Assembly: GCF_900141815.1 (NCBI RefSeq) | Contig: NZ_FQYR01000003.1 | Location: forward strand, 806,001 to 870,000 | DNA length: 64,000 nucleotides | Source: Rubritalea squalenifaciens DSM 18772 | GTDB taxonomy: Bacteria; Verrucomicrobiota; Verrucomicrobiia; Verrucomicrobiales; Akkermansiaceae | Reading direction: 5' to 3' | Part shown: positions 1 to 64,000 of the stretch, one piece after another | How the letters are laid out: each line of letters opens with the position of its first letter | Position numbering within the stretch: position 1 is the first letter of the stretch | The notes under the pieces: model-generated | Seen by the model: the letters and a program-made list of their open reading frames with translations, nothing else | Database searches by the model: none | What the model was told of the DNA's origin: nothing | Made by a program: the position numbers and the translations under genes

Positions 1-1513
1 AGCATTTTTCGACAGCTTCCTCCTTCTTCAGGCCAAAACCAGCAAAACCATTCTTGCGATCTACGTAAAGAGTCTCGTTGGCGATCACAACCTGGGTACG
101 ATCAACAACCTCGAACTCCTGCAGAACCGTCTTTCGCTCACGCCCTTTACCGAACTTCTTCTTGAGGTTTTCGAAGTACCTGATGGTGAAGCGAGTCAAG
201 TTACGCAGATTCTTTTCTACTTCTTCAATATTTTCCTCCAAGACTCTGATGGCTTCATCTGCCTTGAAGCTGTCGTATTTGGAAATCCGCTTAATCCTGA
301 TTTCGGTAAGACGAACAATGTCATCCTGGGTAACCTCACGCTTGAGCAGTTTCTTGAATGGCTTGAGCCCCTTGTCGATGGCCTCAATGACAGCCTCCCA
401 AGTTTCACACTCCTCGATGTCGCGATAGATGCGATTCTCAATAAAGATCTTCTCCAAGGAGCTGAAATGCCACTTGTCATTGAGCTCACCCAATTTGATC
501 TCAAGCTCCTGCTGTAACAAATCCTTGGTCAGGTAAGCGCTGTGCTTAAGGATGTCATTGACCCCCATGAAGCGTGGTTTACCATCGATAATCACACAGG
601 CATTCGGCGAGATGCTGACACCGCAATCCGTAAAGGCATAGAGGGCATCCCTTGTAATCTCTGGATCCGCACCTGCAGGCAAATGCACCAAGATGTCTGC
701 GTTCGCTGCAGTATTGTCCTCAATCTTGGAGATCTTGATTTTGCCCTTTTCATTAGCCGCGACGATACTGTCCATCAATCCGCCGGTTGTAACACCGAAT
801 GGCACCTCGGTAATCCTAAGCAACTTCTTGCTGTCGATGTCCACCTTCGCTCTGACTCGTATCTTCCCACCACGTAGGCCTTCACGATAATCGCTGGCGT
901 CCATGATTCCACCAGTCGGGAAATCTGGATACAGGGAATATGGTTCCTTACGTAGAGCTGAAATGCTCGCATCGATCAGCTCTATGAAGTTATGAGGCAA
1001 AATTTTACACGCCAAGCCCACGGCAATCCCCTCGACCCCTTGGGCAAGAAGCAAAGGAAACTTCATGGACAATGCAACCGGCTCTTTATTTCGCCCGTCA
1101 TAACTCGGCGTCCAGTCCGTAGTCTTTGGGTTAAAGCTGATCTCCTTGGCAAATGGAGTTAGTCGGGCCTCAATATATCGAGGAGCTGCAGCTCGGTCGC
1201 CCGTGAGAACGTTACCCCAGTTACCCTGGGTATCGATCAATAAGTCTTTCTGACCTAAGCCCACCATGGCATCCCCAATGGAAGCGTCACCATGCGGATG
1301 GTACTTCATGGTATTCCCAACGATGTTCGCAACTTTGTTGTAGCGGCCATCATCCATCTCATCCATGGAGTGCAATATACGGCGCTGCACTGGCTTCAAA
1401 CCGTCGTCAATATGAGGCACCGCGCGCTCAAGTATTACATAACTCGCGTAATCCAGGAAATAGTCTGAGTACATATCACGCAAACTCACTTCCGGCATTT
1501 CTTCCTGACTCAT
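1..1513 (-). CDS. parC: DNA topoisomerase IV/gyrase subunit A, ParC-like (partial, 3' end outside window)
   Basis: This is the DNA-cleaving subunit of a type IIA topoisomerase, which passes duplex DNA through a double-strand break to decatenate or supercoil chromosomes. The frame is open from an ATG at 1513 to the window edge, giving 504 codons of the N-terminal breakage-reunion domain. Near residues 40-82 it shows the helix motif GLKPVQRRIL and the segment KYHPHGDASIGDAM. The catalytic tyrosine is Tyr113 in DRAAAPRYIEARL. The wording LHSMDEMDDGRYNK resembles the Bacteroidetes-type ParC more than classical GyrA. The C-terminal part and the partner parE gene lie outside the window, so ParC versus GyrA is not settled. 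Confidence 0.9.
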   Translation of the reverse strand, partial: MSQEEMPEVSLRDMYSDYFLDYASYVILERAVPHIDDGLKPVQRRILHSMDEMDDGRYNKVANIVGNTMKYHPHGDASIGDAMVGLGQKDLLIDTQGNWGNVLTGDRAAAPRYIEARLTPFAKEISFNPKTTDWTPSYDGRNKEPVALSMKFPLLLAQGVEGIAVGLACKILPHNFIELIDASISALRKEPYSLYPDFPTGGIMDASDYREGLRGGKIRVRAKVDIDSKKLLRITEVPFGVTTGGLMDSIVAANEKGKIKISKIEDNTAANADILVHLPAGADPEITRDALYAFTDCGVSISPNACVIIDGKPRFMGVNDILKHSAYLTKDLLQQELEIKLGELNDKWHFSSLEKIFIENRIYRDIEECETWEAVIEAIDKGLKPFKKLLKREVTQDDIVRLTEIRIKRISKYDSFKADEAIRVLEENIEEVEKNLRNLTRFTIRYFENLKKKFGKGRERKTVLQEFEVVDRTQVVIANETLYVDRKNGFAGFGLKKEEAVEKC

Positions 1514-1644
1514 ATGATAACTGATCGATTAATTGGTTAACTTAGGTTAAATATCGCTGCCAACCCCCACTGGCGTCAAGGTGATTTCCTAAATCACCTC
1601 GCTGCTTGGCAAAGCAGAAAAACAGATCATACTAGCAATTGCAA

Positions 1645-2853
1645 ATGAGTAACGACAACCAGAGCGATTTCATACCTAGTGAGGAAGAGGACGAACACAA
1701 GGCTTCGTTACGTGATAGTATTAGAAGGATGACTAACGTGCAGCTTGGCATCTTGTTACTCGCTGGTGCTTACACGCTCTACTTTGTCCGCCCTGTGCTC
1801 CTCCCGGTCATACTAGCACTCCTCATAACACTCATTCTCAACCCTATACAAAAGTTTCTACACGAAAAACTTCACATCCTATCTCCAGTAGCCGCGTTAA
1901 TGATTCTTATGATGGTTACCTCAGGAGTGGGTGCTGCCATCATCTATTTATCCGAGCCTGCTTATGAGTATTCGGAAAAACTCCGTGATGATATCGTAAA
2001 ACAGAGACTGAAAAACGTCTTTCAGCCGCTCTCAGACATTCAGTCAGGCCTCAACAAGGTTGCCACCGAGGTGGAAAAAATCACCACACCTAAGGAACCT
2101 GAGGTAGAAGACGAATTCGCCCCTCCAGAATCTATTGCGCGGCCCGGGATTGAGAAGGAAGTATCTCCACCTCTTGAGACACCTGCTACTGTGCTAGATG
2201 ACATCAAGGACAATAAGCCTGTGCGCGTAAAAGTCGGCAAAAGTCCGGTGGACGAACTCATCAAAACGGTGAAGTCAGTCGGCTACCACCTTGTCATCAC
2301 CTTCATCCTTGTGTTTTTCCTGCTGGCCTATGGCGAAAACATGATCAAGCACATCACTGAAGTGGAAGCTACAGCCGCACTGATGGACCAATTGACCACA
2401 GAAGTATCGCGCTACATGCTCACAATTACTGTCATTAATTCGCTGCTTGGAGTCATCACGGGACTCGCAATGTGGGCACTGGGCATGCCGAACCCCATAC
2501 TCTGGGGGGTCATGGCAGGCACTCTGAATTTCATCCCCTACATCGGGGCCATTATTGGTGCTGTGATTGTATTCCTGGTGGCAGCGACCCACTTTGACAA
2601 TCAGCTCGCTGTAATACTTGTGCCCGCAGTTTACTACATGCTCACGATCATCGAGGGCAACTTTCTCACTCCAGCCATTTTAGGGAAAAGTTTCACGGTG
2701 AACCCTATTGTGATCTTTATATGGGTCATGGCTTGGGGCGCTCTATGGGGCATCCCTGGGATGCTTATCGGACTTCCGATCCTCATGGTGGTTAGAATCA
2801 GCCTCTCAAAGTTCCCCATGTTCAATCGCTTGGAGAGAATTATTTCCGCTTAA
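1645..2853 (+). CDS. AI-2E family transporter (PerM/UPF0118 permease)
   Basis: This is an inner-membrane protein of the AI-2E/PerM family, whose members export small molecules or act in Na+/H+ exchange; the substrate here cannot be told. I start it at the ATG at 1645 (402 aa); an in-frame TTG two codons upstream is less likely. A polar N-terminus of about 30 residues is followed by two or three membrane segments (about 30-105). A hydrophilic, acidic and proline-rich loop follows (about 110-210). The conserved C-terminal membrane core contains GTLNFIPYIGAIIGA and EGNFLTPAILGKS, both typical of the family. Its 3' end overlaps the convergent PhyH gene by 14 bp. It is divergent from the parC-like gene, with about 130 bp for both promoters. 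Confidence 0.88.
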   Translation: MSNDNQSDFIPSEEEDEHKASLRDSIRRMTNVQLGILLLAGAYTLYFVRPVLLPVILALLITLILNPIQKFLHEKLHILSPVAALMILMMVTSGVGAAIIYLSEPAYEYSEKLRDDIVKQRLKNVFQPLSDIQSGLNKVATEVEKITTPKEPEVEDEFAPPESIARPGIEKEVSPPLETPATVLDDIKDNKPVRVKVGKSPVDELIKTVKSVGYHLVITFILVFFLLAYGENMIKHITEVEATAALMDQLTTEVSRYMLTITVINSLLGVITGLAMWALGMPNPILWGVMAGTLNFIPYIGAIIGAVIVFLVAATHFDNQLAVILVPAVYYMLTIIEGNFLTPAILGKSFTVNPIVIFIWVMAWGALWGIPGMLIGLPILMVVRISLSKFPMFNRLERIISA

Positions 2854-3520
2854 TGGCTGACTCATGCCACTCCAGAGCGGCATCTAGAGTGTTAGCTTGG
2901 GCATATTCAATGTGAATTATACGCCGCCGGCTTGGCTTCTGCGACTTGTGGGAAGCGTGCAGAATTAATGGGGACATGACTAACAAATCCCCAGCCAAGC
3001 ATTCACAAACATGCTCTCCTGAATTCACCATTGCAGGAATAAGTGCTGAATTAATCTTACCCTTCAGATGTGAGCCCGGCATTACCCGCAACGCCCCATT
3101 CGAGGCAGGCGTATCATCCAAGTGTAGTCGGATAGTTATCATGTTCTGAAGAACTTGATCGGGGGCGTGGACATGTATGACCCCATCTTTCTCTGACCAT
3201 GGACCGTAGCCGGAGACCTCCTCATACCCCTTCAATGCTATGGTTAAATCTTGATGCCATGCCACTGGCCAATTCATTGCCTTATTCTTATCGAATAAAA
3301 TACTACGGACCGGCAGCCAGTTTGCACCGAGCAGATCGCGAACCTGATCAGAAAAGGCAAACTCCTCGACGATATCAGATTTTGAGCGCAAGTGCCTGAC
3401 ACAGATCGATGCTTCACTCTCAGACACCTTATCCATTTCAGTGCGAAATTTCTGCACCACATCAGCATCAGCAAATCCTTTGATTATGGCAAAGCCGCGT
3501 TCTTGATAGCTGCCCAGCAT
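2840..3520 (-). CDS. Phytanoyl-CoA dioxygenase (PhyH) family protein
   Basis: This is a predicted Fe(II)/2-oxoglutarate-dependent oxygenase of the PhyH family (226 aa). The iron-binding HxD pair is seen in AWHQDLT (about residue 94). A conserved core follows, HLDDTPASNGALRVMPGSH. The distal His is probably in LILHASHKSQ, with the 2OG-binding Arg in the run RRRIIHIEY. Members hydroxylate varied small molecules, so the substrate cannot be named. It lies 7 bp after ribF on the same strand and is probably the last gene of the DHH-truB-ribF run, though a link to riboflavin or tRNA metabolism is not evident. Its 3' end overlaps the convergent AI-2E permease gene. Confidence 0.85.
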   Translation of the reverse strand: MLGSYQERGFAIIKGFADADVVQKFRTEMDKVSESEASICVRHLRSKSDIVEEFAFSDQVRDLLGANWLPVRSILFDKNKAMNWPVAWHQDLTIALKGYEEVSGYGPWSEKDGVIHVHAPDQVLQNMITIRLHLDDTPASNGALRVMPGSHLKGKINSALIPAMVNSGEHVCECLAGDLLVMSPLILHASHKSQKPSRRRIIHIEYAQANTLDAALEWHESAIKRK

Positions 3521-3527
3521 CTTCTTG

Positions 3528-4454
3528 TTAAATGATAGACTTCACTTTGTTGACATCATCTTCTATCTGAGCCTTGAGAGCCTCAATAGATTCGAATTTC
3601 TTCTCAGGTCTGATATAGTCGAGGAATTCTGCCTCGATCACCTGACCGTAGATATCTTCATCAAATCCAAACACATGAACTTCTAACAGGCGTCTGGCGC
3701 CTTCCATTTCAACGGTAGGCCTTCGACCAAGATTGCCTATCGCCTGATAGGACTTGCCATTCACTTCCACCTTGAGTGCCCAAACTCCATCGGGAGGCAA
3801 CTGCTCGTTGTGAGCAACAACATTGGCAGTAGGGAAACCCAAGCTGCGAGCAAGCTTGCGCCCTTCAATGACAGTACCAACCACAGTGTATTGTCTGCCC
3901 AACATATCATGCGCAGCCTGTAGGTTGCCATCACGGATCGCCTGACGAATACGGGTACTACTCACACGCTCGCCGTCCACCATAACAGGAGCCGCGGCAT
4001 CAACAACAAAGCCCAGTTCTCCACCCCACTCGCGAAGCTTGTGGATATTCCCACTACGGCCACGACCAAACACCCAATCTTCACCTACGGCCACACGCTT
4101 GAGTTCATCGGCGTAGTAGGCTAAATCAGCGATGAATTCCTCTGCATTACGGGCAGCAAAGTCCTTATCAAACTTCTGCACACAGACGAAATCTACACCG
4201 ATGTCCTTGAGTAATTCGATTTTGTGATCAATCGATGCCAAGATACGGCGCGGTGCGCGCTCAGGCGCCAATACACGTATCGGATGTGGCTCAAAGGTGA
4301 GCACTCCACTCAATCCACCCTGAGACCTCGCACCCTCCACGGCCAGGCCAATCACCTCCTGGTGCCCAACGTGCACGCCGTCAAAAACACCAAGTGCTAA
4401 ATGCAGAGGCGCATCCAACTCTGTAAGTTCACGGATGTCCTGAAATACACGCAT
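3528..4454 (-). CDS. ribF: Bifunctional riboflavin kinase/FAD synthetase
   Basis: RibF phosphorylates riboflavin to FMN and adenylylates FMN to FAD in the cytoplasm. The length of 308 aa is usual for the family. The N-terminal nucleotidyltransferase domain shows GVFDGVHVGHQEV (about 22-34) and the VSSTRIRQ motif (about 165). The C-terminal flavokinase domain shows GRKLARSLGFPTAN (about 198-211) and ends with RPEKKFESIEALKAQI. It starts 12 bp after truB. The truB-ribF pair downstream of a DHH phosphoesterase is a common bacterial order (often after rbfA), although no rbfA, infB or nusA is present here. The window also encodes ribBA at 38856, so two flavin steps are present at separate loci. 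Confidence 0.96.
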   Translation of the reverse strand: MRVFQDIRELTELDAPLHLALGVFDGVHVGHQEVIGLAVEGARSQGGLSGVLTFEPHPIRVLAPERAPRRILASIDHKIELLKDIGVDFVCVQKFDKDFAARNAEEFIADLAYYADELKRVAVGEDWVFGRGRSGNIHKLREWGGELGFVVDAAAPVMVDGERVSSTRIRQAIRDGNLQAAHDMLGRQYTVVGTVIEGRKLARSLGFPTANVVAHNEQLPPDGVWALKVEVNGKSYQAIGNLGRRPTVEMEGARRLLEVHVFGFDEDIYGQVIEAEFLDYIRPEKKFESIEALKAQIEDDVNKVKSII

Positions 4455-4466
4455 ATGATAGACTTA

Positions 4467-5189
4467 TCACTTACTGAGGATTTCTGCAATCTCCTCCAGC
4501 CCAATCAGCTTCTCCATGATCTCCTCGCGCGTGGCCTTCATGAGATCGGATGCCTTGATCGCACGGCTGAGATCGAAATGACCGGAGCGCGTACGCCGTA
4601 GAGCAGTTAGGTGAGCACCGCAGCCAAGATATTGTCCAATGTCGTGCGCGTAAGTGCGCACATAGAAACCTTTTGAGCAATGCACGGTGAAGTCCACTTC
4701 AGGGAGTTCAATACGTGAAATGCTATAATCACTCACTTTTACAGCACGTGGTTTACGCTCCACGACCTTACCTTTCCTGGCAAGTTTGTAGAGAGGTACC
4801 CCGTCCTTTTTGATCGCGCTGACCATCGGAGGAATCTGTTCAAAATCGCCGACGAAATGGTTGAAGGCTGCCTCGACTTCCTCATCAGAGAAAGCTGGCA
4901 CCTCTTTGGTCTCCTCGATCTCACCCTCTCTGTCCTGTGAATTAGTCGTTTCACCGAATTTCAAGGAGCCCTCATAGACCTTGTCCTCACACATCAGCCT
5001 ATCTTGAAGCTTTGTTGCCTTTCCGATGACCAACATAAGAACACCCGTAGCCATAGGATCCAGGGTGCCGCAGTGACCAATCTTCTTGAACTTAAGCTGG
5101 CGTCTGGTGATCGCCACCAGATCATGCGAAGTCATGTTCGGCTCTTTGTCTACGACAAGAACGCCGCTAGGTGAGAAATCGGTTTCCAT
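4467..5189 (-). CDS. truB: tRNA pseudouridine(55) synthase
   Basis: TruB converts U55 of the tRNA T-arm to pseudouridine. The predicted catalytic Asp is Asp44 in GHCGTLDPMATGVL, the family signature. Further family blocks are SGVLVVDKEPNMTSHD near the N-terminus and KGFYVRTYAHDIGQYLGCGA. At 240 aa it is shorter than the E. coli enzyme (about 314 aa), so a full C-terminal PUA-type extension is missing or reduced, as in many short TruB proteins. It sits between the DHH phosphoesterase gene (45 bp upstream) and ribF (12 bp downstream) and is likely co-transcribed with both. Confidence 0.96.
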   Translation of the reverse strand: METDFSPSGVLVVDKEPNMTSHDLVAITRRQLKFKKIGHCGTLDPMATGVLMLVIGKATKLQDRLMCEDKVYEGSLKFGETTNSQDREGEIEETKEVPAFSDEEVEAAFNHFVGDFEQIPPMVSAIKKDGVPLYKLARKGKVVERKPRAVKVSDYSISRIELPEVDFTVHCSKGFYVRTYAHDIGQYLGCGAHLTALRRTRSGHFDLSRAIKASDLMKATREEIMEKLIGLEEIAEILSK

Positions 5190-5234
5190 AGCTGATGCTT
5201 TAAAATAGCGGTTAAACTGTGAACCTCAAGAGGC

Positions 5235-6221
5235 CTAGCCCTTGGCTTGATCTACTTTCTTTCTGAGCGCTGCGAGAACCTTCTCACGAGCCTCAGACAT
5301 AGGGCCTTCCATACGAATGCCTGCGGCCAAAGCATGGCCTCCACCATGGAATTCCTTGGCAACCTCACAGACGTTCACCTTAAGATCCTTAGAGCGCATA
5401 CTTACGCGGACAGTACCGCCCTTAAGCTCTTCAAAGAAGACCGCTACAGTCACCCCTTTGACGGCACGGATAATATCGATGAGTCCCTCGCTATCCTCAG
5501 GCTTGAGCTCCAGCTCTTCCTTAACGTGATATTCAAGCTGCCAATCCGCAATCTCTCCGTCATCGGTACGGACGAGCGTGTTGAGCAAATGCCTCAGAAG
5601 CTCTACACGGCGGTATGGATTGCTGTCGTATGTCAAAGCATTGATCTTACCCACATCTAGGCCACGGCGTACTAGGTCGGCGGCCATTTCGTAGGTTTCT
5701 ACCGTGGTGCCACTGTACTGGAAAGACCCGGTATCCGTGGAGACAGCCACGTAGATGGCATCACGTGTTACCGCGCTAAGAGGAAGGTCTTCTTTCGTGA
5801 TCAAATTGTAGAGAATCTGCCCTGTAGCAGGTGACGTGGAGTCGATATGATTCAGATCTCCGTAGCGAGGGTTAGAAATGTGGTGATCGATATTAATCCA
5901 GAGTTTTGCGTTAGAGGCAGCCTTGAGTGCGTTCTCGCCCAAGCGTGGCTTGGTTGCACAATCAACGGCAATCGCCACTTCCACATCCAGCACTTCTCCC
6001 TTAGGCTGAACAATACGGTCTGCGTGTGGCAGGAAATCCAGATTCTCAGGAAGTCCGTCCTCATTGACATAATAGACAGTCTTCCCCATTTCCTCCAGAG
6101 CATGACCCAGTGCCAACTGAGAGCCGATGGCATCACCATCAGGACGCACGTGGCTCATTATGATAAAGGAGTTATGATCGCGAAAAGCTTGGGAAATTTC
6201 TGAGAAGGAGTTGTTTTCCAT
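5235..6221 (-). CDS. nrnA: DHH/DHHA1 family phosphoesterase, NrnA-like
   Basis: This is a DHH-superfamily phosphoesterase resembling NrnA, which degrades nanoRNA and pAp to mononucleotides in the cytoplasm. The metal-binding motifs are SHVRPDGDAIGSQ (His24, Asp28, Asp30), VDCAT (Asp87) and IDHHISN (Asp112-His113-His114). The DHHA1 domain carries GGGHALAAG near residue 300. I choose the ATG at 6221 (328 aa). The frame can be extended 20 codons to a TTG at 6281, but those residues are not conserved in type. It is the first gene of the run with truB and ribF. The specific substrate (nanoRNA, pAp or c-di-AMP products) is inferred. Confidence 0.9.
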   Translation of the reverse strand: MENNSFSEISQAFRDHNSFIIMSHVRPDGDAIGSQLALGHALEEMGKTVYYVNEDGLPENLDFLPHADRIVQPKGEVLDVEVAIAVDCATKPRLGENALKAASNAKLWINIDHHISNPRYGDLNHIDSTSPATGQILYNLITKEDLPLSAVTRDAIYVAVSTDTGSFQYSGTTVETYEMAADLVRRGLDVGKINALTYDSNPYRRVELLRHLLNTLVRTDDGEIADWQLEYHVKEELELKPEDSEGLIDIIRAVKGVTVAVFFEELKGGTVRVSMRSKDLKVNVCEVAKEFHGGGHALAAGIRMEGPMSEAREKVLAALRKKVDQAKG

Positions 6222-6318
6222 GGTAAAAAATCGATATTCTTGAGGTTTCAGAACGGAAAGATGCCGATACACGGTCAACAAGCAAGGCCATTCATTGTCT
6301 AATCATGAATCTAAAAAA

Positions 6319-6722
6319 GGCTCATCGCTCTCCTGTAAGCCGGATTCTGTCCATCCCGCGAGCGGGACTGTGTGATCATTTGTCTTCCTGCCGAGACAGG
6401 ACGCTGCCGGAGCAGTCGTGCGACTATTACCCGGGGATCCTACTCGGGCGGGCGACCCTTCCCCTGTTATGTCTTGCACCATGCGGGGTTTACCGTGCCC
6501 CAGCGGTTACCCTCTGGGCGGTGGGCTCTTACCCCACCCTTTCACCCTTACCTGTGATCCGGAGATCCATCGGCGGTCTACTCTCTGCTGCACTTTCCGT
6601 CTATCAAGGCTTGAGCCTTGATATCCCCCGTTCTTCACGAGGCGCACTGCCCTCTGGTGTCCGGACTTTCCTCGACTACTGACATTACTGCCGCAGCCGC
6701 GATCACCCGGAGAGCGATGAGG
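6319..6722 (-). ncRNA. rnpB: RNase P RNA, bacterial class A
   Basis: This is the catalytic RNA of RNase P, which matures the 5' ends of tRNAs. Read on the minus strand it shows the conserved 5' block GAGGAAAGTCCGGAC (near 6675), GGAAAGTGCAGCAGAGAG, AAGGGTGAAAGGGTGGGGTA, and the 3' block ACAGAATCCGGCTTACAGG. The ends pair perfectly: CTCATCGCTCTCC at the 5' end (6721-6709) with GGAGAGCGATGAG at the 3' end (6333-6321), a 13-bp P1 helix. A run of six T follows directly after P1 (6318-6313), so P1 may double as the terminator stem. Coding frames predicted across this stretch on either strand are spurious. About 250 bp of non-coding DNA separate its 5' end from the helicase gene. Confidence 0.97.
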
Positions 6723-6975
6723 GCGCAAGCTACTCCTGTAGAGCCAAGCATCCAAGCTAAAAATGCTCTTCATGACTTTGTGAAGCTTTGGTCCGACCAT
6801 GGACCGCACGTGAAGAAATTGGAGATTTCCCTATCATTCCTGAAAATCTAGACTAGTCTGCGCCCAGATCGAGCGACCTACACTTTCAAACTGTTCATTG
6901 TCTCAGATCAAAGCCGCGCCATTTTCCTGGCCCAATCCGAGGCCCTGCGCGTGCTAAAACACAACAACATTTGAA

Positions 6976-8346
6976 ATGAAATCATTCGACTCGCTCGGCC
7001 TCGCCGAACCAATTCTTCGTGCCGTCAAAGAGAAAGGCTACACCACCCCTTCACCGATTCAGGCCAAGGTAATTCCTCCTATTTTAAAAGGGAAAGACGT
7101 CCTTGCAGCAGCTCAAACCGGCACCGGTAAGACGGCTGGATTCACACTTCCTTCTCTGCATCTTTTAGCCAAGCGAACCGGCGGACGTCGCCACATCAGA
7201 ACGCTTGTCCTAACCCCCACAAGAGAACTTGCTGCCCAGGTTCAGGACAACATTGAGGCATACTCCAAACATCTGGACCTCCAGAGCTGTGTGGTATTCG
7301 GCGGCGTAGGTATGCGTCCTCAAATTAACCAGCTAAAGCGTGGAGTAGACATCCTCGTAGCCACACCGGGAAGGCTCATTGATCTCTGTGATCAGGGAGT
7401 CTGCGACCTCTCCAAAGTGGAAATGCTCGTTCTTGATGAGGCTGACCGCATGCTAGACATGGGCTTCATTCAGCCTATTCGCAAGATCGTCAGCAAAATC
7501 CCAAGCAAGCGCCAAAATCTACTCTTCTCCGCCACGTTCTCCAAAGAAATCCGTGCACTTACCAAAGAGTTCCTCAAGAATCCTGTATCCGTAGAAGTCA
7601 CTCCAGAGAACACTACTGCTCAGACTGTCGACCAGCTCGCCTATCGCTGTGATCAAAAAACAAAGACGGAGCTTACCATCCACTTGATCAAACAAGGTAA
7701 TTGGGATCAGGTACTTATCTTTACCCGTACAAAACACGGAGCGAACAGACTGAGTGAGAAACTGAATAAAGCGGGAATCACCGCCAGTGCCATCCACGGA
7801 AACAAGTCTCAGGGCTCCCGCACCAAATCTCTGGAAGGGTTTAAGAAATCAAAGATTCAAGTGCTCGTAGCCACGGACATCGCCGCACGCGGCATCGATA
7901 TCGCCCAACTGCCGCATGTGATCAATTTTGAACTGCCAAACGTACCTGCTGATTACGTACACCGCATCGGAAGGACTGGACGAGCAGGCAAAGAAGGACA
8001 AGCCGTATCGCTAGTCTGTAATGATGAACGTCCTTTCCTAAGTGGCATCGAGAAATTGATCAGCAAGAAAATCAAACTTCTGACCGAGGAGGGCTTTGAG
8101 CCCAATCAGTGGACCGACCGAGCCCCAACAGCCAGCGAAGTACTGAAAGCGGATGCAGCCCGCAAGGCAGAAGCGAGAAAAGCGCGTGGTCCTAGAAAGA
8201 GCAACCCGAAGAAACCTCAGGCTAAATCCAAGGCAAAGTCCCAAGAGACATCATCTGGCCAAAAGAGTAGCTTGAATGAAAGCAAGGGCGGTAAAATACG
8301 ACGCCGCAGACGCAACTACAGAAGTAGAAACCGTCAGTCCGCTTAA
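6976..8346 (+). CDS. rhlE: DEAD-box ATP-dependent RNA helicase, RhlE type
   Basis: This is a cytoplasmic RNA-unwinding ATPase of 456 aa. All core motifs are visible in order: the Q motif region ([15 protein letters not shown], about 24-38), motif [13 protein letters not shown] (about 52), motif Ia PTRELAAQV, motif [14 protein letters not shown], motif III FSATF, motif [10 protein letters not shown], motif [12 protein letters not shown] and motif [12 protein letters not shown]. The last 90 residues are a lysine- and arginine-rich tail with repeated Ala-Lys-Ser stretches and a [13 protein letters not shown] end, as in RhlE-type proteins, probably for RNA contact. It stands alone, with its own promoter region between 6722 and 6975. 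The RhlE label rests on overall architecture. Confidence 0.93.
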
Positions 8347-8377
8347 TTCTCACGCGGCACAGCAGATTAGTCGCTAG

Positions 8378-8956
8378 TCATTCCTTTAACCGAATGACTA
8401 GCCGCCCAGGCTGGACCGAAATAGACTCGATACCGGGCAGGGAGCTTTCTCCAAGCATCTGAGCCAGCAGATTCTTACCTTTCAGTCCTCCGAGCCAGTC
8501 ATTGGGCAAGGACACGGCCCAGACTGTTACATCGTCCAGCACAAGCTCTGGAGGCACTCCCGCCTCATGCTTCACAATGAAACGAGCTTTCGCTTTCAAT
8601 CTTCTTCCGCCCACAATAGGCATCCCCTCATCCAGATCACTCTCGACCCGAGCGTGTATGGCATCATCTTCGAGCTCAAACTGCAACTGGTCGCCATAGG
8701 GCGTCTTCTGGCTAAGCAGTCCATTCAGTTCACGCTCTGTAAACACAATCTCCTTTGCTCCGGGCTGGTAACTTGATGTTTTTACCGCTTCCACTTTCTC
8801 TTCCACCTGCTGGATCTCTTGGTCCGTGAGCTTCACAGGTTCGATGGGTCTATTCACCCACCACCAAGTGACACCGATACTCACGACGAGAAGCAAGAAG
8901 AGCACGAGAAAAACTCTCAGACAGGACCGTTTGGAATGCTTGGATGTTTTAGTCAT
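8378..8956 (-). CDS. Hypothetical membrane-anchored protein
   Basis: I do not recognise the family. The 192-aa product has a basic start followed by one strong membrane segment (about residues 14-33, SCLRVFLVLFLLLVVSIGV), then a soluble part predicted to lie outside the cytoplasm. That part contains KEIVFTERELNGLLSQKTP and a pattern of alternating hydrophobic and charged residues suggesting beta strands (about 90-190). The ERELNGLL block and the late LVIRL strand recall lipid-binding or lipocalin-like envelope proteins, but this is only an impression. It converges with rhlE (31 bp apart) and is divergent from the oxygenase gene at 9105. Confidence 0.7.
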   Translation of the reverse strand: MTKTSKHSKRSCLRVFLVLFLLLVVSIGVTWWWVNRPIEPVKLTDQEIQQVEEKVEAVKTSSYQPGAKEIVFTERELNGLLSQKTPYGDQLQFELEDDAIHARVESDLDEGMPIVGGRRLKAKARFIVKHEAGVPPELVLDDVTVWAVSLPNDWLGGLKGKNLLAQMLGESSLPGIESISVQPGRLVIRLKE

Positions 8957-9104
8957 TGTAAGGATCTTTAGAGCTTAGACTGAAAACCCAATCAGAGCAA
9001 CCAAACCACTTGAATAAGAGGAATTAAAAAATAGCTGCGGCACAACAAATTTTCTTGCCTGCTTTCCCCGCAAAACAGCATATCATGGCACGACTGACAA
9101 CTCT

Positions 9105-9779
9105 ATGAACGACATACTGCGCCCCGCTATGGGTGATTACTCGTGTCCAGATAAATGGCTCGATCGGATAGCTGAAGGTTTATCCTCGCCAGGCTTTTTA
9201 CACCTCAAAAACGCCCTTCATCCAGATTTCTTAGAGAGACTGGTGGGCCTATTGGAAGCCAAAGAAGATGCGGACAAGCTGGAACGAGCTGGCGTAGGCA
9301 AAGGTGCGGCTCTCGAAGTACGCTCGGAGATCAGGTCAGATTCCATCTTCTGGCTGGAGCCCGAAGACTCGTCAGCAGTCACCAAAGATTGGCTCGAATT
9401 CATGGATGAAATCATCTCATTTCTAAGAAGAGCTCTTTTCTTGCCGTTAGAGTCCTATGAAGGACATCTGGCTCGCTATCCTGAAGGGGGCTTCTACAAA
9501 CCGCACCTGGATCAGCATAGAGTCAGCCCAACTAGGCAGGTCACCCTGATCACCTATCTGAACAAGGATTGGGATGAGGCGAATGGTGGCCAATTGAGGC
9601 TCTATACAGACATCGAAAAAGGCATCCACGGACCCTATATCGATATTCTCCCTGAGTATGGTTCCGTAGTCATCTTCCGAAGTGCAGATTTCTGGCATGA
9701 AGTACTTCCCGCCAGACAACCACGTCTTAGCTTAACCGGTTGGTTCCGCGGCCGGGAGGACAACCCAGCCTTGGTCTGA
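9105..9779 (+). CDS. 2OG-Fe(II) oxygenase, prolyl 4-hydroxylase-like
   Basis: This is a predicted Fe(II)/2-oxoglutarate oxygenase with a P4Hc domain (224 aa). The iron ligands are visible as the HxD of KPHLDQH (about residue 132) and the distal His of FWHEVLP (about residue 202). The 2OG-binding Arg lies in QPRLSLTGWFRG near the C-terminus. The core RYPEGGFYKPHLD resembles SM-20/PKHD-type oxygenases that hydroxylate prolines in proteins such as EF-Tu or ribosomal proteins; the actual substrate is unknown. It is followed 13 bp later by the DUF4105 gene on the same strand. This is the second 2OG-type oxygenase in the window, unrelated in fold subfamily to the PhyH protein at 2840. Confidence 0.88.
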   Translation: MNDILRPAMGDYSCPDKWLDRIAEGLSSPGFLHLKNALHPDFLERLVGLLEAKEDADKLERAGVGKGAALEVRSEIRSDSIFWLEPEDSSAVTKDWLEFMDEIISFLRRALFLPLESYEGHLARYPEGGFYKPHLDQHRVSPTRQVTLITYLNKDWDEANGGQLRLYTDIEKGIHGPYIDILPEYGSVVIFRSADFWHEVLPARQPRLSLTGWFRGREDNPALV

Positions 9780-9792
9780 AACAGCAATCTTC

Positions 9793-10872
9793 TTGCCGTT
9801 TCAGGGTCCAAGCGGGCATGATGATGGCGTGCCCATACGTCTCCAAGCAATCAGACATCCCTGGCTTGCCAAAGCCTTAAGCTGGCTATGCCTCCTGCTT
9901 GGCATCTACGCCTTTGGGGCCATTATCTATGATGGCCCGTTTGCCTCAGCCTCCTTAAGTAACACCCTCCTTTCCCTGTGCTGGGTTACCTGTATATGGT
10001 TTATCACCAAACGATACGGGGATAAAATCGCTCCACAATGGATCTCACTAGCCTTCATTGCTGTGGTACTCATACCCTGGTCATTCATTATGCCCTCTAA
10101 CGACCGAGACTGGGCTCCGGAGTTTAGCAAGACTGGATGGGTAGAGATAGAGGGAGATCAAATCACATTCCATCACTTTCGCAACTTCGACTACGGACTT
10201 GATGGAGCCATTACTGAGAAGTGGGAAACACGTGTAGTCCATCTCTCTAAGCTCAGACACATCGACTATTTCCATGATGATTTTGGGGGCAAATTGATGG
10301 GCCATCCTATGCTATCTTTCGATTTTGGAGATGAGGGCCGCATCTGCCTGTCCATTGAAACTCGCCGAGAGAAAGATGAGCATTTTACTCCTTTGGGTGG
10401 GCTCTACAAAATGTACGAGCTGCAGTATATTTTTGGATCCGAAGAGGACATCATCAGACTTCGCACGAATATTCGTAAAGAGAAGGTCTACCTCTATCGC
10501 TTTGACTTCACACCAGAGAAAAACAGAGAAATCTTTTTAGCCTCAGTAAAGACTCAGAACGAGCTACATGAGAATCCACGCTTCTATCACATCCTCAGAG
10601 CCAACTGTACAACGAGCCTGCGGAACCAAGCCTCTCCAAAGGATCAGGAAACTCTCAAAGACTGGAGAATGCTCGCCAATGGTCAACTCGATGCCATGGT
10701 GAAAGAAAAAGGCTGGATTAAAGGAGATAGCCTAAGTTTTAAAGACCTGAGAAAGCAGGCTCTCATTACGGATGACGCCCAAAAACTGCATGACTCAGAT
10801 GAGTTTTCAGAGGCTATTCGTGCAGGACGCAAGGGTTTTGAAGATACCTATTCAAATTCACCGCGTAGTTGA
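9793..10872 (+). CDS. DUF4105 (Lnb-type) membrane protein
   Basis: The 359-aa product has about three N-terminal membrane segments (about residues 29-115) followed by a soluble DUF4105 domain. Family wording is clear: NFDYG, GHPMLSFDF, LSIETRREKD, ELQYIFGSEEDIIRLRTN and the late FYHILRANCTTSL with its conserved Asn-Cys-Thr. DUF4105 is related to the N-terminal domain of the lipoprotein N-acyltransferase Lnb, so an envelope lipid-transfer role is possible, but not shown. No ATG is available at the 5' end: the frame begins with TTG at 9793 or, 12 codons later, GTG at 9829. The 3' end overlaps the convergent GNAT gene by 25 bp. Confidence 0.83.
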   Translation: MPFQGPSGHDDGVPIRLQAIRHPWLAKALSWLCLLLGIYAFGAIIYDGPFASASLSNTLLSLCWVTCIWFITKRYGDKIAPQWISLAFIAVVLIPWSFIMPSNDRDWAPEFSKTGWVEIEGDQITFHHFRNFDYGLDGAITEKWETRVVHLSKLRHIDYFHDDFGGKLMGHPMLSFDFGDEGRICLSIETRREKDEHFTPLGGLYKMYELQYIFGSEEDIIRLRTNIRKEKVYLYRFDFTPEKNREIFLASVKTQNELHENPRFYHILRANCTTSLRNQASPKDQETLKDWRMLANGQLDAMVKEKGWIKGDSLSFKDLRKQALITDDAQKLHDSDEFSEAIRAGRKGFEDTYSNSPRS

Positions 10873-11441
10873 TCCAGCCAAACAAGTAATTCCTGGCGTT
10901 TCTCAGTCTGGATATCCTCTGACTCATCCAGAAGCAGATCTATCTCACAAATCCCCTTCTGCTCTACAGCCCTGCCGCCAAGGTGAACCAACCATTGGAT
11001 AGCTCGCGCGTTCTCAGGCAACACATTAGCTCTCAGCATATTGATGCCGAGTTTTTCTGCTAATATCCAAAGTACAGCTAACAGCAAAGTACCAATCCCC
11101 CTGCTTTGATACTCATCCAGAACGGTGAAGGATATCTCAGCCATCTGTGGATCATCTTCATAGCGCCAGATCGAGGCCGCTCCAAATCCTGGGTTCTCAT
11201 CATTATCCGGATCAAGTGCGCACCACACCAAATGATTAATCTGATCTGCACGTGTAAGACGATCCAGCATCGAATCACTCAGCTCTAAAAGGTCATTCCA
11301 AAATCGAAAATACACCGACTCGACACTCAATTTCTCGAAACCGGCAAGTGCTCGCTCTCGATCGGATGGGCGCACCTCACGAAGCAGCACTTTCTGGCCG
11401 TCCTCCAGGCGAACTGTGATCGATTCGGGAATAAAGTGCAT
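10848..11441 (-). CDS. GNAT family N-acetyltransferase
   Basis: This is a predicted acetyl-CoA-dependent N-acetyltransferase of 197 aa. The acetyl-CoA-binding motif A is visible as VLDEYQSRGIGTLLLAVL (about residues 108-125), followed by the motif B pattern LRANVLPENARAIQWLVHLG. The N-terminal part includes VRPSDRERALAGFEKLS, which is like the GNAT domain found in Pat-type protein acetyltransferases, so a protein substrate is possible. There is no nearby enzyme or transporter to suggest a substrate. It is transcribed away from the TlpA-like gene, with 219 bp between the two start codons. Confidence 0.85.
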   Translation of the reverse strand: MHFIPESITVRLEDGQKVLLREVRPSDRERALAGFEKLSVESVYFRFWNDLLELSDSMLDRLTRADQINHLVWCALDPDNDENPGFGAASIWRYEDDPQMAEISFTVLDEYQSRGIGTLLLAVLWILAEKLGINMLRANVLPENARAIQWLVHLGGRAVEQKGICEIDLLLDESEDIQTEKRQELLVWLDQLRGEFE

Positions 11442-11660
11442 CGGTATCTACTCTGAAACCATAGAAACACAGGTTGCATCCAGTTTAAAATGATATGAAA
11501 CAGCATTTAAATCACCCGCAAATAAGTTATTGCATATCCGATTTCTTCGGTGATTTCTCGCAAAGATATTGCTAGAAAGCCCCTAATAAGGCTATATGTA
11601 GCTTCGTTTAAAGAGCTATTGCTCCTCGGCCTCAGCGCCCAAACACCAACTCTTAATTTT

Positions 11661-12815
11661 ATGAAACTAAAGAAAAACGCCACCATCGCCTGTCTCGCCA
11701 TGGGAATGGCCTCCTTGAACACGCTCGCATACGCTCAAGCCGAAGCACCAGCAGAGGCTCCAGCTGAAGAGGCGGCAGAAGCAAAGCAATCACTCAAAGT
11801 TGGTGATAAAGCACCAGCCTTTGAAGGTGTTGAGTGGCTGAAAGGCGGCCCCATTGAAAAGCTAGATGAAAAAGGCAAAGTCTACCTCATCGAGTGCTGG
11901 GCTACCTGGTGCGGTCCTTGTATTCAAGTAATCCCTCACGTGAACGACCTCCACAAAAAATATGGCAGTAAAGGCCTTGTGGTCATCGGGGTTGATGTTT
12001 TTGAGGAGAGTAGCGATGCCGCAAAAGCATTCGTGGAGAAACAAGGTGATAAAATGTCCTATCCTGTTGCCTATTGGGGCGGAGAAGACGCAGCATTCAG
12101 TAAAAACTGGCTCAATGCAGCAGGTGTAGAGGGAATTCCACACAGCTTCATCGTCAAAGACGGCGTTATCCAGTTGATGACCCACCCAGCAGGCATCGAC
12201 GAAAAACTCATCGAATCACTCTTGGACGGAAGTTTCGATGCAGCCAAATATGCAGCGGAGCAAGAAGCCGAGCAAAAAGCGGAAGAAGAGTTCCGCGCCA
12301 AGCTCATGCCTCTCATGCAAGCCGGTGAATGGGACAAAGTGATTGAGTTCGCCAAGACTCTTAAAGAGGACGACACCAGGAAACCTCAGATTATCATTGC
12401 AGCTTTGACCAACAAGAAGGATTGGAAGGCTCTGCTTGAATTCCGTAAAGAGACCGCAGCTGAGAAGTATAAAGATTTCACTACTGAGTATGTGGACACA
12501 GCAGCCATGCTTCAACTCGAAGCGGGCGAAGGTTCCGAAGAATACGCTAAAACTGCCCTAGAAACCTTTAAAGCGACTCCTGAAGATTCGGATCAACTCA
12601 AGCGCACCGAGGACGGTGTTCTCAGATCTCGCCTCCGTTTCCTCGCCGGTGACAAGGAAGCTGCAGTCAAAGAACTGGAGGAACTCAAAGGAGCTCTGGA
12701 CAAGATCGAAGATGAGAATGCCAAAGCACAATTTGGAAAACTCATCGACAAAGCCCTTGCCAAAATCAAGGACGATAGTTCCTTCCCACCAGTCTACTCC
12801 CTTTTCAACGAATAA
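11661..12815 (+). CDS. Exported TlpA/ResA-like thioredoxin with long C-terminal domain
   Basis: This is a periplasmic thiol-disulfide protein of 384 aa. I start it at the ATG at 11661, where a typical signal peptide begins (MKLKKNATIACLAMGMASLN, with cleavage likely after TLAYAQA). The frame extends upstream to 11550, but that part is not signal-like. An Ala/Glu/Pro-rich linker (about 27-42) leads to a thioredoxin domain with the active site WATWCGPC (Cys84, Cys87) and a cis-Pro in GIPHSF. The last 180 residues are helical and rich in Lys and Glu, resembling repeat scaffolds; I do not recognise a named domain there. A plausible promoter pair is TTGCTA at 11569 and TATATG at 11593, 18 bp apart. 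A hairpin terminator follows the gene. Confidence 0.87.
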   Translation: MKLKKNATIACLAMGMASLNTLAYAQAEAPAEAPAEEAAEAKQSLKVGDKAPAFEGVEWLKGGPIEKLDEKGKVYLIECWATWCGPCIQVIPHVNDLHKKYGSKGLVVIGVDVFEESSDAAKAFVEKQGDKMSYPVAYWGGEDAAFSKNWLNAAGVEGIPHSFIVKDGVIQLMTHPAGIDEKLIESLLDGSFDAAKYAAEQEAEQKAEEEFRAKLMPLMQAGEWDKVIEFAKTLKEDDTRKPQIIIAALTNKKDWKALLEFRKETAAEKYKDFTTEYVDTAAMLQLEAGEGSEEYAKTALETFKATPEDSDQLKRTEDGVLRSRLRFLAGDKEAAVKELEELKGALDKIEDENAKAQFGKLIDKALAKIKDDSSFPPVYSLFNE

Positions 12816-12831
12816 AGACTCTCTATAAAGT

Positions 12832-12862
12832 GGCCCTCAACATTGCTTGAGGGCCGCCTTTT
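12832..12862 (+). terminator. Rho-independent terminator after the TlpA-like gene
   Basis: A 9-bp perfect stem GGCCCTCAA/TTGAGGGCC (12832-12840 and 12847-12855) with a 6-nt loop is followed by GCCTTTTAG. It lies 17 bp after the stop codon of the TlpA-like gene. It separates that gene from the metal-efflux region. The T tract is short, so efficiency is uncertain. Confidence 0.7.
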
Positions 12863-12916
12863 AGCATTGAAATAATCCCTCTTGAAGTAATCCTTCATTA
12901 CACTATTCTCCTTCCA

Positions 12917-13351
12917 GTGAAATTTCTCGTCGCCATAATTGCCCTCATGGGGCTGATCACACCACTTGCCTCCATGGCTTGTGAGCATGATCATGGCGAC
13001 AGTTTACATGCGTGCAACAGCTCGCATCAACATCTTCACATATCTGGCCACAGCCACGGGCAGGAGGATGCGATCTCCGGATTCGAAGATCATATTGATC
13101 ACTGGTCCTCCCATAGACACCAAGACGGATCTCCGTGCAGCTGCTATGACCAAGCTCCTTCAGAGTCACATACGAGTAGCTTGCCAAATCCTCCAGTTAG
13201 ACTCCCCCTCTTTTCACTTGCTGAAGTCACTCCACTTGTGCGAGTCGACCTCCGAATTCCTCCAGCACAAGCACCTCCTCTTGAGCTGAAGCTTTCCCTT
13301 TCCCCCTATTCTGCACGCATTTCCCAAGAGATCTGCGTCTTTCTTCTCTGA
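12917..13351 (+). CDS. Small exported histidine-rich protein
   Basis: The 144-aa product starts at a GTG and has a signal peptide (about residues 1-20, MKFLVAIIALMGLITPLASM). It is followed by a His/Cys/Asp-rich stretch (CEHDHGDSLHACNSSHQHLH and more, to about residue 72). The rest is proline-rich and hydrophobic, without a recognised domain. Such sequences occur upstream of CusCBA/CzcCBA operons in several phyla and probably bind the exported metal in the periplasm. This is inference from composition and position, with the efflux operon starting 158 bp downstream. The gene could be expressed separately from that operon. A weak hairpin TTTCCC/GGGAAA lies just after it (13352-13369). Confidence 0.68.
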   Translation: MKFLVAIIALMGLITPLASMACEHDHGDSLHACNSSHQHLHISGHSHGQEDAISGFEDHIDHWSSHRHQDGSPCSCYDQAPSESHTSSLPNPPVRLPLFSLAEVTPLVRVDLRIPPAQAPPLELKLSLSPYSARISQEICVFLL

Positions 13352-13509
13352 TTTCCCGCTTGTGGGAAAACCGTGTCCGGACATCACCTCCACATCCTTT
13401 GTGGCCCCGTCACTTTTTATGTCCACAGAACGAGCACATCTCAGTGCAGTCTAATTTCAGCATGACCTAACAGGTCGACACACCTTTCAAATCTTCATTT
13501 TAAGTCAGT

Positions 13510-14814
13510 ATGAAACCATACATCACCTTATGCCTTGCCTGGATTCCCCTCGCGGTATCTTGTAGCAACCAAAGTGAACCATTCATTACCGCGACAGCAG
13601 AGTTCCCTGCGGATTATCTGGGAAAAAGCACTCCTCTAAACACCTCCAAAGAGGTCAGTTTGGCCGAGTTGGCAAACCGCGTTGCCAGTAACAATCCCCA
13701 GCTCAGAGCTGCTCGTATGCGGATCAGAGAAGCTCAGGGTCAAGTCGTCCAGTCAGGACGACTCAGCAACCCGGAATTAGGGGTAGGTCTGAACAAATCC
13801 ATTCCAGGCTCTGAGGGAGGCATGGAAGTCAGCTTTTCACAAAGATTCCCCGTCACAAACCGTTTGGCTCTTGAGAAACGAATCTCAAAGCAGCAGCTAG
13901 CTATCGCTGCCGAGGAGGTCAAAACAGCTGAGCGCGACCTCGTCGCCAAAGCGCAGGAAATCGCCGTTGAGATCATACTTCTCAGACAAAAGCGTAGCGA
14001 ACTCAACAAGCAGGCAAGCCTACTCGAAACGCTGGCAAACTTCATCACTGAGGCTGCCAACCGAGGTGAACTTTCTCCACTAGATGCCAATCAGGCTCAA
14101 GTCGAAGCGTCGTCCATCAAATCTAAGATGAACCAGCTTCAGTCTGAAGAAAATATTCTTCTCGGTAAACTAAGAGCCTATATTGGTCTCTCCGCAGGAT
14201 CGCCCTTAAGTCTCTCCGGATCGTTACCGAGTGCCCGAATTCCATCACAAGCCCTGGCGTTACAAAATCTCTCTGAGTACCGGGCCAAGCAACTTGAAAT
14301 TGAGCAAGCACAGCAGGCCATCGCCCTAGCAAAAGCCAATCGCTATGAGGACGTTGAGGCGTCTACATTTGCTAGCATCGACAGAGAGGAAGATGCCCCT
14401 GAGGGACTCGAAACCGAAGGCGTCATCGGAATCGGTGTCAAAATCCCTCTTCAATTCTACAACAGAAACGAAGGTAATATCGCATCGGCACGAGCACGGG
14501 CGGCACGGATCACACTGGAGAAGGATGCCCTAGCACTGGAACTCAAACAAAACGCGGCGAACTTCCGTACTGAGATGAATGGTTGGATTTCTCAAAATGA
14601 AAACATCACTTCCAGCCTTATTCCTCTGGCTCAAAAGAACTCAAAGCAACTGGAGACAGCCTATCGAAACGGACAGGCCCCCTTCACCTCATTGCTGAAA
14701 GCGAGAAACCAAGAGCTCGATCTTGAAAACACCAAACTTGAGAACCTTGCGGCTTTTCACAAAGCCAGAGTTCGCTACTTCGCCGCCATCGGCAAAACAT
14801 CATCAACCTTTTAA
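13510..14814 (+). CDS. TolC/CusC-like outer-membrane efflux lipoprotein
   Basis: This is the outer-membrane channel of the tripartite heavy-metal efflux system (434 aa). The N-terminus has a lipobox (IPLAVSC, Cys18), so the mature protein is probably lipidated. Two TolC-family repeats of long amphipathic helices are visible, with blocks such as NNPQLRAARMRIREAQGQV (about 56-74) and QLETAYRNGQAPFTSLLKAR near the C-terminus. It starts an operon with the adaptor 20 bp and the pump 1.1 kb downstream. Metal specificity (Cu/Ag or Co/Zn/Cd) cannot be told from this subunit. Confidence 0.9.
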   Translation: MKPYITLCLAWIPLAVSCSNQSEPFITATAEFPADYLGKSTPLNTSKEVSLAELANRVASNNPQLRAARMRIREAQGQVVQSGRLSNPELGVGLNKSIPGSEGGMEVSFSQRFPVTNRLALEKRISKQQLAIAAEEVKTAERDLVAKAQEIAVEIILLRQKRSELNKQASLLETLANFITEAANRGELSPLDANQAQVEASSIKSKMNQLQSEENILLGKLRAYIGLSAGSPLSLSGSLPSARIPSQALALQNLSEYRAKQLEIEQAQQAIALAKANRYEDVEASTFASIDREEDAPEGLETEGVIGIGVKIPLQFYNRNEGNIASARARAARITLEKDALALELKQNAANFRTEMNGWISQNENITSSLIPLAQKNSKQLETAYRNGQAPFTSLLKARNQELDLENTKLENLAAFHKARVRYFAAIGKTSSTF

Positions 14815-14833
14815 GTCATTCATTATCTAGACA

Positions 14834-15940
14834 ATGAAAGCTATATTTATCATTTTTGCATTAACGATCTCTTCTCTTGTAGCCGAGGAGAAGAACTTCG
14901 TCGGTCTCACCCCTCAGAGTGTCAAAAACCTCGGCATCAAAACAGTAAGGGTTCAAAAGACCGAATTTGAGCGTACCGTTTTCGCGATCGGCCACATCAA
15001 ACCCATCCCTAACAAACACGCTGTCATCAGCACCCGCTTTCCTGGACGTGTTGTACAAACACCACCGATTGTCGGTGATATTGTAGAGAAAGACCAAGTA
15101 CTGCTCAAGGTTGAGTCCAGACAACCTGGATCCCCTCCTCCTGTCATCAGCGTGACAGCACCAAGTAACGGAGTGATTTTCAAGAGTCACGTGACACTGG
15201 GGCAACCCGTTGAGCCAGCCGAGGAACTCATGGATATCGTAGACCTGAGCCAAGTCTGGGCCGTCGCAAACATCCCTGAATCCCAAATGGCCAATATCAG
15301 GATCGGCAGCATTGCCCGCATCCGCGTGACCTCTCTCGGGGATACGGTCTTTAATGGTGAGCTCATTCGTATGGGCACTGAGGCTAACCCTACTGCCGGT
15401 ACCGTGGAGGCTATCTTCTTGCTGGATAACCCTGACCTCAAACTGCGCCCCAACATGCGTGCCGAATTCTCGGTGATTACCAGTACCCGTAAAGATGTTG
15501 TCTCTGTTCCGCGCAAAGCCATCCAGGGCGATGCAGCCTCTCCATTTGTGTTTGTGAAGCACTTCGATATACCTAACGGTTTTGAAAAAGCTCCTGTGGT
15601 AATCGGTGAGAAGAATGACCGATTTGTTGAGATCATTAAAGGAGTCACCAGAGTCGATGAGGTCGTCACCGATGGTTCCTACTTCCTCGGCTTTGCTCAA
15701 GGTGGCGGAGTTTCACTCAAAGAGGCTCTGGATGCTGCCCACGGGCATGAACACAACGAGGACGGCTCTGAAATGACTGCTGAGCAGAAACGAGCCAAAG
15801 AAAAGGAACAGTCTGGAGATGCAGCCGGGATGTCCGGCAATCTATCTTGGAGTTCACCTATTGTCCTCTTCTTGATTGTTTCGAATGCGGTTACTCTGGT
15901 TCTTCTAACCATAGTTACCTTCAAGAAGAGCGCGAAGTAA
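14834..15940 (+). CDS. RND efflux periplasmic adaptor, CusB/CzcB family, with C-terminal membrane segment
   Basis: This subunit links the inner-membrane pump to the TolC-like channel. The 368-aa product has a signal peptide (about 1-17). A lipoyl/barrel-sandwich region follows (GRVVQTPPIVGDIVEKDQVL and ITVTAPSNG-type text, about 70-130) and then the beta-barrel region (LRPNMRAEFSVI). It lacks the long helical hairpin of classical adaptors. Two features are unusual: an acidic, His-containing tail (DAAHGHEHNEDGSEM, about 300-315), and a strong hydrophobic segment near the C-terminus (IVLFLIVSNAVTLVLLTIV, about 341-361) ending in FKKSAK. That segment would anchor the protein in the inner membrane at its C-terminus. 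It lies 21 bp before the pump gene. Confidence 0.88.
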   Translation: MKAIFIIFALTISSLVAEEKNFVGLTPQSVKNLGIKTVRVQKTEFERTVFAIGHIKPIPNKHAVISTRFPGRVVQTPPIVGDIVEKDQVLLKVESRQPGSPPPVISVTAPSNGVIFKSHVTLGQPVEPAEELMDIVDLSQVWAVANIPESQMANIRIGSIARIRVTSLGDTVFNGELIRMGTEANPTAGTVEAIFLLDNPDLKLRPNMRAEFSVITSTRKDVVSVPRKAIQGDAASPFVFVKHFDIPNGFEKAPVVIGEKNDRFVEIIKGVTRVDEVVTDGSYFLGFAQGGGVSLKEALDAAHGHEHNEDGSEMTAEQKRAKEKEQSGDAAGMSGNLSWSSPIVLFLIVSNAVTLVLLTIVTFKKSAK

Positions 15941-15961
15941 GCATTAACTCTCACTTTCATT

Positions 15962-18900
15962 ATGCTGAATAAACTTATTCGCTTATCTTTGGCTCACCGA
16001 GCCCTGGTGATTGCTGCGGCCTTACTGATCATAGGTCTTGGCTTCATGCAGACACGGAAGCTCCCTGTAGAGGTACTACCTGACCTCACTAAGCCTACTG
16101 TAACCATCCTCACAGAAGCCCCTGGGCTCGCGCCTGAGGAAGTCGAGCAGCGTATCACTGTACCTCTTGAGCGCGCCCTTATCGGCGTGAATGGTGTGAC
16201 TCGTGTACGCTCCAAATCAGACGTAGCACTCTCACTGGTTTTCGTGGAGTTCGAATGGGACACGGATATCTACAAGGCTAGGCAGTTTGTCCAAGAGAGG
16301 ATGCAAACTGTCGAGATGGCTGAAGGGATTACCCCCTACATGACCCCGGTAGCTTCCCTCATGGGAGAAATTATGCTGGTTGGCCTCACCTCGGACAATC
16401 CAGATATTTCACCCAGCGATCTCCGCACTTATGCGGACTGGACTGTTAGACGTCAGCTTCAATCGCAGCCGGGCATTGCGGAAGTTTTGTCCATGGGTGG
16501 AGGCATCAAACAAATCCAGATTCAACCTGATCCGAACAAACTGCTCAGCCATGGAGTGACTTTCACCGAATTGCGGGAAGCAGCTTCTCAGGCAGCTTCA
16601 ACTTCTACAGGTGGCTTTGTAAGCTCAGACTCCAAAGAAGTCATGATCAGAAACTTGGCCATGACCACGGACCTGGATCAAATAGGGAAAACAGTGGTCA
16701 AGGATATCGATGACAGGCCAGTAACAATAGCCGATGTAGCTGAAGTTAAATGGGGAATCGAACCGATGCGCGGTGATGCCGCGGTAGACGGCAAAGCCGG
16801 CGTAATCATGAGTGTCACCAAATCCCCTGGCTTTGACACGATCAAACTCACTGAAAAAGTAGAGGAGATGCTAGAGGAGCTCCAGCGCCAAGCGCCAGAG
16901 GGAGTCACGCTGAAACCGCTCTTCAGGCAACAGAGCTTTATTGATCTGGCCATTGATAATCTCAAGGAAGCTATCCGGGATGGAGCCATCATGGTGATCG
17001 TGATTCTCTTCCTCTTCCTATTTAATATCAGGACAACCTTGATTACCTTGACGGCCATTCCGCTGTCATTTGCCATCACAGCAATCGTCTTTTCGGCAGC
17101 CGAACTCAGTGTCAACTCCATGACCTTGGGAGGCATCGCTGTGGCCATTGGTATTGTGGTGGATGATGCGATCGTTGACGTGGAAAACGTCTTCAGGCGA
17201 TTGCGTGAGAATGCATCTTCTTTAAACCCCAAGCCACGGCTTGAGGTCATTGCGAATGCGTCCGGAGAAGTTCGAAATTCGATCCTCTACGCCACCTTGT
17301 TTATCATCTTGGTTTTCGTGCCACTCCTCAGTCTGAGCGGAGTTGAGGGAAGACTCTTCACTCCGATAGCTATCGCTACCATGGTCAGTATGGGTGCCTC
17401 TTTTGTGGTTTCACTTACAGTGATCCCGGTTCTTTGCTCGCTCTTCCTGAGACCAAAGGCCGGCAAAGAGCACAAGGACGGCTTTCTTGTGCACGGCATG
17501 AAGTGGTTATTTACCAAAACCTTTCTCTTCCTGTCGCTGCGCACACCCGCACTTGTGGTTGCTGTCGCCCTCATGCTACTGACTGCTGCTGCCCTACTCT
17601 ATCCTATGCTTGGTAAAGAGTTCTTACCCGAGTTCAAGGAGGAGACCGTCGTGGTCGCGACCGCTGCCACTCCGGGAACCTCGCTGCAGCAGACATCACA
17701 GATCTCCCATGCCATTGATAAGGCTTTGCTTGAGTTACCCGATGTCGCCTCTGTGGGTCATCGAGTAGGCCGTGCCGAACGAGGTGATCACGTGGTTCCT
17801 GTCTCTACCGTTGAATTTGATATCGAACTCAAAAAGAGCGATCGGCCACGGTCTGAAGTCATCAAGGACATTGCAGAAACTGTGAATGCGAAGAACTTCC
17901 CCGGCACCTTCTCCGTAGTCAGCGGCCCCTTAAAAGACCGTATTGGCCACATGCTCTCTGGAGTACCAGCTAAAGTAGCCGTCAAGGTCTATGGCCCGGA
18001 TCTCGATACCATACGAGAAATCGGCACCAAGATCCAAGAAATCTGCATGCAGATACCAGGCCTCGAAACAGCAAAAGTCGAGCAACAAGCCCCCATCCCC
18101 CAGCTCCGTATCGAGGTGGACCGCGATAGAGCCAAAGCCTATGGATTCCGGCCCGACCAAATTAACGACCACCTCTCGGCTCTGTTAGACGGCGAACATG
18201 CCGCACTGCTTTACGAAGGAGAGCGCACCATCGATTTGGTAGTTCGACTTCCTGAATCCTGGAGGGAGTCCCCAGACAAACTGGGAGAAATCATGCTGAC
18301 CAATGATCATGGACAGCGTGTACCATTGAAGGTGATAGCTGACTTACGGTCTGCCAAGGGACCTAACGTAATTGTTAGAGAGAATACTGAGCGACGATTT
18401 GTCGTGAGTATCAATCCGTCTGAACGAGATCTGCAAGGCATGATTACCGAACTCGACAAACAAATCGATGAGCAGATTCGAAACAATCCAGAGTACAAAA
18501 ATAATCGAGTCGAAATCGAAGGTGAGTATCAGGCCCAGCAGGAAGCATCCAAGAGAATCGGCATCGCAGCCGGCGTTGTTCTTCTGATTATTGCACTGCT
18601 TCTCTACACTTATTTCGGCACGGCCACCTTTGCCCTCCAAGTGATTTGTGACATCCCATTGGCGCTGATCGGCGGCTTGGTCTTCACCTGGATGACCATC
18701 AACAACATCAGCATTGCCACCCTGGTAGGCTTTATCGCTGTAGCTGGTATTGCAGCCAGAAATAGCATCATGCTGATCTCACACTACCTACACCTTATGA
18801 AACATGAGGGAGAAGGATTCACTAAGGAGATGATTATCCGAGGAACTCAAGAACGCCTCGTCCCAGTACTCATGACAGCTCTCTCGGCTGGCCTTGCTCT

Positions 18901-19087
18901 GATCCCACTGGTCACGGCTGGAGAAGACCCCGGCAAAGAAATCCTCCACCCCGTGGCGATCGTGATCACAGGCGGCCTCGTGTCCTCCACCTTCTTAGGC
19001 CTAGCGGTCACACCGGCAGTCTTTTACCTGTTTGGTAGAAGAGCCGCTGAAAAATCCATCTCAATCAACGCCCCTGCAGCGGGATAA
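15962..19087 (+). CDS. Heavy-metal efflux RND pump, CusA/CzcA family
   Basis: This is the proton-driven inner-membrane pump that exports metal cations or drugs across the envelope (1041 aa, usual for the family). Visible features are the first membrane helix (ALVIAAALLIIGLGFM, about 14-29) and the porter domain start KLPVEVLPDLTKPTVTILTE. The fourth-helix motif is AIGIVVDDAIVDVENVF (about 396-412), carrying the acidic pair expected for proton relay. The second half repeats the fold, ending in VTPAVFYLFGRRAAE. The sequence is closer to the CusA/CzcA (HME) branch than to AcrB. The Met triad or metal ligands cannot be assigned by eye, so Cu/Ag versus Co/Zn/Cd stays open. The flanking His-rich proteins favour a divalent soft metal. 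Confidence 0.93.
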   Translation: MLNKLIRLSLAHRALVIAAALLIIGLGFMQTRKLPVEVLPDLTKPTVTILTEAPGLAPEEVEQRITVPLERALIGVNGVTRVRSKSDVALSLVFVEFEWDTDIYKARQFVQERMQTVEMAEGITPYMTPVASLMGEIMLVGLTSDNPDISPSDLRTYADWTVRRQLQSQPGIAEVLSMGGGIKQIQIQPDPNKLLSHGVTFTELREAASQAASTSTGGFVSSDSKEVMIRNLAMTTDLDQIGKTVVKDIDDRPVTIADVAEVKWGIEPMRGDAAVDGKAGVIMSVTKSPGFDTIKLTEKVEEMLEELQRQAPEGVTLKPLFRQQSFIDLAIDNLKEAIRDGAIMVIVILFLFLFNIRTTLITLTAIPLSFAITAIVFSAAELSVNSMTLGGIAVAIGIVVDDAIVDVENVFRRLRENASSLNPKPRLEVIANASGEVRNSILYATLFIILVFVPLLSLSGVEGRLFTPIAIATMVSMGASFVVSLTVIPVLCSLFLRPKAGKEHKDGFLVHGMKWLFTKTFLFLSLRTPALVVAVALMLLTAAALLYPMLGKEFLPEFKEETVVVATAATPGTSLQQTSQISHAIDKALLELPDVASVGHRVGRAERGDHVVPVSTVEFDIELKKSDRPRSEVIKDIAETVNAKNFPGTFSVVSGPLKDRIGHMLSGVPAKVAVKVYGPDLDTIREIGTKIQEICMQIPGLETAKVEQQAPIPQLRIEVDRDRAKAYGFRPDQINDHLSALLDGEHAALLYEGERTIDLVVRLPESWRESPDKLGEIMLTNDHGQRVPLKVIADLRSAKGPNVIVRENTERRFVVSINPSERDLQGMITELDKQIDEQIRNNPEYKNNRVEIEGEYQAQQEASKRIGIAAGVVLLIIALLLYTYFGTATFALQVICDIPLALIGGLVFTWMTINNISIATLVGFIAVAGIAARNSIMLISHYLHLMKHEGEGFTKEMIIRGTQERLVPVLMTALSAGLALIPLVTAGEDPGKEILHPVAIVITGGLVSSTFLGLAVTPAVFYLFGRRAAEKSISINAPAAG

Positions 19088-19107
19088 AATCAAACAACAA
19101 AAACAAC

Positions 19108-19671
19108 ATGAAAATAAAATACACCGTAACAACACTACTGGCCATCGGTCTACCCCTCCTCAGCTCATGCAACGACAAAAACGCAGAAGCCAAGGGCGGC
19201 CATGAAGGTCACGATCATGCTTCACATGAAGGCCACGATCACGGGAGTCATGACGGACACGATCATGGGGATCACGAAGGACACGATCATGGAAGTCACG
19301 AAGGACATGATCATGCCGTGGCTGGCCCTAATAATGGGCGCATGATCAAGGAGTCTCAGGCTGAATTCCTGGTTACTGACTCTCGGAACGTCCAGATCAC
19401 ATTCTTCAATGAGTCCAATGAAGCGCAATCACCAGAAGGTAAGACCGTGCTTGTGCTTACAGGTGATCGGAGCAACCCAGTAGAAATGACCTTCAAGGTC
19501 AATGGAATTCATTTGGTCTCAGAACAAACAATTCCTGAGGGTAACAACTTCCCGACAGCTGTCGAAATCAACCTCGGTGGCGGAAAGAAATTTGAAGATA
19601 AATTTACACTAAATCTCAGTGACTGCCCAACATGCGACAATAAAGAATACGCATGTGAGTGCCATCACTAA
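19108..19671 (+). CDS. Histidine-rich lipoprotein with tandem GHDHGSHE repeats
   Basis: The 187-aa product has a lipoprotein signal (LLSSC, Cys21) and is probably attached to the envelope. Residues 31-70 are five 8-residue repeats of the type SHEGHDHG, giving about 20 histidines. The next 90 residues form a small beta-rich domain (AEFLVTDSRNVQITFF, VEMTFKVNGIHL). The protein ends with CPTCDNKEYACECHH, a second cluster of metal-binding residues. It lies 20 bp after the RND pump gene and closes the operon. Its role is likely capture of the exported metal or delivery to the pump; this is inference. A strong hairpin follows. Confidence 0.8.
   Translation: MKIKYTVTTLLAIGLPLLSSCNDKNAEAKGGHEGHDHASHEGHDHGSHDGHDHGDHEGHDHGSHEGHDHAVAGPNNGRMIKESQAEFLVTDSRNVQITFFNESNEAQSPEGKTVLVLTGDRSNPVEMTFKVNGIHLVSEQTIPEGNNFPTAVEINLGGGKKFEDKFTLNLSDCPTCDNKEYACECHH
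19198..19317 (+). repeat. Tandem 24-bp coding repeat (His-rich, 5 copies)
   Basis: Five in-frame 24-bp units encode 8-residue repeats (GHEGHDHA, SHEGHDHG, SHDGHDHG, DHEGHDHG, SHEGHDHA) within the lipoprotein gene. Units differ by synonymous and conservative changes, so they are not recent perfect duplications. Copy number may vary between strains by slippage. The amino-acid repeat is consistent with Zn, Ni, Co or Cu binding. Confidence 0.93.
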
Positions 19672-19682
19672 ACAGTCTAAAC

Positions 19683-19711
19683 ATACCGGGTCACTCCAAG
19701 TGGCCCGGTAT
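19683..19711. terminator. Bidirectional hairpin between the RND operon and ferritin
   Basis: ATACCGGG-T-CACT pairs with AGTG-G-CCCGGTAT around a 3-nt loop (CCA), a 13-bp stem with one G-T wobble. It sits between the convergent His-rich lipoprotein and ferritin genes, 11 bp and 8 bp from their stop codons. There is no long T run on either side, but position and symmetry fit termination for both strands. Confidence 0.7.
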
Positions 19712-19719
19712 TCCTAGGT

Positions 19720-20223
19720 CTATTCGGTGATCTCGGCTTTCCTGGCTGCCAGTTTATCGTCTAGATAGAGCAAGCCCGCTGTATCGTCCCCGATTCGTTC
19801 AAGCAGAGCGATAATATCTTCAACACTCTTCTCCTCCTCAACCTGCTCATCAATAAACCACTGGAGATGGCTTTTGGTAGCATAGTCGTTTAGTTTTGAG
19901 GCTAATTCATAGAGTTTATTGATCGACTCTGTGTTCTTCTGTTCTTGCTTCAATGAAATCTCGAAGGCTTCCAACGGACCACTGAATTCGCATTGTGGGC
20001 TCTCAATCGTTTCTAACTTCACCAGCCCCCCTCTATCCTGCAGGTACCTGAGCAACTTCATGCCATGCTCCATTTCTTCGCCATGTTGCATGCGCATCCA
20101 GTTCGCGAATCCATCCAGGTTCTTGGCATCAAAATAGATCGCCATACCGAGATAGTTATAAGCTGCAGTAAACTCTTGGTTGATCTGATGATTGAGCGCT
20201 TCCTGTAATTCGGCTTTAATCAT
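19720..20223 (-). CDS. ftnA: Non-heme ferritin
   Basis: Ferritin oxidises Fe(II) and stores it as a mineral inside a 24-mer cytoplasmic shell. The 167-aa length is normal for bacterial FtnA. Ferroxidase-centre residues are visible: Glu in NQEFTAAYNYLGMAIYF (about residue 17), the pair in MQHGEEMEHGMKLL (about 49-53), Glu in SLKQEQKNTES (about 94), and the late Glu/Gln region QWFIDEQVEEEKS (about 121-133). There is no heme-binding Met of the bacterioferritin type. It converges with the metal-efflux operon and fits the strong metal-handling theme of the window. No Fur-type site could be recognised upstream by eye. Confidence 0.94.
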   Translation of the reverse strand: MIKAELQEALNHQINQEFTAAYNYLGMAIYFDAKNLDGFANWMRMQHGEEMEHGMKLLRYLQDRGGLVKLETIESPQCEFSGPLEAFEISLKQEQKNTESINKLYELASKLNDYATKSHLQWFIDEQVEEEKSVEDIIALLERIGDDTAGLLYLDDKLAARKAEITE

Positions 20224-20269
20224 TCTATAAGCTCAACCCAGCATCCATAATGTCAAGGCGGCAGCTCGC

Positions 20270-21328
20270 TCAAAAGATCTCCAATTGCTCTTCCCCTTCT
20301 TCATCAGCCAGCCTCACCCCCGCTCCAAGAAGTCTCACAGATTTACCACAGCCTCTTTCAAAGCCTTCTGCGAGAAGTTCACGTGCTAGATCCTCATCTA
20401 TCTCAACTGCAGCTCTCTCCACGGTCGTTCGCGTGAAATCTGCAAACTTCAACTTCACGACGACACTCTTGATTTTACGATCCAGATAGCGCTCTTCGTA
20501 GCTTTCCCTAACCTCAACCAACAAGTCACGAAGCACTCTCAGCAAGACCTCGACTTGATTGATATCCTCTGAGAAGGTTGTCTCTTTACTGATCGATTTA
20601 CGGGATCGATGTGAAGTGACAGCCCGGTGATCAATTCCTCGACATTGCTCATACAACTCTAGTCCCCATCTTGCGAAACGCTTCGCCATCTGGATCTTGT
20701 TGAGCTTTTGCATATCAGAGCAGGTTCTAATACCTTGCCGCTCTAACTTTTCCTGCATGCGTTTACCTACCCCCCAGAGTTTGGATACAGGAAGGTCCCT
20801 CATGAATCCCTCAACCTCCTCAGGCTGGATCACAAACTGCCCATTAGGTTTGTTCAAATCGCTGGCAATCTTTGCGAGCAATTTATTGGGAGCCACCCCA
20901 GCTGAAGCGGTGAGGCCTGTTTCCTCATAGATCTGTCTCCTGATCTCACTAGCGATTGAAGATCCAGAAGTAGACCAATGCGAGACATCTAGGTAAGCTT
21001 CATCGAGCGACAAAGGCTCGATCTCATTTGCAAACCTACCAAAGATTGCCCTGATTTGCGCAGAGACTGACTGATAAACATCGAAACGTGTGGGAACGAT
21101 GATTAGCTGCGGACATAATTCCATGGCCTTGAAGACTGGCATCGCTGAGCGGCACCCATACTCCCGAGCCTCATAACTAGCTGTACAGAGCACTCCTCGA
21201 CGGCTACTGCCGCCAACAGCTATGGGCTTCCCTCTCAATTCAGGAAAATCGCGCTGTTCGATGGCAGCATAGAAACAATCCATATCAATATGGATAATCT
21301 TTCTCATTTCCTGTTCCTCCGTCGCCAT
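20270..21328 (-). CDS. dinB: DNA polymerase IV (Y family, translesion)
   Basis: DinB is an error-prone polymerase that bypasses damaged template bases. The 352-aa length is typical. The palm motifs are visible: IIHIDMDCFYAAIEQRD (metal Asp and steric-gate region, about 9-25) and SLDEAYLDVS (catalytic Asp-Glu, about 110). They are followed by helix-hairpin-helix text (KLWGVGKRMQEKLERQGI) and the little-finger region. The start ATG at 21328 gives an extra MATEEQE; an internal ATG at 21307 (MRKIIHID) fits the family better and cannot be excluded. The protein ends in EEGEEQLEIF, resembling a C-terminal clamp-binding peptide. It is divergent from the cyclophilin gene, with 44 bp between the two start codons. 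Confidence 0.94.
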   Translation of the reverse strand: MATEEQEMRKIIHIDMDCFYAAIEQRDFPELRGKPIAVGGSSRRGVLCTASYEAREYGCRSAMPVFKAMELCPQLIIVPTRFDVYQSVSAQIRAIFGRFANEIEPLSLDEAYLDVSHWSTSGSSIASEIRRQIYEETGLTASAGVAPNKLLAKIASDLNKPNGQFVIQPEEVEGFMRDLPVSKLWGVGKRMQEKLERQGIRTCSDMQKLNKIQMAKRFARWGLELYEQCRGIDHRAVTSHRSRKSISKETTFSEDINQVEVLLRVLRDLLVEVRESYEERYLDRKIKSVVVKLKFADFTRTTVERAAVEIDEDLARELLAEGFERGCGKSVRLLGAGVRLADEEGEEQLEIF

Positions 21329-21372
21329 CGTTCTCTTGCAAGTAAGCTCATGCTGGGCTAAATGTCCATACG

Positions 21373-22014
21373 ATGAAATTGTTCAGCACTATCTTACTAA
21401 CCGTGTTCCTGCCATTCGTGACAGCGTGTGGTCAAAGCTCAGAAGAAGCCAAGGCTCCTGAGAAAGACATCCGCATCGTGATGAAGACTAGCAAGGGAGA
21501 TATCGAAGCGACACTCTATGCTTCCAAGACACCTGTTACCGTAGCCAACTTTTTGAATCTGGCTAAGCGCGGTTACTATGATGGCATTCATTTCCACCGT
21601 GTCATTCCTAAGTTCATGATCCAAGGCGGTGACCCTACCGAAACTGGACGTGGTAATCCAGGCTACCGATTTGAAGATGAATTCAATGATGACCTCAAGC
21701 ACGATGGCCCAGGTGTCTTCTCCATGGCCAACGCTGGTCCAGGCACCAACGGTTCACAGTTCTTCATTACCCATGTTGCTACCCCTCACCTGAACAAAAG
21801 ACACACTGTCTTTGGCAAGGTGACCAAAGGTCAAGATGTGGTGGACAGCATCGTCGGTAAACTTTCCGGGCCCGGCTGGAAGACTGATGGCAAAGGAGAC
21901 AAGATCATCTCCATCAAGATTCTCGACTCAACGGACGAACTCTTCAAACTCCAAAAGGAACGTATCGATGACTGGAACAAGGTCCTCGATAAGCGCTACC
22001 CTGTGAAGAAGTAA
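21373..22014 (+). CDS. Peptidylprolyl isomerase, cyclophilin-type lipoprotein
   Basis: This is a cyclophilin that speeds cis-trans isomerisation of prolyl bonds during folding of exported proteins. The 213-aa product has a lipoprotein signal (LPFVTAC, Cys19), so it is anchored in the envelope facing the periplasm. The catalytic core shows [16 protein letters not shown] (with the active-site Arg), [18 protein letters not shown] and [12 protein letters not shown] short basic C-terminal tail follows. It is monocistronic: a strong terminator lies 25 bp after the stop codon. It is divergent from dinB with a very short shared upstream region. Confidence 0.93.
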
Positions 22015-22039
22015 ACTTGTACCATAAGACAGATCACTT

Positions 22040-22075
22040 AGCCCCGGAGTTGTTCGCTTCGGGGCTTTTTCTTTG
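22040..22075 (+). terminator. Rho-independent terminator after the cyclophilin gene
   Basis: AGCCCCGGAG pairs with CTTCGGGGCT (one G-T wobble) around a 7-nt loop and is followed by TTTTCTTT. It starts 25 bp after the stop codon. The GC-rich stem plus T tract is a textbook intrinsic terminator. Confidence 0.88.
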
Positions 22076-22179
22076 TCCTGCATGATCTTCAGGAAGACTT
22101 AGCATTGCCACATTGCCCTGCTTATCCTAGGCTTCGCCTGTGGAGAAACTGAGCTTTTGCCACCCCACCAAAAACTATC

Positions 22180-22908
22180 ATGACTCTTTGGTTACCAGCG
22201 ATTATCGCATTTCTACTAGGATCTATCCCCTTCGGGCTACTCATTGCGAAGTCCAAAGGCATCAATATCCGTGAACATGGATCTGGCAACATTGGTGCCA
22301 CCAATGTCCTCCGTGTTGTCGGCAAAAAATACGGGATTACCTGCTTCTTCCTCGATTTCCTCAAAGGCTTGGTCCCAGCGATGCTAGGAATCACACTAGT
22401 TCGTTTTAGCTCTCAAAACAACCCGATGGAGCTGACGTTCCTGAGCGACTGGGCCACTACCTTACCTGATACTGAACAAACCAAAGTTCAAATCATCCAG
22501 GTCATCACCGGTCTCTGTGCTGTACTCGGCCACAACTACTCCCCATGGGTTGGCTTCAAAGGAGGCAAAGGCATCGCTACCTCTGCCGGAGTTCTGACTG
22601 CCTTCATGCCAGCTGCGCTGATACTACTTATCCCGATTTGGGCCGCGGTATTCTTCACTACCAAGTATGTTTCTCTCGCTAGTATTGTTGCGGCTCTATC
22701 ACTGCCTATTCTCACGCACTGGGGAGCACGCTTTCATCACGTTAACGGTGACAAAACTCAACCCACCCTCTGGGAAGCTGGCACTTGGAATAAACCTCTC
22801 TTTTTCTTCGCCACCTTCATCGCTCTGATGGCAGTGTGGAAACACCGGGCAAACATCAAACGACTTCTTGCGGGTACAGAGAACCGCTTTGGCTCCAAAA
22901 AGAACTAA
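22180..22908 (+). CDS. plsY: Glycerol-3-phosphate acyltransferase
   Basis: PlsY is an integral membrane enzyme that transfers the acyl group of acyl-phosphate to glycerol 3-phosphate, the first step of phospholipid synthesis. The 242-aa product shows the family motifs GSIPFGLLIAKSKGINIREH (about 15-34), GSGNIGATNVLR, and LGHNYSPWVGFKGGKGIATS (about 121-140). It is longer than the usual 200 aa because of an inserted hydrophilic loop (about 83-105). It lies 8 bp upstream of gpsA, whose product makes its substrate, so the pair is a functional operon. It is 163 bp after the cyclophilin stop and probably has its own promoter. Confidence 0.95.
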   Translation: MTLWLPAIIAFLLGSIPFGLLIAKSKGINIREHGSGNIGATNVLRVVGKKYGITCFFLDFLKGLVPAMLGITLVRFSSQNNPMELTFLSDWATTLPDTEQTKVQIIQVITGLCAVLGHNYSPWVGFKGGKGIATSAGVLTAFMPAALILLIPIWAAVFFTTKYVSLASIVAALSLPILTHWGARFHHVNGDKTQPTLWEAGTWNKPLFFFATFIALMAVWKHRANIKRLLAGTENRFGSKKN

Positions 22909-22916
22909 CTCAAGGC

Positions 22917-23930
22917 ATGGCATTCGATTCTTCACAAACTGTAGCTGTCCTAGGAGCTGGTTCTTGGGGGTCCGCGTTGGCAATCCTGGTGTCGGAGCAT
23001 TTCCAAAAAGTCATACTCGTTGGCCGTGATCCTGAGCAAATTGCGGAAATAAACGCATTCCACACCAACAGAAACTATCTACCCAAGATCAAGCTTCCTA
23101 CGAACATCGAAGCTACCACCGACTATAACGAAGTAGCTGAGGCAGCCTTGATTCTCTCTGTACTCCCTACCTCTGCCACTCGTGAGGGCGCTGAAGCTCT
23201 CAAAAAAGTGGGTATCAAGGCGAACGTCCCAGTTGTTTCTTGTGCCAAAGGCATTGAGAGAAACACAGGCCGCAGAATGAGTGAGATCATCGCAGAGCTA
23301 CTTCCTGAGAACCCAATCGCCGTACTTTCTGGCCCCAACCACGCGGAGGAAGTTTCAGCCAAAATGGCTACCTGCGCGGTAGTGGGATGCTCTGATGAAG
23401 AGCTGGCAGCAGACCTCCAGTCTGTCTTTACGGCCAACTATTTCCGTACTTATACCAGTGATGACATCGCCGGCATAGAGTTGGGTGGCGCACTCAAGAA
23501 CGTCTTTGCCATCGCCGCAGGTATTGTGGCAGGCATCGGTCTGGGTGATAACGCGATTGCAGCACTCGTCACCCGAGGATTGACCGAGATGACTCGCCTT
23601 GGAGTAGCCCTAGGAGGTCGCCAAGAAACCTTCTCTGGCCTCTCTGGCATTGGCGACCTGATGGCTACTTGCTACTCACCGCATTCTCGTAACAACCGCG
23701 TAGGTAAGGCTCTAGGTAGTGGTGAGACCCTTCAGGAGGCCACTGATCGCCTTGGCATGGTCGCCGAAGGCGTACCTAACACCCTATCCATCTACGAAGC
23801 TGCTAGAAAAGCGGGAATCGAGACACCTCTCATCGATGCTGTCTACCAGGTGCTCTACGAGGATAAACCTGCTCAGGAAGCCCTGGTTGAACTCCTGACA
23901 AGGGAGCCCAAGCCAGAGCACGTCGATTAA
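22917..23930 (+). CDS. gpsA: NAD(P)H-dependent glycerol-3-phosphate dehydrogenase
   Basis: GpsA reduces dihydroxyacetone phosphate to sn-glycerol 3-phosphate for lipid synthesis. I choose the ATG at 22917 (337 aa). The frame reaches back into plsY to 22836, but the Rossmann motif VAVLGAGSWGSALA starts at residue 9 from this ATG, as expected. Further motifs are AKGIERNTGRRMSE, LSGPNHAEEVS, and the catalytic Lys region GGALKNVFAIAAGIVAGIG. Late text SRNNRVGKALGSGE is family-typical. A CAAGG stretch just upstream could serve as ribosome site. Its stop overlaps the stop of the convergent selenoprotein candidate by 4 bp. Confidence 0.95.
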   Translation: MAFDSSQTVAVLGAGSWGSALAILVSEHFQKVILVGRDPEQIAEINAFHTNRNYLPKIKLPTNIEATTDYNEVAEAALILSVLPTSATREGAEALKKVGIKANVPVVSCAKGIERNTGRRMSEIIAELLPENPIAVLSGPNHAEEVSAKMATCAVVGCSDEELAADLQSVFTANYFRTYTSDDIAGIELGGALKNVFAIAAGIVAGIGLGDNAIAALVTRGLTEMTRLGVALGGRQETFSGLSGIGDLMATCYSPHSRNNRVGKALGSGETLQEATDRLGMVAEGVPNTLSIYEAARKAGIETPLIDAVYQVLYEDKPAQEALVELLTREPKPEHVD

Positions 23931-25174
23931 TTGCTGCTTTTCATGGCCTTGGGATATTCATCCCACTTGTGCGGCTGCAACTGCTTTTCATGAGCGTTGT
24001 TTGCCAAGCGGATATAGCTGGCAACTGAGGTCGTCTTTGTAGTGCCCCTATGGAGATTGGATTTCAGCTCATGCAGCGAGCGACTGCCCAGAGAAACCCA
24101 CTCCAGCGATTGAAAGCTCTCATTTTGCTTATTCCAGACGGCTTTACCTATCAGCTTTCCACTGTAGCCTGATTGGTTCCACTGACTATTTGCCTCCATC
24201 TGAATAGCACCCTCGTAGGTCAAGTAGACCAGATCACCCTCAAGTTTGATCACTTGAACCTGAATGTCTGCCTTCTTGATGTGCTCTTTCCACCACGCTG
24301 GACATCCAAACATCAAATGCCCATGCAGTAACAGCCTCTCTGAAACTGTCACACTGAGCGCAGCCCGGGAGCCAAGCGTCAAGGTGGAGGGCAATAGCCC
24401 TTTAGCTTCATCGGCCGAAAACCACAACGAGTCCCGCTTACTATATTGAGGATGCCTTGCATCAAACAACTCCATTTCCTTAAAAGGATAATGACGAGCG
24501 TAAGTAACCAACTTGACTCCCTTCACATTACGGTTTGCCTCTCTCGCCTTATAGCTGCGATCACGCTCACTTAAGGGCGTATCCTTCAGGCGATTTTCTC
24601 TCTTCAGGCCATCGTACTTCACCTTGGCCATTTTCAAATTCTCCAGGCTCTTCACCGGGTCGTAGGTCGGCCACCCTGTGTCAATCTTAGCCAGAAACCT
24701 GCCGGATGGCGTAACAGCATAGACTCCTTGATGAATGCGAGCTCCTCCATCTGCTAGCGACTGATGCAAGAAGCGATACTCCCCTTTTGCCTTAGCGGCA
24801 TCTGACAAGTGGTTATAAGCGACATCGTCGGAGGCTACCCCCACGAAATGATTTGCGATGTATTGAATGAACTCCGGATTATTGAAAAGCAACTGCCTTG
24901 TCTTAAATCCGTTCTGTCAGCAATTACCGAGAGGCCCACCAAAATACAGCCATAGCAAGATCGGCTTATCCTCCTTCTGCCCCTTCATTTGACCATCCAG
25001 CACGCTATTTTCCCACGGCACACTCAGATAGAGTTGATCGTGCTGGTCACCGACAACATAGGCTTCCACGGACTCCATCTCACTCAGTGTCAGGTCACTA
25101 GGTGGAATAGATTGCGCTGACACACTCCTAAGCGCCGTGATCAGGGAGATTAGCAAGAAAAAGAATCCTTTCAT
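23927..25174 (-). CDS. Candidate selenoprotein: exported thioredoxin-fold protein with in-frame TGA (Cys-Sec)
   Basis: Seen directly: from ATG 25174 one frame runs 415 codons to the stop at 23927, broken only by TGA at 24919-24917, codon 86. It directly follows Cys85 (GGPLGNC-TGA-QNGF). The upstream part has a signal peptide (about 1-20) and a hydrophobic strand (PILLWLYFGG) like the one before a thioredoxin active site. After the TGA, LLFNNPEFIQYIANHFVGV matches the helix and strand after the CxxC of Thioredoxin_7-like domains, with codon 86 at the place of the first Cys. The downstream part has no signal peptide and no ATG for about 95 codons, so it is unlikely to be a separate gene. A SECIS-like hairpin follows the TGA. 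Residues 130-415 form a domain I do not recognise. Inferred: TGA is read as selenocysteine. The alternative is a nonsense mutation or sequencing error; selABCD genes are not in this window. Confidence 0.68.
24875..24911 (-). promoter_or_regulatory. Bacterial SECIS-like hairpin downstream of in-frame TGA
   Basis: On the transcript, CGGAUU (24911-24906) pairs with AAUCCG (24880-24875). Inside, AAG-A-CAA pairs with UUG-CUU around the 5-nt loop GGCAG (24897-24893), leaving a bulged A in the upper stem. The loop begins 19 nt after the UGA. Known bacterial SECIS elements such as that of E. coli fdhF have a short upper stem with a bulge, a loop starting with GG, and a similar distance (about 18 nt). 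The lower stem and the asymmetric internal loop are less certain. Folding software was not run. Confidence 0.6.
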
Positions 25175-25278
25175 GATTAACTAAAATTAAGGAAAAGACC
25201 CACCAAAGTTACAAAAGTCGTCACAGAATAGGTCGAAATAGTTGACCCAGCCTTGGCTTGCGTCTATCACCACCTGTG

Positions 25279-26280
25279 ATGAGCCAGCACGCTTCAGAAA
25301 TTCCAGTCACAATCGCCGGAACAGGCAGCTATGTCCCTGAAAAAATCCTGACCAATGCGGATCTCGAGAAAATCGTGGACACCACGGATGAATGGATCAC
25401 CTCACGCACTGGCATCAAGGAGAGACATATCGCCGCTGAAGGCGAGAACACCTCAGACTTAGCAACCAAGGCCGCAGAGCGCGCTCTCGAGCAAGCCCAG
25501 ATGAAAGGCGAAGACTTGGACCTCATCATCGTAGCGACTATCTCACCAGACACCATTACCCCGGCTACCGCTTGCTATGTGCAGCACAACTTAGGTGCCA
25601 CCAAAGCGGTCGCTTTCGATATTTCTGCCGCCTGCTCAGGTTTCCTTTATGCCATGAAGCTGGCAAAGCGCATGATTTCTGACGGAGCCTTTTCTAATGC
25701 CCTCATCATTGGCGCCGAAAAGCTCTCTGCATTTGTAAACTGGGAAGACCGCAATACTTGCGTACTCTTCGGCGATGGCGCGGGTGCAGCCGTTCTCAGA
25801 AAATCCGAAGATGGTGAAGGCCGCATCCTGGCTACCGAAATGGGAACCGATGGCGCCCAAACTGGCATCCTGAATATTCCAGGTGGTGGATCAGCCTGCC
25901 CGATCACCGTAGATAATGCCTCGGAAAAACTGGCATCTCTCAACATGCAAGGCCGCGAGGTCTTCAAACTGGCAGTCAATGCCATGAAACGTGCTTCCGA
26001 AACAGCCATTGAGCGAGCAGGTCTCACTCCTGATGACATCAAACTCGTGATCCCACACCAGGCGAACCTGAGAATCATCGATGCCATTGCCGACCGTCTC
26101 ACCGTACCAAATGAGAAAGTCTTCGTGAACCTGCATAAATATGGCAACACCTCAGCAGCCGCAGTAGCGATCGCCTTGGATGAAGCCCATCGCGAAGGTA
26201 AATTTGAACGAGGAGACAATATCGTTCTGGTCGTGTTTGGAGCCGGACTCACTTGGGCAGCTACTGCCATTCAGTGGTAG
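25279..26280 (+). CDS. fabH: Beta-ketoacyl-ACP synthase III
   Basis: FabH condenses acetyl-CoA (or a branched acyl-CoA) with malonyl-ACP to start fatty acid synthesis. I start it at the ATG at 25279 (333 aa); a TTG seven codons upstream is possible. The catalytic triad is visible: Cys in DISAACSGFLYAM (about 112), His in IPHQANLRI (about 250) and Asn in HKYGNTSAA (about 280). TTDEWITSRTGIKERHI near residue 35 is typical of the family. Branched-chain versus straight-chain preference cannot be told. It is divergent from the selenoprotein candidate, with 104 bp between the starts. A terminator follows. Confidence 0.95.
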   Translation: MSQHASEIPVTIAGTGSYVPEKILTNADLEKIVDTTDEWITSRTGIKERHIAAEGENTSDLATKAAERALEQAQMKGEDLDLIIVATISPDTITPATACYVQHNLGATKAVAFDISAACSGFLYAMKLAKRMISDGAFSNALIIGAEKLSAFVNWEDRNTCVLFGDGAGAAVLRKSEDGEGRILATEMGTDGAQTGILNIPGGGSACPITVDNASEKLASLNMQGREVFKLAVNAMKRASETAIERAGLTPDDIKLVIPHQANLRIIDAIADRLTVPNEKVFVNLHKYGNTSAAAVAIALDEAHREGKFERGDNIVLVVFGAGLTWAATAIQW

Positions 26281-26310
26281 GATCAGTCGTTCCACAACGA
26301 CACTCACTCG

Positions 26311-26342
26311 AAAAGGCAAACTCACAGGGTTTGCCTTTTTTG
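26311..26342 (+). terminator. Rho-independent terminator after fabH
   Basis: AAAAGGCAAAC (26311-26321) pairs perfectly with GTTTGCCTTTT (26329-26339) around the loop TCACAGG, with additional T residues to 26341. It lies 30 bp after the fabH stop codon. Confidence 0.87.
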
Positions 26343-26379
26343 TTGGCACATTGCCCAGATCAACTAGATTGAGTATTCC

Positions 26380-27210
26380 GTGATTATGTTTTTGCGAACT
26401 CTACTGTCTGCCGTTTTTTTAAGCACCTTAACAGCTCTCTGTGCTGATGAGGTGATTCGCGTGCCTAACCCGAATGCTGAAGCTATTAATCAAGTCGGCA
26501 TCAATAAAAAAGGTTGCGGCCCAGTCAGCCAACTGAATTCCTATGCCTTCAGCTCAGAAAAGTGGCGTACTGTCACAGACAAGATTCCAGGAGACACGGA
26601 AGGCAAACGCTTTGTCTACTTGGTAAAAAAGCACGGCATGAAGTTCTCTAGACATATGCATGGGCGACTTCGTTGGGACTACAAGTCGGGCATGAGTTCA
26701 CTTGATCTTCTGGATTACATGAATGATTTCCATGCTCAGGCCAGGCTACCTAAGATTGATCTCGAGACACTATTTATCGAAGACAAAGAATCTCATGAGG
26801 ATCTTCTTCAGCGCACCCACAAGCACCTTAAGAAGTCACTCAATAAAGGATTTCCTCCAATCATGGACCTAAGACGCTTTGCCAAGATAAGGCAGAAGGC
26901 AGGTTATCATTGGCGCAGTGTCTATGGCCACTTTGTCGTGGTTTACGAAATACCAGCGCAGCTCCCACAAAATGCGCAGTCCATGACCATCAAATATATC
27001 GATCCATGGGGCGGTAAAATCCGTACAGGAACCCTACGTATACCTTCCGGCGATTTTTTCGCGAACAACAATAATGACCGAGCTGACTACAAACTCAGAA
27101 AAACCCCCTGTCTGGAAGCCGATTTTCCCGGCTGCTATGTAGGGCGACAAACCCTCAAGTCCGGAGTGGAAAATGTTCTCATCCTCTCCGCAACTCTGGG
27201 TGATTTCTAA
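26380..27210 (+). CDS. Secreted C39-like (papain-fold) protein
   Basis: The 276-aa product has a signal peptide (about 1-21, ending near TALCA). The mature part resembles the C39/papain-like fold. A Cys lies in KKGCGPVSQLNSYAF (about 47), a His in SVYGHFVVVYEI (about 186) and an Asp in KYIDPWGGK (about 208), in the usual Cys-His-Asp order. It may be a peptidase or an inactive relative that binds peptides; no ABC exporter lies nearby, so it is not an obvious bacteriocin processor. The start can be GTG 26380 or ATG 26386 two codons later. Its stop lies 3 bp from the convergent aminotransferase stop. Confidence 0.7.
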   Translation: MIMFLRTLLSAVFLSTLTALCADEVIRVPNPNAEAINQVGINKKGCGPVSQLNSYAFSSEKWRTVTDKIPGDTEGKRFVYLVKKHGMKFSRHMHGRLRWDYKSGMSSLDLLDYMNDFHAQARLPKIDLETLFIEDKESHEDLLQRTHKHLKKSLNKGFPPIMDLRRFAKIRQKAGYHWRSVYGHFVVVYEIPAQLPQNAQSMTIKYIDPWGGKIRTGTLRIPSGDFFANNNNDRADYKLRKTPCLEADFPGCYVGRQTLKSGVENVLILSATLGDF

Positions 27211-27213
27211 GTT

Positions 27214-28485
27214 CTATGCCTTCTCCACATAGGCTTTCTGCACCTCTTCAGCGATGATACGAATCCCATCTCTGACGGTACCTTCATCCATCGTGTAGGT
27301 GACACGAATGCACTCACGCCTGTGTCTCCACTCATCATCACCGAGACCAAAGAAGAAATAGTTCCCTGGCACCACGAGAACGTTACGCGCTTTGAGACGT
27401 TCGTAGAGCTCACGTGCTGTGATTGGCATATCCTCGAACCACATCCAGAGGAATAGCGCCCCCTCACTGACATGGTAACGATATGGCAAAGTATCCTCGA
27501 AAAACTCGGAAACCCAGCCCTGAGCCTGCTTAGACTTCTCTAGATAGAATGGTCTCACGACCTCATTGCTAAGCTCCAAAATCTTACCACTACGCACGAG
27601 TGGCTCCATAATGGCTTGTCCTACATTATTGTTCGCCAAATCTACAATGGCACTCATGGAGGCGATCGCAGAAGCGATTTCCTCAGGGGCGATCACGATA
27701 CCCGTGCGTGTACCAGGCAAACCAATTTTAGAGAGGCTTAATGTGAGAATCGTATTGTCATCAAACAACGGGTTCGCATCAGCAAAGAAAATATTCGGGA
27801 AAGGTGCCCCGTAAGCATTATCAATAATCAATGGTACACCATTTTCTTTGGCGAGCTTGGCCAACTTAGCCATTTCATTGTCAGTAAGCACATTGCCGGA
27901 AGGGTTGGTCGGACGAGATACACAAATAGCGGAAATCTCCTCAGTCACCTCCAAGGCATCAAAATCAACTCGATACTTGAACTGATGATCGCCTAGCTTT
28001 TCGATTTTAGGCTTATAGGCTTTGAAAAAGTCAGCGCCGACCGATTGATTTGCATAACCAATGTACTCTGGCACCAAGGGAAGAAGGATCTTCTTGCGAC
28101 GACCATCTTCGAAACGGCCCGCGAGTGCATTAAAGATAAAGAAGAAGGCTGACTGACCACCTGGCGTGATGGCCAAGTTCTTCTCCGTAATGTTCCAGCC
28201 GAATTTTTCACGGAACATCTGAGCTACTGAGCTCAAAAATTTTGGATTCCCTCGTGGAGGGTCGTAATTACAGAGCACCTTTTCCATCGCACCTGGCTCG
28301 TCCAGGATCTCCTGTAGACGCTCACGCCAGATGGCGTTCATTTCTGGAATACTACCAGGCTGACCGCCTCCAAGCATTTTCGTATCAGGTCCACCCGTCG
28401 CTAGAGCGTGCCCGAGGTCATCCATCAATTCCTCAATACCACTACCGCCGCATAACCGTTTTCCGAACAATGAATAGTCTACCAT
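27214..28485 (-). CDS. avtA: Valine-pyruvate transaminase-like class I/II aminotransferase
   Basis: This is a PLP-dependent aminotransferase of fold type I (423 aa). The PLP lysine is in LTLSLSKIGLPGTRTGIVI (about residue 246). The Asn of the cofactor pocket is in RPTNPSGNVL and the Asp in LIIDNAYGAP. The N-terminal SLFGKRLCGGSGIEELMDDL and the LGGGQPGSIPEM block match AvtA, which moves amino groups between valine and alanine/pyruvate. The C-terminal Arg for the substrate carboxylate is probably in RECIRVTYT. It is monocistronic by position. The AvtA call is by family resemblance, so another neutral amino acid could be the substrate. Confidence 0.88.
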   Translation of the reverse strand: MVDYSLFGKRLCGGSGIEELMDDLGHALATGGPDTKMLGGGQPGSIPEMNAIWRERLQEILDEPGAMEKVLCNYDPPRGNPKFLSSVAQMFREKFGWNITEKNLAITPGGQSAFFFIFNALAGRFEDGRRKKILLPLVPEYIGYANQSVGADFFKAYKPKIEKLGDHQFKYRVDFDALEVTEEISAICVSRPTNPSGNVLTDNEMAKLAKLAKENGVPLIIDNAYGAPFPNIFFADANPLFDDNTILTLSLSKIGLPGTRTGIVIAPEEIASAIASMSAIVDLANNNVGQAIMEPLVRSGKILELSNEVVRPFYLEKSKQAQGWVSEFFEDTLPYRYHVSEGALFLWMWFEDMPITARELYERLKARNVLVVPGNYFFFGLGDDEWRHRRECIRVTYTMDEGTVRDGIRIIAEEVQKAYVEKA

Positions 28486-28569
28486 AAATGTACCTTTGTG
28501 CGTTGCGGCTCCGCTATACGCCCCTGTGACGAGAAACGCAAAGGAAATTAATAAATTTAACCACTTACG

Positions 28570-29925
28570 TCAATTGGCAGAGACTAAATTCTCCACGGCT
28601 TTAATATACTTGGCTAGATTTGCATTCGTTTCCCCTTCTGCCGCCCTCCTGAGCAGCGGTAGTGCTGGCTCGAAGCGCTTCTGATCCACAAGCATGCGCC
28701 CATGGTTCAGGTATGCCCGTTTGGCATATTCAGGAAGTTTGGCAGCACGGTCATACTGAAGCGCTGCCAGCTCATACTTCTTCCGTGACTGATACCAAGT
28801 CCCCATCAAGAGGAGAGCTTCACCATCATTAGGATTCATGCGCAGGATCTCATCCAATAAAGTCTTGGCCCTATCCTCCCCTTTTTGAACGGACAATATA
28901 GCCGTCATGCGCTTGCTCAAGATCTGCATATCATTTCCTTTCAGCTGCCAGCCCTTGGTCAAGCCCAGCATCATCTCTGCCAGCTCCCAATGCTGTCTGT
29001 GTAGGACCTGCTCTGCGGCCTTGAGAAATGCCTGGTAAGATTCCGGCTGAATACGCTTGGAAACTTCCTGATACAACTCTCCTGCCAAACGAAGGTCTCC
29101 TTGAGCGACATACATATTGCCAAGGCTAATCAAGCTATTGGCCGGCAAGAGACCCTTCCGTCTGAGCCACTCAAGTCCAGCCATGGAAGCATCCATCTTG
29201 CCCATCCGGTATTGGATGTCTGAAAGCAGCAGCTGATAGGCTACATGATCAGGCTTGCTCTCCGTCACTTCCAAAATGAGTTTTTCAGCCTCCTCCATCT
29301 GATTGAGTTCACCCAAGCATTGAGCTGCACCCATTTTCCAGTCCACGACATCGGGCTGGGTAAGAAGCGCAGACCTATATGCCTGCAAAGCGGACGCATA
29401 TTTTTCCTGCTGAAGGTAGCAATAGCCTAACAAGCCCATCGTGGTGCCATCCTGATCCCCTAGAGAAACCGCTTCAAGAATCGGTGGGAGAGCTTTTTCA
29501 TAGTCATCTGCTCTCACATAGCACAAAGCCAAATTACGGTGCGCTCTTCGAAATGATGGATACTCCTTGAGCGCGGCCTTGAAGCTCTCAATGGCTTCCT
29601 CAAGCTTACCTAACTCAAATTGAATATTTCCCACGTTAAACATCAGCGCAGGCGATCCTTTTGTCAGACCACTTGATTGAAGAATTTTTAGAGCATTCTC
29701 ACGATTGCCCTTCTTCATTTCCTCCTGCACCTTCACCAAGAGGGCACGCTCTTCCCCCGAGAGGCTGGGTTCAATTCTAGCATTGATTCTGTAGGAACCA
29801 TTGAAAGAACTCACAAATGCCGGATCTTTCCAAAATTCTTTAGAAACAGGCAATGGGTCAACTGCGTGAGCCAGCGTGCCAATCATCAGAAGCAAAGCAG
29901 AACTAATAGAGCATTTCAAATTCAT
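28570..29925 (-). CDS. Exported TPR-repeat protein of the TonB2-like operon
   Basis: The 451-aa product has a signal peptide (about 1-22, MNLKCSISSALLLMIGTLAH). Next come about ten tetratricopeptide repeats, seen in units such as PALMFNVGNIQFELGKLEEA, AHRNLALCYVRADDYEKALP and LLGYCYLQQEKYASALQAYR. TPR proteins scaffold protein contacts. A periplasmic TPR protein encoded directly after TonB is a known feature of the TonB2/TtpC gene cluster in Vibrio and relatives, so it probably works with that complex. Its start overlaps the tonB stop by 4 bp, indicating translational coupling. It is the last gene of the operon. Confidence 0.87.
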   Translation of the reverse strand: MNLKCSISSALLLMIGTLAHAVDPLPVSKEFWKDPAFVSSFNGSYRINARIEPSLSGEERALLVKVQEEMKKGNRENALKILQSSGLTKGSPALMFNVGNIQFELGKLEEAIESFKAALKEYPSFRRAHRNLALCYVRADDYEKALPPILEAVSLGDQDGTTMGLLGYCYLQQEKYASALQAYRSALLTQPDVVDWKMGAAQCLGELNQMEEAEKLILEVTESKPDHVAYQLLLSDIQYRMGKMDASMAGLEWLRRKGLLPANSLISLGNMYVAQGDLRLAGELYQEVSKRIQPESYQAFLKAAEQVLHRQHWELAEMMLGLTKGWQLKGNDMQILSKRMTAILSVQKGEDRAKTLLDEILRMNPNDGEALLLMGTWYQSRKKYELAALQYDRAAKLPEYAKRAYLNHGRMLVDQKRFEPALPLLRRAAEGETNANLAKYIKAVENLVSAN

Positions 29926-30620
29926 GGTTTATTCAATGTTAGAGGTAAATCGAAGCGGGATTTAGTCGGTTTCCCTCCCCTGGTTGGTACTGTGTAACGA
30001 TATCCAGCAAGCACTCGCTTCAAGGTATCCTCACTAAAATTCTTATTGGAGATGGATCTGACTTTTATGAGACTAACTCGTCCTTTCTCGTCTAACTCCA
30101 CGTACAAAACGGTTTTGACCTGATTATCCCGGACATTGCGGGGCCAACGAAAGTTGCCTTTTCTGATCTGTCTGGGTATCGCATCCAAATCACTGGGATT
30201 ATAGTAACTTCTCGCCTGTGGCCGCCCTTTTGGCGCTGAAGGTCTCGGCGGAGTTGGTTTGGCTACAGGCTTTGGGGCGACTTTAGCAACAGGAATCTCA
30301 GCTGGAGCGATATCCGAGGAGAACATCTCTACTTCCATCGTAGGGTCAAAGCGCGCTTCAGAATGCGGTATTGCTGGTACATCGAAATCAACCACCGTAG
30401 AGAGACTCTCAAACGACGGAGGAGGCGGTGGCGCTAGCTCCTGCTTCACTTCATCTGGTGGATCAACTGGCTCTGGAGGTGCATCCAGTGATATGGGCTC
30501 CAATTTGTTGAGCACAAAAACTTCTTCCTCGAGCTTCACCTCCATCAACCGGGTCACGCCCAAAACCACCACTAAGATGGCTGTGACTGCGATACCTACG
30601 ATGAGAGTTCTGAGCTGCAT
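29922..30620 (-). CDS. tonB: Energy transducer TonB
   Basis: TonB transmits proton-motive force from ExbB/ExbD to outer-membrane receptors. The 232-aa product has one N-terminal membrane segment (LIVGIAVTAILVVVLGVTRL, about 5-24). A proline-rich spacer follows (PPEPVDPPDE, LAPPPPPS, PKPVAKPTPPRP, about 45-135), then a C-terminal TonB domain with VKTVLYVELDEKGRVSLIKV (about 165-184). The His of the membrane segment found in E. coli TonB is not evident, as in shorter TonB2-type proteins. It overlaps the TPR gene and follows exbD by 6 bp. No TonB-dependent receptor gene lies in the window. Confidence 0.92.
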   Translation of the reverse strand: MQLRTLIVGIAVTAILVVVLGVTRLMEVKLEEEVFVLNKLEPISLDAPPEPVDPPDEVKQELAPPPPPSFESLSTVVDFDVPAIPHSEARFDPTMEVEMFSSDIAPAEIPVAKVAPKPVAKPTPPRPSAPKGRPQARSYYNPSDLDAIPRQIRKGNFRWPRNVRDNQVKTVLYVELDEKGRVSLIKVRSISNKNFSEDTLKRVLAGYRYTVPTRGGKPTKSRFDLPLTLNKP

Positions 30621-30626
30621 AAAAGT

Positions 30627-31034
30627 CTACTTGGCTGTGGCACTGAAGATGGACTTTGCACCACCAATTTGAGCTGCATCCGTTACTTTCATAATGACCC
30701 CGTGCTTGGCTTCTTTATCCCCCTGGATCACAACTGGGAGATCTGGATCTTCAACTAGTAAAGAACTCACGATACTGGACACCCCGTCGACCCCGATGTT
30801 TCGTCCACCATGATAAACATCCCCATCTGAGGTGACTGCCAGCAGAATGGAGTTCTTTTCCATTTCACTCGCTGTCGCCGCTCTAGGTTTGTTGATCTCA
30901 ACACCTGGATCATCGACGAACACCGTCGTAACGATAAAGAAAATCAAAAGGATAAAGACGATATCAATCAAAGGAGACATATTGATCTCCGAGCTGGTGT
31001 CTGATTCCGAGGTGAAATGTCTGAATCTTCTCAT
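30627..31034 (-). CDS. exbD: Biopolymer transporter ExbD
   Basis: ExbD is the small proton-channel partner of ExbB. The 135-aa product has a short cytoplasmic start and one membrane segment (MSPLIDIVFILLIFFIVTTV, about 19-38). The essential Asp lies in SPLIDIVF, about residue 24. A periplasmic domain follows, with the family block VVIQGDKEAKHGVIMKVTDA near residues 100-119. Its start overlaps the upstream exbB stop by 4 bp and it lies 6 bp before tonB. Confidence 0.94.
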   Translation of the reverse strand: MRRFRHFTSESDTSSEINMSPLIDIVFILLIFFIVTTVFVDDPGVEINKPRAATASEMEKNSILLAVTSDGDVYHGGRNIGVDGVSSIVSSLLVEDPDLPVVIQGDKEAKHGVIMKVTDAAQIGGAKSIFSATAK

Positions 31035-31585
31035 GCCATTTTCTCCTTACTGTAATGGTTCGCCAAGGTTGAATGAAGTTGTCTCTCTAGCAGCTGATGC
31101 ACAGCCTGCACCTGACTTCTGATGATTGCAAAGATCAAGGCTGCTGGAATGGCAAAGAGCAAACCAGCCTGAGTCGTGATCATGGCTTCTGATATACCTA
31201 CGGATATTTTCTCGATGGGATCGATGGCAGCTTGCGATGCCAATCCGCTGAATGTCACCAGCATTCCTGACACGGTGCCTAACAGGCCACCTAGCGTACA
31301 CACCCCAATCATCACACCAATGACAGGCATACGGCGATCTAACCAAGCAAGCTGATCTAGCTCAAACACCGCAAAGTCTCTAACGATCTCACGCCTATTG
31401 TCACTGACTACATCAGCAATAGATTCTTGCTTGATCCTTCTTTGCAGCTGAACCAAAACCACCCAAGTGGCGCACAGCATCGCATAGAGCAAGACTCCCA
31501 CTGCAAGTATCGCCCACAGAACCACTCCACCGTGTTCAAGCACGGCCCAGCATTCCTTCCAGACTTTGTAGAGCGAATCCTGCAT
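31031..31585 (-). CDS. exbB: MotA/TolQ/ExbB proton channel family protein (ExbB2-like)
   Basis: This inner-membrane subunit forms the proton channel with ExbD (184 aa). Three membrane segments are seen: VLWAILAVGVLLYAMLCATW (about 20-39), PVIGVMIGVCTLGGLLGTVSGM (about 90, written as two blocks) and ITTQAGLLFAIPAALIFAII (about 135). The TolQ/ExbB signature LGTVSGML is present. It is the shorter of two ExbB-type proteins in the operon, corresponding to ExbB2 of the TonB2 cluster. It lies 7 bp after the longer homologue. Confidence 0.9.
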   Translation of the reverse strand: MQDSLYKVWKECWAVLEHGGVVLWAILAVGVLLYAMLCATWVVLVQLQRRIKQESIADVVSDNRREIVRDFAVFELDQLAWLDRRMPVIGVMIGVCTLGGLLGTVSGMLVTFSGLASQAAIDPIEKISVGISEAMITTQAGLLFAIPAALIFAIIRSQVQAVHQLLERQLHSTLANHYSKEKMA

Positions 31586-31592
31586 CCTTGTA

Positions 31593-32942
31593 TTATCCCT
31601 GATTCATCTTACGCAGGCCATTGACCAAAGTAAGACCCAGCTTTTCCGTATTCTGCACCACCCCGTTACTTCTTCTTGATAGCAATGTATGGATAATCAG
31701 AGCAGGTATCGCCACGATCAGACCAAACAAGGTAGTGACCAGAGCCTCAGAAATTCCTCCGGCCATTGGCTTCACATCACCAGTACCAGTCACTGTGATC
31801 ACATTAAACATGCGGATCATACCGGACACGGTGCCTAAAAGACCTAGTAAAGGAGCTGTAGCTGCTGTAACCGCGATAAATGGCAACCAGCTCTGCAACT
31901 TGCCCTGCACACCAATGAGCTGCTCGTAAATCACTTCCTCTACGACATCAGCTCCGGCAGACGTATATTGAAGAGCATTTTTAAGCAACTCTCCCGCAGG
32001 ATGCTTGGCACTAGCAGCAATCTCCTCGGCATCCTCTCTGCGGCCATCACGTAAGGCGGAGAGAATTTCTGATACCCAGCCTTCTCGTGGTGATTTAATC
32101 TGCATGAGTTGCAGTAGTTTGATCACACCACAAATGGCGGATAGTAATGCAATGCCCAAGATCGGCATGAGCCAGACTCCCCCCTTTTTCAACAATTGTC
32201 CAAACCCGCTCTGGATTTCAGCGATCGCACGCGCCTTGCCACCCGTAACATCAATCGAAAGGTCAACCTCTTTCCCTCCCAGCAAAGCCGCGATAGCTTC
32301 TTTATCTCCATCCAACACCTTGACGCTTTTTGCGCCTACATCAGACAGCACAGGCCCGGCAACACTACCATCATTGGCTGCAAACCAGGTAGCCGGTCCA
32401 AGGTGCGCAAACTCTCCTGCTAGAACCTGATCTTGTTCAGTGACTGCATTACCCTGCGTTTTAAAGCCTCCCAGCAATTGCTCAAGACGGTCCACTCCTT
32501 TACTGAGGGCATCAACTTGGCTATCTAGATCCTGGTCTTGGCCTCGATTGGCAATTTGCTCGAGCACCTGACTGTATTCACCGTTCTCTCCTGGCAACAA
32601 CTGAGTCCCCATCACCACAGCATGCTGCTTCATCTGAGCACTGAGGTAATTGGCGTCCTGAGTGTAGATCGCATGGTTCTTACGCAAGGCCTTCATATCA
32701 TTGAGACGGCCTTCTGCACTCATTCGTGCCAGGCGTTGCTGACGTCTCAAGAGAATTAATTCCTGCTCCAGATCTGCTATCTTCTTTCCAAGTAGAGGCT
32801 TCTCCTCGGCAATCTTTGCACGCACCTCCCCCAGTTCGGTCAACGACTTCTGCAAATCCGTCTTCAGTTCCTCCTCTGTAGAGGCATGTAGCAAGGTGGA
32901 TGAGAAGACTCCTACGATGATTGCTCTGGCAATACTCCTCAT
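31593..32942 (-). CDS. TtpC-like MotA/TolQ/ExbB protein with N-terminal periplasmic coiled coil
   Basis: The 449-aa product has a signal peptide (about 1-20) and a long helical, charged region predicted to form coiled coil (about 24-125, for example KKIADLEQELILLRRQQRLA). A globular periplasmic part follows. The C-terminal ExbB/TolQ domain has three membrane segments (about 265-440), including LLGLLGTVSGMIRMFNVIT and ALVTTLFGLIVAIPALIIHT. This layout is that of TtpC, the accessory subunit needed by Vibrio TonB2 systems. It begins in a 4-bp overlap with the DUF3450 gene. Its presence beside a second short ExbB fits a three-subunit TonB2-type motor. Confidence 0.88.
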   Translation of the reverse strand: MRSIARAIIVGVFSSTLLHASTEEELKTDLQKSLTELGEVRAKIAEEKPLLGKKIADLEQELILLRRQQRLARMSAEGRLNDMKALRKNHAIYTQDANYLSAQMKQHAVVMGTQLLPGENGEYSQVLEQIANRGQDQDLDSQVDALSKGVDRLEQLLGGFKTQGNAVTEQDQVLAGEFAHLGPATWFAANDGSVAGPVLSDVGAKSVKVLDGDKEAIAALLGGKEVDLSIDVTGGKARAIAEIQSGFGQLLKKGGVWLMPILGIALLSAICGVIKLLQLMQIKSPREGWVSEILSALRDGRREDAEEIAASAKHPAGELLKNALQYTSAGADVVEEVIYEQLIGVQGKLQSWLPFIAVTAATAPLLGLLGTVSGMIRMFNVITVTGTGDVKPMAGGISEALVTTLFGLIVAIPALIIHTLLSRRSNGVVQNTEKLGLTLVNGLRKMNQG

Positions 32943-33718
32943 GGCTTCACCTCCACGGGTAACTTGACCAAACCTGCCTGTGAGGATTTCTTGAATACGC
33001 GAATCGTAGTCTTCACCCGGTTATCAATTCCTTCTCGAATACTCCACTGCCATCCATCTGCACCCGGCATCCCAACACCAGCCTTGTCGCCACTGACAAA
33101 GTAGGCTCTCCCAAGCCCAAGGTAGAGCACTTGTAACTGCCGCTTCTCCCCATCTTCCAGGGCTTGCATTTCCTCAGAAAAATAGACCGCGCGATTAAAT
33201 CTGCCCGCCTCTTTCAAAATATTGGCTAAAGCCACCACACCATCCCGCATCTGTGTCTCATCTTCCACTGACTCCAGCGTGTACAGATCCGCAGACAAGA
33301 GATCTTTCAGAGGCTTGGGAAATCTAGCAGAGACTTCTAGCATGCGTTTGGAAATGTCTCTCACCTTGAGACCCAGCTTACGCCGATCCGCTCTCATTTG
33401 CTTCACTTCTGACTCAAGAGTCGCTTTTTCCTTATCCAGCTCCACATGGCTTTCCCCTGCCTTCTCAACCTCATCCTTGAGAAGTGCCATTTCAGTCTCA
33501 TACAACTTGATCAAGTCATTGAGCTGCTCTCGCTCGATCTTCCAATCCGCTTTTTCTTCCGTGATCATGCGTTCGGTTTGGACCCATTGTTGAATCAAGG
33601 CACGCGCCTCGCTAGGCGTGAGTTTATCTGCACCAGCTTCCTGACCGAGAACACTCCCGGACAAAGCCATGCTGATGGCTATTGTTGTACATAACATAGT
33701 TAGAGCTTTCATTTGCAT
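32939..33718 (-). CDS. DUF3450 family periplasmic coiled-coil protein
   Basis: The protein has a signal peptide and a long coiled coil (about residues 45-135 from the ATG at 33718, with heptads such as LIKLYETEMALLKDEVEKAG). A smaller globular domain follows, with the DUF3450 wording LYLGLGRAYFVSGDKAGVG and DGWQWSIREGIDNRV. The frame extends 16 codons further, but the signal peptide begins properly at MQMKALTMLCTTIAISMALS, so I use 33718 (259 aa). DUF3450 genes regularly head TonB2/TtpC clusters. The biochemical role is not known; it may bridge TtpC to the outer membrane. It is the first gene of the operon, with a Fur-box-like site about 140 bp upstream. Confidence 0.87.
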   Translation of the reverse strand: MQMKALTMLCTTIAISMALSGSVLGQEAGADKLTPSEARALIQQWVQTERMITEEKADWKIEREQLNDLIKLYETEMALLKDEVEKAGESHVELDKEKATLESEVKQMRADRRKLGLKVRDISKRMLEVSARFPKPLKDLLSADLYTLESVEDETQMRDGVVALANILKEAGRFNRAVYFSEEMQALEDGEKRQLQVLYLGLGRAYFVSGDKAGVGMPGADGWQWSIREGIDNRVKTTIRVFKKSSQAGLVKLPVEVKP

Positions 33719-33854
33719 ACTTCCAGCAGTTGCCCGGCACTTCAATCCATTCTTCACGGATTCCACTCAAAGGCCATTCAGGCAGGGCATTTCCTAACCT
33801 GCGCTCAGCTAACTGCGCTCTCGATACGTACCCTTGGACTATCGATCAAGAACT

Positions 33855-33877
33855 TTATTGAGAAAGAGTCTCAATAA
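33855..33877 (-). promoter_or_regulatory. Fur-box-like palindrome upstream of the TonB2-like operon
   Basis: A perfect 9-bp inverted repeat TTATTGAGA/TCTCAATAA flanks a 5-nt centre. Its core TGAGAAA-G-AGTCTCA matches the 7-1-7 arrangement of Fur sites (TGAGAAT-n-ATTCTCA type). It lies about 137 bp upstream of the DUF3450 start and 14 bp after the metal permease stop. Iron control of a TonB2-type operon would make sense. It could instead act as a hairpin terminator for the metal operon, but no T tract follows on that strand. Confidence 0.55.
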
Positions 33878-33890
33878 GAAAATCGCATGG

Positions 33891-34805
33891 TCAAATATTG
33901 ACCTTTCTTCGATGCCAAGCCTTGGAGACTACACCATCAGCGGGACCAAAGAGCCAGGCTAAGATAAACAAAGCAAGGCCAGCCACAACCGTGGCCGCAC
34001 TCTGGCTACCGTTGATCCAAACGTTAATGTAGATACCTGCCACAGAGGCAATCAAGGCGTGAAGCCCAGCCAGCACGAGTAGAAGCTTCATCGAATGCGT
34101 GCACAGATAAGCGGTAGCCCCTGGCAGAATAAGCAGAGCAATCACCAGGATGGCTCCCACAGCCTGAAAGGCTGCTACGACCACGACTGACAAAAATCCC
34201 ATAAGGCAATAGTGCACGATAGCGGGCCTGTATCCAAACGAGGCTGCGAGACCGGAATCAAAAGAGGTCAAAAGAAGTACACGGTAAAAAACAGCCACCA
34301 AGAGTAATGTAAGTAGGCACACCACCGTCATGGTCACGATTGGTTCTGGCACAGTATAGCCCAAGACGACAGGTCCATCGTAGTTCAGCACATCACCGAT
34401 CTGCCCCTCCAAGATGCATTGTGCATCCAGATGGATTTTCTTCAGATAAACATTAAGCATCACGACCCCCAAGGCAAACAGACTGGTAAACGCGATACCG
34501 ATAGCAGAATCCTGTTTAATCCGTGTCCGTCGGTGGATTTGCTCAATGATCACCGTGACGAGTAGGCCGGCAAAAGCCGCTCCGATCAGCAGCCAGGGTG
34601 AGGCCAAATCACCGACAAACATGAAGGCGATAACGATCCCTGGCAGCACGCTATGGCTGATTGCATCGCCTACCAGCGACATCCGCCTCATCACCAGAAA
34701 CGCACCCAGCTGTGAGCACGGAAGAGCAACAAGGAAGCACATCAGAGCCAACCAGACAGCTCCTATCCCAAAATAGTCCCATGGCATGGTCCAATATTCA
34801 CTCAT
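33891..34805 (-). CDS. Metal ABC transporter permease (cluster 9, MntB/TroD/ZnuB type)
   Basis: This is an inner-membrane permease subunit for divalent metal import (304 aa). Eight or nine membrane segments are evident. Family blocks are GAFLVMRRMSLVGDAISHSVLPGI (seen in two parts, about 31-54), RRTRIKQDSAIGIAFTSLFALGVV and VVVAAFQAVGAILVIALLILPGA. It overlaps the stop of the fused permease gene by 4 bp and is the last gene of the operon. Two permeases in one operon suggest a heterodimeric channel, as in TroCD of Treponema. Confidence 0.92.
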   Translation of the reverse strand: MSEYWTMPWDYFGIGAVWLALMCFLVALPCSQLGAFLVMRRMSLVGDAISHSVLPGIVIAFMFVGDLASPWLLIGAAFAGLLVTVIIEQIHRRTRIKQDSAIGIAFTSLFALGVVMLNVYLKKIHLDAQCILEGQIGDVLNYDGPVVLGYTVPEPIVTMTVVCLLTLLLVAVFYRVLLLTSFDSGLAASFGYRPAIVHYCLMGFLSVVVVAAFQAVGAILVIALLILPGATAYLCTHSMKLLLVLAGLHALIASVAGIYINVWINGSQSAATVVAGLALFILAWLFGPADGVVSKAWHRRKVNI

Positions 34806-36139
34806 CCTCCGTACCCCGTTTCTTGTTTCGTAGTTCTTGAGCCCTCCAGCTGCACATCTCGAGTCACAACAGGAATTGGTTTACCGTGAGGATCGAGCTG
34901 AGGAAAATCCAACTCACGCTCAAGCTTCCTGACAGTTTCAGCACCCAGCAAATGCTCTATCACCTCAGCATCATCATGCACGTGATCCTCTTCATAATCG
35001 GCCAAATTGGTCAGGTAAAGTTCCCAAAGTCGGTGGTTACGTACGATTTCCGCAGCTCTCCTCCACCCTGTTGGGGTGAGATAAATAGCACTCTTTCCCT
35101 CTTCATAGGTCGCCTCTCCAGATTTCACGAGAAGCTTTGCCTGTTTCATGGCATCCTCCAAGGGGCAACGTCTCACTTCAGCAAGCACAGCAATACTAAT
35201 TCCGCTATCTGAGAATCCCTCGACCTCCAGCTGTTTATAAATGGCTTTAAGGATATTTTCACGTAAAACACGTTGCCTTCCACGTAGGTGGCGAATCAAC
35301 TTGGACAGGATGCCATGCTTTGGCGCAAAGAAGTACACAAGCCCAAACACAAAGGCTCCAGTTAGTGAGATGACAGGCCCTGGTGCCAAGCCACTCCGCT
35401 GAGAAGAAACATACCACCCCACAGTGCAAGCAATGCACCCGAAGATTACCGAGTAGATCATCATCCGCTCCAAACGGTCCGTCAAAAGATAGGCTGTAGC
35501 CGCCGGTGTGATCAGCATGGCGGATACGAGTACCACTCCCACAGCCTGCAGGGCAACAACCACAGAAAAGGTCAGCAGACCAAAGAAAATAAAATTGAGG
35601 ATTTTTACTGGATAGCCAAGCCCAACCGCAAATCCTTCATCAAAGCTGAGCACCTGGAACGGTCTAAGTAAAAGCAGGATCGCGACTGTCACCAAGACGG
35701 CCGCAGCAAACATCAACCACAAGTCCGTGGAGTCGATGGTCGAGAGATTGCCAAACAAGAAGCTCTTCACCCCACTCTGCTGCTTGGTGGAATTCCACAG
35801 AAGGCCAATACCAAAAAAGGAGGCCAACACGATTCCCAGTGCGGCATCATCCTTCACACGTGTGGTCTGAACGATCGCCCGAACCATCATAACCCCAAGT
35901 AGGCCAGCCACCAGTGCACAGCCAAAGATCAGATATAAATTCTTCTCCTCACTCCACATGAAGCCGGCAACAACACCTGGGAAAACCGCATGTGATAGAG
36001 CATCCCCCACTAAAGCCACGCGACGAACCACCACGTAACTCCCCAAAAGCCCGCAAGACACCCCCACACAGAGAGCCGCCAGCAAGGCGGCCTGTGCAGC
36101 AGTCATCGTAGATGTGGCTAACAGCAATTCGTTCATCAA
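34802..36139 (-). CDS. Metal ABC transporter permease fused to a DtxR-like regulatory domain
   Basis: The 445-aa product has two parts. Residues about 1-285 are a cluster-9 permease with eight membrane segments and family blocks YVVVRRVALVGDALSHAV (about 35-52), QTTRVKDDAALGIVLASFFG and VVALQAVGVVLVSAMLI. After a basic linker, residues about 290-445 resemble a DtxR/MntR repressor. They contain a winged helix (ILKAIYKQLEVEGFSDSGIS, KQAKLLVKSGEATYEEG, IYLTPTGWRRA) and a dimerisation/metal-binding helix region (RNHRLWELYLTN, HVHDDAEVIEHLL) with His and Glu residues where DtxR proteins bind Mn or Fe. The fusion is known in some Mn/Zn transporters. The domain could sense metal and gate transport or DNA binding; that is inference. 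Confidence 0.9.
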   Translation of the reverse strand: MMNELLLATSTMTAAQAALLAALCVGVSCGLLGSYVVVRRVALVGDALSHAVFPGVVAGFMWSEEKNLYLIFGCALVAGLLGVMMVRAIVQTTRVKDDAALGIVLASFFGIGLLWNSTKQQSGVKSFLFGNLSTIDSTDLWLMFAAAVLVTVAILLLLRPFQVLSFDEGFAVGLGYPVKILNFIFFGLLTFSVVVALQAVGVVLVSAMLITPAATAYLLTDRLERMMIYSVIFGCIACTVGWYVSSQRSGLAPGPVISLTGAFVFGLVYFFAPKHGILSKLIRHLRGRQRVLRENILKAIYKQLEVEGFSDSGISIAVLAEVRRCPLEDAMKQAKLLVKSGEATYEEGKSAIYLTPTGWRRAAEIVRNHRLWELYLTNLADYEEDHVHDDAEVIEHLLGAETVRKLERELDFPQLDPHGKPIPVVTRDVQLEGSRTTKQETGYGG

Positions 36140-36924
36140 GGTTTGAGATTGTGTTTCGCCTCGGGATTGCGCGCCGCCTTTTCAGCCATCTCCGAGAGAA
36201 CGGTCAGACGACCTCCATAGGTCTTATGAAGAAGCTCACTGGTAAATACTTCTTCGGTCGTGCCGCAGGCGACCAATCTCATGTTGAGAAGGATGAGCCT
36301 GTCAAAATACTCCTGGGCAGACTGCAGGTCATGATGGACGACCAGCACAGTTTTCCCCCTCTCTCGCATTTCCTGGAGCAGAGTAATGATAGCAGCTTCC
36401 GTAGCAGCATCCACACCGGCAAACGGCTCATCCATAAAGTAGAGGTCGCTGTCTTGAGCCAAGGCGCGAGCTAGGAAAACCCGCTGTTGCTGACCACCAC
36501 TCAAGTTGCCGATCTGACGCTTGGCATATGGCAGCATGCCTACCTTATCCAAAGCCTCGCTTGCGATCAGCTTTTCCTTTTTACCGGCACGGCGGAAAAG
36601 ACCAAGTTTGCCATACGTTCCCATCAGGGCAACATCCATCACAGTGACCGGGAAGTCCCAGTCTACGCTCTCACGCTGCGGCACGTAGCCGACACGGTGC
36701 AAGTTCTCTTTCAGAGGCTTGCCAAAGACCTTCACCCAGCCACCTGAACTGGGCACCACTCCCATGATGGATTTGATAAAGGTGGATTTACCGGCCCCAT
36801 TGGGACCGATAATCCCTACTAACGAGCCTTCCGGCACTGAAACGTCGATACCGTAAAGGACTGGACGCTTGTGGTACGTCACAGTGAGGTCATGTGTCTC
36901 GAGTGCCGGAATGTCGTTCATCAT
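36136..36924 (-). CDS. Metal ABC transporter ATP-binding protein
   Basis: This ATPase subunit drives the two permeases (262 aa). Walker A is GPNGAGKSTFIKS (about 38-50), the Q-loop lies in YVPQRESVDWDFPV, the ABC signature is NLSGGQQQRVFLARAL (about 139-154) and Walker B is DLYFMDEPFAGVD. The switch His is in VLVVHHDLQSAQ. The QRESVDWDFPVTV wording is typical of Mn/Zn/Fe importers. It overlaps the fused permease gene by 4 bp and follows the outer-membrane protein gene by 5 bp, so the operon is tightly coupled. Confidence 0.95.
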   Translation of the reverse strand: MMNDIPALETHDLTVTYHKRPVLYGIDVSVPEGSLVGIIGPNGAGKSTFIKSIMGVVPSSGGWVKVFGKPLKENLHRVGYVPQRESVDWDFPVTVMDVALMGTYGKLGLFRRAGKKEKLIASEALDKVGMLPYAKRQIGNLSGGQQQRVFLARALAQDSDLYFMDEPFAGVDAATEAAIITLLQEMRERGKTVLVVHHDLQSAQEYFDRLILLNMRLVACGTTEEVFTSELLHKTYGGRLTVLSEMAEKAARNPEAKHNLKP

Positions 36925-36929
36925 TGGAG

Positions 36930-37718
36930 TTAGAATTTTACGGTGAAACCGCTAAAGACATTGAAGTCTTGTGCGGCGTCATTCAAGCCTAGTACAGCAC
37001 CTGCATCCAGCTGGAAAAATTCAGATACAGCATAAGTGATGCCACCACTTGCATAAGCCTCATAGGAATGATCGCCTGCTACACCGAGATACTCGCCGTA
37101 GACCCCCCACTTGTCAGTCAGTGAGTAGCCTGCGACGAAGGTATGAGAAAGCTCTACGTCATAGTCTTCATCCTCATCATCCCAGTTGTATCCGAACTCA
37201 AGCTGAGCTCCAACACCGAGACGGTCGTTCACTTCGTAAGCGTAAGGAAGAATCAATCCACCTTCCCATTTGTCGTTACTAAGGTCTGTACCAGTTGGCA
37301 CCTTGATGTATGGGAATAAGGCAAAAGCAGTCTTCCCCCCATCGTTCCCCCAAAGGTTGTACTTGAGGCGAATGGTAAGATCGCTGGCTCCGTCTGTTGT
37401 TTCAGTGTCTCCACCTTCCCTGACTCGCTCTTCAGCGTAAGGAGCGAACACAAACTGAATGTCTGCATTGTCAGAGATACCATACTTCAGATTTGTCTCT
37501 CCCCAGGTCCAGGCCTCGAAGCCATAATCCTTGGCGTAATCCACCACACTTGTTTCGACCTGCCAGTGACCTTTATCGACTGTGATTGGGCTCTCAGTCG
37601 CGTCTGGACGGTCAGCAGCCAGATCTCTGAGAGTCGTGACTCCCGGGTTGATCAGTTCGCTTTCACCGGCAAGCGCCACGCCGCTCACCAACAACATTCC
37701 TGTTACTACGTTTTTCAT
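36930..37718 (-). CDS. Outer-membrane beta-barrel protein (MetA-pathway/PF13557-like) inside the metal ABC operon
   Basis: The 262-aa product has a signal peptide (about 1-17) and then the block DLAADRPDATESPITVDKGH, typical of the putative MetA-pathway outer-membrane family. Alternating hydrophobic strands follow, and the protein ends in Phe (FSGFTVKF), the usual end of an outer-membrane beta barrel. It is encoded between the binding protein and the ATPase. A role as a passive channel for the same metal is plausible, since the other genes are tightly coupled. Substrate and pore are not shown. The acidic loop DDEDEDYDVE (about 180) could attract cations. Confidence 0.78.
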   Translation of the reverse strand: MKNVVTGMLLVSGVALAGESELINPGVTTLRDLAADRPDATESPITVDKGHWQVETSVVDYAKDYGFEAWTWGETNLKYGISDNADIQFVFAPYAEERVREGGDTETTDGASDLTIRLKYNLWGNDGGKTAFALFPYIKVPTGTDLSNDKWEGGLILPYAYEVNDRLGVGAQLEFGYNWDDEDEDYDVELSHTFVAGYSLTDKWGVYGEYLGVAGDHSYEAYASGGITYAVSEFFQLDAGAVLGLNDAAQDFNVFSGFTVKF

Positions 37719-37744
37719 AAAATCTATACTTGCTTGTTCTTCGA

Positions 37745-38698
37745 TTACTTGAGGCCTTCAACGATGGTGTTGATATTGTGTTTCTGCATGCCGATGTAGG
37801 TGCCACGGTCATACTTCTCACCATTCACCTCGACTACATCTCCGACTTTTCCCATCGCATCGGAGAAAAGCTCCTCGGCACTAAGTTGGACGCCTGAGCG
37901 AGAGGCTACGGTTTCGAGCCCTTTTTGATTCACACTGCTCTCAGGGAAGATCGTCTTCAGTCCTCGCTCTTTGATGAAACTCACGAGGTCATCGACATCC
38001 TTTACACTAGATGCGTGGTCCGTGGATACTCCCTGCAAGCCCTTCACTTCGAAATCAAACGCTGAGCCAAAGTAGAAGAAGGCATCATGGCTCGTTACCA
38101 AAACTCTCTGGTTCTCCGGAATTTCGCTCACTCGAGCCTTAGCCCAGGCTTTAAGGTCCAAGAGCTCTTTCTGATACGCTTCACCACGCTTCTTGAACTC
38201 TTCTGCATGTTCGGGAAGGTGCTTGCTCAGACCCTCTACGACTACAGGTACAGTCTCGGCCCAGAGCTCAGGATCGCCCCAAACATGTGGATCCGCATAG
38301 CCCATATAATCATCCTGAGGCTTGATTAGGGAATCTTTGCTAATACCATCGGTAACCGCGTACACATTTCCTTTTTCAGCACGACGCTCAAGCCCTTCTT
38401 GCACGTGACCTTCAAGATGCAGACCTGAATAGAAGATGACATCAGCCGAGTTCATCGCAGCAACATCTTTAGCAGTCTGTTCGTAACTGTGAGGATCCAC
38501 ACCCTCTTTCATCATGCCGTAGACCTCTACTTTGTCTCCACCTATGATCTTTACCATATCAGTCACCATGGTAGACGTAGCCACTACCTTTGCCTTACCT
38601 GACTCTTGCCAGACGGCATTGCTACCCTCTTTCGAGCAGCTTACTAAGCCCATTGCCGCTGCGACAAGGGAGCCAATCAGTTTGTATCGTTTCTTCAT
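37745..38698 (-). CDS. Metal ABC transporter substrate-binding lipoprotein (cluster 9, TroA/MntC type)
   Basis: This is the periplasmic metal-binding component (317 aa). The signal ends in a lipobox (GLVSCSKEG, Cys21), so it is probably a lipoprotein. Metal ligand positions are visible: His in GVDPHSYEQ (about 70), His in YADPHVWGDP (about 137), Glu or His region FDFEVKGLQGVSTDHASS (about 206-222) and Glu/Asp in TIFPESSVNQ. There is no His-rich loop as in ZnuA, which favours manganese or iron over zinc. It is the first gene of the operon, preceded by two DtxR-type operator copies. Confidence 0.9.
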   Translation of the reverse strand: MKKRYKLIGSLVAAAMGLVSCSKEGSNAVWQESGKAKVVATSTMVTDMVKIIGGDKVEVYGMMKEGVDPHSYEQTAKDVAAMNSADVIFYSGLHLEGHVQEGLERRAEKGNVYAVTDGISKDSLIKPQDDYMGYADPHVWGDPELWAETVPVVVEGLSKHLPEHAEEFKKRGEAYQKELLDLKAWAKARVSEIPENQRVLVTSHDAFFYFGSAFDFEVKGLQGVSTDHASSVKDVDDLVSFIKERGLKTIFPESSVNQKGLETVASRSGVQLSAEELFSDAMGKVGDVVEVNGEKYDRGTYIGMQKHNINTIVEGLK

Positions 38699-38707
38699 AT
38701 GCGCTGG

Positions 38708-38728
38708 ATTTAGCCAAGACTAATTTTA
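38708..38728 (-). promoter_or_regulatory. DtxR-type operator, copy A
   Basis: The 21-bp site has dyad arms TTAG and CTAA (core TTAGCCAAGACTAA). It is 18/21 identical to copy B, which starts 34 bp away. It resembles DtxR/IdeR/MntR operators with TTAG..CTAA arms. On the minus strand it overlaps a weak possible -10 (TAAATC, 38712-38707), 17 bp from TTGACG (38735-38730). Binding here would block the metal transporter promoter. It ends 10 bp before the start codon. Confidence 0.55.
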
Positions 38729-38741
38729 TCGTCAACACCTA

Positions 38742-38762
38742 ATTTAGCTTAGGCTAATTTTA
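38742..38762 (-). promoter_or_regulatory. DtxR-type operator, copy B
   Basis: Arms TTAGC (38744-38748) and GCTAA (38753-38757) form a perfect dyad with core TTAGCTTAGGCTAA, close to the IdeR/DtxR consensus. It lies upstream of the possible -35 of the metal operon. The ribBA start codon is about 94 bp away on the other strand, so an effect on ribBA cannot be excluded. The 34-bp spacing to copy A places both on nearly the same DNA face (about 3.2 turns). Confidence 0.6.
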
Positions 38763-38855
38763 TTATCCACGCAATAGAGAGACACATGATAATTGTCACT
38801 GAGCGAACTTGACACTTGAATCTATCCGCATCCCCTCCAAGTTCTGCTTAAGAAC

Positions 38856-40055
38856 ATGAGTGCGCTGGAATTTCATCCAATCGAAGAAATCATCGCTGAC
38901 ATAGCAGATGGTAAAATAGTCATCGTAGCTGACGATCCTGACCGAGAAAACGAAGCTGACCTGATCTGTGCCGGATCATTGGCCACCAAGGACACGATCG
39001 CCTTTATGGCGACTCATGGACGTGGCTTGATCTGTGCCCCTATTACTGAGCAGCAGGCTGAGCATCTGGATCTCCCCCAGATGAGTCGCCGCAATACCGA
39101 GGCTCTCAGGACAGCCTTCACAGTTTCTGTGGATGCAGCCCATGGTATCACCACAGGCATCTCAGCAGCTGACCGCGCTCGTGCCGTCCAAATTCTAGCG
39201 GATCACAATTCTCAACCAACTGACCTCGTTAAGCCTGGCCACATCTTCCCGCTCCAGGCAGTCAAAGGTGGAGTCCTGCGTCGTGCAGGTCACACAGAGG
39301 CCGCAGTGGATCTTGCCCGCTTGGCAGGTCTTCCACCTGCCGGTGTCATCTGTGAGATCATGAATGAAAATGGTGAGATGGCCCGTGTCGGTGATCTCGG
39401 CGACTATCAGCAAGAGCATGGCCTGAAAGCCTGCACCATCGCACAACTCATCGCTTACCGCCGTAAATCTGAGAAGCTCGTTACCTGCTCAGAAGTCATC
39501 AAGCTCCCTACTGACTTTGGTGAGTTCGACTGCCACTTATATGAAATCGAAACTGACGACTCCCACCATCTGGCACTGGTACGCGGCGACATCGATCCGG
39601 AAACACCCACTCTCGTGAGGGTCCACTCGGAGTGCCTAACTGGAGATGTCTTTATGTCGAGACGTTGTGACTGTGGCGGTCAGCTCCATCAGGCTCTTGA
39701 GCACATTGCCAACGAAGGAGGAGTCCTGCTCTACCTCAGACAAGAAGGTCGCGGTATTGGTCTCCCTGCCAAAATCCACGCTTATAAGTTACAAGAGCAA
39801 GGCTACGACACGATTGAAGCCAATGAGAAGCTCGGCTACGGCGCCGACCTACGCGACTATGGCATGGGTGCCCAAATCCTACACGACTTGGGAGTACGCC
39901 AAATCCGACTTCTAACCAACAATCCGAAGAAGATGATCGGTCTGACTGGCTATGGATTGGAAATAGTTGAACAATTACCTATCAAGCAGGACGCTAATCC
40001 TGACAACGAGAAGTACCTCCAGACGAAGAAAGACCGTATGGGGCACAAACTCTAA
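38856..40055 (+). CDS. ribBA: 3,4-dihydroxy-2-butanone 4-phosphate synthase/GTP cyclohydrolase II
   Basis: This bifunctional enzyme (399 aa) makes both precursors of riboflavin: DHBP from ribulose 5-phosphate and the pyrimidine intermediate from GTP. The N-terminal RibB half shows VADDPDRENEADL (about 24-36), GHIFPLQAVKGG and HTEAAVDLARLAG. The C-terminal RibA half shows VRVHSECLTGDVF and RRCDCGGQL, whose cysteines bind zinc, and LRQEGRGIGL. No FMN riboswitch fits in the short upstream region. It is divergent from the metal ABC operon and is followed 17 bp later by the M42 peptidase gene. Confidence 0.96.
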   Translation: MSALEFHPIEEIIADIADGKIVIVADDPDRENEADLICAGSLATKDTIAFMATHGRGLICAPITEQQAEHLDLPQMSRRNTEALRTAFTVSVDAAHGITTGISAADRARAVQILADHNSQPTDLVKPGHIFPLQAVKGGVLRRAGHTEAAVDLARLAGLPPAGVICEIMNENGEMARVGDLGDYQQEHGLKACTIAQLIAYRRKSEKLVTCSEVIKLPTDFGEFDCHLYEIETDDSHHLALVRGDIDPETPTLVRVHSECLTGDVFMSRRCDCGGQLHQALEHIANEGGVLLYLRQEGRGIGLPAKIHAYKLQEQGYDTIEANEKLGYGADLRDYGMGAQILHDLGVRQIRLLTNNPKKMIGLTGYGLEIVEQLPIKQDANPDNEKYLQTKKDRMGHKL

Positions 40056-40072
40056 GACTCTACTCATTTATC

Positions 40073-41320
40073 ATGCCTAAAAAAACAGCAGCGAAAAAAG
40101 CCAAACCCACAAAGAAGCCTTGGGAAAAGTCCATGCCCAAAGCTCAATTTGAACTCATGCGCGACATCCTCGCCGCTCCTAGCCCAATCGGCCTGGAGTC
40201 CGCGATGTCCTATGGAGTGATCAAACCAGAATTTGAAAAGTGGATGCCCAAGTCATGGGCGATTCACCAGTTCAAGGGAAATGCCGGCCTCGTCATCGAC
40301 ACCCACCCAGGTGAAGACGATCGCACTTCCGTGATGATCATCGGCCACGCTGACAAGATCCGCATGCAGGTGCGCAACATCGACAACGATGGCAAGATCT
40401 GGATCAATACAGATTCCTTCCTCCCCTGCACACTGGTTGGTCATGAAGTAAAGCTCTTCAGCCAAGATCCCAAGGACCCTTCCAAATACAATATCATTGA
40501 AGGTGGAACCATCGAGGCTCTCGGTGCGATCCACTTCTCAGAGCCAGCCCAACGCACTGGCGACAAAGGCTTGAAGCCGGAGATGATGTATCTCGAGCTG
40601 CAGATGCACGGCGAAAAACGTAAGGAGCGCATCGAGGAACTTGGCATTCGTGCTGGCGACCCAATCATCCTAGACCGCCCTATCAAGCACGGCTTCTCAG
40701 AAGATTCTTTCTACGGTGCTTACCTCGATAACGGTCTGGGTTGCTTCGTGGTCACTGAGATCGCCAAGATTCTCGCTAAATCCAAGCTTAAGAACCTGCG
40801 CGTGCTCTACACCATCGCGACTCACGAGGAAATCGGCCGCTTCGGCTCCGCAGCGATTGCTGGCGAGTTCAAGCCAGACATCCTGATTGGTTCCGATGTA
40901 AACCACGACTACGACGCAGCTCCAGGCATCGCAGCGAAACGCATGAACAAGATGACCATGGGTGAAGGCTTCACGATCACCAAAGGTTCTGTCACCAGTG
41001 ATTATGTCAACAGCCTCATCGAGAAAGTCTGCAAGAAAGAAGGCATTCCGTACCAGATGGACTTCGCGGGCCGTGACACAGGTACAGACGCGATGGCTGC
41101 CGCACTTGCCGGCTTTGACTCTGCCTCCACTTCGATTGGCTTCCCGATCCGTAACATGCACACCATTTCTGAAACAGGGCACACTAGTGACGTCATTGGA
41201 GCTGTCCATGCCATGGTCGCTCTCTTCAGGGAAATGGACAAGATGAACCGCGGCAAAGGTATTACCCGAGACGACCTAAAAAACACCCACCCTCGTCTCG
41301 ACCAGGCCAAGTCACTGTAA
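40073..41320 (+). CDS. M42 family metallopeptidase (glutamyl aminopeptidase/endoglucanase type)
   Basis: This is a cytoplasmic cocatalytic metallo-aminopeptidase (415 aa). Predicted metal ligands and catalytic residues are visible: His and Asp in MIIGHADKIRMQV (about 89-101), the bridging Asp in YLDNGLGCFVV (about 219), the catalytic Glu pair in ATHEEIGRFGS (about 249-259), Asp in GSDVNHDY and the late His in IRNMHTISETGH (about 361-372). The first 20 residues are Lys-rich (MPKKTAAKKAKPTKKPWEKS), an unusual basic extension that is not a signal peptide. It is 17 bp after ribBA and may be co-transcribed with it. A strong terminator follows. Confidence 0.9.
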   Translation: MPKKTAAKKAKPTKKPWEKSMPKAQFELMRDILAAPSPIGLESAMSYGVIKPEFEKWMPKSWAIHQFKGNAGLVIDTHPGEDDRTSVMIIGHADKIRMQVRNIDNDGKIWINTDSFLPCTLVGHEVKLFSQDPKDPSKYNIIEGGTIEALGAIHFSEPAQRTGDKGLKPEMMYLELQMHGEKRKERIEELGIRAGDPIILDRPIKHGFSEDSFYGAYLDNGLGCFVVTEIAKILAKSKLKNLRVLYTIATHEEIGRFGSAAIAGEFKPDILIGSDVNHDYDAAPGIAAKRMNKMTMGEGFTITKGSVTSDYVNSLIEKVCKKEGIPYQMDFAGRDTGTDAMAAALAGFDSASTSIGFPIRNMHTISETGHTSDVIGAVHAMVALFREMDKMNRGKGITRDDLKNTHPRLDQAKSL

Positions 41321-41350
41321 GTATCTGACTAGATTAAACGAATCTACCAA

Positions 41351-41382
41351 AGCCCAGAGAGCTTATCTCTGGGCTTTTTTTC
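41351..41382 (+). terminator. Rho-independent terminator after the M42 peptidase gene
   Basis: AGCCCAGAGA pairs perfectly with TCTCTGGGCT (10 bp) around the loop GCTTA and is followed by TTTTTTTC. It lies 30 bp after the stop codon. It is one of the clearest terminators in the window. Confidence 0.93.
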
Positions 41383-41514
41383 ATTTGGCCGCGTAAATAG
41401 GCATCAAGGGCGCTTATAAACATCATTTGTTCAATTTTTGACAGCAGCACTAACTTCCCACCCGAATCAGATTCATAGATAAGGATAGGAGTATTTCATA
41501 CCCAACCACAAATT

Positions 41515-42315
41515 ATGAAGAAACTCCTTATCACATGTACGACAACATCCATCCTTGCAGCTTCTGCTCATGCCGCAGTCATGCTCGAGCAATGGAACTT
41601 TGACGACTCAGCTGGAACCGGGCTAGCCAATGTCTCCAACACAGGATCTGTAGGAACCGCGTGGAATTTCAACCTTGCCGGCCAGCCTGGCGAAGGAGCT
41701 ACAGACGGCACAGGTAACCTTGTTCTCGGAGCCAATACCGATGCAGGTAGTTCTACTATTTCATCTGACTACACTCGCAAAGCTACATTCTCCAGCAGCG
41801 TCACAACAGGAGCCTATACTTTTGAATATAGCCTCTCTAACTGGGACCTCAATGACACAGCAGGAGCCGACGCTATTGCCGGGCAAGAAGGGTTCACTCT
41901 TAAGATCGATGATGGTGCTGGCAACCAGATTAACCTGATCACAGCCTTAACAGGAGCTGACAACAATGTAAGAGTACGCCACGCTACGAACGGAACAGTT
42001 AGTGGCACTGCCGCCCAGAGCACTATTGGTCTCTCAGGCAGCACTTTGGTTGTACGAGTTGAAGGAAACCTCGATGATGGTACTTTCACTACTTCATATG
42101 ACACAGGCAGTGGTTTCAACACACTCATTGCTGACGGCACAGGCCTCAACAGCATTGGTGAAATCATTCTATCCATTGAAGGAGACCAAGGTGGATGGTC
42201 TAGCACGGACAGCATGTCTGTAGACTACATCCAGCTTGAAGCGATCCCAGAGCCCTCCTCCACCGCTCTCATCGGCCTGGCTGGTCTTGGATTTATCCTG
42301 CGTCGCCGCCGCTAA
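41515..42315 (+). CDS. PEP-CTERM sorting-domain surface protein
   Basis: The 266-aa product has a signal peptide (about 1-20, ending SAHAA) and a Gly/Thr/Ser/Asn-rich body resembling a concanavalin/LamG-like beta sandwich (LEQWNFDDSAGTG at the start). The end IPEPSSTALIGLAGLGF followed by ILRRRR is a PEP-CTERM motif: Pro-Glu-Pro, a hydrophobic segment and a basic tail. Such proteins are cleaved by exosortase and are linked to exopolysaccharide or the cell surface. No exosortase gene lies in the window. It is monocistronic, bounded by terminators on both sides. Confidence 0.88.
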   Translation: MKKLLITCTTTSILAASAHAAVMLEQWNFDDSAGTGLANVSNTGSVGTAWNFNLAGQPGEGATDGTGNLVLGANTDAGSSTISSDYTRKATFSSSVTTGAYTFEYSLSNWDLNDTAGADAIAGQEGFTLKIDDGAGNQINLITALTGADNNVRVRHATNGTVSGTAAQSTIGLSGSTLVVRVEGNLDDGTFTTSYDTGSGFNTLIADGTGLNSIGEIILSIEGDQGGWSSTDSMSVDYIQLEAIPEPSSTALIGLAGLGFILRRRR

Positions 42316-42352
42316 GCTTTCGCTCATACACAATCAATTTGTGTTTCATCAG

Positions 42353-42386
42353 AAACGGTGGGCGTGATCTGCGTCCACCGTTTTTT
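42353..42386 (+). terminator. Rho-independent terminator after the PEP-CTERM gene
   Basis: AAACGGTGG-GCG pairs with CGT-CCACCGTTT (one G-T wobble) around a 7-nt loop and is followed by TTT. It lies 37 bp after the stop codon. Confidence 0.85.
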
Positions 42387-42474
42387 ACACCCTCAGATCA
42401 GAACAAGTGATCTTCTTTTGACGACTTGAAGCATTTGAGGGTAATCTATCACACACTGTATCCCAATTTAGTTA

Positions 42475-43935
42475 ATGTCCTCACCGAATGAAGTCATGGA
42501 AGATCCATATGTGGCTACCTCTGAAAAACCACGAACAGATCCCCATTCCGGCAAACTGAGCAAGAAGGAAAAAATTGCCTATGGCGTAGGGTCATCCAAT
42601 GACGCTTGGGGAAATTGGCTGTTACCTGGTATTGTTTGGCCCGTTTTCAATGCCTACTTGGGAGTCGCCACCCACCTGATCAGTATCGCCCTGATGTTCA
42701 ACCGTCTGTTCGATGCCATCTCGGATCCTCTGTTTGGCTGGGCCTCAGATAATGCGCGAACCAAATGGGGGCGACGCCGACCATTTATCCTAGTGGGTTC
42801 AGTACTCTCAGGCATCGGCATGATGGCCTTTTTCTGGCTTATCCAACCGGACTGGCACGAAAAGGTCTATTTCTGGTACCTCCTGCTGAGTTCCGGAATA
42901 TTAATCACCTTAGTCAGTTGCTTCAACATGCCCTATCAAAGTCTGGGCGCGGAGATGACTCCCGACTACGAAGAGCGAACGTCAGTCTTCGCATACCGTG
43001 GAGGATTTCAGAAGTTAGCAGAGATTGGAAACTTTGGAGCAGCAGCCTTCATCACCCTCTCGATTTTCAATGGTGACATTCTCTGGGGATCAAAAATTTT
43101 TGGGACCATCATTGGCACCTTGATGATTCTTTCAGGATGCTCAGTTTTCTTTGGCACCAAGGAGCGTTACTACGCCAACGTGACTCGAAAGCCTTCAAAT
43201 AAAGTGGGCATCATTGAAGCCTATTCCGGAGCCCTGAAGTGTAAGCCTTTCAGAACACAGCTCGCAATGGCCGTCACCTACGGCACCTGTACCAGCATGA
43301 TTGGCACACTCGGTTTCTACACCACTGTCTTCTATGTCTGCGGAGGTGACTGGGCTTTAGGGGGTAAATGGAACCTCGCGATGGGCGCTTCCATGGTACT
43401 CGTTGGCTTTGCCGGCATCCCCTTTTTCTCAAAGATTGCACACATGGCTGGCAAGCGAAGCGCAATGATTCTCGTCCTCTTTCTCTCTATCATCGCTTAC
43501 GCATCAACATGGTTCCTCTACAACCCCAACTACCCATATCTGCAACTGATCACGTCAGGCTTCAATGCCTTTACCATGGCTGGCTTCTGGATGCTCTACG
43601 GCGCTATCGGTGCTGACGTGATCGACTATGATGAATTAGAAACCGGCAAAAGGCGTGAGGGTGCATTCACGGCCTGCGGATCCTTCTTCATGAAAATTGG
43701 TCTCGCCATTGGTATTGGCGCCCCTGGTTTCATCTTGAAGTGGATTGGCTTTGATGAAGCCCTTGGCGGCAATCAAGCTGAGAATACACTCGTGATGATG
43801 CGGATATTCTTAGCAGCCATACCGATTGCCGGACTGCTCGTAGCTCTAGTATTCCTGCTTCGCTTCCAACTCACCAAAGCGAAATCAGAAGAAATCCGCA
43901 CCAAACTTGAAGAAAGGCGCGGATATATCGACTAG
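42475..43935 (+). CDS. MFS sugar transporter, glycoside-pentoside-hexuronide:cation symporter (GPH) family
   Basis: This inner-membrane symporter imports a sugar or glycoside with Na+ or H+ (486 aa, about twelve membrane segments). GPH family wording is visible: KIAYGVGSSNDAWGNWLLPG (about 32-51), NRLFDAISDPLFGWASDN and RTKWGRRRPFILVG (the cytoplasmic loop 2-3), and the half-repeat ADVIDYDELETGKRREGAF (about 381-399). The substrate is not told by sequence. Its position next to a XylR-like regulator, glycosidase, sulfatases and GH94 phosphorylases suggests it imports the disaccharide or oligosaccharide released by them. It has a terminator just upstream, so it has its own promoter. Confidence 0.92.
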   Translation: MSSPNEVMEDPYVATSEKPRTDPHSGKLSKKEKIAYGVGSSNDAWGNWLLPGIVWPVFNAYLGVATHLISIALMFNRLFDAISDPLFGWASDNARTKWGRRRPFILVGSVLSGIGMMAFFWLIQPDWHEKVYFWYLLLSSGILITLVSCFNMPYQSLGAEMTPDYEERTSVFAYRGGFQKLAEIGNFGAAAFITLSIFNGDILWGSKIFGTIIGTLMILSGCSVFFGTKERYYANVTRKPSNKVGIIEAYSGALKCKPFRTQLAMAVTYGTCTSMIGTLGFYTTVFYVCGGDWALGGKWNLAMGASMVLVGFAGIPFFSKIAHMAGKRSAMILVLFLSIIAYASTWFLYNPNYPYLQLITSGFNAFTMAGFWMLYGAIGADVIDYDELETGKRREGAFTACGSFFMKIGLAIGIGAPGFILKWIGFDEALGGNQAENTLVMMRIFLAAIPIAGLLVALVFLLRFQLTKAKSEEIRTKLEERRGYID

Positions 43936-43959
43936 CATTTTATCTAACGACTAATCAGT

Positions 43960-45135
43960 TCAGTCCTTGAACAGAGGTGACCGGTACTCATTACGATATT
44001 CCTGAGGAGACATCCCTATCTCCCGTTTAAAGGCATGACTCAGATTGGAGCTGTTACTGTAGCCACATTCTACAGCAATCGCTTCAATCTTGGTATCTGT
44101 CTGAGACAGTTGATTCTTAGCGTAGTCCAAACGAATTTTACGTAGGATTGATGCTGGCGAATCTTTTAAATGCCGCTTAAAAGCTTTCTCCAGACCACGC
44201 TTGGAGAAGCCCGAATGCTCATACACATCGTCCAGGACGAGTCCATTCTTGAAGTCTCTGCGCATGATAGCCAATGCCTTGGCAACCGCAGGATGCTCAA
44301 CAGCGAGCATTTCAGTACTACGTCTATCGATGACACCTTTGACTGGTATTGTGAGCACAGGCTCATTCTCATCGATCTCACCATCTAACAGCCTACCTAA
44401 TTGCTTCGCCGCCATATACCCCAACTCCACCAGATTCGTATCGATTGAAGACAGTGGAACCACCGAGCACTCACAGAGAAAGTCGATATTATCAACCCCC
44501 AATACCGCCACCTCATCAGGCACGGAAATGCCCGCATTCACACAAGCCTCGATAGTACTCACTCCCAAGTTGTCTTGACCCGTAAATACACCAATGGGCC
44601 GCGGCAACTGTTTAATTTGGTTGGTGATATTATCAATATACAACTTCCAGTCATGGATCACTTCAGCATCAGGTTGCTTGAGTACATGGATGGCATCGTC
44701 ACTCACTCCAGCCTGCCTCAATGTTTCCAGAAAGGATGATTTACGTATCTGGTTGATGGAGACATCAGCCCACGAAAAGTAGGCGAAATTTTTGTAGCCC
44801 CTCTTAAGAAAGTGATTCGCAGCTCTGCGGCCGATTTGATCATTATCCACGACAACTCGAGGGATAGTCTGTGGTATATCTCTCAGCGTGATATCCACCT
44901 TGGGCATATCTAATGATAAGATAAAATCCGCTAGAGTATCGCCATAACATGTAATCACTCCATCACCGCTCCAGTTTTCAGGAATCGTTCGATCAGAGAA
45001 TAGATACGGAGATAAGTGCCAATTGTGCTCCGCACAGTATTGAGCAATGCCTTTGTAAATCCGGCTATCGTACCAATCAAAAGCTACTAGGATTGTACGG
45101 TAATTCCCATTAGTGTCCTTGTTTGATGGAGCCAT
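43960..45135 (-). CDS. XylR-like transcriptional regulator (LacI-type sensor plus AraC-type HTH)
   Basis: The 391-aa product has an N-terminal periplasmic-binding-protein fold (about 14-275), like LacI/XylR sensors, with the blocks PRVVVDNDQIGRRAANHFLK and VAVLGVDNIDFLCECSVVPL. A C-terminal AraC-type double helix-turn-helix follows (about 290-385), seen in SGFSKRGLEKAFKRHLKDSP and AVECGYSNSSNLSHAFKREI. This is the XylR arrangement, in which sugar binding activates transcription. It is divergent from the glycosidase-sulfatase operon, with 180 bp between the starts, and convergent with the GPH transporter gene. It is the likely regulator of the locus. The inducer is unknown. Confidence 0.92.
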   Translation of the reverse strand: MAPSNKDTNGNYRTILVAFDWYDSRIYKGIAQYCAEHNWHLSPYLFSDRTIPENWSGDGVITCYGDTLADFILSLDMPKVDITLRDIPQTIPRVVVDNDQIGRRAANHFLKRGYKNFAYFSWADVSINQIRKSSFLETLRQAGVSDDAIHVLKQPDAEVIHDWKLYIDNITNQIKQLPRPIGVFTGQDNLGVSTIEACVNAGISVPDEVAVLGVDNIDFLCECSVVPLSSIDTNLVELGYMAAKQLGRLLDGEIDENEPVLTIPVKGVIDRRSTEMLAVEHPAVAKALAIMRRDFKNGLVLDDVYEHSGFSKRGLEKAFKRHLKDSPASILRKIRLDYAKNQLSQTDTKIEAIAVECGYSNSSNLSHAFKREIGMSPQEYRNEYRSPLFKD

Positions 45136-45181
45136 AACTGAAGTCTAATCTGTTATAGTTTAGGCATCAAGAATTTTGGGC

Positions 45182-45210
45182 GCTTTTTCATGACATAGTT
45201 GATAAAAAGC
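45182..45210. promoter_or_regulatory. Inverted repeat in the regulator-glycosidase intergenic region
   Basis: GCTTTTT (45182-45188) and AAAAAGC (45204-45210) form a perfect 7-bp inverted repeat with a 15-bp spacer, roughly two helical turns centre to centre. It lies 47 bp from the XylR-like start and 106 bp from the glycosidase start. A XylR-like dimer could bind here. The arms are AT-rich, so chance cannot be excluded. Confidence 0.35.
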
Positions 45211-45315
45211 ACTAAAGTATACACTACCCAGCCTATTGATGTGAGCTAGACTGAGATGCTATCACAATTTCTCCCCCTACAAACATTACTGGGTTCATAG
45301 ACAACAGACACACTC

Positions 45316-47622
45316 ATGCCAAAAACTCACAACAGCATTCCATTTCTTACTGCTCTGGTAGCAAGCACTCTATTCTCAACTTTCGCTACAGCTGAAAAGA
45401 AGGCTGCCACTATCACCGTCTACCCTGACGAAGTAATTGCCAAGACAGTTCCTAACAGACTATTGGGCACAAATATCGGACTATGGTACACAAACGACCA
45501 GCTAGGCGAACTCGCAGTCAACGGCGATTTCAAGAACTGGAAACCTGGCATCATCCGTATACCTGGGGGTTCCTGGTCAGATGAATATTTCTGGAATGGT
45601 AATGGCGTACGAACAAGCGATGGCTTTAATCAGCATAAGGCGGGCCCCCAAGGATGGCAGATTGACTTCTCTGAATACAAACCTGGATTTCGGATCAATC
45701 ACGACAACACGCTACACGACTTCCACGGAAACACGGATGTCCTCTCACTCCATCAGTTTATCCAAAAGCAAGGAACGGATGGTATTGTAACCGTCAATGC
45801 TGGTACAGGCTCAGCCAAGCTAGCCGCTGAATGGGTGCGTTGGGCAAATATCACCAATCAGTTTAATGTAAAATACTGGGAGATTGGAAACGAGCTGGAA
45901 GGGTCCTGGGAAGCAGGCAACACCCGACCAGATGGCTCTAAGATGGACGCTAAGAAGTATGCACAGATTTACCTGGAGTTCGCCAAAGCCATGAAGGCGG
46001 TTGACCCCACCATCAAAATCGGCGGTCCTACTAGCGCAAGTGATTCTATTCCCTACGTCGAAGAGCTACTCAAAACTGCAGGAGAACAAGTCGACTTTAT
46101 TTCCTTTCACACTTATCCCGTCGACGGACGCACAAAAGAACTTTCTGCCATCATGGACCAAGCGTCCAGATTGTCTGGCGCTGTGGAGAAAACGAGAGCT
46201 TGGATTAGAGAGTATCAACCTAAACGCGCCGATGAGATCGAGATAGGTATTACTGAGTGGCACATTCAAGTACACGAAACGGACAACACCTGTAACATCA
46301 TCAGCGCGCTATGGTCAGCCAAGTTCATAGGCGAGATGTTTGCCAACCGAGTCGATTTCGCAAACCAGTGGGATGTTTTTTCGACCACCGACCACGGTGG
46401 CCATGGTCTATTCGATCCAGAAAGCCTCCAGCTCCCGAGAGGCGCCTACTGGGCATTCTGGCTGTGGTCTAACAAGCTAGGGAAACAGCTGGTAAGATCA
46501 GAGCTTACTGGATCCAGAGATGTCATTTGCTACGCCACGATGAAGGACGGCAAGCCAGCTCTTCTACTCATCAATCAATCGCGAGAAAACTACGTCCCCA
46601 CTATCATCCACACCAAAGGAAACAGCTTCGATTCAGCAAGTAGCACAGAAATATCCTATCGAAACTATGTGTGGGATCCATACAAGCAAGCCCCTGTCTG
46701 GAGTGTGCGACCTCAGGATAAGAGCGTCGAAGCACAGGGAACTAGTGTATCTCTTACCCTCTCCCCCCTCTCAGCCACTGTCGTAAATCTTGGCACCAGC
46801 AGTAACAAGATATCAGCAGCTACTACCTCAGCCACTCCTGACATCCTACTTCCCTCCAATCATCCTTCTGATTTAAATTTGGAGACACTTCTCCTCTTAA
46901 AATCAGAAGACTCCCAGCTGCCATTTCTCGGTGAAGAGCAAACAGTTCATATTAACATCCAGGGTCCACTGAAGGCTTCCCAAGCCAAGATCAAAATGGA
47001 CCAACCAGCTAGCCAAATCACTCTTATCCCGACAGGCCCTGGCGTAGCCAAGATCACACTCACCTGTGGTGAGACCAGCACTACCAAATCAATTTTGATC
47101 CAAGACGTCAAAGTAGCGAAAAAGGTTCTCTGGACATACCCTGACAAGGGTCAAGTAGAAGCGATGAAGAGTCACTTCCAATCATTGCACAACCGATCTG
47201 AAGCTCGGCGCAATGAAGATGTACTTGAGATCAAGCTAGACCATATCCAGCCACGAAACAAACAGAACTACTTGCTCCAAATCAATCCCCTCAAGGTGGA
47301 TTTTAACAAATCAAGCATCGCCGGGGTCACCTCCTGGGTTCAAGTCTCAGACAGTCTCAAAAATGCTCCTCCCGGTGCAACTCTGCAAATCGTGATGCAA
47401 AGTGAAACCAATCACTGGATGTTACTCAAAGAGATTCCGCTCAGGGATTTGAGCAACAAAGAAGGTCAGCCCTCAATTATCGAAGCAATCACCAATGACC
47501 CGGATATGCTCAAAGCCATGTCCCATGCCTACTCTCTCATCTATTTGGTCAAGTCGCCCGTTAAACTAGAGGGAAGCATCTACATTGATGACCTAGGATT
47601 TATCACAAGAAACAACAGCTAA
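45316..47622 (+). CDS. Secreted clan GH-A glycoside hydrolase, alpha-L-arabinofuranosidase-like
   Basis: The 768-aa product has a signal peptide (about 1-26, ending TFATA). The catalytic part (about 30-500) is a TIM-barrel GH-A enzyme with an additional beta domain. Key residues are the acid/base Glu193 in YWEIGNELEGSW and the nucleophile Glu314 in IGITEWHIQVH. The text IIRIPGGSWSDEYFW resembles GH51-type arabinofuranosidases, but GH39/GH30-like alternatives cannot be excluded by eye. Residues about 500-620 look like an Ig-like domain (AKIKMDQPASQITLIPTGPG), and the last 140 residues like a carbohydrate-binding or jelly-roll domain. It is the first gene of the sulfatase operon, with only 4 bp to the next gene. 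Confidence 0.82.
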   Translation: MPKTHNSIPFLTALVASTLFSTFATAEKKAATITVYPDEVIAKTVPNRLLGTNIGLWYTNDQLGELAVNGDFKNWKPGIIRIPGGSWSDEYFWNGNGVRTSDGFNQHKAGPQGWQIDFSEYKPGFRINHDNTLHDFHGNTDVLSLHQFIQKQGTDGIVTVNAGTGSAKLAAEWVRWANITNQFNVKYWEIGNELEGSWEAGNTRPDGSKMDAKKYAQIYLEFAKAMKAVDPTIKIGGPTSASDSIPYVEELLKTAGEQVDFISFHTYPVDGRTKELSAIMDQASRLSGAVEKTRAWIREYQPKRADEIEIGITEWHIQVHETDNTCNIISALWSAKFIGEMFANRVDFANQWDVFSTTDHGGHGLFDPESLQLPRGAYWAFWLWSNKLGKQLVRSELTGSRDVICYATMKDGKPALLLINQSRENYVPTIIHTKGNSFDSASSTEISYRNYVWDPYKQAPVWSVRPQDKSVEAQGTSVSLTLSPLSATVVNLGTSSNKISAATTSATPDILLPSNHPSDLNLETLLLLKSEDSQLPFLGEEQTVHINIQGPLKASQAKIKMDQPASQITLIPTGPGVAKITLTCGETSTTKSILIQDVKVAKKVLWTYPDKGQVEAMKSHFQSLHNRSEARRNEDVLEIKLDHIQPRNKQNYLLQINPLKVDFNKSSIAGVTSWVQVSDSLKNAPPGATLQIVMQSETNHWMLLKEIPLRDLSNKEGQPSIIEAITNDPDMLKAMSHAYSLIYLVKSPVKLEGSIYIDDLGFITRNNS

Positions 47623-47626
47623 TCTA

Positions 47627-49075
47627 ATGCAAATAAAAGCCATACTAACAGTCATCGCTTTATTGATATCTTCTTCGCTTCAAGGCAAGGAGAAGCCCAA
47701 CATACTATTCATTCTTGCCGATGACCTCGGCTATATGGATCTCTCTTGTACCGGCAGCCAAGTCTACGAAACGCCTAACATTGACCAGCTAGTCAAAGAC
47801 GGCATGATTTTCAATAACGCGTACGCATCGCATCCGCGCTGTGTACCTTCCCGTTATTCCATCTTCAGCGGCAGAATTCCAGGCCATGACGGTGTACCGG
47901 GGTTTGAGGATCGCAAAGCATCCAAACACACGCTTCCCTTCTCGCGTGTAACCTGGGGGGAATTGCTCAAAGGTGCCGGCTACTCCACTGGTTACATAGG
48001 CAAATGGCACTTGGGTAAGAAAGGCGGTGAACCAGACAAACAAGGTTTTACCGATAGCCGCATTGCCAATTCTGCTGGCGCACCTCCATCCTACTTCTAC
48101 CCTTTCCACGAAAGCCGAACCCCAGGTCACGGTAAGGAGAAGTTTCTCCATGTTCAAGGGACCAAAGATGAGTACCTCACCGACAGGCTTACTGAGGAAG
48201 CTCTGGATTTCATCGAGAAAAACCAAGAGCAGCCATTTGCCCTCGTTCTAGCCCACTATGCTGTTCATACGCCTCTAGAAGCGCCAGAACCTACTGTTCA
48301 GAAATACAGCAAGAAGATCGCCAAAATGGGCCTGGAAGTCACTGAAGGCAGAAATGACAAGGACTTCGTCACTGTCGGTAACGGCTCCTCAAAGACCGTC
48401 CAGAATAACCCTACCTACGCAGCCATGATTGAGCATATGGATAGAGGAGTTGGCAAAATCAGGGCCAGACTCGATGAACTCGGTATTGCTGACAACACCG
48501 TAATCGTCTTCACCTCAGATCACGGCGGCCTATCAACACGTTCGAAAGATAACAAACGCCCGATTGCCACCACGAATCTCCCCTACCGTTGCGGGAAAGG
48601 TTGGCTTTATGAAGGGGGTGTACGTGTCCCTCACATTGTCGTGTGGCCCGGCAAGGTGAAACCAAGCTCCAAATCCAACCAGCAAACGCTTGGTGCAGAC
48701 CATTATCAGTCTATCCTCGATATTGCGGGCATCACCAAACCTAAAGATGTTGATATTGACGGCGGTTCCTATGTTCCCGCCCTACTCGGTAAGGATGAGC
48801 AACGCAGCCCACTCTTTTTCCACTCTCCACTAGGTAGACCTACACAGACAGGAGATCATGCTGCATCGGCTCTAATCGTCGGCGATTGGAAAATTTTTCA
48901 AGTTCACGAAACTGGACAAACCGAGCTCTATAACCTGAAAGAAGACCCAGGTGAAAAGAATGACCTCTCACATTCTAACAAAGATAAATTTCAGCAGATG
49001 GCTGTGGAACTGAGCAAATACAAGAAGCAATACAAGACAAAGCAGCGCTACGGAAAAGAAAGCTCAAAAAACTAA
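47627..49075 (+). CDS. Secreted sulfatase 1 (arylsulfatase-like, type I)
   Basis: This is a formylglycine-dependent sulfatase acting outside the cytoplasm on sulfated sugars (482 aa). It has a signal peptide (about 1-20). The metal-binding start is PNILFILADDLGYMDLSCTG (about 24-43). The C-x-P-S-R motif is HPRCVPSRYSIFSGR with Cys72 as the residue to be oxidised to formylglycine. Further family sites are IGKWHLGKKGG and VFTSDHGGLSTR. It resembles arylsulfatase A-type enzymes, not the iduronate-2-sulfatase type of the next two genes. It follows the glycosidase by 4 bp and precedes the next sulfatase by 11 bp. No formylglycine-generating enzyme gene is in the window. Confidence 0.92.
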   Translation: MQIKAILTVIALLISSSLQGKEKPNILFILADDLGYMDLSCTGSQVYETPNIDQLVKDGMIFNNAYASHPRCVPSRYSIFSGRIPGHDGVPGFEDRKASKHTLPFSRVTWGELLKGAGYSTGYIGKWHLGKKGGEPDKQGFTDSRIANSAGAPPSYFYPFHESRTPGHGKEKFLHVQGTKDEYLTDRLTEEALDFIEKNQEQPFALVLAHYAVHTPLEAPEPTVQKYSKKIAKMGLEVTEGRNDKDFVTVGNGSSKTVQNNPTYAAMIEHMDRGVGKIRARLDELGIADNTVIVFTSDHGGLSTRSKDNKRPIATTNLPYRCGKGWLYEGGVRVPHIVVWPGKVKPSSKSNQQTLGADHYQSILDIAGITKPKDVDIDGGSYVPALLGKDEQRSPLFFHSPLGRPTQTGDHAASALIVGDWKIFQVHETGQTELYNLKEDPGEKNDLSHSNKDKFQQMAVELSKYKKQYKTKQRYGKESSKN

Positions 49076-49086
49076 CAATCAAAACC

Positions 49087-50631
49087 ATGATCAAAAAATT
49101 CCTTAAACTATCATCCATAAGTCTTCTCATCGCATCTCCCGCCCTGGCTGCAGATCGCCCGAACATTCTGTTCATTGCTGTGGATGACCTTAAACCGCTC
49201 CTCAGCTGCTACGGTGACCCTATCGCAAAAACTCCCAACTTTGATCGTCTAGCAGAGCGTAGTATCGTTTTCACAAACAGTCACTGCAATCAGGCTGTCT
49301 GTGGACCCTCTCGCGCTAGCTTATTGACTGGCCTGAGACCAGATCGAACCAAAGTACACGACCTCAAAACGAAAACTCGCGAGGTCACCCCTTGGGTCGT
49401 CACCCTACCGGAACAACTGAAGAATAATGGCTACACGACCGCTGGTGTGGGTAAAATTTATGACCCTAGATCTGTCGACAAAAAATCCGATGCACCATCC
49501 TGGTCGCGCCCATTCATTTTACACAATCTGAAATACAACAGTGATTTTCCAGAACCTGTACTCGGTACCTATCAAGGTAAACAGCAACACGAAGCTCTGG
49601 AAAAAATCGAAGCCAGCGGCACCAAGGGCTATGGCCCCACCAGAAAAAAGCTAGAAGCCCAAGAACTACACCGCGTCACTGAAGCTGAAGATGTGGCAGA
49701 CGATGCCTACTCAGATGGCGCGATTGCTCGCCATGGAGTCGAGCTCATTCGCGAGTTATCAGGCAAGGACAAGCCATTCTTTGTCGCGGTCGGCTTCAAG
49801 AAACCACACCTTCCTTTCATTGCCCCTAAGAAATACTGGGATCTCTATGAGCGTGAATCTCTACCTTTGGCTGAATTCCAGAAGAAAGCCTCCGATTCAC
49901 CAGAGTACGCCTACCATGACTCGAACGAATTACGCAGCTACGCTGGAATTCCTGCGGAGGGAGACATTCCTGAAGACCTTCAGCGCGAGCTGATCCACGG
50001 ATACTACGCCTGCGTGTCGTACATCGACACACAGCTCGGTTTACTTTTGGATGAACTCGATAAGCAATCATTGACTGACAAGACTGTGATTGTTCTCTGG
50101 GGAGATCACGGCTGGCATCTAGGCGATCACGGGATTTGGTGTAAACATACCAATTATGAGCAAGCCACACGTTCTCCACTATTCATTTCGGTCCCATCAA
50201 TAAAAACTAAGGGAACGAACGCTTCCCCCGTTGAGTTCATCGATATTTACCCGACACTCTGCGAACTATCATCCACGCCAGCACCGGCGAACTTAGACGG
50301 AAGGTCTTTGGTGCCTGTGCTTGAAGGGAAAGAAAAAGCTATCCGGGACTATGCCGTGAGTCAGTTTGGACGGGGTAAGCGAATGGGCTATGGACTGCGC
50401 GGTACCCGATATCGTTATGTTGTGTGGTGTAAGATGAATCAAGGCGGCACACCTGTAGATAGTATCAACAGCAAGGTAGATGAGGAACTTTACGACTACC
50501 AAACGGATCCTCTGGAAACCAAGAACCTCGCTGCAGATCCAGCGCAAGCTGAAGTCCTGAAGAAATTCCGAGACTATACCAACGAATTCCTCAGTGAACA
50601 ACAGAAGCGCATCTCACAAGAGCCAAAGTAA
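49087..50631 (+). CDS. Secreted sulfatase 2 (iduronate-2-sulfatase-like)
   Basis: The 514-aa product has a signal peptide (about 1-21) and type I sulfatase motifs: PNILFIAVDDLKPLLSCYGD (about 25-44) and QAVCGPSRASLLTG with the formylglycine Cys72. LRPDRTKVHDL follows, a text typical of iduronate-2-sulfatases. Later blocks VAVGFKKPHLPFIAPKKYWD, WGDHGWHLGDHGIWCKHTNY and LYDYQTDPLETKNLA complete the family pattern. It is clearly a paralogue of the next gene. The substrate is probably a 2-O-sulfated uronic acid or hexose, but that is family inference. It lies 11 bp after sulfatase 1 and 20 bp before sulfatase 3. Confidence 0.92.
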   Translation: MIKKFLKLSSISLLIASPALAADRPNILFIAVDDLKPLLSCYGDPIAKTPNFDRLAERSIVFTNSHCNQAVCGPSRASLLTGLRPDRTKVHDLKTKTREVTPWVVTLPEQLKNNGYTTAGVGKIYDPRSVDKKSDAPSWSRPFILHNLKYNSDFPEPVLGTYQGKQQHEALEKIEASGTKGYGPTRKKLEAQELHRVTEAEDVADDAYSDGAIARHGVELIRELSGKDKPFFVAVGFKKPHLPFIAPKKYWDLYERESLPLAEFQKKASDSPEYAYHDSNELRSYAGIPAEGDIPEDLQRELIHGYYACVSYIDTQLGLLLDELDKQSLTDKTVIVLWGDHGWHLGDHGIWCKHTNYEQATRSPLFISVPSIKTKGTNASPVEFIDIYPTLCELSSTPAPANLDGRSLVPVLEGKEKAIRDYAVSQFGRGKRMGYGLRGTRYRYVVWCKMNQGGTPVDSINSKVDEELYDYQTDPLETKNLAADPAQAEVLKKFRDYTNEFLSEQQKRISQEPK

Positions 50632-50651
50632 CCAGAACCCTGAAGCAGAGT

Positions 50652-52199
50652 ATGCTCAAAACAATTTACAAAACTTTGTCGCTGGTGGTAGCAGCTACCA
50701 TGTCTGCTACAGCTGCGGACAAGCCGAATATTCTATTCATCTGTGTTGATGACTTGAAACCGACGCTCGGCAGCTATGGTGACAAGTATGCGATTACACC
50801 GAATATTGATAAACTAGCCGCTCAGGGTGTCGTCTTCACCAATGCCCATGCGAATCAGGCAGTCTGTGGTCCATCCCGCTGCTCCGTCTTTTCGTCACTG
50901 AGGCCCGACCGCACCAAAGTTCACGACCTCAAGACTGACTTCTTAGCAGTCTCTCCATGGGTAATCACTTTGCCTGAGCATCTCAAAAAGCATGGCTACT
51001 CTACCGCGGGTTCAGGTAAACTATTCCATGGAGGAAAATCTGATGGAGCCCTGGAGAAACGTGCCTGGGATCTCACAACAGCTACAGACAGCCTTCCCTA
51101 TGCTGAAGGTTTCAGCCCACCTGCACTTCATTACCAAGGACCTGCTCAGCAGGAACTTTTCAAGAACCTGCGTGAGAAAAACAAACAAACTCTCCGCTAT
51201 GGACAAATGGTGAAAGCACTAAAGTCTAACCAACTGAATCCATCTACTGAGTGCTTGGATATTCCGGATGCAGCCTATGCTGACGGTGCTCTCGCTCTAG
51301 AGACTCTGAAATACATTGATACGTTAAGTAAAAATGAGGCTCCCTTCTTCGTAGCAGTGGGTTTCAAGAAGCCACACCTTCCCTTCGCCGCTCCTAAAAA
51401 ATACTGGGACATGTACAAACGCGAAGAAGTCCCGATGCCTAAGTACACCAAGGCTCCGGGTGGAGCACCAGCTTATGCCCTTAGCAGCTGGGGGGAACTA
51501 AGAAACTACGCTGATATTCCAGCAGAGGGCGACCTAGCTGAGACTAAGCAGCGCGAACTCGTCCATGGCTATTACGCATGCACATCCTATACTGATGCCC
51601 AGATCGGAGTTTTGTTAGATGGACTACAAGCAAGAGGTTTGAAAAAAAATACCATCATTGTTCTGTGGGGAGACCATGGATGGCATCTTGGAGACCACGG
51701 AATCTGGTGCAAACACACCAACTACGAACAGGCGACACGCACACCACTCATCTTCAGTGGCCCTGGCGTAACATCCGGACACCGGACAGATTCCCCTACG
51801 GAACTTATCGACATCTTTCCTACCCTGTGCGGCCTTGCGGGTGTCGAGATGATAGCCAACACAGACGGAATCGACCTCAGCCCCATACTACAGGGCCAAG
51901 AGAAAGACTTGAGAGATGTGGCTATCAGCAGTTACCCACGTTGGAAAGGCATGGGCTATACCATGCGAGACAAGCGCTATCGCTATACAGTATGGGTAGA
52001 TAACAAAGAGCCCATGATACCATTCGCAACGCTACGCGATGTGATGGATGAAGAACTGTACGATTACGATACAGATCCACTTGAAACCAAGAATTTAGCC
52101 AAGGCCCCCTCTCAAGCTGAGCGGATGGAAACATTCCGTAAGCGCATGGATCAGCACCTTAGGGAGCAAGCACGGAAAATCGCAGCTCAGTCAAACTAG
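50652..52199 (+). CDS. Secreted sulfatase 3 (iduronate-2-sulfatase-like)
   Basis: The 515-aa product has a signal peptide (about 1-21) and the same layout as sulfatase 2: PNILFICVDDLKPTLGSYGD (about 25-44), QAVCGPSRCSVFSSLRPDRT with formylglycine Cys72, VAVGFKKPHLPFAAPKKYWD and WGDHGWHLGDHGIWCKHTNY. The two are in tandem, equal in length, and identical over many blocks, so they arose by duplication. They differ most in the region of residues 120-200 and near the C-terminus, which may shift substrate preference. It closes the tight part of the operon; the next gene starts 139 bp later. Confidence 0.92.
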   Translation: MLKTIYKTLSLVVAATMSATAADKPNILFICVDDLKPTLGSYGDKYAITPNIDKLAAQGVVFTNAHANQAVCGPSRCSVFSSLRPDRTKVHDLKTDFLAVSPWVITLPEHLKKHGYSTAGSGKLFHGGKSDGALEKRAWDLTTATDSLPYAEGFSPPALHYQGPAQQELFKNLREKNKQTLRYGQMVKALKSNQLNPSTECLDIPDAAYADGALALETLKYIDTLSKNEAPFFVAVGFKKPHLPFAAPKKYWDMYKREEVPMPKYTKAPGGAPAYALSSWGELRNYADIPAEGDLAETKQRELVHGYYACTSYTDAQIGVLLDGLQARGLKKNTIIVLWGDHGWHLGDHGIWCKHTNYEQATRTPLIFSGPGVTSGHRTDSPTELIDIFPTLCGLAGVEMIANTDGIDLSPILQGQEKDLRDVAISSYPRWKGMGYTMRDKRYRYTVWVDNKEPMIPFATLRDVMDEELYDYDTDPLETKNLAKAPSQAERMETFRKRMDQHLREQARKIAAQSN

Positions 52200-52232
52200 A
52201 CAGTAAACACACACGGACAGGGCTACTCACAC

Positions 52233-52248
52233 TGTGCGCATATGCACA
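52233..52248. promoter_or_regulatory. TGTGC/GCACA inverted repeat before sulfatase 4
   Basis: TGTGC-GCATAT-GCACA has perfect 5-bp arms and lies about 90 bp upstream of the sulfatase 4 start, in the largest gap of the sulfatase operon. It may be an operator for an internal promoter (LacI- or CRP-type arms look similar). Only one copy was seen, so the call is weak. Confidence 0.3.
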
Positions 52249-52338
52249 ACATGAATATGAGTAATAGCATTCGTTAATCCTTCTAATCACGGGCAGGAAT
52301 TCCAATGCTAAAGACTCACACTCTATCACAACCCAACT

Positions 52339-53952
52339 TTGAATATGTTCAGACGACTTTATCTCATCTTAGCGGTCACCTTTCTGGGGCTGCCTATGAT
52401 AGCTCAGGCGGAAGAGCCTGAAAAAAAGCGACCTAATATCCTCTTCCTGATCACTGATGACCAATTCAAACATCACATGAACTGGATGCCTGAAGGCAAA
52501 GGAAAAAACCTCACCCCGCACACGGATGCCCTAGCGGCCCAAGCAACCATCCTCGATCAACAATACGTCACATCGCCTGTTTGCACACCGAGTCGCTTCT
52601 CCTCCCTGACAGGCCTCTACCCGAGCCGCAGCAAGGCTGAGGCCTTTCTTAGCAGGCAAAATGAACTTGGTGGACAGACCTCCGTGGAGTGGAACACCTT
52701 CATCACTGAGGGAATGCCAACTCTGCCTAAACTACTTCAAAAGTCAGGATACCGCACTGGCATCGTCGGCAAGAATCATGTGGTTGAGGTAAAAGGCATG
52801 GAAAAGCCTAAGTGGCTTGCCAAGGCTGATGACCCAGAAATGCTGGCAGTACTCAAGCGTAACAACGAAAAACAAATCAAAGCCATTCATGAGGCTGGTT
52901 TCGACTATGGTGCCAGTCTTTATTACGACAACCCGGACTTCATCGGCGTCAAAGCTCTCGCCTCGCACAATTTAGACTGGATCGCCAAAGGTGCTCTCGA
53001 CTTTTTAGACTCGGAAGATGATCGACCATTTTTCCTCTATTGTGCTGTCACGATTCCACATGGTCCAGGCGAAGAATCACGCTCTTGGAATGCCGATCCC
53101 AGAATCACTGCCGAGGGCATGCTCGACAAGCCGTTGAATGTAATGCCGGCACGCGAAACGATCCCAGCTAGACTCAGAGAAGCGGGAATCAAAGACAACT
53201 CCAGAGCAAACCTGCTTTGGCTCGATGACATGGTGGGTACACTTGTCAAGAAGCTGGAGCAAACTGGAGAGCTCGAAAACACTGTCATTCTGTATTTCAA
53301 CGACCATGGTCAGAAGGCCAAAGGAACGATCTACCAAGGCGGAGTACATTCAGAAGCGTTCATCTCACGACCAGGTGGATTCCCTGTAGGCTCACGCACC
53401 AAAGTTAAAGTATCGAACATCGACTTCGCACCGACTTTGCTCGACATTGCTGGGGCCGATTATGCTGATGTCGATTTTGACGGTGTCTCCTTCCTCCCGC
53501 TCCTAGAGAATAAAACTACAGATGTTCATGATGCACTGTTCTTCGAACTAGGTTTTGTTAGAGGGATTATTAAAGGTGACTACAAGTATATTGCCCTCCG
53601 CTACCCTGCCAGCATTGAAAACATGCCATTGGCGAAGAGAAAGCGCATCCTTGAGCGCTTCAATAACAACCAAAAGCGCAGGGAAAGGCCGGTCTACACG
53701 ACTGACCCTACTACCCCATTCTCCCATGTTCAGACGATCCCTGGCGGAGGAGATGCCGAGCACATGTCCATCGATAAGTACCCAGCATTCCATGACAAAG
53801 ACCAACTTTACAATCTGGCCAATGATCCCAATGAGCAAAAGAACCTAGCCAAGGATCCTGAACATGCTGCCAAGCTTGCAGAAATGAAGCAGCTCCTCTC
53901 CGACCACTTGAAAAAGATGCCAGGGTCCTTTGGCGAATTTACCGCCGAATAA
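52339..53952 (+). CDS. Secreted sulfatase 4 (type I)
   Basis: The 537-aa product has a signal peptide (about 1-24, ending MIAQA). Sulfatase motifs are RPNILFLITDDQFKHHM (about 31-47), SPVCTPSRFSSLTGLYPSR with formylglycine Cys82, and a late FNDHGQKAKGTIYQGGVHSE. The overall text resembles heparan or arylsulfatase-type S1 enzymes, and differs from sulfatases 1-3. Its start lies 139 bp after sulfatase 3, with an inverted repeat between them. The GH94 gene follows 52 bp later, so the two are likely co-transcribed. The C-terminal half includes a Pro/Lys-rich insert (about 430-470). Confidence 0.9.
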   Translation: MNMFRRLYLILAVTFLGLPMIAQAEEPEKKRPNILFLITDDQFKHHMNWMPEGKGKNLTPHTDALAAQATILDQQYVTSPVCTPSRFSSLTGLYPSRSKAEAFLSRQNELGGQTSVEWNTFITEGMPTLPKLLQKSGYRTGIVGKNHVVEVKGMEKPKWLAKADDPEMLAVLKRNNEKQIKAIHEAGFDYGASLYYDNPDFIGVKALASHNLDWIAKGALDFLDSEDDRPFFLYCAVTIPHGPGEESRSWNADPRITAEGMLDKPLNVMPARETIPARLREAGIKDNSRANLLWLDDMVGTLVKKLEQTGELENTVILYFNDHGQKAKGTIYQGGVHSEAFISRPGGFPVGSRTKVKVSNIDFAPTLLDIAGADYADVDFDGVSFLPLLENKTTDVHDALFFELGFVRGIIKGDYKYIALRYPASIENMPLAKRKRILERFNNNQKRRERPVYTTDPTTPFSHVQTIPGGGDAEHMSIDKYPAFHDKDQLYNLANDPNEQKNLAKDPEHAAKLAEMKQLLSDHLKKMPGSFGEFTAE

Positions 53953-54004
53953 GCCCTGCTACTTCCAGCCCCCCACTCACCTCACAGACTACTGGACTAC
54001 GTTT

Positions 54005-56434
54005 ATGAAATACGGATATTTCGACGACTCGCAACGCGAGTACGTCATCACGCGCCCTGACACACCTAAACCATGGATCAACTATCTCGGTGTTGATTCC
54101 TTCTTCGGTATCATTTCTAACACTGGCGGTGGTTACTGCTTCTACAGAGATGCCAAGCTAAGAAGACTCACCCGCTACCGATACAATAACATTCCTCTCG
54201 ATTCTAACGGTAGGTACTTTTATATCAAGGATCAAGCTAGTGGAGAATACTGGTCAGCCACCTGGCAGCCTGTCCGTAAGGAGCTTGATAAATATGAATG
54301 CCGCCATGGCCTTGGGTATACTAAAATCGCTGCCAGCTACTCCTCCATAGAGACTGAAGTGCTCTACACAGTTCCTAAGGGAGAAACACTAGAACTACAT
54401 CAGGTCAAGATCACGAATAGTGGTAACACTGTACGCCAACTATCACTGTTTTCATTTGTAGAATTCTGCCTTTGGGACGCCTCAGAGGATGACCGGAACT
54501 TCCAGCGAAATCTCAATATTGGTGAAGTCGAAGTAGAGGGTTCAACCATCTATCACAAGACAGAATACAGAGAGCGACGTAATCACTACGCCTACTATCA
54601 TGTCAATGAGGCTGCTACAGCCTACACGACTGACCGTTTCGCATTCACCGGCACCTATGGATCTCTTGAGAAACCAGAAGCCGTTGAAACGGGTGAACTC
54701 GACAAGCAGATTGCATCAGGCTGGTCCCCAGTGGCATCCCATCAGATTGATGTCACCCTGGAGCCGGGTGAATCCAAAACCCTCGTATTTGTCCTTGGAT
54801 ACGCTGAGAATGAGCCAGAAAAGAAATGGCAATCACCGGGCATCATCAACAAAGAGGTCGCCCACAGCTCTATCAAACGCTTCAGCACCCCTGAATCTGT
54901 GGAGCAAGCCATGGCCGAAATCCAGAGCGAGTGGAACAAGCTACTGGCCCCATACCTCATCAAATCAGGCGATGAACGATTGGACCGTATGGTAAACATC
55001 TGGAACCCATACCAATGCATGGTTACCTTCAACATGTCGCGCTCCGCTTCCTACTACGAATCCGGAGTAGGCCGAGGCATGGGCTTTCGCGATTCCAATC
55101 AAGATCTGTTGGGATTTGTGCATCAAGTCCCAGAGCGTGCTCGCGAACGAATCATCGATATCGCCTCCACCCAGCTCTTAGACGGAGGAGCCTACCATCA
55201 ATACCAACCGCTTACCAAAAGAGGCAATGCGGATATCGGAGGTAACTTCAATGATGATCCACTCTGGCTAATCCTCGGAGTTGGCGGCTACATCAGAGAA
55301 ACAGGAGATATTGAGATCCTTGATGAAAAGGTCGACTTTGAAAATGAATCCTCTCTAGCAGCTCCACTACTCGACCACCTAGACAGATCCTTCACATTCA
55401 CCCTGAATAATCTCGGCCCTCATGGCTTACCTCTGATTGGTCGTGCAGACTGGAATGACTGTCTCAACCTGAACTGTTTCTCGTCAGAACCTGGCGAGTC
55501 ATTCCAGACGACAGCTAATCAGGAAGGTCGCACTGCGGAATCACTTATGATTGCTGGTCTCTTTGTCTATGCGGCCAAGGAATATGCAGAAATCCTCAGA
55601 ACACTAGGCAAGGAAGACAAAGCTGAGTCCGTAGATGCTGCAGCAGCCAAAATGGTAGAGACGATCGACGTACACGGCCGTGAGCCTGAATGGTTCCTTC
55701 GTGCGTATGATTATTTCGGTAACAAGGTGGGAAGTCCTGAGTGCGAAGATGGAAAGATCTACATCGAGTCACAAGGTTGGTGCGTGATGGCCGGTTGCGG
55801 ACATCAGGACGGGTTTGCTAGAAAAGCCTTGGACGCCACGGAGAAACATCTGGGTACAGCTCACGGACTAGTACTTCAACATCCACCCTATGCTGACTAC
55901 CACCTGAACCTTGGAGAAGTTTCCTCCTACCCTCCTGGCTACAAAGAGAACGGAGGCATCTTCTGCCACAACAACCCATGGATCATGATTGCTGAAGCCA
56001 TGCTTGGTAATGGAGAGAAGGCCTACGATTACTACAAACGTATTGCCCCTGCATTCCGCGAGGATGTCAGCGAAGTACACGGCCAGGAACCTTACGTCTA
56101 TGCTCAAATGATTGCTGGTAAAGCCGCCGCGCGTCACGGTGAAGCAAAGAATTCTTGGCTCACTGGAACTGCAGCCTGGAACTATGTTGCAATCACACAG
56201 CATATTCTGGGTATCCGTCCTGGTTACGAGGGGCTGATCATTGATCCTAGTCTGCCAGCCGACATGGGCAAGGTGCAAATCGAGCGTGTCTTCAGAGGAT
56301 GCACCTACAAGATTACCCTTCAACCTGCTGCTAGTGGAGCCTCACCGAGTATTATAGTAGATGGCGAGGTCACACATTCTAACGTGATTACCCCTCAACC
56401 GGAAAAAACTCTCTCCGTACTGGCGACCTACTAA
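54005..56434 (+). CDS. GH94 glycoside phosphorylase 1 (cellobiose phosphorylase-like)
   Basis: GH94 enzymes split beta-linked disaccharides with phosphate, giving a sugar 1-phosphate and a free sugar inside the cell. I start at the ATG at 54005 (809 aa); the frame reaches back to 53930, inside the sulfatase stop region, but MKYGYFDDSQREYVITRPDT is the normal family N-terminus. There is no signal peptide, as expected for a cytoplasmic enzyme. Key regions are PWINYLG (about 26), GRGMGFRDSNQDLLGF (about 357) and the catalytic-Asp motif RADWNDCLNL (DWND from Asp482). Late EPYVYAQMIAGKAAARHGEA and YNYVAITQHILGIRP-type text fit the family. The product may be glucose 1-phosphate or another hexose 1-phosphate. 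Confidence 0.9.
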   Translation: MKYGYFDDSQREYVITRPDTPKPWINYLGVDSFFGIISNTGGGYCFYRDAKLRRLTRYRYNNIPLDSNGRYFYIKDQASGEYWSATWQPVRKELDKYECRHGLGYTKIAASYSSIETEVLYTVPKGETLELHQVKITNSGNTVRQLSLFSFVEFCLWDASEDDRNFQRNLNIGEVEVEGSTIYHKTEYRERRNHYAYYHVNEAATAYTTDRFAFTGTYGSLEKPEAVETGELDKQIASGWSPVASHQIDVTLEPGESKTLVFVLGYAENEPEKKWQSPGIINKEVAHSSIKRFSTPESVEQAMAEIQSEWNKLLAPYLIKSGDERLDRMVNIWNPYQCMVTFNMSRSASYYESGVGRGMGFRDSNQDLLGFVHQVPERARERIIDIASTQLLDGGAYHQYQPLTKRGNADIGGNFNDDPLWLILGVGGYIRETGDIEILDEKVDFENESSLAAPLLDHLDRSFTFTLNNLGPHGLPLIGRADWNDCLNLNCFSSEPGESFQTTANQEGRTAESLMIAGLFVYAAKEYAEILRTLGKEDKAESVDAAAAKMVETIDVHGREPEWFLRAYDYFGNKVGSPECEDGKIYIESQGWCVMAGCGHQDGFARKALDATEKHLGTAHGLVLQHPPYADYHLNLGEVSSYPPGYKENGGIFCHNNPWIMIAEAMLGNGEKAYDYYKRIAPAFREDVSEVHGQEPYVYAQMIAGKAAARHGEAKNSWLTGTAAWNYVAITQHILGIRPGYEGLIIDPSLPADMGKVQIERVFRGCTYKITLQPAASGASPSIIVDGEVTHSNVITPQPEKTLSVLATY

Positions 56435-56480
56435 CAGCTACCAAACAAAGTTCATTACCTGAGTGCGTAATGCGTGAGCA

Positions 56481-56516
56481 TATACCCTCATCCTGACAAT
56501 TCGGGATGAGGGTATA
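56481..56516 (+). terminator. Hairpin between the two GH94 genes
   Basis: TATACCCTCATCC (56481-56493) pairs perfectly with GGATGAGGGTATA (56504-56516) around a 10-nt loop. It starts 46 bp after the first GH94 stop. The tail AATTTACCCC is not a strong T tract, so it may be a terminator or an mRNA-stabilising hairpin. The second GH94 gene starts 201 bp further on and may have its own promoter. Confidence 0.55.
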
Positions 56517-56717
56517 ATTTACCCCTGGTTTGCATAATCTGCACGACCACAAAACCATAGAAACCTCTATCTAGGACACTTATAAAATATAACAAATGGG
56601 CGCATTCAGACACACAAACACTGAACAATCACACCCTCACCTACTTGATCAGTCATACAAAGCTCCGCAAAGTAGTCGGAGATCATCACTATTCTATCAC
56701 GATCAGACTACTTGCAT

Positions 56718-59156
56718 ATGAAACAACAATACGGATATTTTAGCAACGATACGCGAGAGTACGTCATCACGTCTCCGACCACACCAGTCAAGTGGACGAA
56801 CTACCTCGGCACCATTGATTTTGGAGGTTTGATTGATAACACTGGAGGTGCACTACTCTGCGCTGGTGACCCCAGTCTGAACAGGATTTCCAAATACATC
56901 CCGCAGCTACCTGATACGGATTTCAAAGGCACCACGCTCTATCTACGAGTCAAGTCAACAACAGGCTATGAAGTGTATTCTCCGTTCTTTGTTCCATGCT
57001 TGAACAAGATGGAAAAGTTCGAATGCCGCGTGGGACTTTCCTATCAAAAATTTGTCACTCAAGTGGCAGGTATTGAAGTAAAAGCCACCATCTTCGTCCC
57101 CACGAATTCCTGCCTGGAAGTACGTGATATCACCGTGACTAATCACAGGAATGAAGCTGTCGAAGTGGACCTAATTCCAGTCATTGAATACAGCCACTTT
57201 GAAGCGCTTAAGCAGTTTACCAATGCTGACTGGGTACCTCAGACAATGACCAGCGAGGCCATCAAAGAAGACAATGGCCTGCTTACATTGCTCCAGTACG
57301 CCTTCATGCGTCGTGATAGCAAAGTCAACTTTTTCACCTCAAACAAACCGGTTAGCTCGTTTGAATCTGACCGGAAGAACTTCCTTGGTTGTGACGGTCT
57401 TGGTACGTGGGCTAATCCAAAGGCGCTGCAAGAGGACGAGCTATCAAACTACGAAGCTCTCCGCGGTGACAACATCGGAGCGCTTCTCATCAAATTAGGC
57501 AAACTTGATCCTGAAGCATCTGAGCGGGCTGTCATTCTCACTGGACAGGCTCTTAGAGAAGAATACGCAGACTGTGTTAGAGAATTCAGATCATTGGATC
57601 GCGTACACCGTGCTTTCAAAGAACAGGCTCAATACTGGGACAAGTATTTGAGCAATTATCAATGCACAACTCCGGACCCAGAGTTTGACGCAATGGTGAA
57701 CGTGCACAACCCGCGTCAATGTCAGACGACCTTCAACTGGTCACGTTACCTTTCTCTGTACCAGCTTGGTCTTGGAGCTAGAGGACTTGGGTTCAGAGAC
57801 AGTTCGCAGGACATCATGGGCGTTCTCGCCAGTATTCCTCACGAAGCCAAGAACTTGCTCCGCAAACTTCTCTATACGCAGAGAGAGGACGGTTCGGCAA
57901 TGCACCAGTTCTATCCTGCCAGCATGGAAGCCAATGAAGGCGATTCACGCGAAGAGGGCCATAAGACCACTTATGGTGATGACCACCTCTGGGCTGTACT
58001 CTCCGTGTGTGCTTACTTGAGAGAGACTGGTGACTATGCATTCCTCGACGAGGAAATCACTTACTATGACAAGAAGCTTCCGGTAGAAATGAGATCCAAA
58101 GGCTCTGTCATGGACCACCTAACAAGAGCTCTGGAATATACAAAGAACAACGTCGGTCAGCACGGCATCCCTCTCCTTGGATTTGCTGACTGGAACGACA
58201 CTGTGAACTTACCAGGTGATGCGGAAAGCCTCATGGTAGCTTCTCTTTATGGGGCTGGTCTACTGGAGTTTATCGAACTGCAAAAGCATCTTGGAAACTT
58301 CGATCTTGTTGAGAAGTATCAGCAGGACCACGAAGATATAAAAACTGTGGTCAATGAGCAAGGATGGGACGGTGAATGGTATCGCCGATACTATACTGAA
58401 GATGGTGAACCAATCGGTTCCAAACAGAACTCTCATGGCAAGATCTACACCAATGCTCAATCTTGGCCTGTTATTGCTGGCTTCTGTACCAGAGAACGCG
58501 CACATATCGCTCTCGACTCTGTAGAAGAACATCTCAATACCAAGTATGGCATCAAACTGAGTACCCCGGGTTATGATGGCTTTGATCCAAAACTAGGCGG
58601 TGTTTCCACCTATCCTCCAGGAGCTAAGGAAAATGGCGGTATTTTCCTCCATTCCAACCCATGGGTCATGATTGCGAACACGAAAATTGGCAACGGTGAT
58701 CGTGCGTACAAGTATTTCTGCCAGATTAATCCAGCCACGAAGAACGAGGACATTGATGGCTATCAAGTTGAGCCGTACTGTTTTGCTCAGAACATCCTAG
58801 GCGATGAGCACCCTCAGTTCGGGCTCGGCAGGAATAGCTGGCTGTCAGGCACCTCGTCCTGGACCTATCAAGCAGCCACTCAATACATCTTGGGAGTTCG
58901 ACCTACTCATCATGGACTTGAGGTTAACCCATGCCTCCCATCAACATGGGACAAGTGCCAAGTCACACGCCATTTCCGCGGGGCAACTTATCATATCAGC
59001 ATCCATAACTGCAAAAAAGATGACTCATCCAAGCAAACCATCCTTGTTGATGGTACTAAACTAGAGGGTAGCATCCTACCTTTTGCCAAAGCTGGTACTG
59101 AAGTCACAGTCCAAGTATACCTCGGCCAAGCGGTCGCTGAGGCGCTTCCAGCCTAA
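56718..59156 (+). CDS. GH94 glycoside phosphorylase 2
   Basis: This is a second cytoplasmic GH94 enzyme (812 aa from the ATG at 56718; a TTG two codons upstream is less likely). It has the same layout as phosphorylase 1: MKQQYGYFSNDTREYVITSP at the start, WTNYLG (about 30), GARGLGFRDSSQDIMGVLAS (about 350) and the catalytic-Asp motif GFADWNDTVNLPGD (DWND from Asp491). The sequence is strongly diverged from phosphorylase 1, including FGGLIDNTGGALLCAGDPSL near residue 36, so a different disaccharide is likely. No signal peptide is present. A strong terminator follows, closing the locus. Confidence 0.9.
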   Translation: MKQQYGYFSNDTREYVITSPTTPVKWTNYLGTIDFGGLIDNTGGALLCAGDPSLNRISKYIPQLPDTDFKGTTLYLRVKSTTGYEVYSPFFVPCLNKMEKFECRVGLSYQKFVTQVAGIEVKATIFVPTNSCLEVRDITVTNHRNEAVEVDLIPVIEYSHFEALKQFTNADWVPQTMTSEAIKEDNGLLTLLQYAFMRRDSKVNFFTSNKPVSSFESDRKNFLGCDGLGTWANPKALQEDELSNYEALRGDNIGALLIKLGKLDPEASERAVILTGQALREEYADCVREFRSLDRVHRAFKEQAQYWDKYLSNYQCTTPDPEFDAMVNVHNPRQCQTTFNWSRYLSLYQLGLGARGLGFRDSSQDIMGVLASIPHEAKNLLRKLLYTQREDGSAMHQFYPASMEANEGDSREEGHKTTYGDDHLWAVLSVCAYLRETGDYAFLDEEITYYDKKLPVEMRSKGSVMDHLTRALEYTKNNVGQHGIPLLGFADWNDTVNLPGDAESLMVASLYGAGLLEFIELQKHLGNFDLVEKYQQDHEDIKTVVNEQGWDGEWYRRYYTEDGEPIGSKQNSHGKIYTNAQSWPVIAGFCTRERAHIALDSVEEHLNTKYGIKLSTPGYDGFDPKLGGVSTYPPGAKENGGIFLHSNPWVMIANTKIGNGDRAYKYFCQINPATKNEDIDGYQVEPYCFAQNILGDEHPQFGLGRNSWLSGTSSWTYQAATQYILGVRPTHHGLEVNPCLPSTWDKCQVTRHFRGATYHISIHNCKKDDSSKQTILVDGTKLEGSILPFAKAGTEVTVQVYLGQAVAEALPA

Positions 59157-59183
59157 GTCCTACAAGACAAGTCCTCTTTGTAC

Positions 59184-59219
59184 AAACTGAAGCCAAGTAC
59201 TGTTGGCTTCAGTTTTTTT
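59184..59219 (+). terminator. Rho-independent terminator after GH94 phosphorylase 2
   Basis: AAACTGAAGCCAA (59184-59196) pairs perfectly with TTGGCTTCAGTTT (59203-59215) around a 6-nt loop, with the T run reaching seven residues. It lies 28 bp after the stop codon. It is the clear end of the glycan locus. Confidence 0.94.
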
Positions 59220-59471
59220 GTTTCTATAAATGACTATACAATGTGCATGCAATTTTTTGTACGCAAATTCACAAATCAACCACGCGAACTAACACCTAAG
59301 CAATGTTGCTTAGATGCATGGCACATGCGTTTATAGTAAGTGGCATTCATCATTAAGATGAATTGCTGGGAAATCGGGAGTTAGCTCAAGAATCACTATG
59401 TGAGCGCTCTTACAGATGTCTTAGCAGTAGCCATGCCAACTCTGCATTCTCACCTAAACACCATAAAATCC
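59220..59471. other. Non-coding stretch before Verru_Chthon protein A, with an 8-bp inverted repeat
   Basis: No convincing gene lies here. The stretch is AT-rich and holds CTAAGCAA-TG-TTGCTTAG (59296-59313), a perfect 8-bp inverted repeat with a 2-nt centre, which reads better as an operator than as a terminator (no T tract). It probably holds the promoter of the following gene; no clear -35/-10 pair was recognised. Confidence 0.5.
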
Positions 59472-62400
59472 ATGAAGCGAGACAGCTACTACTCCACTGG
59501 GCGCAACCTCTCTACACCTGAAAAAGGTTTCGCACTCGTCTCTTCCATTATGATCATGACACTCCTCTTGATAGTGTCACTTGGTGTCATTTCACTCTCA
59601 GGGCTTGAAAGCAGAAGTTCTAATCAGGATGCAGATCTAGCACGGGCAAGATCCAATGCCCGTCTGGCACTCATGACTGCTCTGGGACAATTACAGGAGT
59701 TCGTAGGCCCAGACCAGCGCACCACAGCTAGCGCTGCCATACTTGACCAGAATCCATGGACGGAGGTAGCCGAAGGAGTCAATAATCCACACTACATCGG
59801 TGTATGGAGAACGGATGGCTTGAAAGAAGATGAGCCCAATACAGGCATTATTAGAGAAAATGAAGGTATACTTACTGATGTTCGCGTAGAGGAAAATACC
59901 AAACCTGAGGAGCAATGCCTCGCTTGGCTTGTTAGTGGTAAAATTGAAAATCCAGAGGAGGAAATCCCTGGAGATGAAAATAAAGATTACCTCGTAATAG
60001 CTCGCGATAAAAATGAGGCGAGCGGTTTGAATGATGTCAAAGTGCCGCTCGTTAATATCGATACCGATAAAAACAAACAAGGCACCTATGCATTCTGGGT
60101 TTCAGACGAGAATACCAAAGCCAAGATAAACTTAGATAAGATCTATGAAGAGAAAAACCCAAACTTATCCAATCCAGGTGACGGAGGTTACACCAGACTG
60201 TATACTCCAACGGATTTCAACCTTCAGGATTTGTGGGAAAACTATGGAGACTTGTCTCAGGACAATATCGATAAAATAGTCAGCACGAAGACTATTGAGC
60301 TCGCTCTCTCTGAAGATCAAGACGCGCCCAGCACCTATCATGACATCACGTCCTACTCGTATTCACTCCTTGTAAACCAGGTTGATGGAGGTTTGCAGCA
60401 AGACCTCACAGCTTATCTTGAAAACGGCAACCAACCAGCCTTAGGCGCCAGAAAGGAAGCCATCTCTGGTCTTGAACCCATTATTAATGATATCGCCTAC
60501 AGGGACAAAGTTTCGCCTAGATTTTCAGCTTTAAAATCCTGGTATGACTTGTCTGACGAAGTATCTGGTTCACTCGGTAATCGCTCCATCGATGTACAGC
60601 TTCCTGAACTAGTCAGTAGCCGTCCGCGTCTAGGAGGCGTGAGGGAGCAACAAATCACCCCAGTGATGACTGAGGCGATGGTGTACATGAGACATACTTT
60701 CAACAACCGCAAGCCGGTGACCCTCTTCTACCCCAGAGTTGTTTTATGGAATCCCTACAATGTGAAACTGAAGGCCAAAGGTTACTACGTCTATTTTCAT
60801 TTCGATAAAGATATCCAAATGAAGATCCGCTACCCTGACCCGAGCTCTCCCAATTCCATCAAAACTTCCACAGCAAGGCTTAACTATAACTTTAGTTACA
60901 ATAGAAACAGAAGGCCTGTTTTCTACTTGGAGCCGACAGAATTGGAACCAGGTGAGGCTCTTGTGTTCACAGCCGAGCCTTCTGGATCAATGGTTGCAGG
61001 TAAGGCCATGCCTATGCAACTCGACAACAACTTCAAAGGTAACATCTTATCGGCATCAGCTGACCCTGCCGACAAGTTCTGTTTCATGGCTGAGATGCAG
61101 CTCGACGGCCAATGGGGAAGAGCCCTCCCTAACAACGTCAGCATGAATAAGGTCAGCTACAGTTACCCTCAGGAAATTTGGTGGCACGGCAGTAATGAGA
61201 CCCAATCGGCCTTACTTTATTTGGACGATGGAGGTGGCAGCCCTAAAGTGACTGATTTTGCTTCGAGTAGATACCCCGAAGTTTCAGCGATGCGCTTTGA
61301 TAATTTCAGTAGGGGGAACAATGGGCGATGGGGTCCAGTCTATACACCGCCTACCCAGTACACAGATATCAGTAATGCCGTGCAAGCTGGACCTGAAACT
61401 CTGGTACACTTGGGTGGTCGTCTTCGCTGGATGAACGAGGACTTTTCCAATAGATCCTTCGGTGAAGCCCTGAATGAACCTTGGTATGCAGCTCCTCTCG
61501 CGCACTCTAACGTGAGATCACCTAACCACTTCCGCTGGCTACGTGACAACATGATGGGACAACGGTATACTCAAGTCAGCACGGGAACCAGCGGTGCAAG
61601 AGCTCACCTTTACAGCTATGGAATTCTGTCCCAGACACGTCAGGCTCCTGACTGGATAGACTCCCAAGTCATGCCGTCTCTAGCGCCGAACGGAAACTAT
61701 CGCACGGCAGTATTTCAGTCAGCTGACACAGCCAATGCCTTCAGTACTTATCCCTTGTTTGAGCTACCGCACAAAGAAATCCCAATCGTTTCGCTAGCGA
61801 GCTTATCTCATGCTCAAGTTTCGAGATATTGGTGGCAACCCACCTACCCCATCGGCAACTCATTAGCTCCAGTCAATATCCCCATTGATAAAAACGCTCT
61901 CACAGCTGCTGAGGAGGAATCAGAAAAGCAGACAACACTCTCCACCCTAATCAATAACAGCAATAACTACTTCACGCAGTTAAATGAATCTTCAGGTAAT
62001 GTTCTAACAACCGACCTCTCCTATGAGTTAAACCATTCACTGTGGGATCGCTTCTTCCTTTCTGGACTCCCCTACTCTCAAGGTTCAGGAGGATGGAGTG
62101 GGGACAAATGGCCGGAAGATAAGCCACTACCGAACCCACGCATGACCTTCAACCCAGATAACCCTGAGAGTGGGACGTTTGCTGAGACAGCTGACTTCAA
62201 TAGGTCTGCATCAAGCTTACTGATTGATGGTGGATTCAACGTGAATTCCCTGAGTGTAAAAGCTTGGAAAGCACTTCTGATGTCCTTCCGAGACATTGAG
62301 ATGCCTCAGCGTAATGGAGATAAATACGAAACAGATTACGTCTTCAGCCGTTTGTATGTGCCAGCTGATGGAGGCCCAAGTAATAGTGTCAGATTATTCA

Positions 62401-63110
62401 ACAATGCCTACCAAAAGAGTGAACTTTGGAACGGCTATCGTGCATTGACCGACGACCAGATCACTAAATTAGCTGAGAACATTGTGCGCGAAAACAAACG
62501 TCGCGGTCCATATCTTTCTCTCGCAGATTTCGTAAACCGTCGACTTAGTTCACAAAGTAACGATATGAAAATCGCACGTTCTGGTGCAATTCAAACTGCC
62601 ATCGATCACTCACCAATCAACGTACGTCTCGATAACAAGTTTAACCAGGAATACAACTTACCATCTGATGACACCGCAGCCAATGATTACGAGTATGGTG
62701 CTGAGTATTGGGGCGGCCCTACGAGGACTCCAAAGCCACAGTCCTACACCGCTTTTGTAACCAATAGACAAGGTCCACAAGAAAGCTCAGCAGTGACAGC
62801 CACCAGATCTGAGGCTACAGGTGCTCCAGGGTATCTCATGGCATCTGATGTACTTCAACAAATAGGATCCGTCATACGAGCACGCTCTGACACCTTCGTC
62901 ATTCGCGCATATGGCGATGCCCGCGACTCCTCAGGACGGATCCTCAGCAAGGCCTATTGCGAAGCTGTGGTCCAGAGAACGACCATTCCCGTTAACCCTG
63001 ATGAAGCTACTGATGGTCTAGATCCATTACCGCCTCAAAGTGGTAGAAAAGATTTTGGAAGGAAGTTTAAAATCGTATCCTTCCGCTGGCTACCCAATGA
63101 AGAGATTTAA
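59472..63110 (+). CDS. Verru_Chthon cassette protein A (pilin-like, very large)
   Basis: The 1212-aa product has a type IV pilin/pseudopilin-like N-terminus: TPEKGFALVSSIMIMTLLLIV (given here as 20 of a longer run), i.e. Gly-Phe followed by a long hydrophobic helix, at about residues 16-42. Acidic, disorder-prone and beta-rich parts follow. Blocks such as DADLARARSNARLALMTALG (about 56-75), AYRDKVSPRFSALKSWYDLS and the C-terminal YLMASDVLQQIGSVIRARSD and FVIRAYGDARDSSGRILSKA are the typical text of the Verru_Chthon cassette protein A family. It is known only from Verrucomicrobia and Chthoniobacter-like bacteria. The function is unknown; cassette members B-D are pilin-like. I start it at the ATG at 59472; a GTG at 59400 gives a non-hydrophobic extension. 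The partner genes B-D are not in the window. Confidence 0.85.
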   Translation: MKRDSYYSTGRNLSTPEKGFALVSSIMIMTLLLIVSLGVISLSGLESRSSNQDADLARARSNARLALMTALGQLQEFVGPDQRTTASAAILDQNPWTEVAEGVNNPHYIGVWRTDGLKEDEPNTGIIRENEGILTDVRVEENTKPEEQCLAWLVSGKIENPEEEIPGDENKDYLVIARDKNEASGLNDVKVPLVNIDTDKNKQGTYAFWVSDENTKAKINLDKIYEEKNPNLSNPGDGGYTRLYTPTDFNLQDLWENYGDLSQDNIDKIVSTKTIELALSEDQDAPSTYHDITSYSYSLLVNQVDGGLQQDLTAYLENGNQPALGARKEAISGLEPIINDIAYRDKVSPRFSALKSWYDLSDEVSGSLGNRSIDVQLPELVSSRPRLGGVREQQITPVMTEAMVYMRHTFNNRKPVTLFYPRVVLWNPYNVKLKAKGYYVYFHFDKDIQMKIRYPDPSSPNSIKTSTARLNYNFSYNRNRRPVFYLEPTELEPGEALVFTAEPSGSMVAGKAMPMQLDNNFKGNILSASADPADKFCFMAEMQLDGQWGRALPNNVSMNKVSYSYPQEIWWHGSNETQSALLYLDDGGGSPKVTDFASSRYPEVSAMRFDNFSRGNNGRWGPVYTPPTQYTDISNAVQAGPETLVHLGGRLRWMNEDFSNRSFGEALNEPWYAAPLAHSNVRSPNHFRWLRDNMMGQRYTQVSTGTSGARAHLYSYGILSQTRQAPDWIDSQVMPSLAPNGNYRTAVFQSADTANAFSTYPLFELPHKEIPIVSLASLSHAQVSRYWWQPTYPIGNSLAPVNIPIDKNALTAAEEESEKQTTLSTLINNSNNYFTQLNESSGNVLTTDLSYELNHSLWDRFFLSGLPYSQGSGGWSGDKWPEDKPLPNPRMTFNPDNPESGTFAETADFNRSASSLLIDGGFNVNSLSVKAWKALLMSFRDIEMPQRNGDKYETDYVFSRLYVPADGGPSNSVRLFNNAYQKSELWNGYRALTDDQITKLAENIVRENKRRGPYLSLADFVNRRLSSQSNDMKIARSGAIQTAIDHSPINVRLDNKFNQEYNLPSDDTAANDYEYGAEYWGGPTRTPKPQSYTAFVTNRQGPQESSAVTATRSEATGAPGYLMASDVLQQIGSVIRARSDTFVIRAYGDARDSSGRILSKAYCEAVVQRTTIPVNPDEATDGLDPLPPQSGRKDFGRKFKIVSFRWLPNEEI

Positions 63111-63143
63111 GCTCACACGGTTAAAGCATTCAATTTCAAGACC

Positions 63144-64000
63144 ATGAATATTATTTTAAAGCTCATTGCGTTAGGCTGCTTCACTTCTAGTGTGTTAGCT
63201 GCCCCCACTTCTGCAGACAGTGTTCAGCCGGAGGAGAAACCCAGGACTCTAAAACTGCAGATAGCAACGGTAGGCCCTGTCAAACTAGCCAGATTCGGCA
63301 ATGTCAGGAAAAAGCCTGAAAGACCAGAGGCTAAAGCCCCTGTCGCAGCAGGTGAAGGTACGACTCAAGCCAATGCTCAGACCAAAGAAGGCCAAGAGAT
63401 TAATAACGCAAAAGCGGCCGGAGGAAAAACTGAGTTTCAGGTGCTCACAGATCCATCGGATGAAATCCCGCCGAACAGAGTTTTTGTCAAAACTATGGAA
63501 GGTAAGTATGAGCAGATTGTATGTGCATACAATTCGGTGTCTCCACCTATCGAGGTTCCCTATACCAGTGATATGCTCAACCTCTATACGATGCTTCCTC
63601 CTGCTCCAGGTGACAGTGAACCAAAATACAAGCGCATGACCAGCATCCCACTACCCGAGGGAGACCGTCATCTTCTACTCACGATCACTAAGCCTCTCAA
63701 GATCAAGAAATGGATTGATCCAATAGTCTCTGCTCATGATCTCACCAACACGAAGAATGGCAGTTTGATTGTGATTAACACGAGCGACGACCAAATCATC
63801 GGCTGCAAGATCGACGACACAAAGAAGGCTTTAGCTAAAGTAAGGGGACGTATCACCCACGAACCAAACGGGAAGAAAGTAGCTCATGTTATGATGGTAA
63901 GTCAGCGTTCATTAAGAGACGAGGACACCAAAGAACTACTACCATTTATAGACGGATATTTCCGTATCAAACCTGATAGCAAGGTACTCTTTTTGGTCTA
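63144..64000 (+). CDS. Hypothetical secreted protein (partial, cut by window end)
   Basis: An ATG at 63144 opens a frame that runs to the window edge (285 complete codons) without stop. It starts with a signal peptide (MNIILKLIALGCFTSSVLAA) and continues with a Lys/Ala/Glu/Pro-rich stretch (about 30-100), probably flexible. A more structured part begins near FQVLTDPSDEIPPNRVFVKT (about 101). I do not recognise a family. It lies 33 bp after the Verru_Chthon protein A gene and is probably in the same operon, so it may be an unnamed accessory of that cassette. A frameshifted open frame from 63301 inside it is a shadow. Confidence 0.72.
   Translation, partial: MNIILKLIALGCFTSSVLAAPTSADSVQPEEKPRTLKLQIATVGPVKLARFGNVRKKPERPEAKAPVAAGEGTTQANAQTKEGQEINNAKAAGGKTEFQVLTDPSDEIPPNRVFVKTMEGKYEQIVCAYNSVSPPIEVPYTSDMLNLYTMLPPAPGDSEPKYKRMTSIPLPEGDRHLLLTITKPLKIKKWIDPIVSAHDLTNTKNGSLIVINTSDDQIIGCKIDDTKKALAKVRGRITHEPNGKKVAHVMMVSQRSLRDEDTKELLPFIDGYFRIKPDSKVLFLV

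Follow-up and report, generated by a model that had tools for sequence, protein, structure and literature searches.

A putative exported thioredoxin-fold selenoprotein with a Cys-Sec pair in Rubritalea squalenifaciens and its relatives in other bacterial phyla

The gene and its reading frame

The window analysed here is a stretch of 64,000 nucleotides of Rubritalea squalenifaciens DSM 18772 (contig NZ_FQYR01000003.1, positions 806,001 to 870,000), taken from a genome of 4.32 Mb in 17 contigs. Its minus strand holds a frame that reads MKGFFFLLISLITALRSVSAQS..KPILLWLYFGGPLGNC-UGA-QNGFKTRQLLFNNPEF.. over 415 codons and then ends in TAA (Table 1). The sole internal stop is the UGA at codon 86, right behind Cys85, and inspection of the frame bears out an earlier note, made from the sequence alone, that had described a single 415-codon frame with one TGA directly after this cysteine. 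The GC3 of the frame is 0.58 before the TGA vs. 0.57 after it. Read by ordinary rules, the same DNA gives two ORFs, one of 85 aa that starts with ATG and one of 321 aa that starts with TTG at 24892. The N-terminus looks on inspection like a signal peptide, as had been proposed, and the protein is probably exported. The earlier note had further held that the part behind the TGA lacks both a start and a signal; the lack of a signal sequence was confirmed, but the TTG does open an ORF, which would leave out the active site. The convergent gpsA-like gene on the plus strand and the selenoprotein frame have overlapping stop codons, the TTAA at 23927-23930 serving both.

Table 1. Features at the locus, in window coordinates
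Feature	Position	Strand	Remarks
Candidate selenoprotein gene, whole	23927..25174	minus	ATG at 25174, Sec UGA at codon 86, TAA 23927-23929; 415 residues
Probable signal peptide, residues 1-20	25115..25174	minus	..SVSA-QS; sequence inspection
Thioredoxin-fold domain, residues 46-191	24602..25039	minus	AlphaFold2 model and structure comparison
Cys85, likely resolving thiol beside Sec	24920..24922	minus	Cys at -1 in 14/14 distinct CU-subfamily sequences of alignment A3
UGA codon 86, putatively read as selenocysteine	24917..24919	minus	Conserved in homologues; followed by model helix 87-95
SECIS-like hairpin	24884..24902	minus	Apical stem 24886-24899, loop AGUU; 17 nt past UGA
C-terminal beta-barrel-like domain (predicted), residues 218-391	24002..24523	minus	Modelled separately, mean pLDDT 88.4
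gpsA-like gene (glycerol-3-phosphate dehydrogenase)		plus	Convergent with the selenoprotein gene; named by reading the sequence

Relatives of the protein and the residue at the UGA

Among named organisms, Rubritalea profundi SAORIC-165 has the best match to the protein (53% identity); the R. profundi homologue, L083, likewise carries UGA. Among 142 genomes, comprising the own genome and its relatives, 36 have a family match at E<=0.001; all 49 matches listed, the own one included, contain UGA (one also TAA), and in all 30 loci fetched from them the UGA lies at the aligned codon. A codon-neutral scan of a named genome collection, based on peptide patterns in which the selenocysteine (Sec) site was left free, matched 82 stretches, 11 of which encode a relative, and all 11 carry UGA. 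Six of these (L083, L084, L085, L087, L088 and L090) duplicate genes of the first set (L013, L015, L016, L017, L020 and L018, respectively), and the five new ones belong to an Akkermansiaceae MAG, two Fimbriimonadaceae (Armatimonadota), Planctomycetes bacterium Pla163 and a member of one further phylum. A comparison of homologues at codon 86 had been suggested as a check, and the relatives have UGA there rather than an unrelated residue.

Larger samples extended this distribution. At E<=1e-6, matches to the family profile occur in 110 of 392 Planctomycetota and 46 of 251 Armatimonadota genomes, some of these matches being weak, partial or without UGA. Among the full-length matches listed (those covering 300 or more profile positions and beginning no later than position 60), UGA is contained in 103 of 111 and 57 of 59, respectively, its position at the Sec column being verified for the fetched loci. 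All 40 of these, L102-L141 (L131 repeating L091), have the codon at that column. In the phylum of L093, 5 of 195 genomes match, all with UGA, and in L157 and L158 its position at the motif was confirmed. Among 387 evenly drawn Verrucomicrobiota genomes, 39 match at E<=0.001, and UGA occurs only in the own genome and in G033, so in this phylum the family is patchy outside the order of the window's organism; the other matches in this sample are weak, at E 1.3e-7 or worse, and those inspected proved to be CxxC proteins aligned over the thioredoxin domain.

Two subfamilies can be told apart by motif. That of the window protein (CU type) has [LY/F]FGxxxxNC-U-QNG, and the larger sister subfamily has mostly MDGHPLGC[TV]-U-NNG. 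An 11-row alignment has 50% mean column identity with invariant columns on either side of the UGA, and a wider one (A1) holds 28 of the 30 loci, with L024 and L041 omitted as short or cut. Genome G1043 of the Armatimonadota sample has six family matches on six contigs, which suggests an expansion of paralogues. Besides the protein itself, no neighbouring gene recurs at more than 3 of 24 loci and none points to a substrate, a comparison in which mainly 13 loci are informative since the other 11 are only 2.7-4 kb long.

Retention of the UGA by homologues in other phyla argues that its presence at codon 86 is beyond chance, and judging from these sequences the family spans at least three bacterial phyla. 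A nonsense mutation or sequencing error that splits an ordinary thioredoxin-like gene into two dead or separate ORFs would account for the 85- and 321-residue frames but has a very low probability and was rejected: relatives in three or more phyla have UGA at this codon, the sequence is conserved on both sides of it, and the downstream half would be left with neither signal sequence nor active site. Against sequencing error in particular, 160 full-length matches outside the phylum contain UGA.

The relatives without UGA are few. Ten full-length ones comprise seven with Ser at the Sec position (L142, L144-L148 and L150) and one each with Asp, Pro and Cys; the Asp relative has a TAG elsewhere in the frame, the Pro relative is poorly aligned, and the sequence around the Cys of L149, CDDC, is divergent. 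Asp is also found in two shorter relatives, L154 and L155. The genomes of the Ser relatives G605 and G682 and of the Pro relative G804 have no selA match, while selA is matched in those of the Ser relatives G618, G678, G817 and G883, with G1132 outside the count. A tree was built from 84 rows (74 Sec, 7 Ser, 1 Asp, 1 Pro, 1 Cys). On it the Sec label must change five times, each change being required by a well supported branch, and rows with Ser are found at two places among those with Sec; the fragments L151, L152, L154 and L155 were dropped from it, L054 and L157-L161 are not included, and L131 equals L091. From this unrooted tree we infer loss of Sec, and the Ser forms possibly lack redox function. 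The weak non-UGA matches to CxxC Thioredoxin_7-type proteins cover the thioredoxin domain alone, and we judge them to be a distant outgroup rather than Cys orthologues.

Homologues containing Cys are the usual discovery criterion and companion of selenoproteins, not a defining feature. Here a single Cys was found among the ten full-length non-UGA matches, against 160 UGA forms among the full-length matches of the Planctomycetota and Armatimonadota samples. This near-absence of Cys orthologues is unusual, and contrasts with the published statement that Cys orthologues seem to exist for every known selenoprotein (PMC12013277).

Hairpin and selenocysteine machinery

The earlier note had pointed to a hairpin with a GG-starting loop behind the TGA; relatives have a covarying stem there, but the GG sits in the stem and not in the loop. 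In CU-type sequences the conserved apical stem has six pairs (nt 20-25 / 31-36, numbered from the first base of UGA) around a loop AGU(U/C), and in the window copy and that of R. profundi it is offset by one base (nt 21-25 / 30-34), with a loop AGUU that is one base shorter. Because the window copy folded alone is only moderately better than its shuffles (z -1.49, 15 of 200 as good), the evidence for the hairpin is the covariation in relatives. Over 14 CU-type sequences, 90.5% of the cells of the stem form pairs and 16 cells have changed on both sides; no shuffle out of 500 matches the observed figure for either of these counts or for the covariation score, while on two other measures, the pairs with both-side change and the pair types, 138 and 52 of the 500 do. 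When slid along the alignment the stem is at most 42.9% paired, and RNAalifold recovers the same stem unaided. In 17 sequences of the sister subfamily (alignment A4, 17 of 21 sister-type sequences, with the near-copies L025, L026, L027 and L037 omitted) a stem at nt 15-21 / 27-33 is paired in 89.9%, and none of 500 shuffles, nor any slid version, is as high on the same three measures, with 94 and 258 of 500 shuffles reaching the observed value on both-side-change pairs and pair types.

Sequences collected later fit these stems to differing degrees. All 48 cells pair in eight CU-type sequences, and slides give at most 19 of 48; six of the eight are new, all of them from the Armatimonadota sample and close to L089 and L091 of the set that defined the stem, whereas L131 and L158 repeat L091 and L093 of alignment A3, and L159-L161 have no motif match. 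Among 35 later sister-type sequences the stem pairs in 173 of 245 cells, and slides reach at most 106, so that another hairpin must serve some of the members. Neither stem fits well in one group (L114-L121, L132-L134 and L138, e.g. ..FGCTUNNGVIAR..), whose hairpin must have another position. A search of 24600-25300 against Rfam gave no match.

The own genome has the genes for Sec synthesis and insertion, which the earlier note had proposed to look for. Profile searches found SelA (506.8 bits), SelB (300.1 bits) and SelD (378.3 bits), all over cut-off, and a tRNA-Sec at 50.8 bits, just above the gathering score of 47, to which ARAGORN assigns the anticodon tca. The SelD of this genome (L050, G000:C3:915205-916134) has one in-frame UGA near its N-terminus (..SCGGUASK..) and looks like a selenoprotein itself.

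Across genomes the family goes together with selA. In the set of 142, selA occurs in 35 of 36 genomes with the family vs. 27 of 106 without it (Fisher p 3.6e-15), and in the Planctomycetota in 101 of 110 vs. 175 of 282 (p 6.9e-10), both p-values being too small because the genomes are related to each other; the threshold used for selA (E<=0.001) lets in weak matches, 239 of the 276 Planctomycetota genomes being over cut-off. All 11 genomes of the codon-neutral scan have selA over cut-off, six of their genes repeating the earlier set. The sole genome among the 36 with a family match and no selA match is G090, which is 83% complete. Nine Planctomycetota family genomes are without a selA match: the three Ser or Pro cases above, three that have a UGA match spanning the Sec column (G672, G722 and G772), G590, whose match begins past that column, and G517 and G649, whose matches are weak.

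A full-length product would likewise arise if the UGA were read as something other than Sec, either as Trp by near-cognate decoding or by programmed read-through. We consider this very improbable, and Trp decoding was rejected, as none of the ten full-length and two shorter non-UGA homologues has Trp at the Sec column, the family is associated with selA, and a covarying hairpin lies just downstream of the UGA. The reading that we regard as very likely from these sequence comparisons is that of one exported protein, with UGA 86 decoded as Sec by the organism's own SelA, SelB, SelD and tRNA-Sec under direction of the hairpin.

Fold and known families compared

An AlphaFold2 model of the window protein, built with 28 sequences, has a mean pLDDT of 89.4. 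The best VIA-align match of the thioredoxin domain is 3f9u_B (Z 13.5, rmsd 3.2 over 123 residues), followed at lower scores by AGR3 (3ph9, Z 11.6), the DsbD C-terminal domain (2fwe, Z 8.6) and DsbH, and its best Foldseek match has E 1.1e-3. In thioredoxins the nucleophilic Cys stands just before the active-site helix. In the model a helix begins right after Sec86, which we take, from knowledge of the fold, to be at the nucleophile position. The model thus supports a thioredoxin fold with the active site at a strand-helix turn, and backs the proposal of the earlier note that the TGA occupies the position of the catalytic Cys. For the C-terminal domain no clear solved relative was found, the best VIA match having Z 7.2 and none by Foldseek reaching E<=0.001. 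Its VIA matches are mostly outer-membrane barrels, but at Z 7.2 or less they are at the level expected without a true relative, and the domain was not assigned as an outer-membrane protein; the only sequence match to solved structures, a radial spoke protein at E 0.45, was taken as spurious.

Residues W54, G79, U86, N88, G89, R93, Q149, G150, G158, W294, G343 and G363 are invariant in 28 members, G89 being Val in the later loci L112 and L113. Gly89 (motif UxNG, the usual Gly at +3) occupies the place of the second Cys of CxxC. Nearly all members have Cys one residue before Sec (CU) or two before it (GC[TV]U and kin); neither is present in L034 and L156, which both have a Cys at -4, or in L054.

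Comparison with described families gave likenesses to several and identity with none of those compared. In Pfam the window protein has no naming match, its sub-threshold match to DUF4822 (E 0.063) being under cut-off and unsupported as an identity, and in NCBIfam it has none up to E 10; the best NCBIfam match of the 28 members has E 0.0049. The VPGUxxT families (NF041382 and NF041383) are likewise thioredoxin-like (seleno)proteins and are weakly matched by 5 and 7 of the 28 members (best E 0.0049 and 0.025), but the window protein has neither a match to them nor a VPGUxxT motif and carries a C-terminal barrel-like domain, and the present family has NCUxNG or GC[TV]UNNG, in which Sec closely follows a Cys and position +3 is usually Gly. 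Going by its name, the Trx7/PDZ (seleno)protein family (NF041199) contains a Thioredoxin_7-type domain; its site includes Sec and is CxxU according to Table 1 of PMC13188914; it matches 1 of 28 members at E 0.043 and not the window protein, the spacing here is CU or CxU rather than CxxU, and PDZ is absent from the Pfam matches of the 28 members.

Structure comparison places Thioredoxin_7 (PF13899), the DsbD C-terminal domain and AGR in the same fold. Thioredoxin_7-type proteins have a CxxC active site, as also seen in the outgroup. Unlike these proteins, the present family has Sec for the nucleophilic Cys, usually Gly at +3 for the second Cys, extra residues before the site and the barrel-like domain behind it. 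PF13899 matches 14 of 28 members at E<=1 (best 3e-4) and not the window protein itself. A further likeness is to the SCTU site of iodothyronine deiodinases, as the GCTU of the sister subfamily has the same Cys-Thr-Sec spacing in a thioredoxin fold; for deiodinase 3, the Cys two residues before Sec has been proposed to resolve it (PMC7506546). The deiodinase family PF00837 is not among the Pfam matches of the 28 members at E<=1, and no deiodinase is among the 50 VIA matches listed, which carries no weight against one.

No entry of the 119 families in Table 1 of PMC13188914, a 2026 review, was matched by model or motif, and PMC4807772 reports selenoproteins in Planctomycetes, among which members of the present family may be included. 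As far as the family models and literature compared reach, the sequences appear to form a new family of thioredoxin-fold selenoproteins, unusual in the neighbouring Cys-Sec pair at the nucleophile position and in the near-absence of Cys orthologues. The same genome encodes a second thioredoxin-like protein with a Cys-Sec pair (L094:5980-7269, minus strand; G000 contig C2, about 125979-127268), which has 429 residues, one UGA at codon 127, the motif EYCUANG, sequence past the UGA that folds into a hairpin, and no NCBIfam match better than E 0.16.

In the reading regarded above as very likely, the hairpin just past the codon directs Sec insertion at UGA 86, and the product is predicted to consist of a Thioredoxin_7-like domain followed by the beta-barrel-like domain. 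Outside the cytoplasm, the selenolate would attack an oxidised substrate such as a peroxide or a disulfide, the Cys at -1 (at -2 in the GC[TV]U sister subfamily) would resolve the intermediate as a selenenylsulfide, and an exported thiol reductant would then reduce the latter. This cycle, to which we give about an even chance, is drawn from the Cys before Sec and from the parallel to the SCTU site of deiodinase 3 (PMC7506546). We infer redox function, export and the resolving role of Cys85; the barrel-like domain may, at a guess, bind a substrate or partner.

Alternatively, the protein may be a Sec-peroxidase of the GPx/Prx kind in which the neighbouring Cys is unused and partner thiols resolve the selenium, which seems rather unlikely. 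Such an enzyme would fit the invariance of Sec, Asn88, Trp54 and Gln149 in 28 aligned members, which the Cys at -1 or -2 does not share, the motif UxNG without a second Cys, and the members L034, L054 and L156; but nearly all members retain a Cys at one of these two positions, among them all 14 CU sequences of alignment A3, and neither a GPx nor an AhpC-TSA family is among the Pfam and NCBIfam matches of the 28 members. Beside resolution by the neighbouring Cys, the reading that we prefer, we tentatively consider that the family in Verrucomicrobiota, Planctomycetota and Armatimonadota may be exported and obligately selenium-dependent, with a chemistry beyond the reach of Cys; this might be peroxide reduction or dehalogenation of the deiodinase or GPx kind, not disulfide exchange.

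Despite profile matches in 110 Planctomycetota and 46 Armatimonadota genomes of the samples, some of them weak or partial, the 28 members compared have no NCBIfam match better than E 0.0049. Ordinary gene calling would split the frame at the UGA, which could explain why the family was missed. With natural homologues that have Sec, Ser or, rarely, Cys at the same position, what Sec does beyond Cys becomes directly testable.
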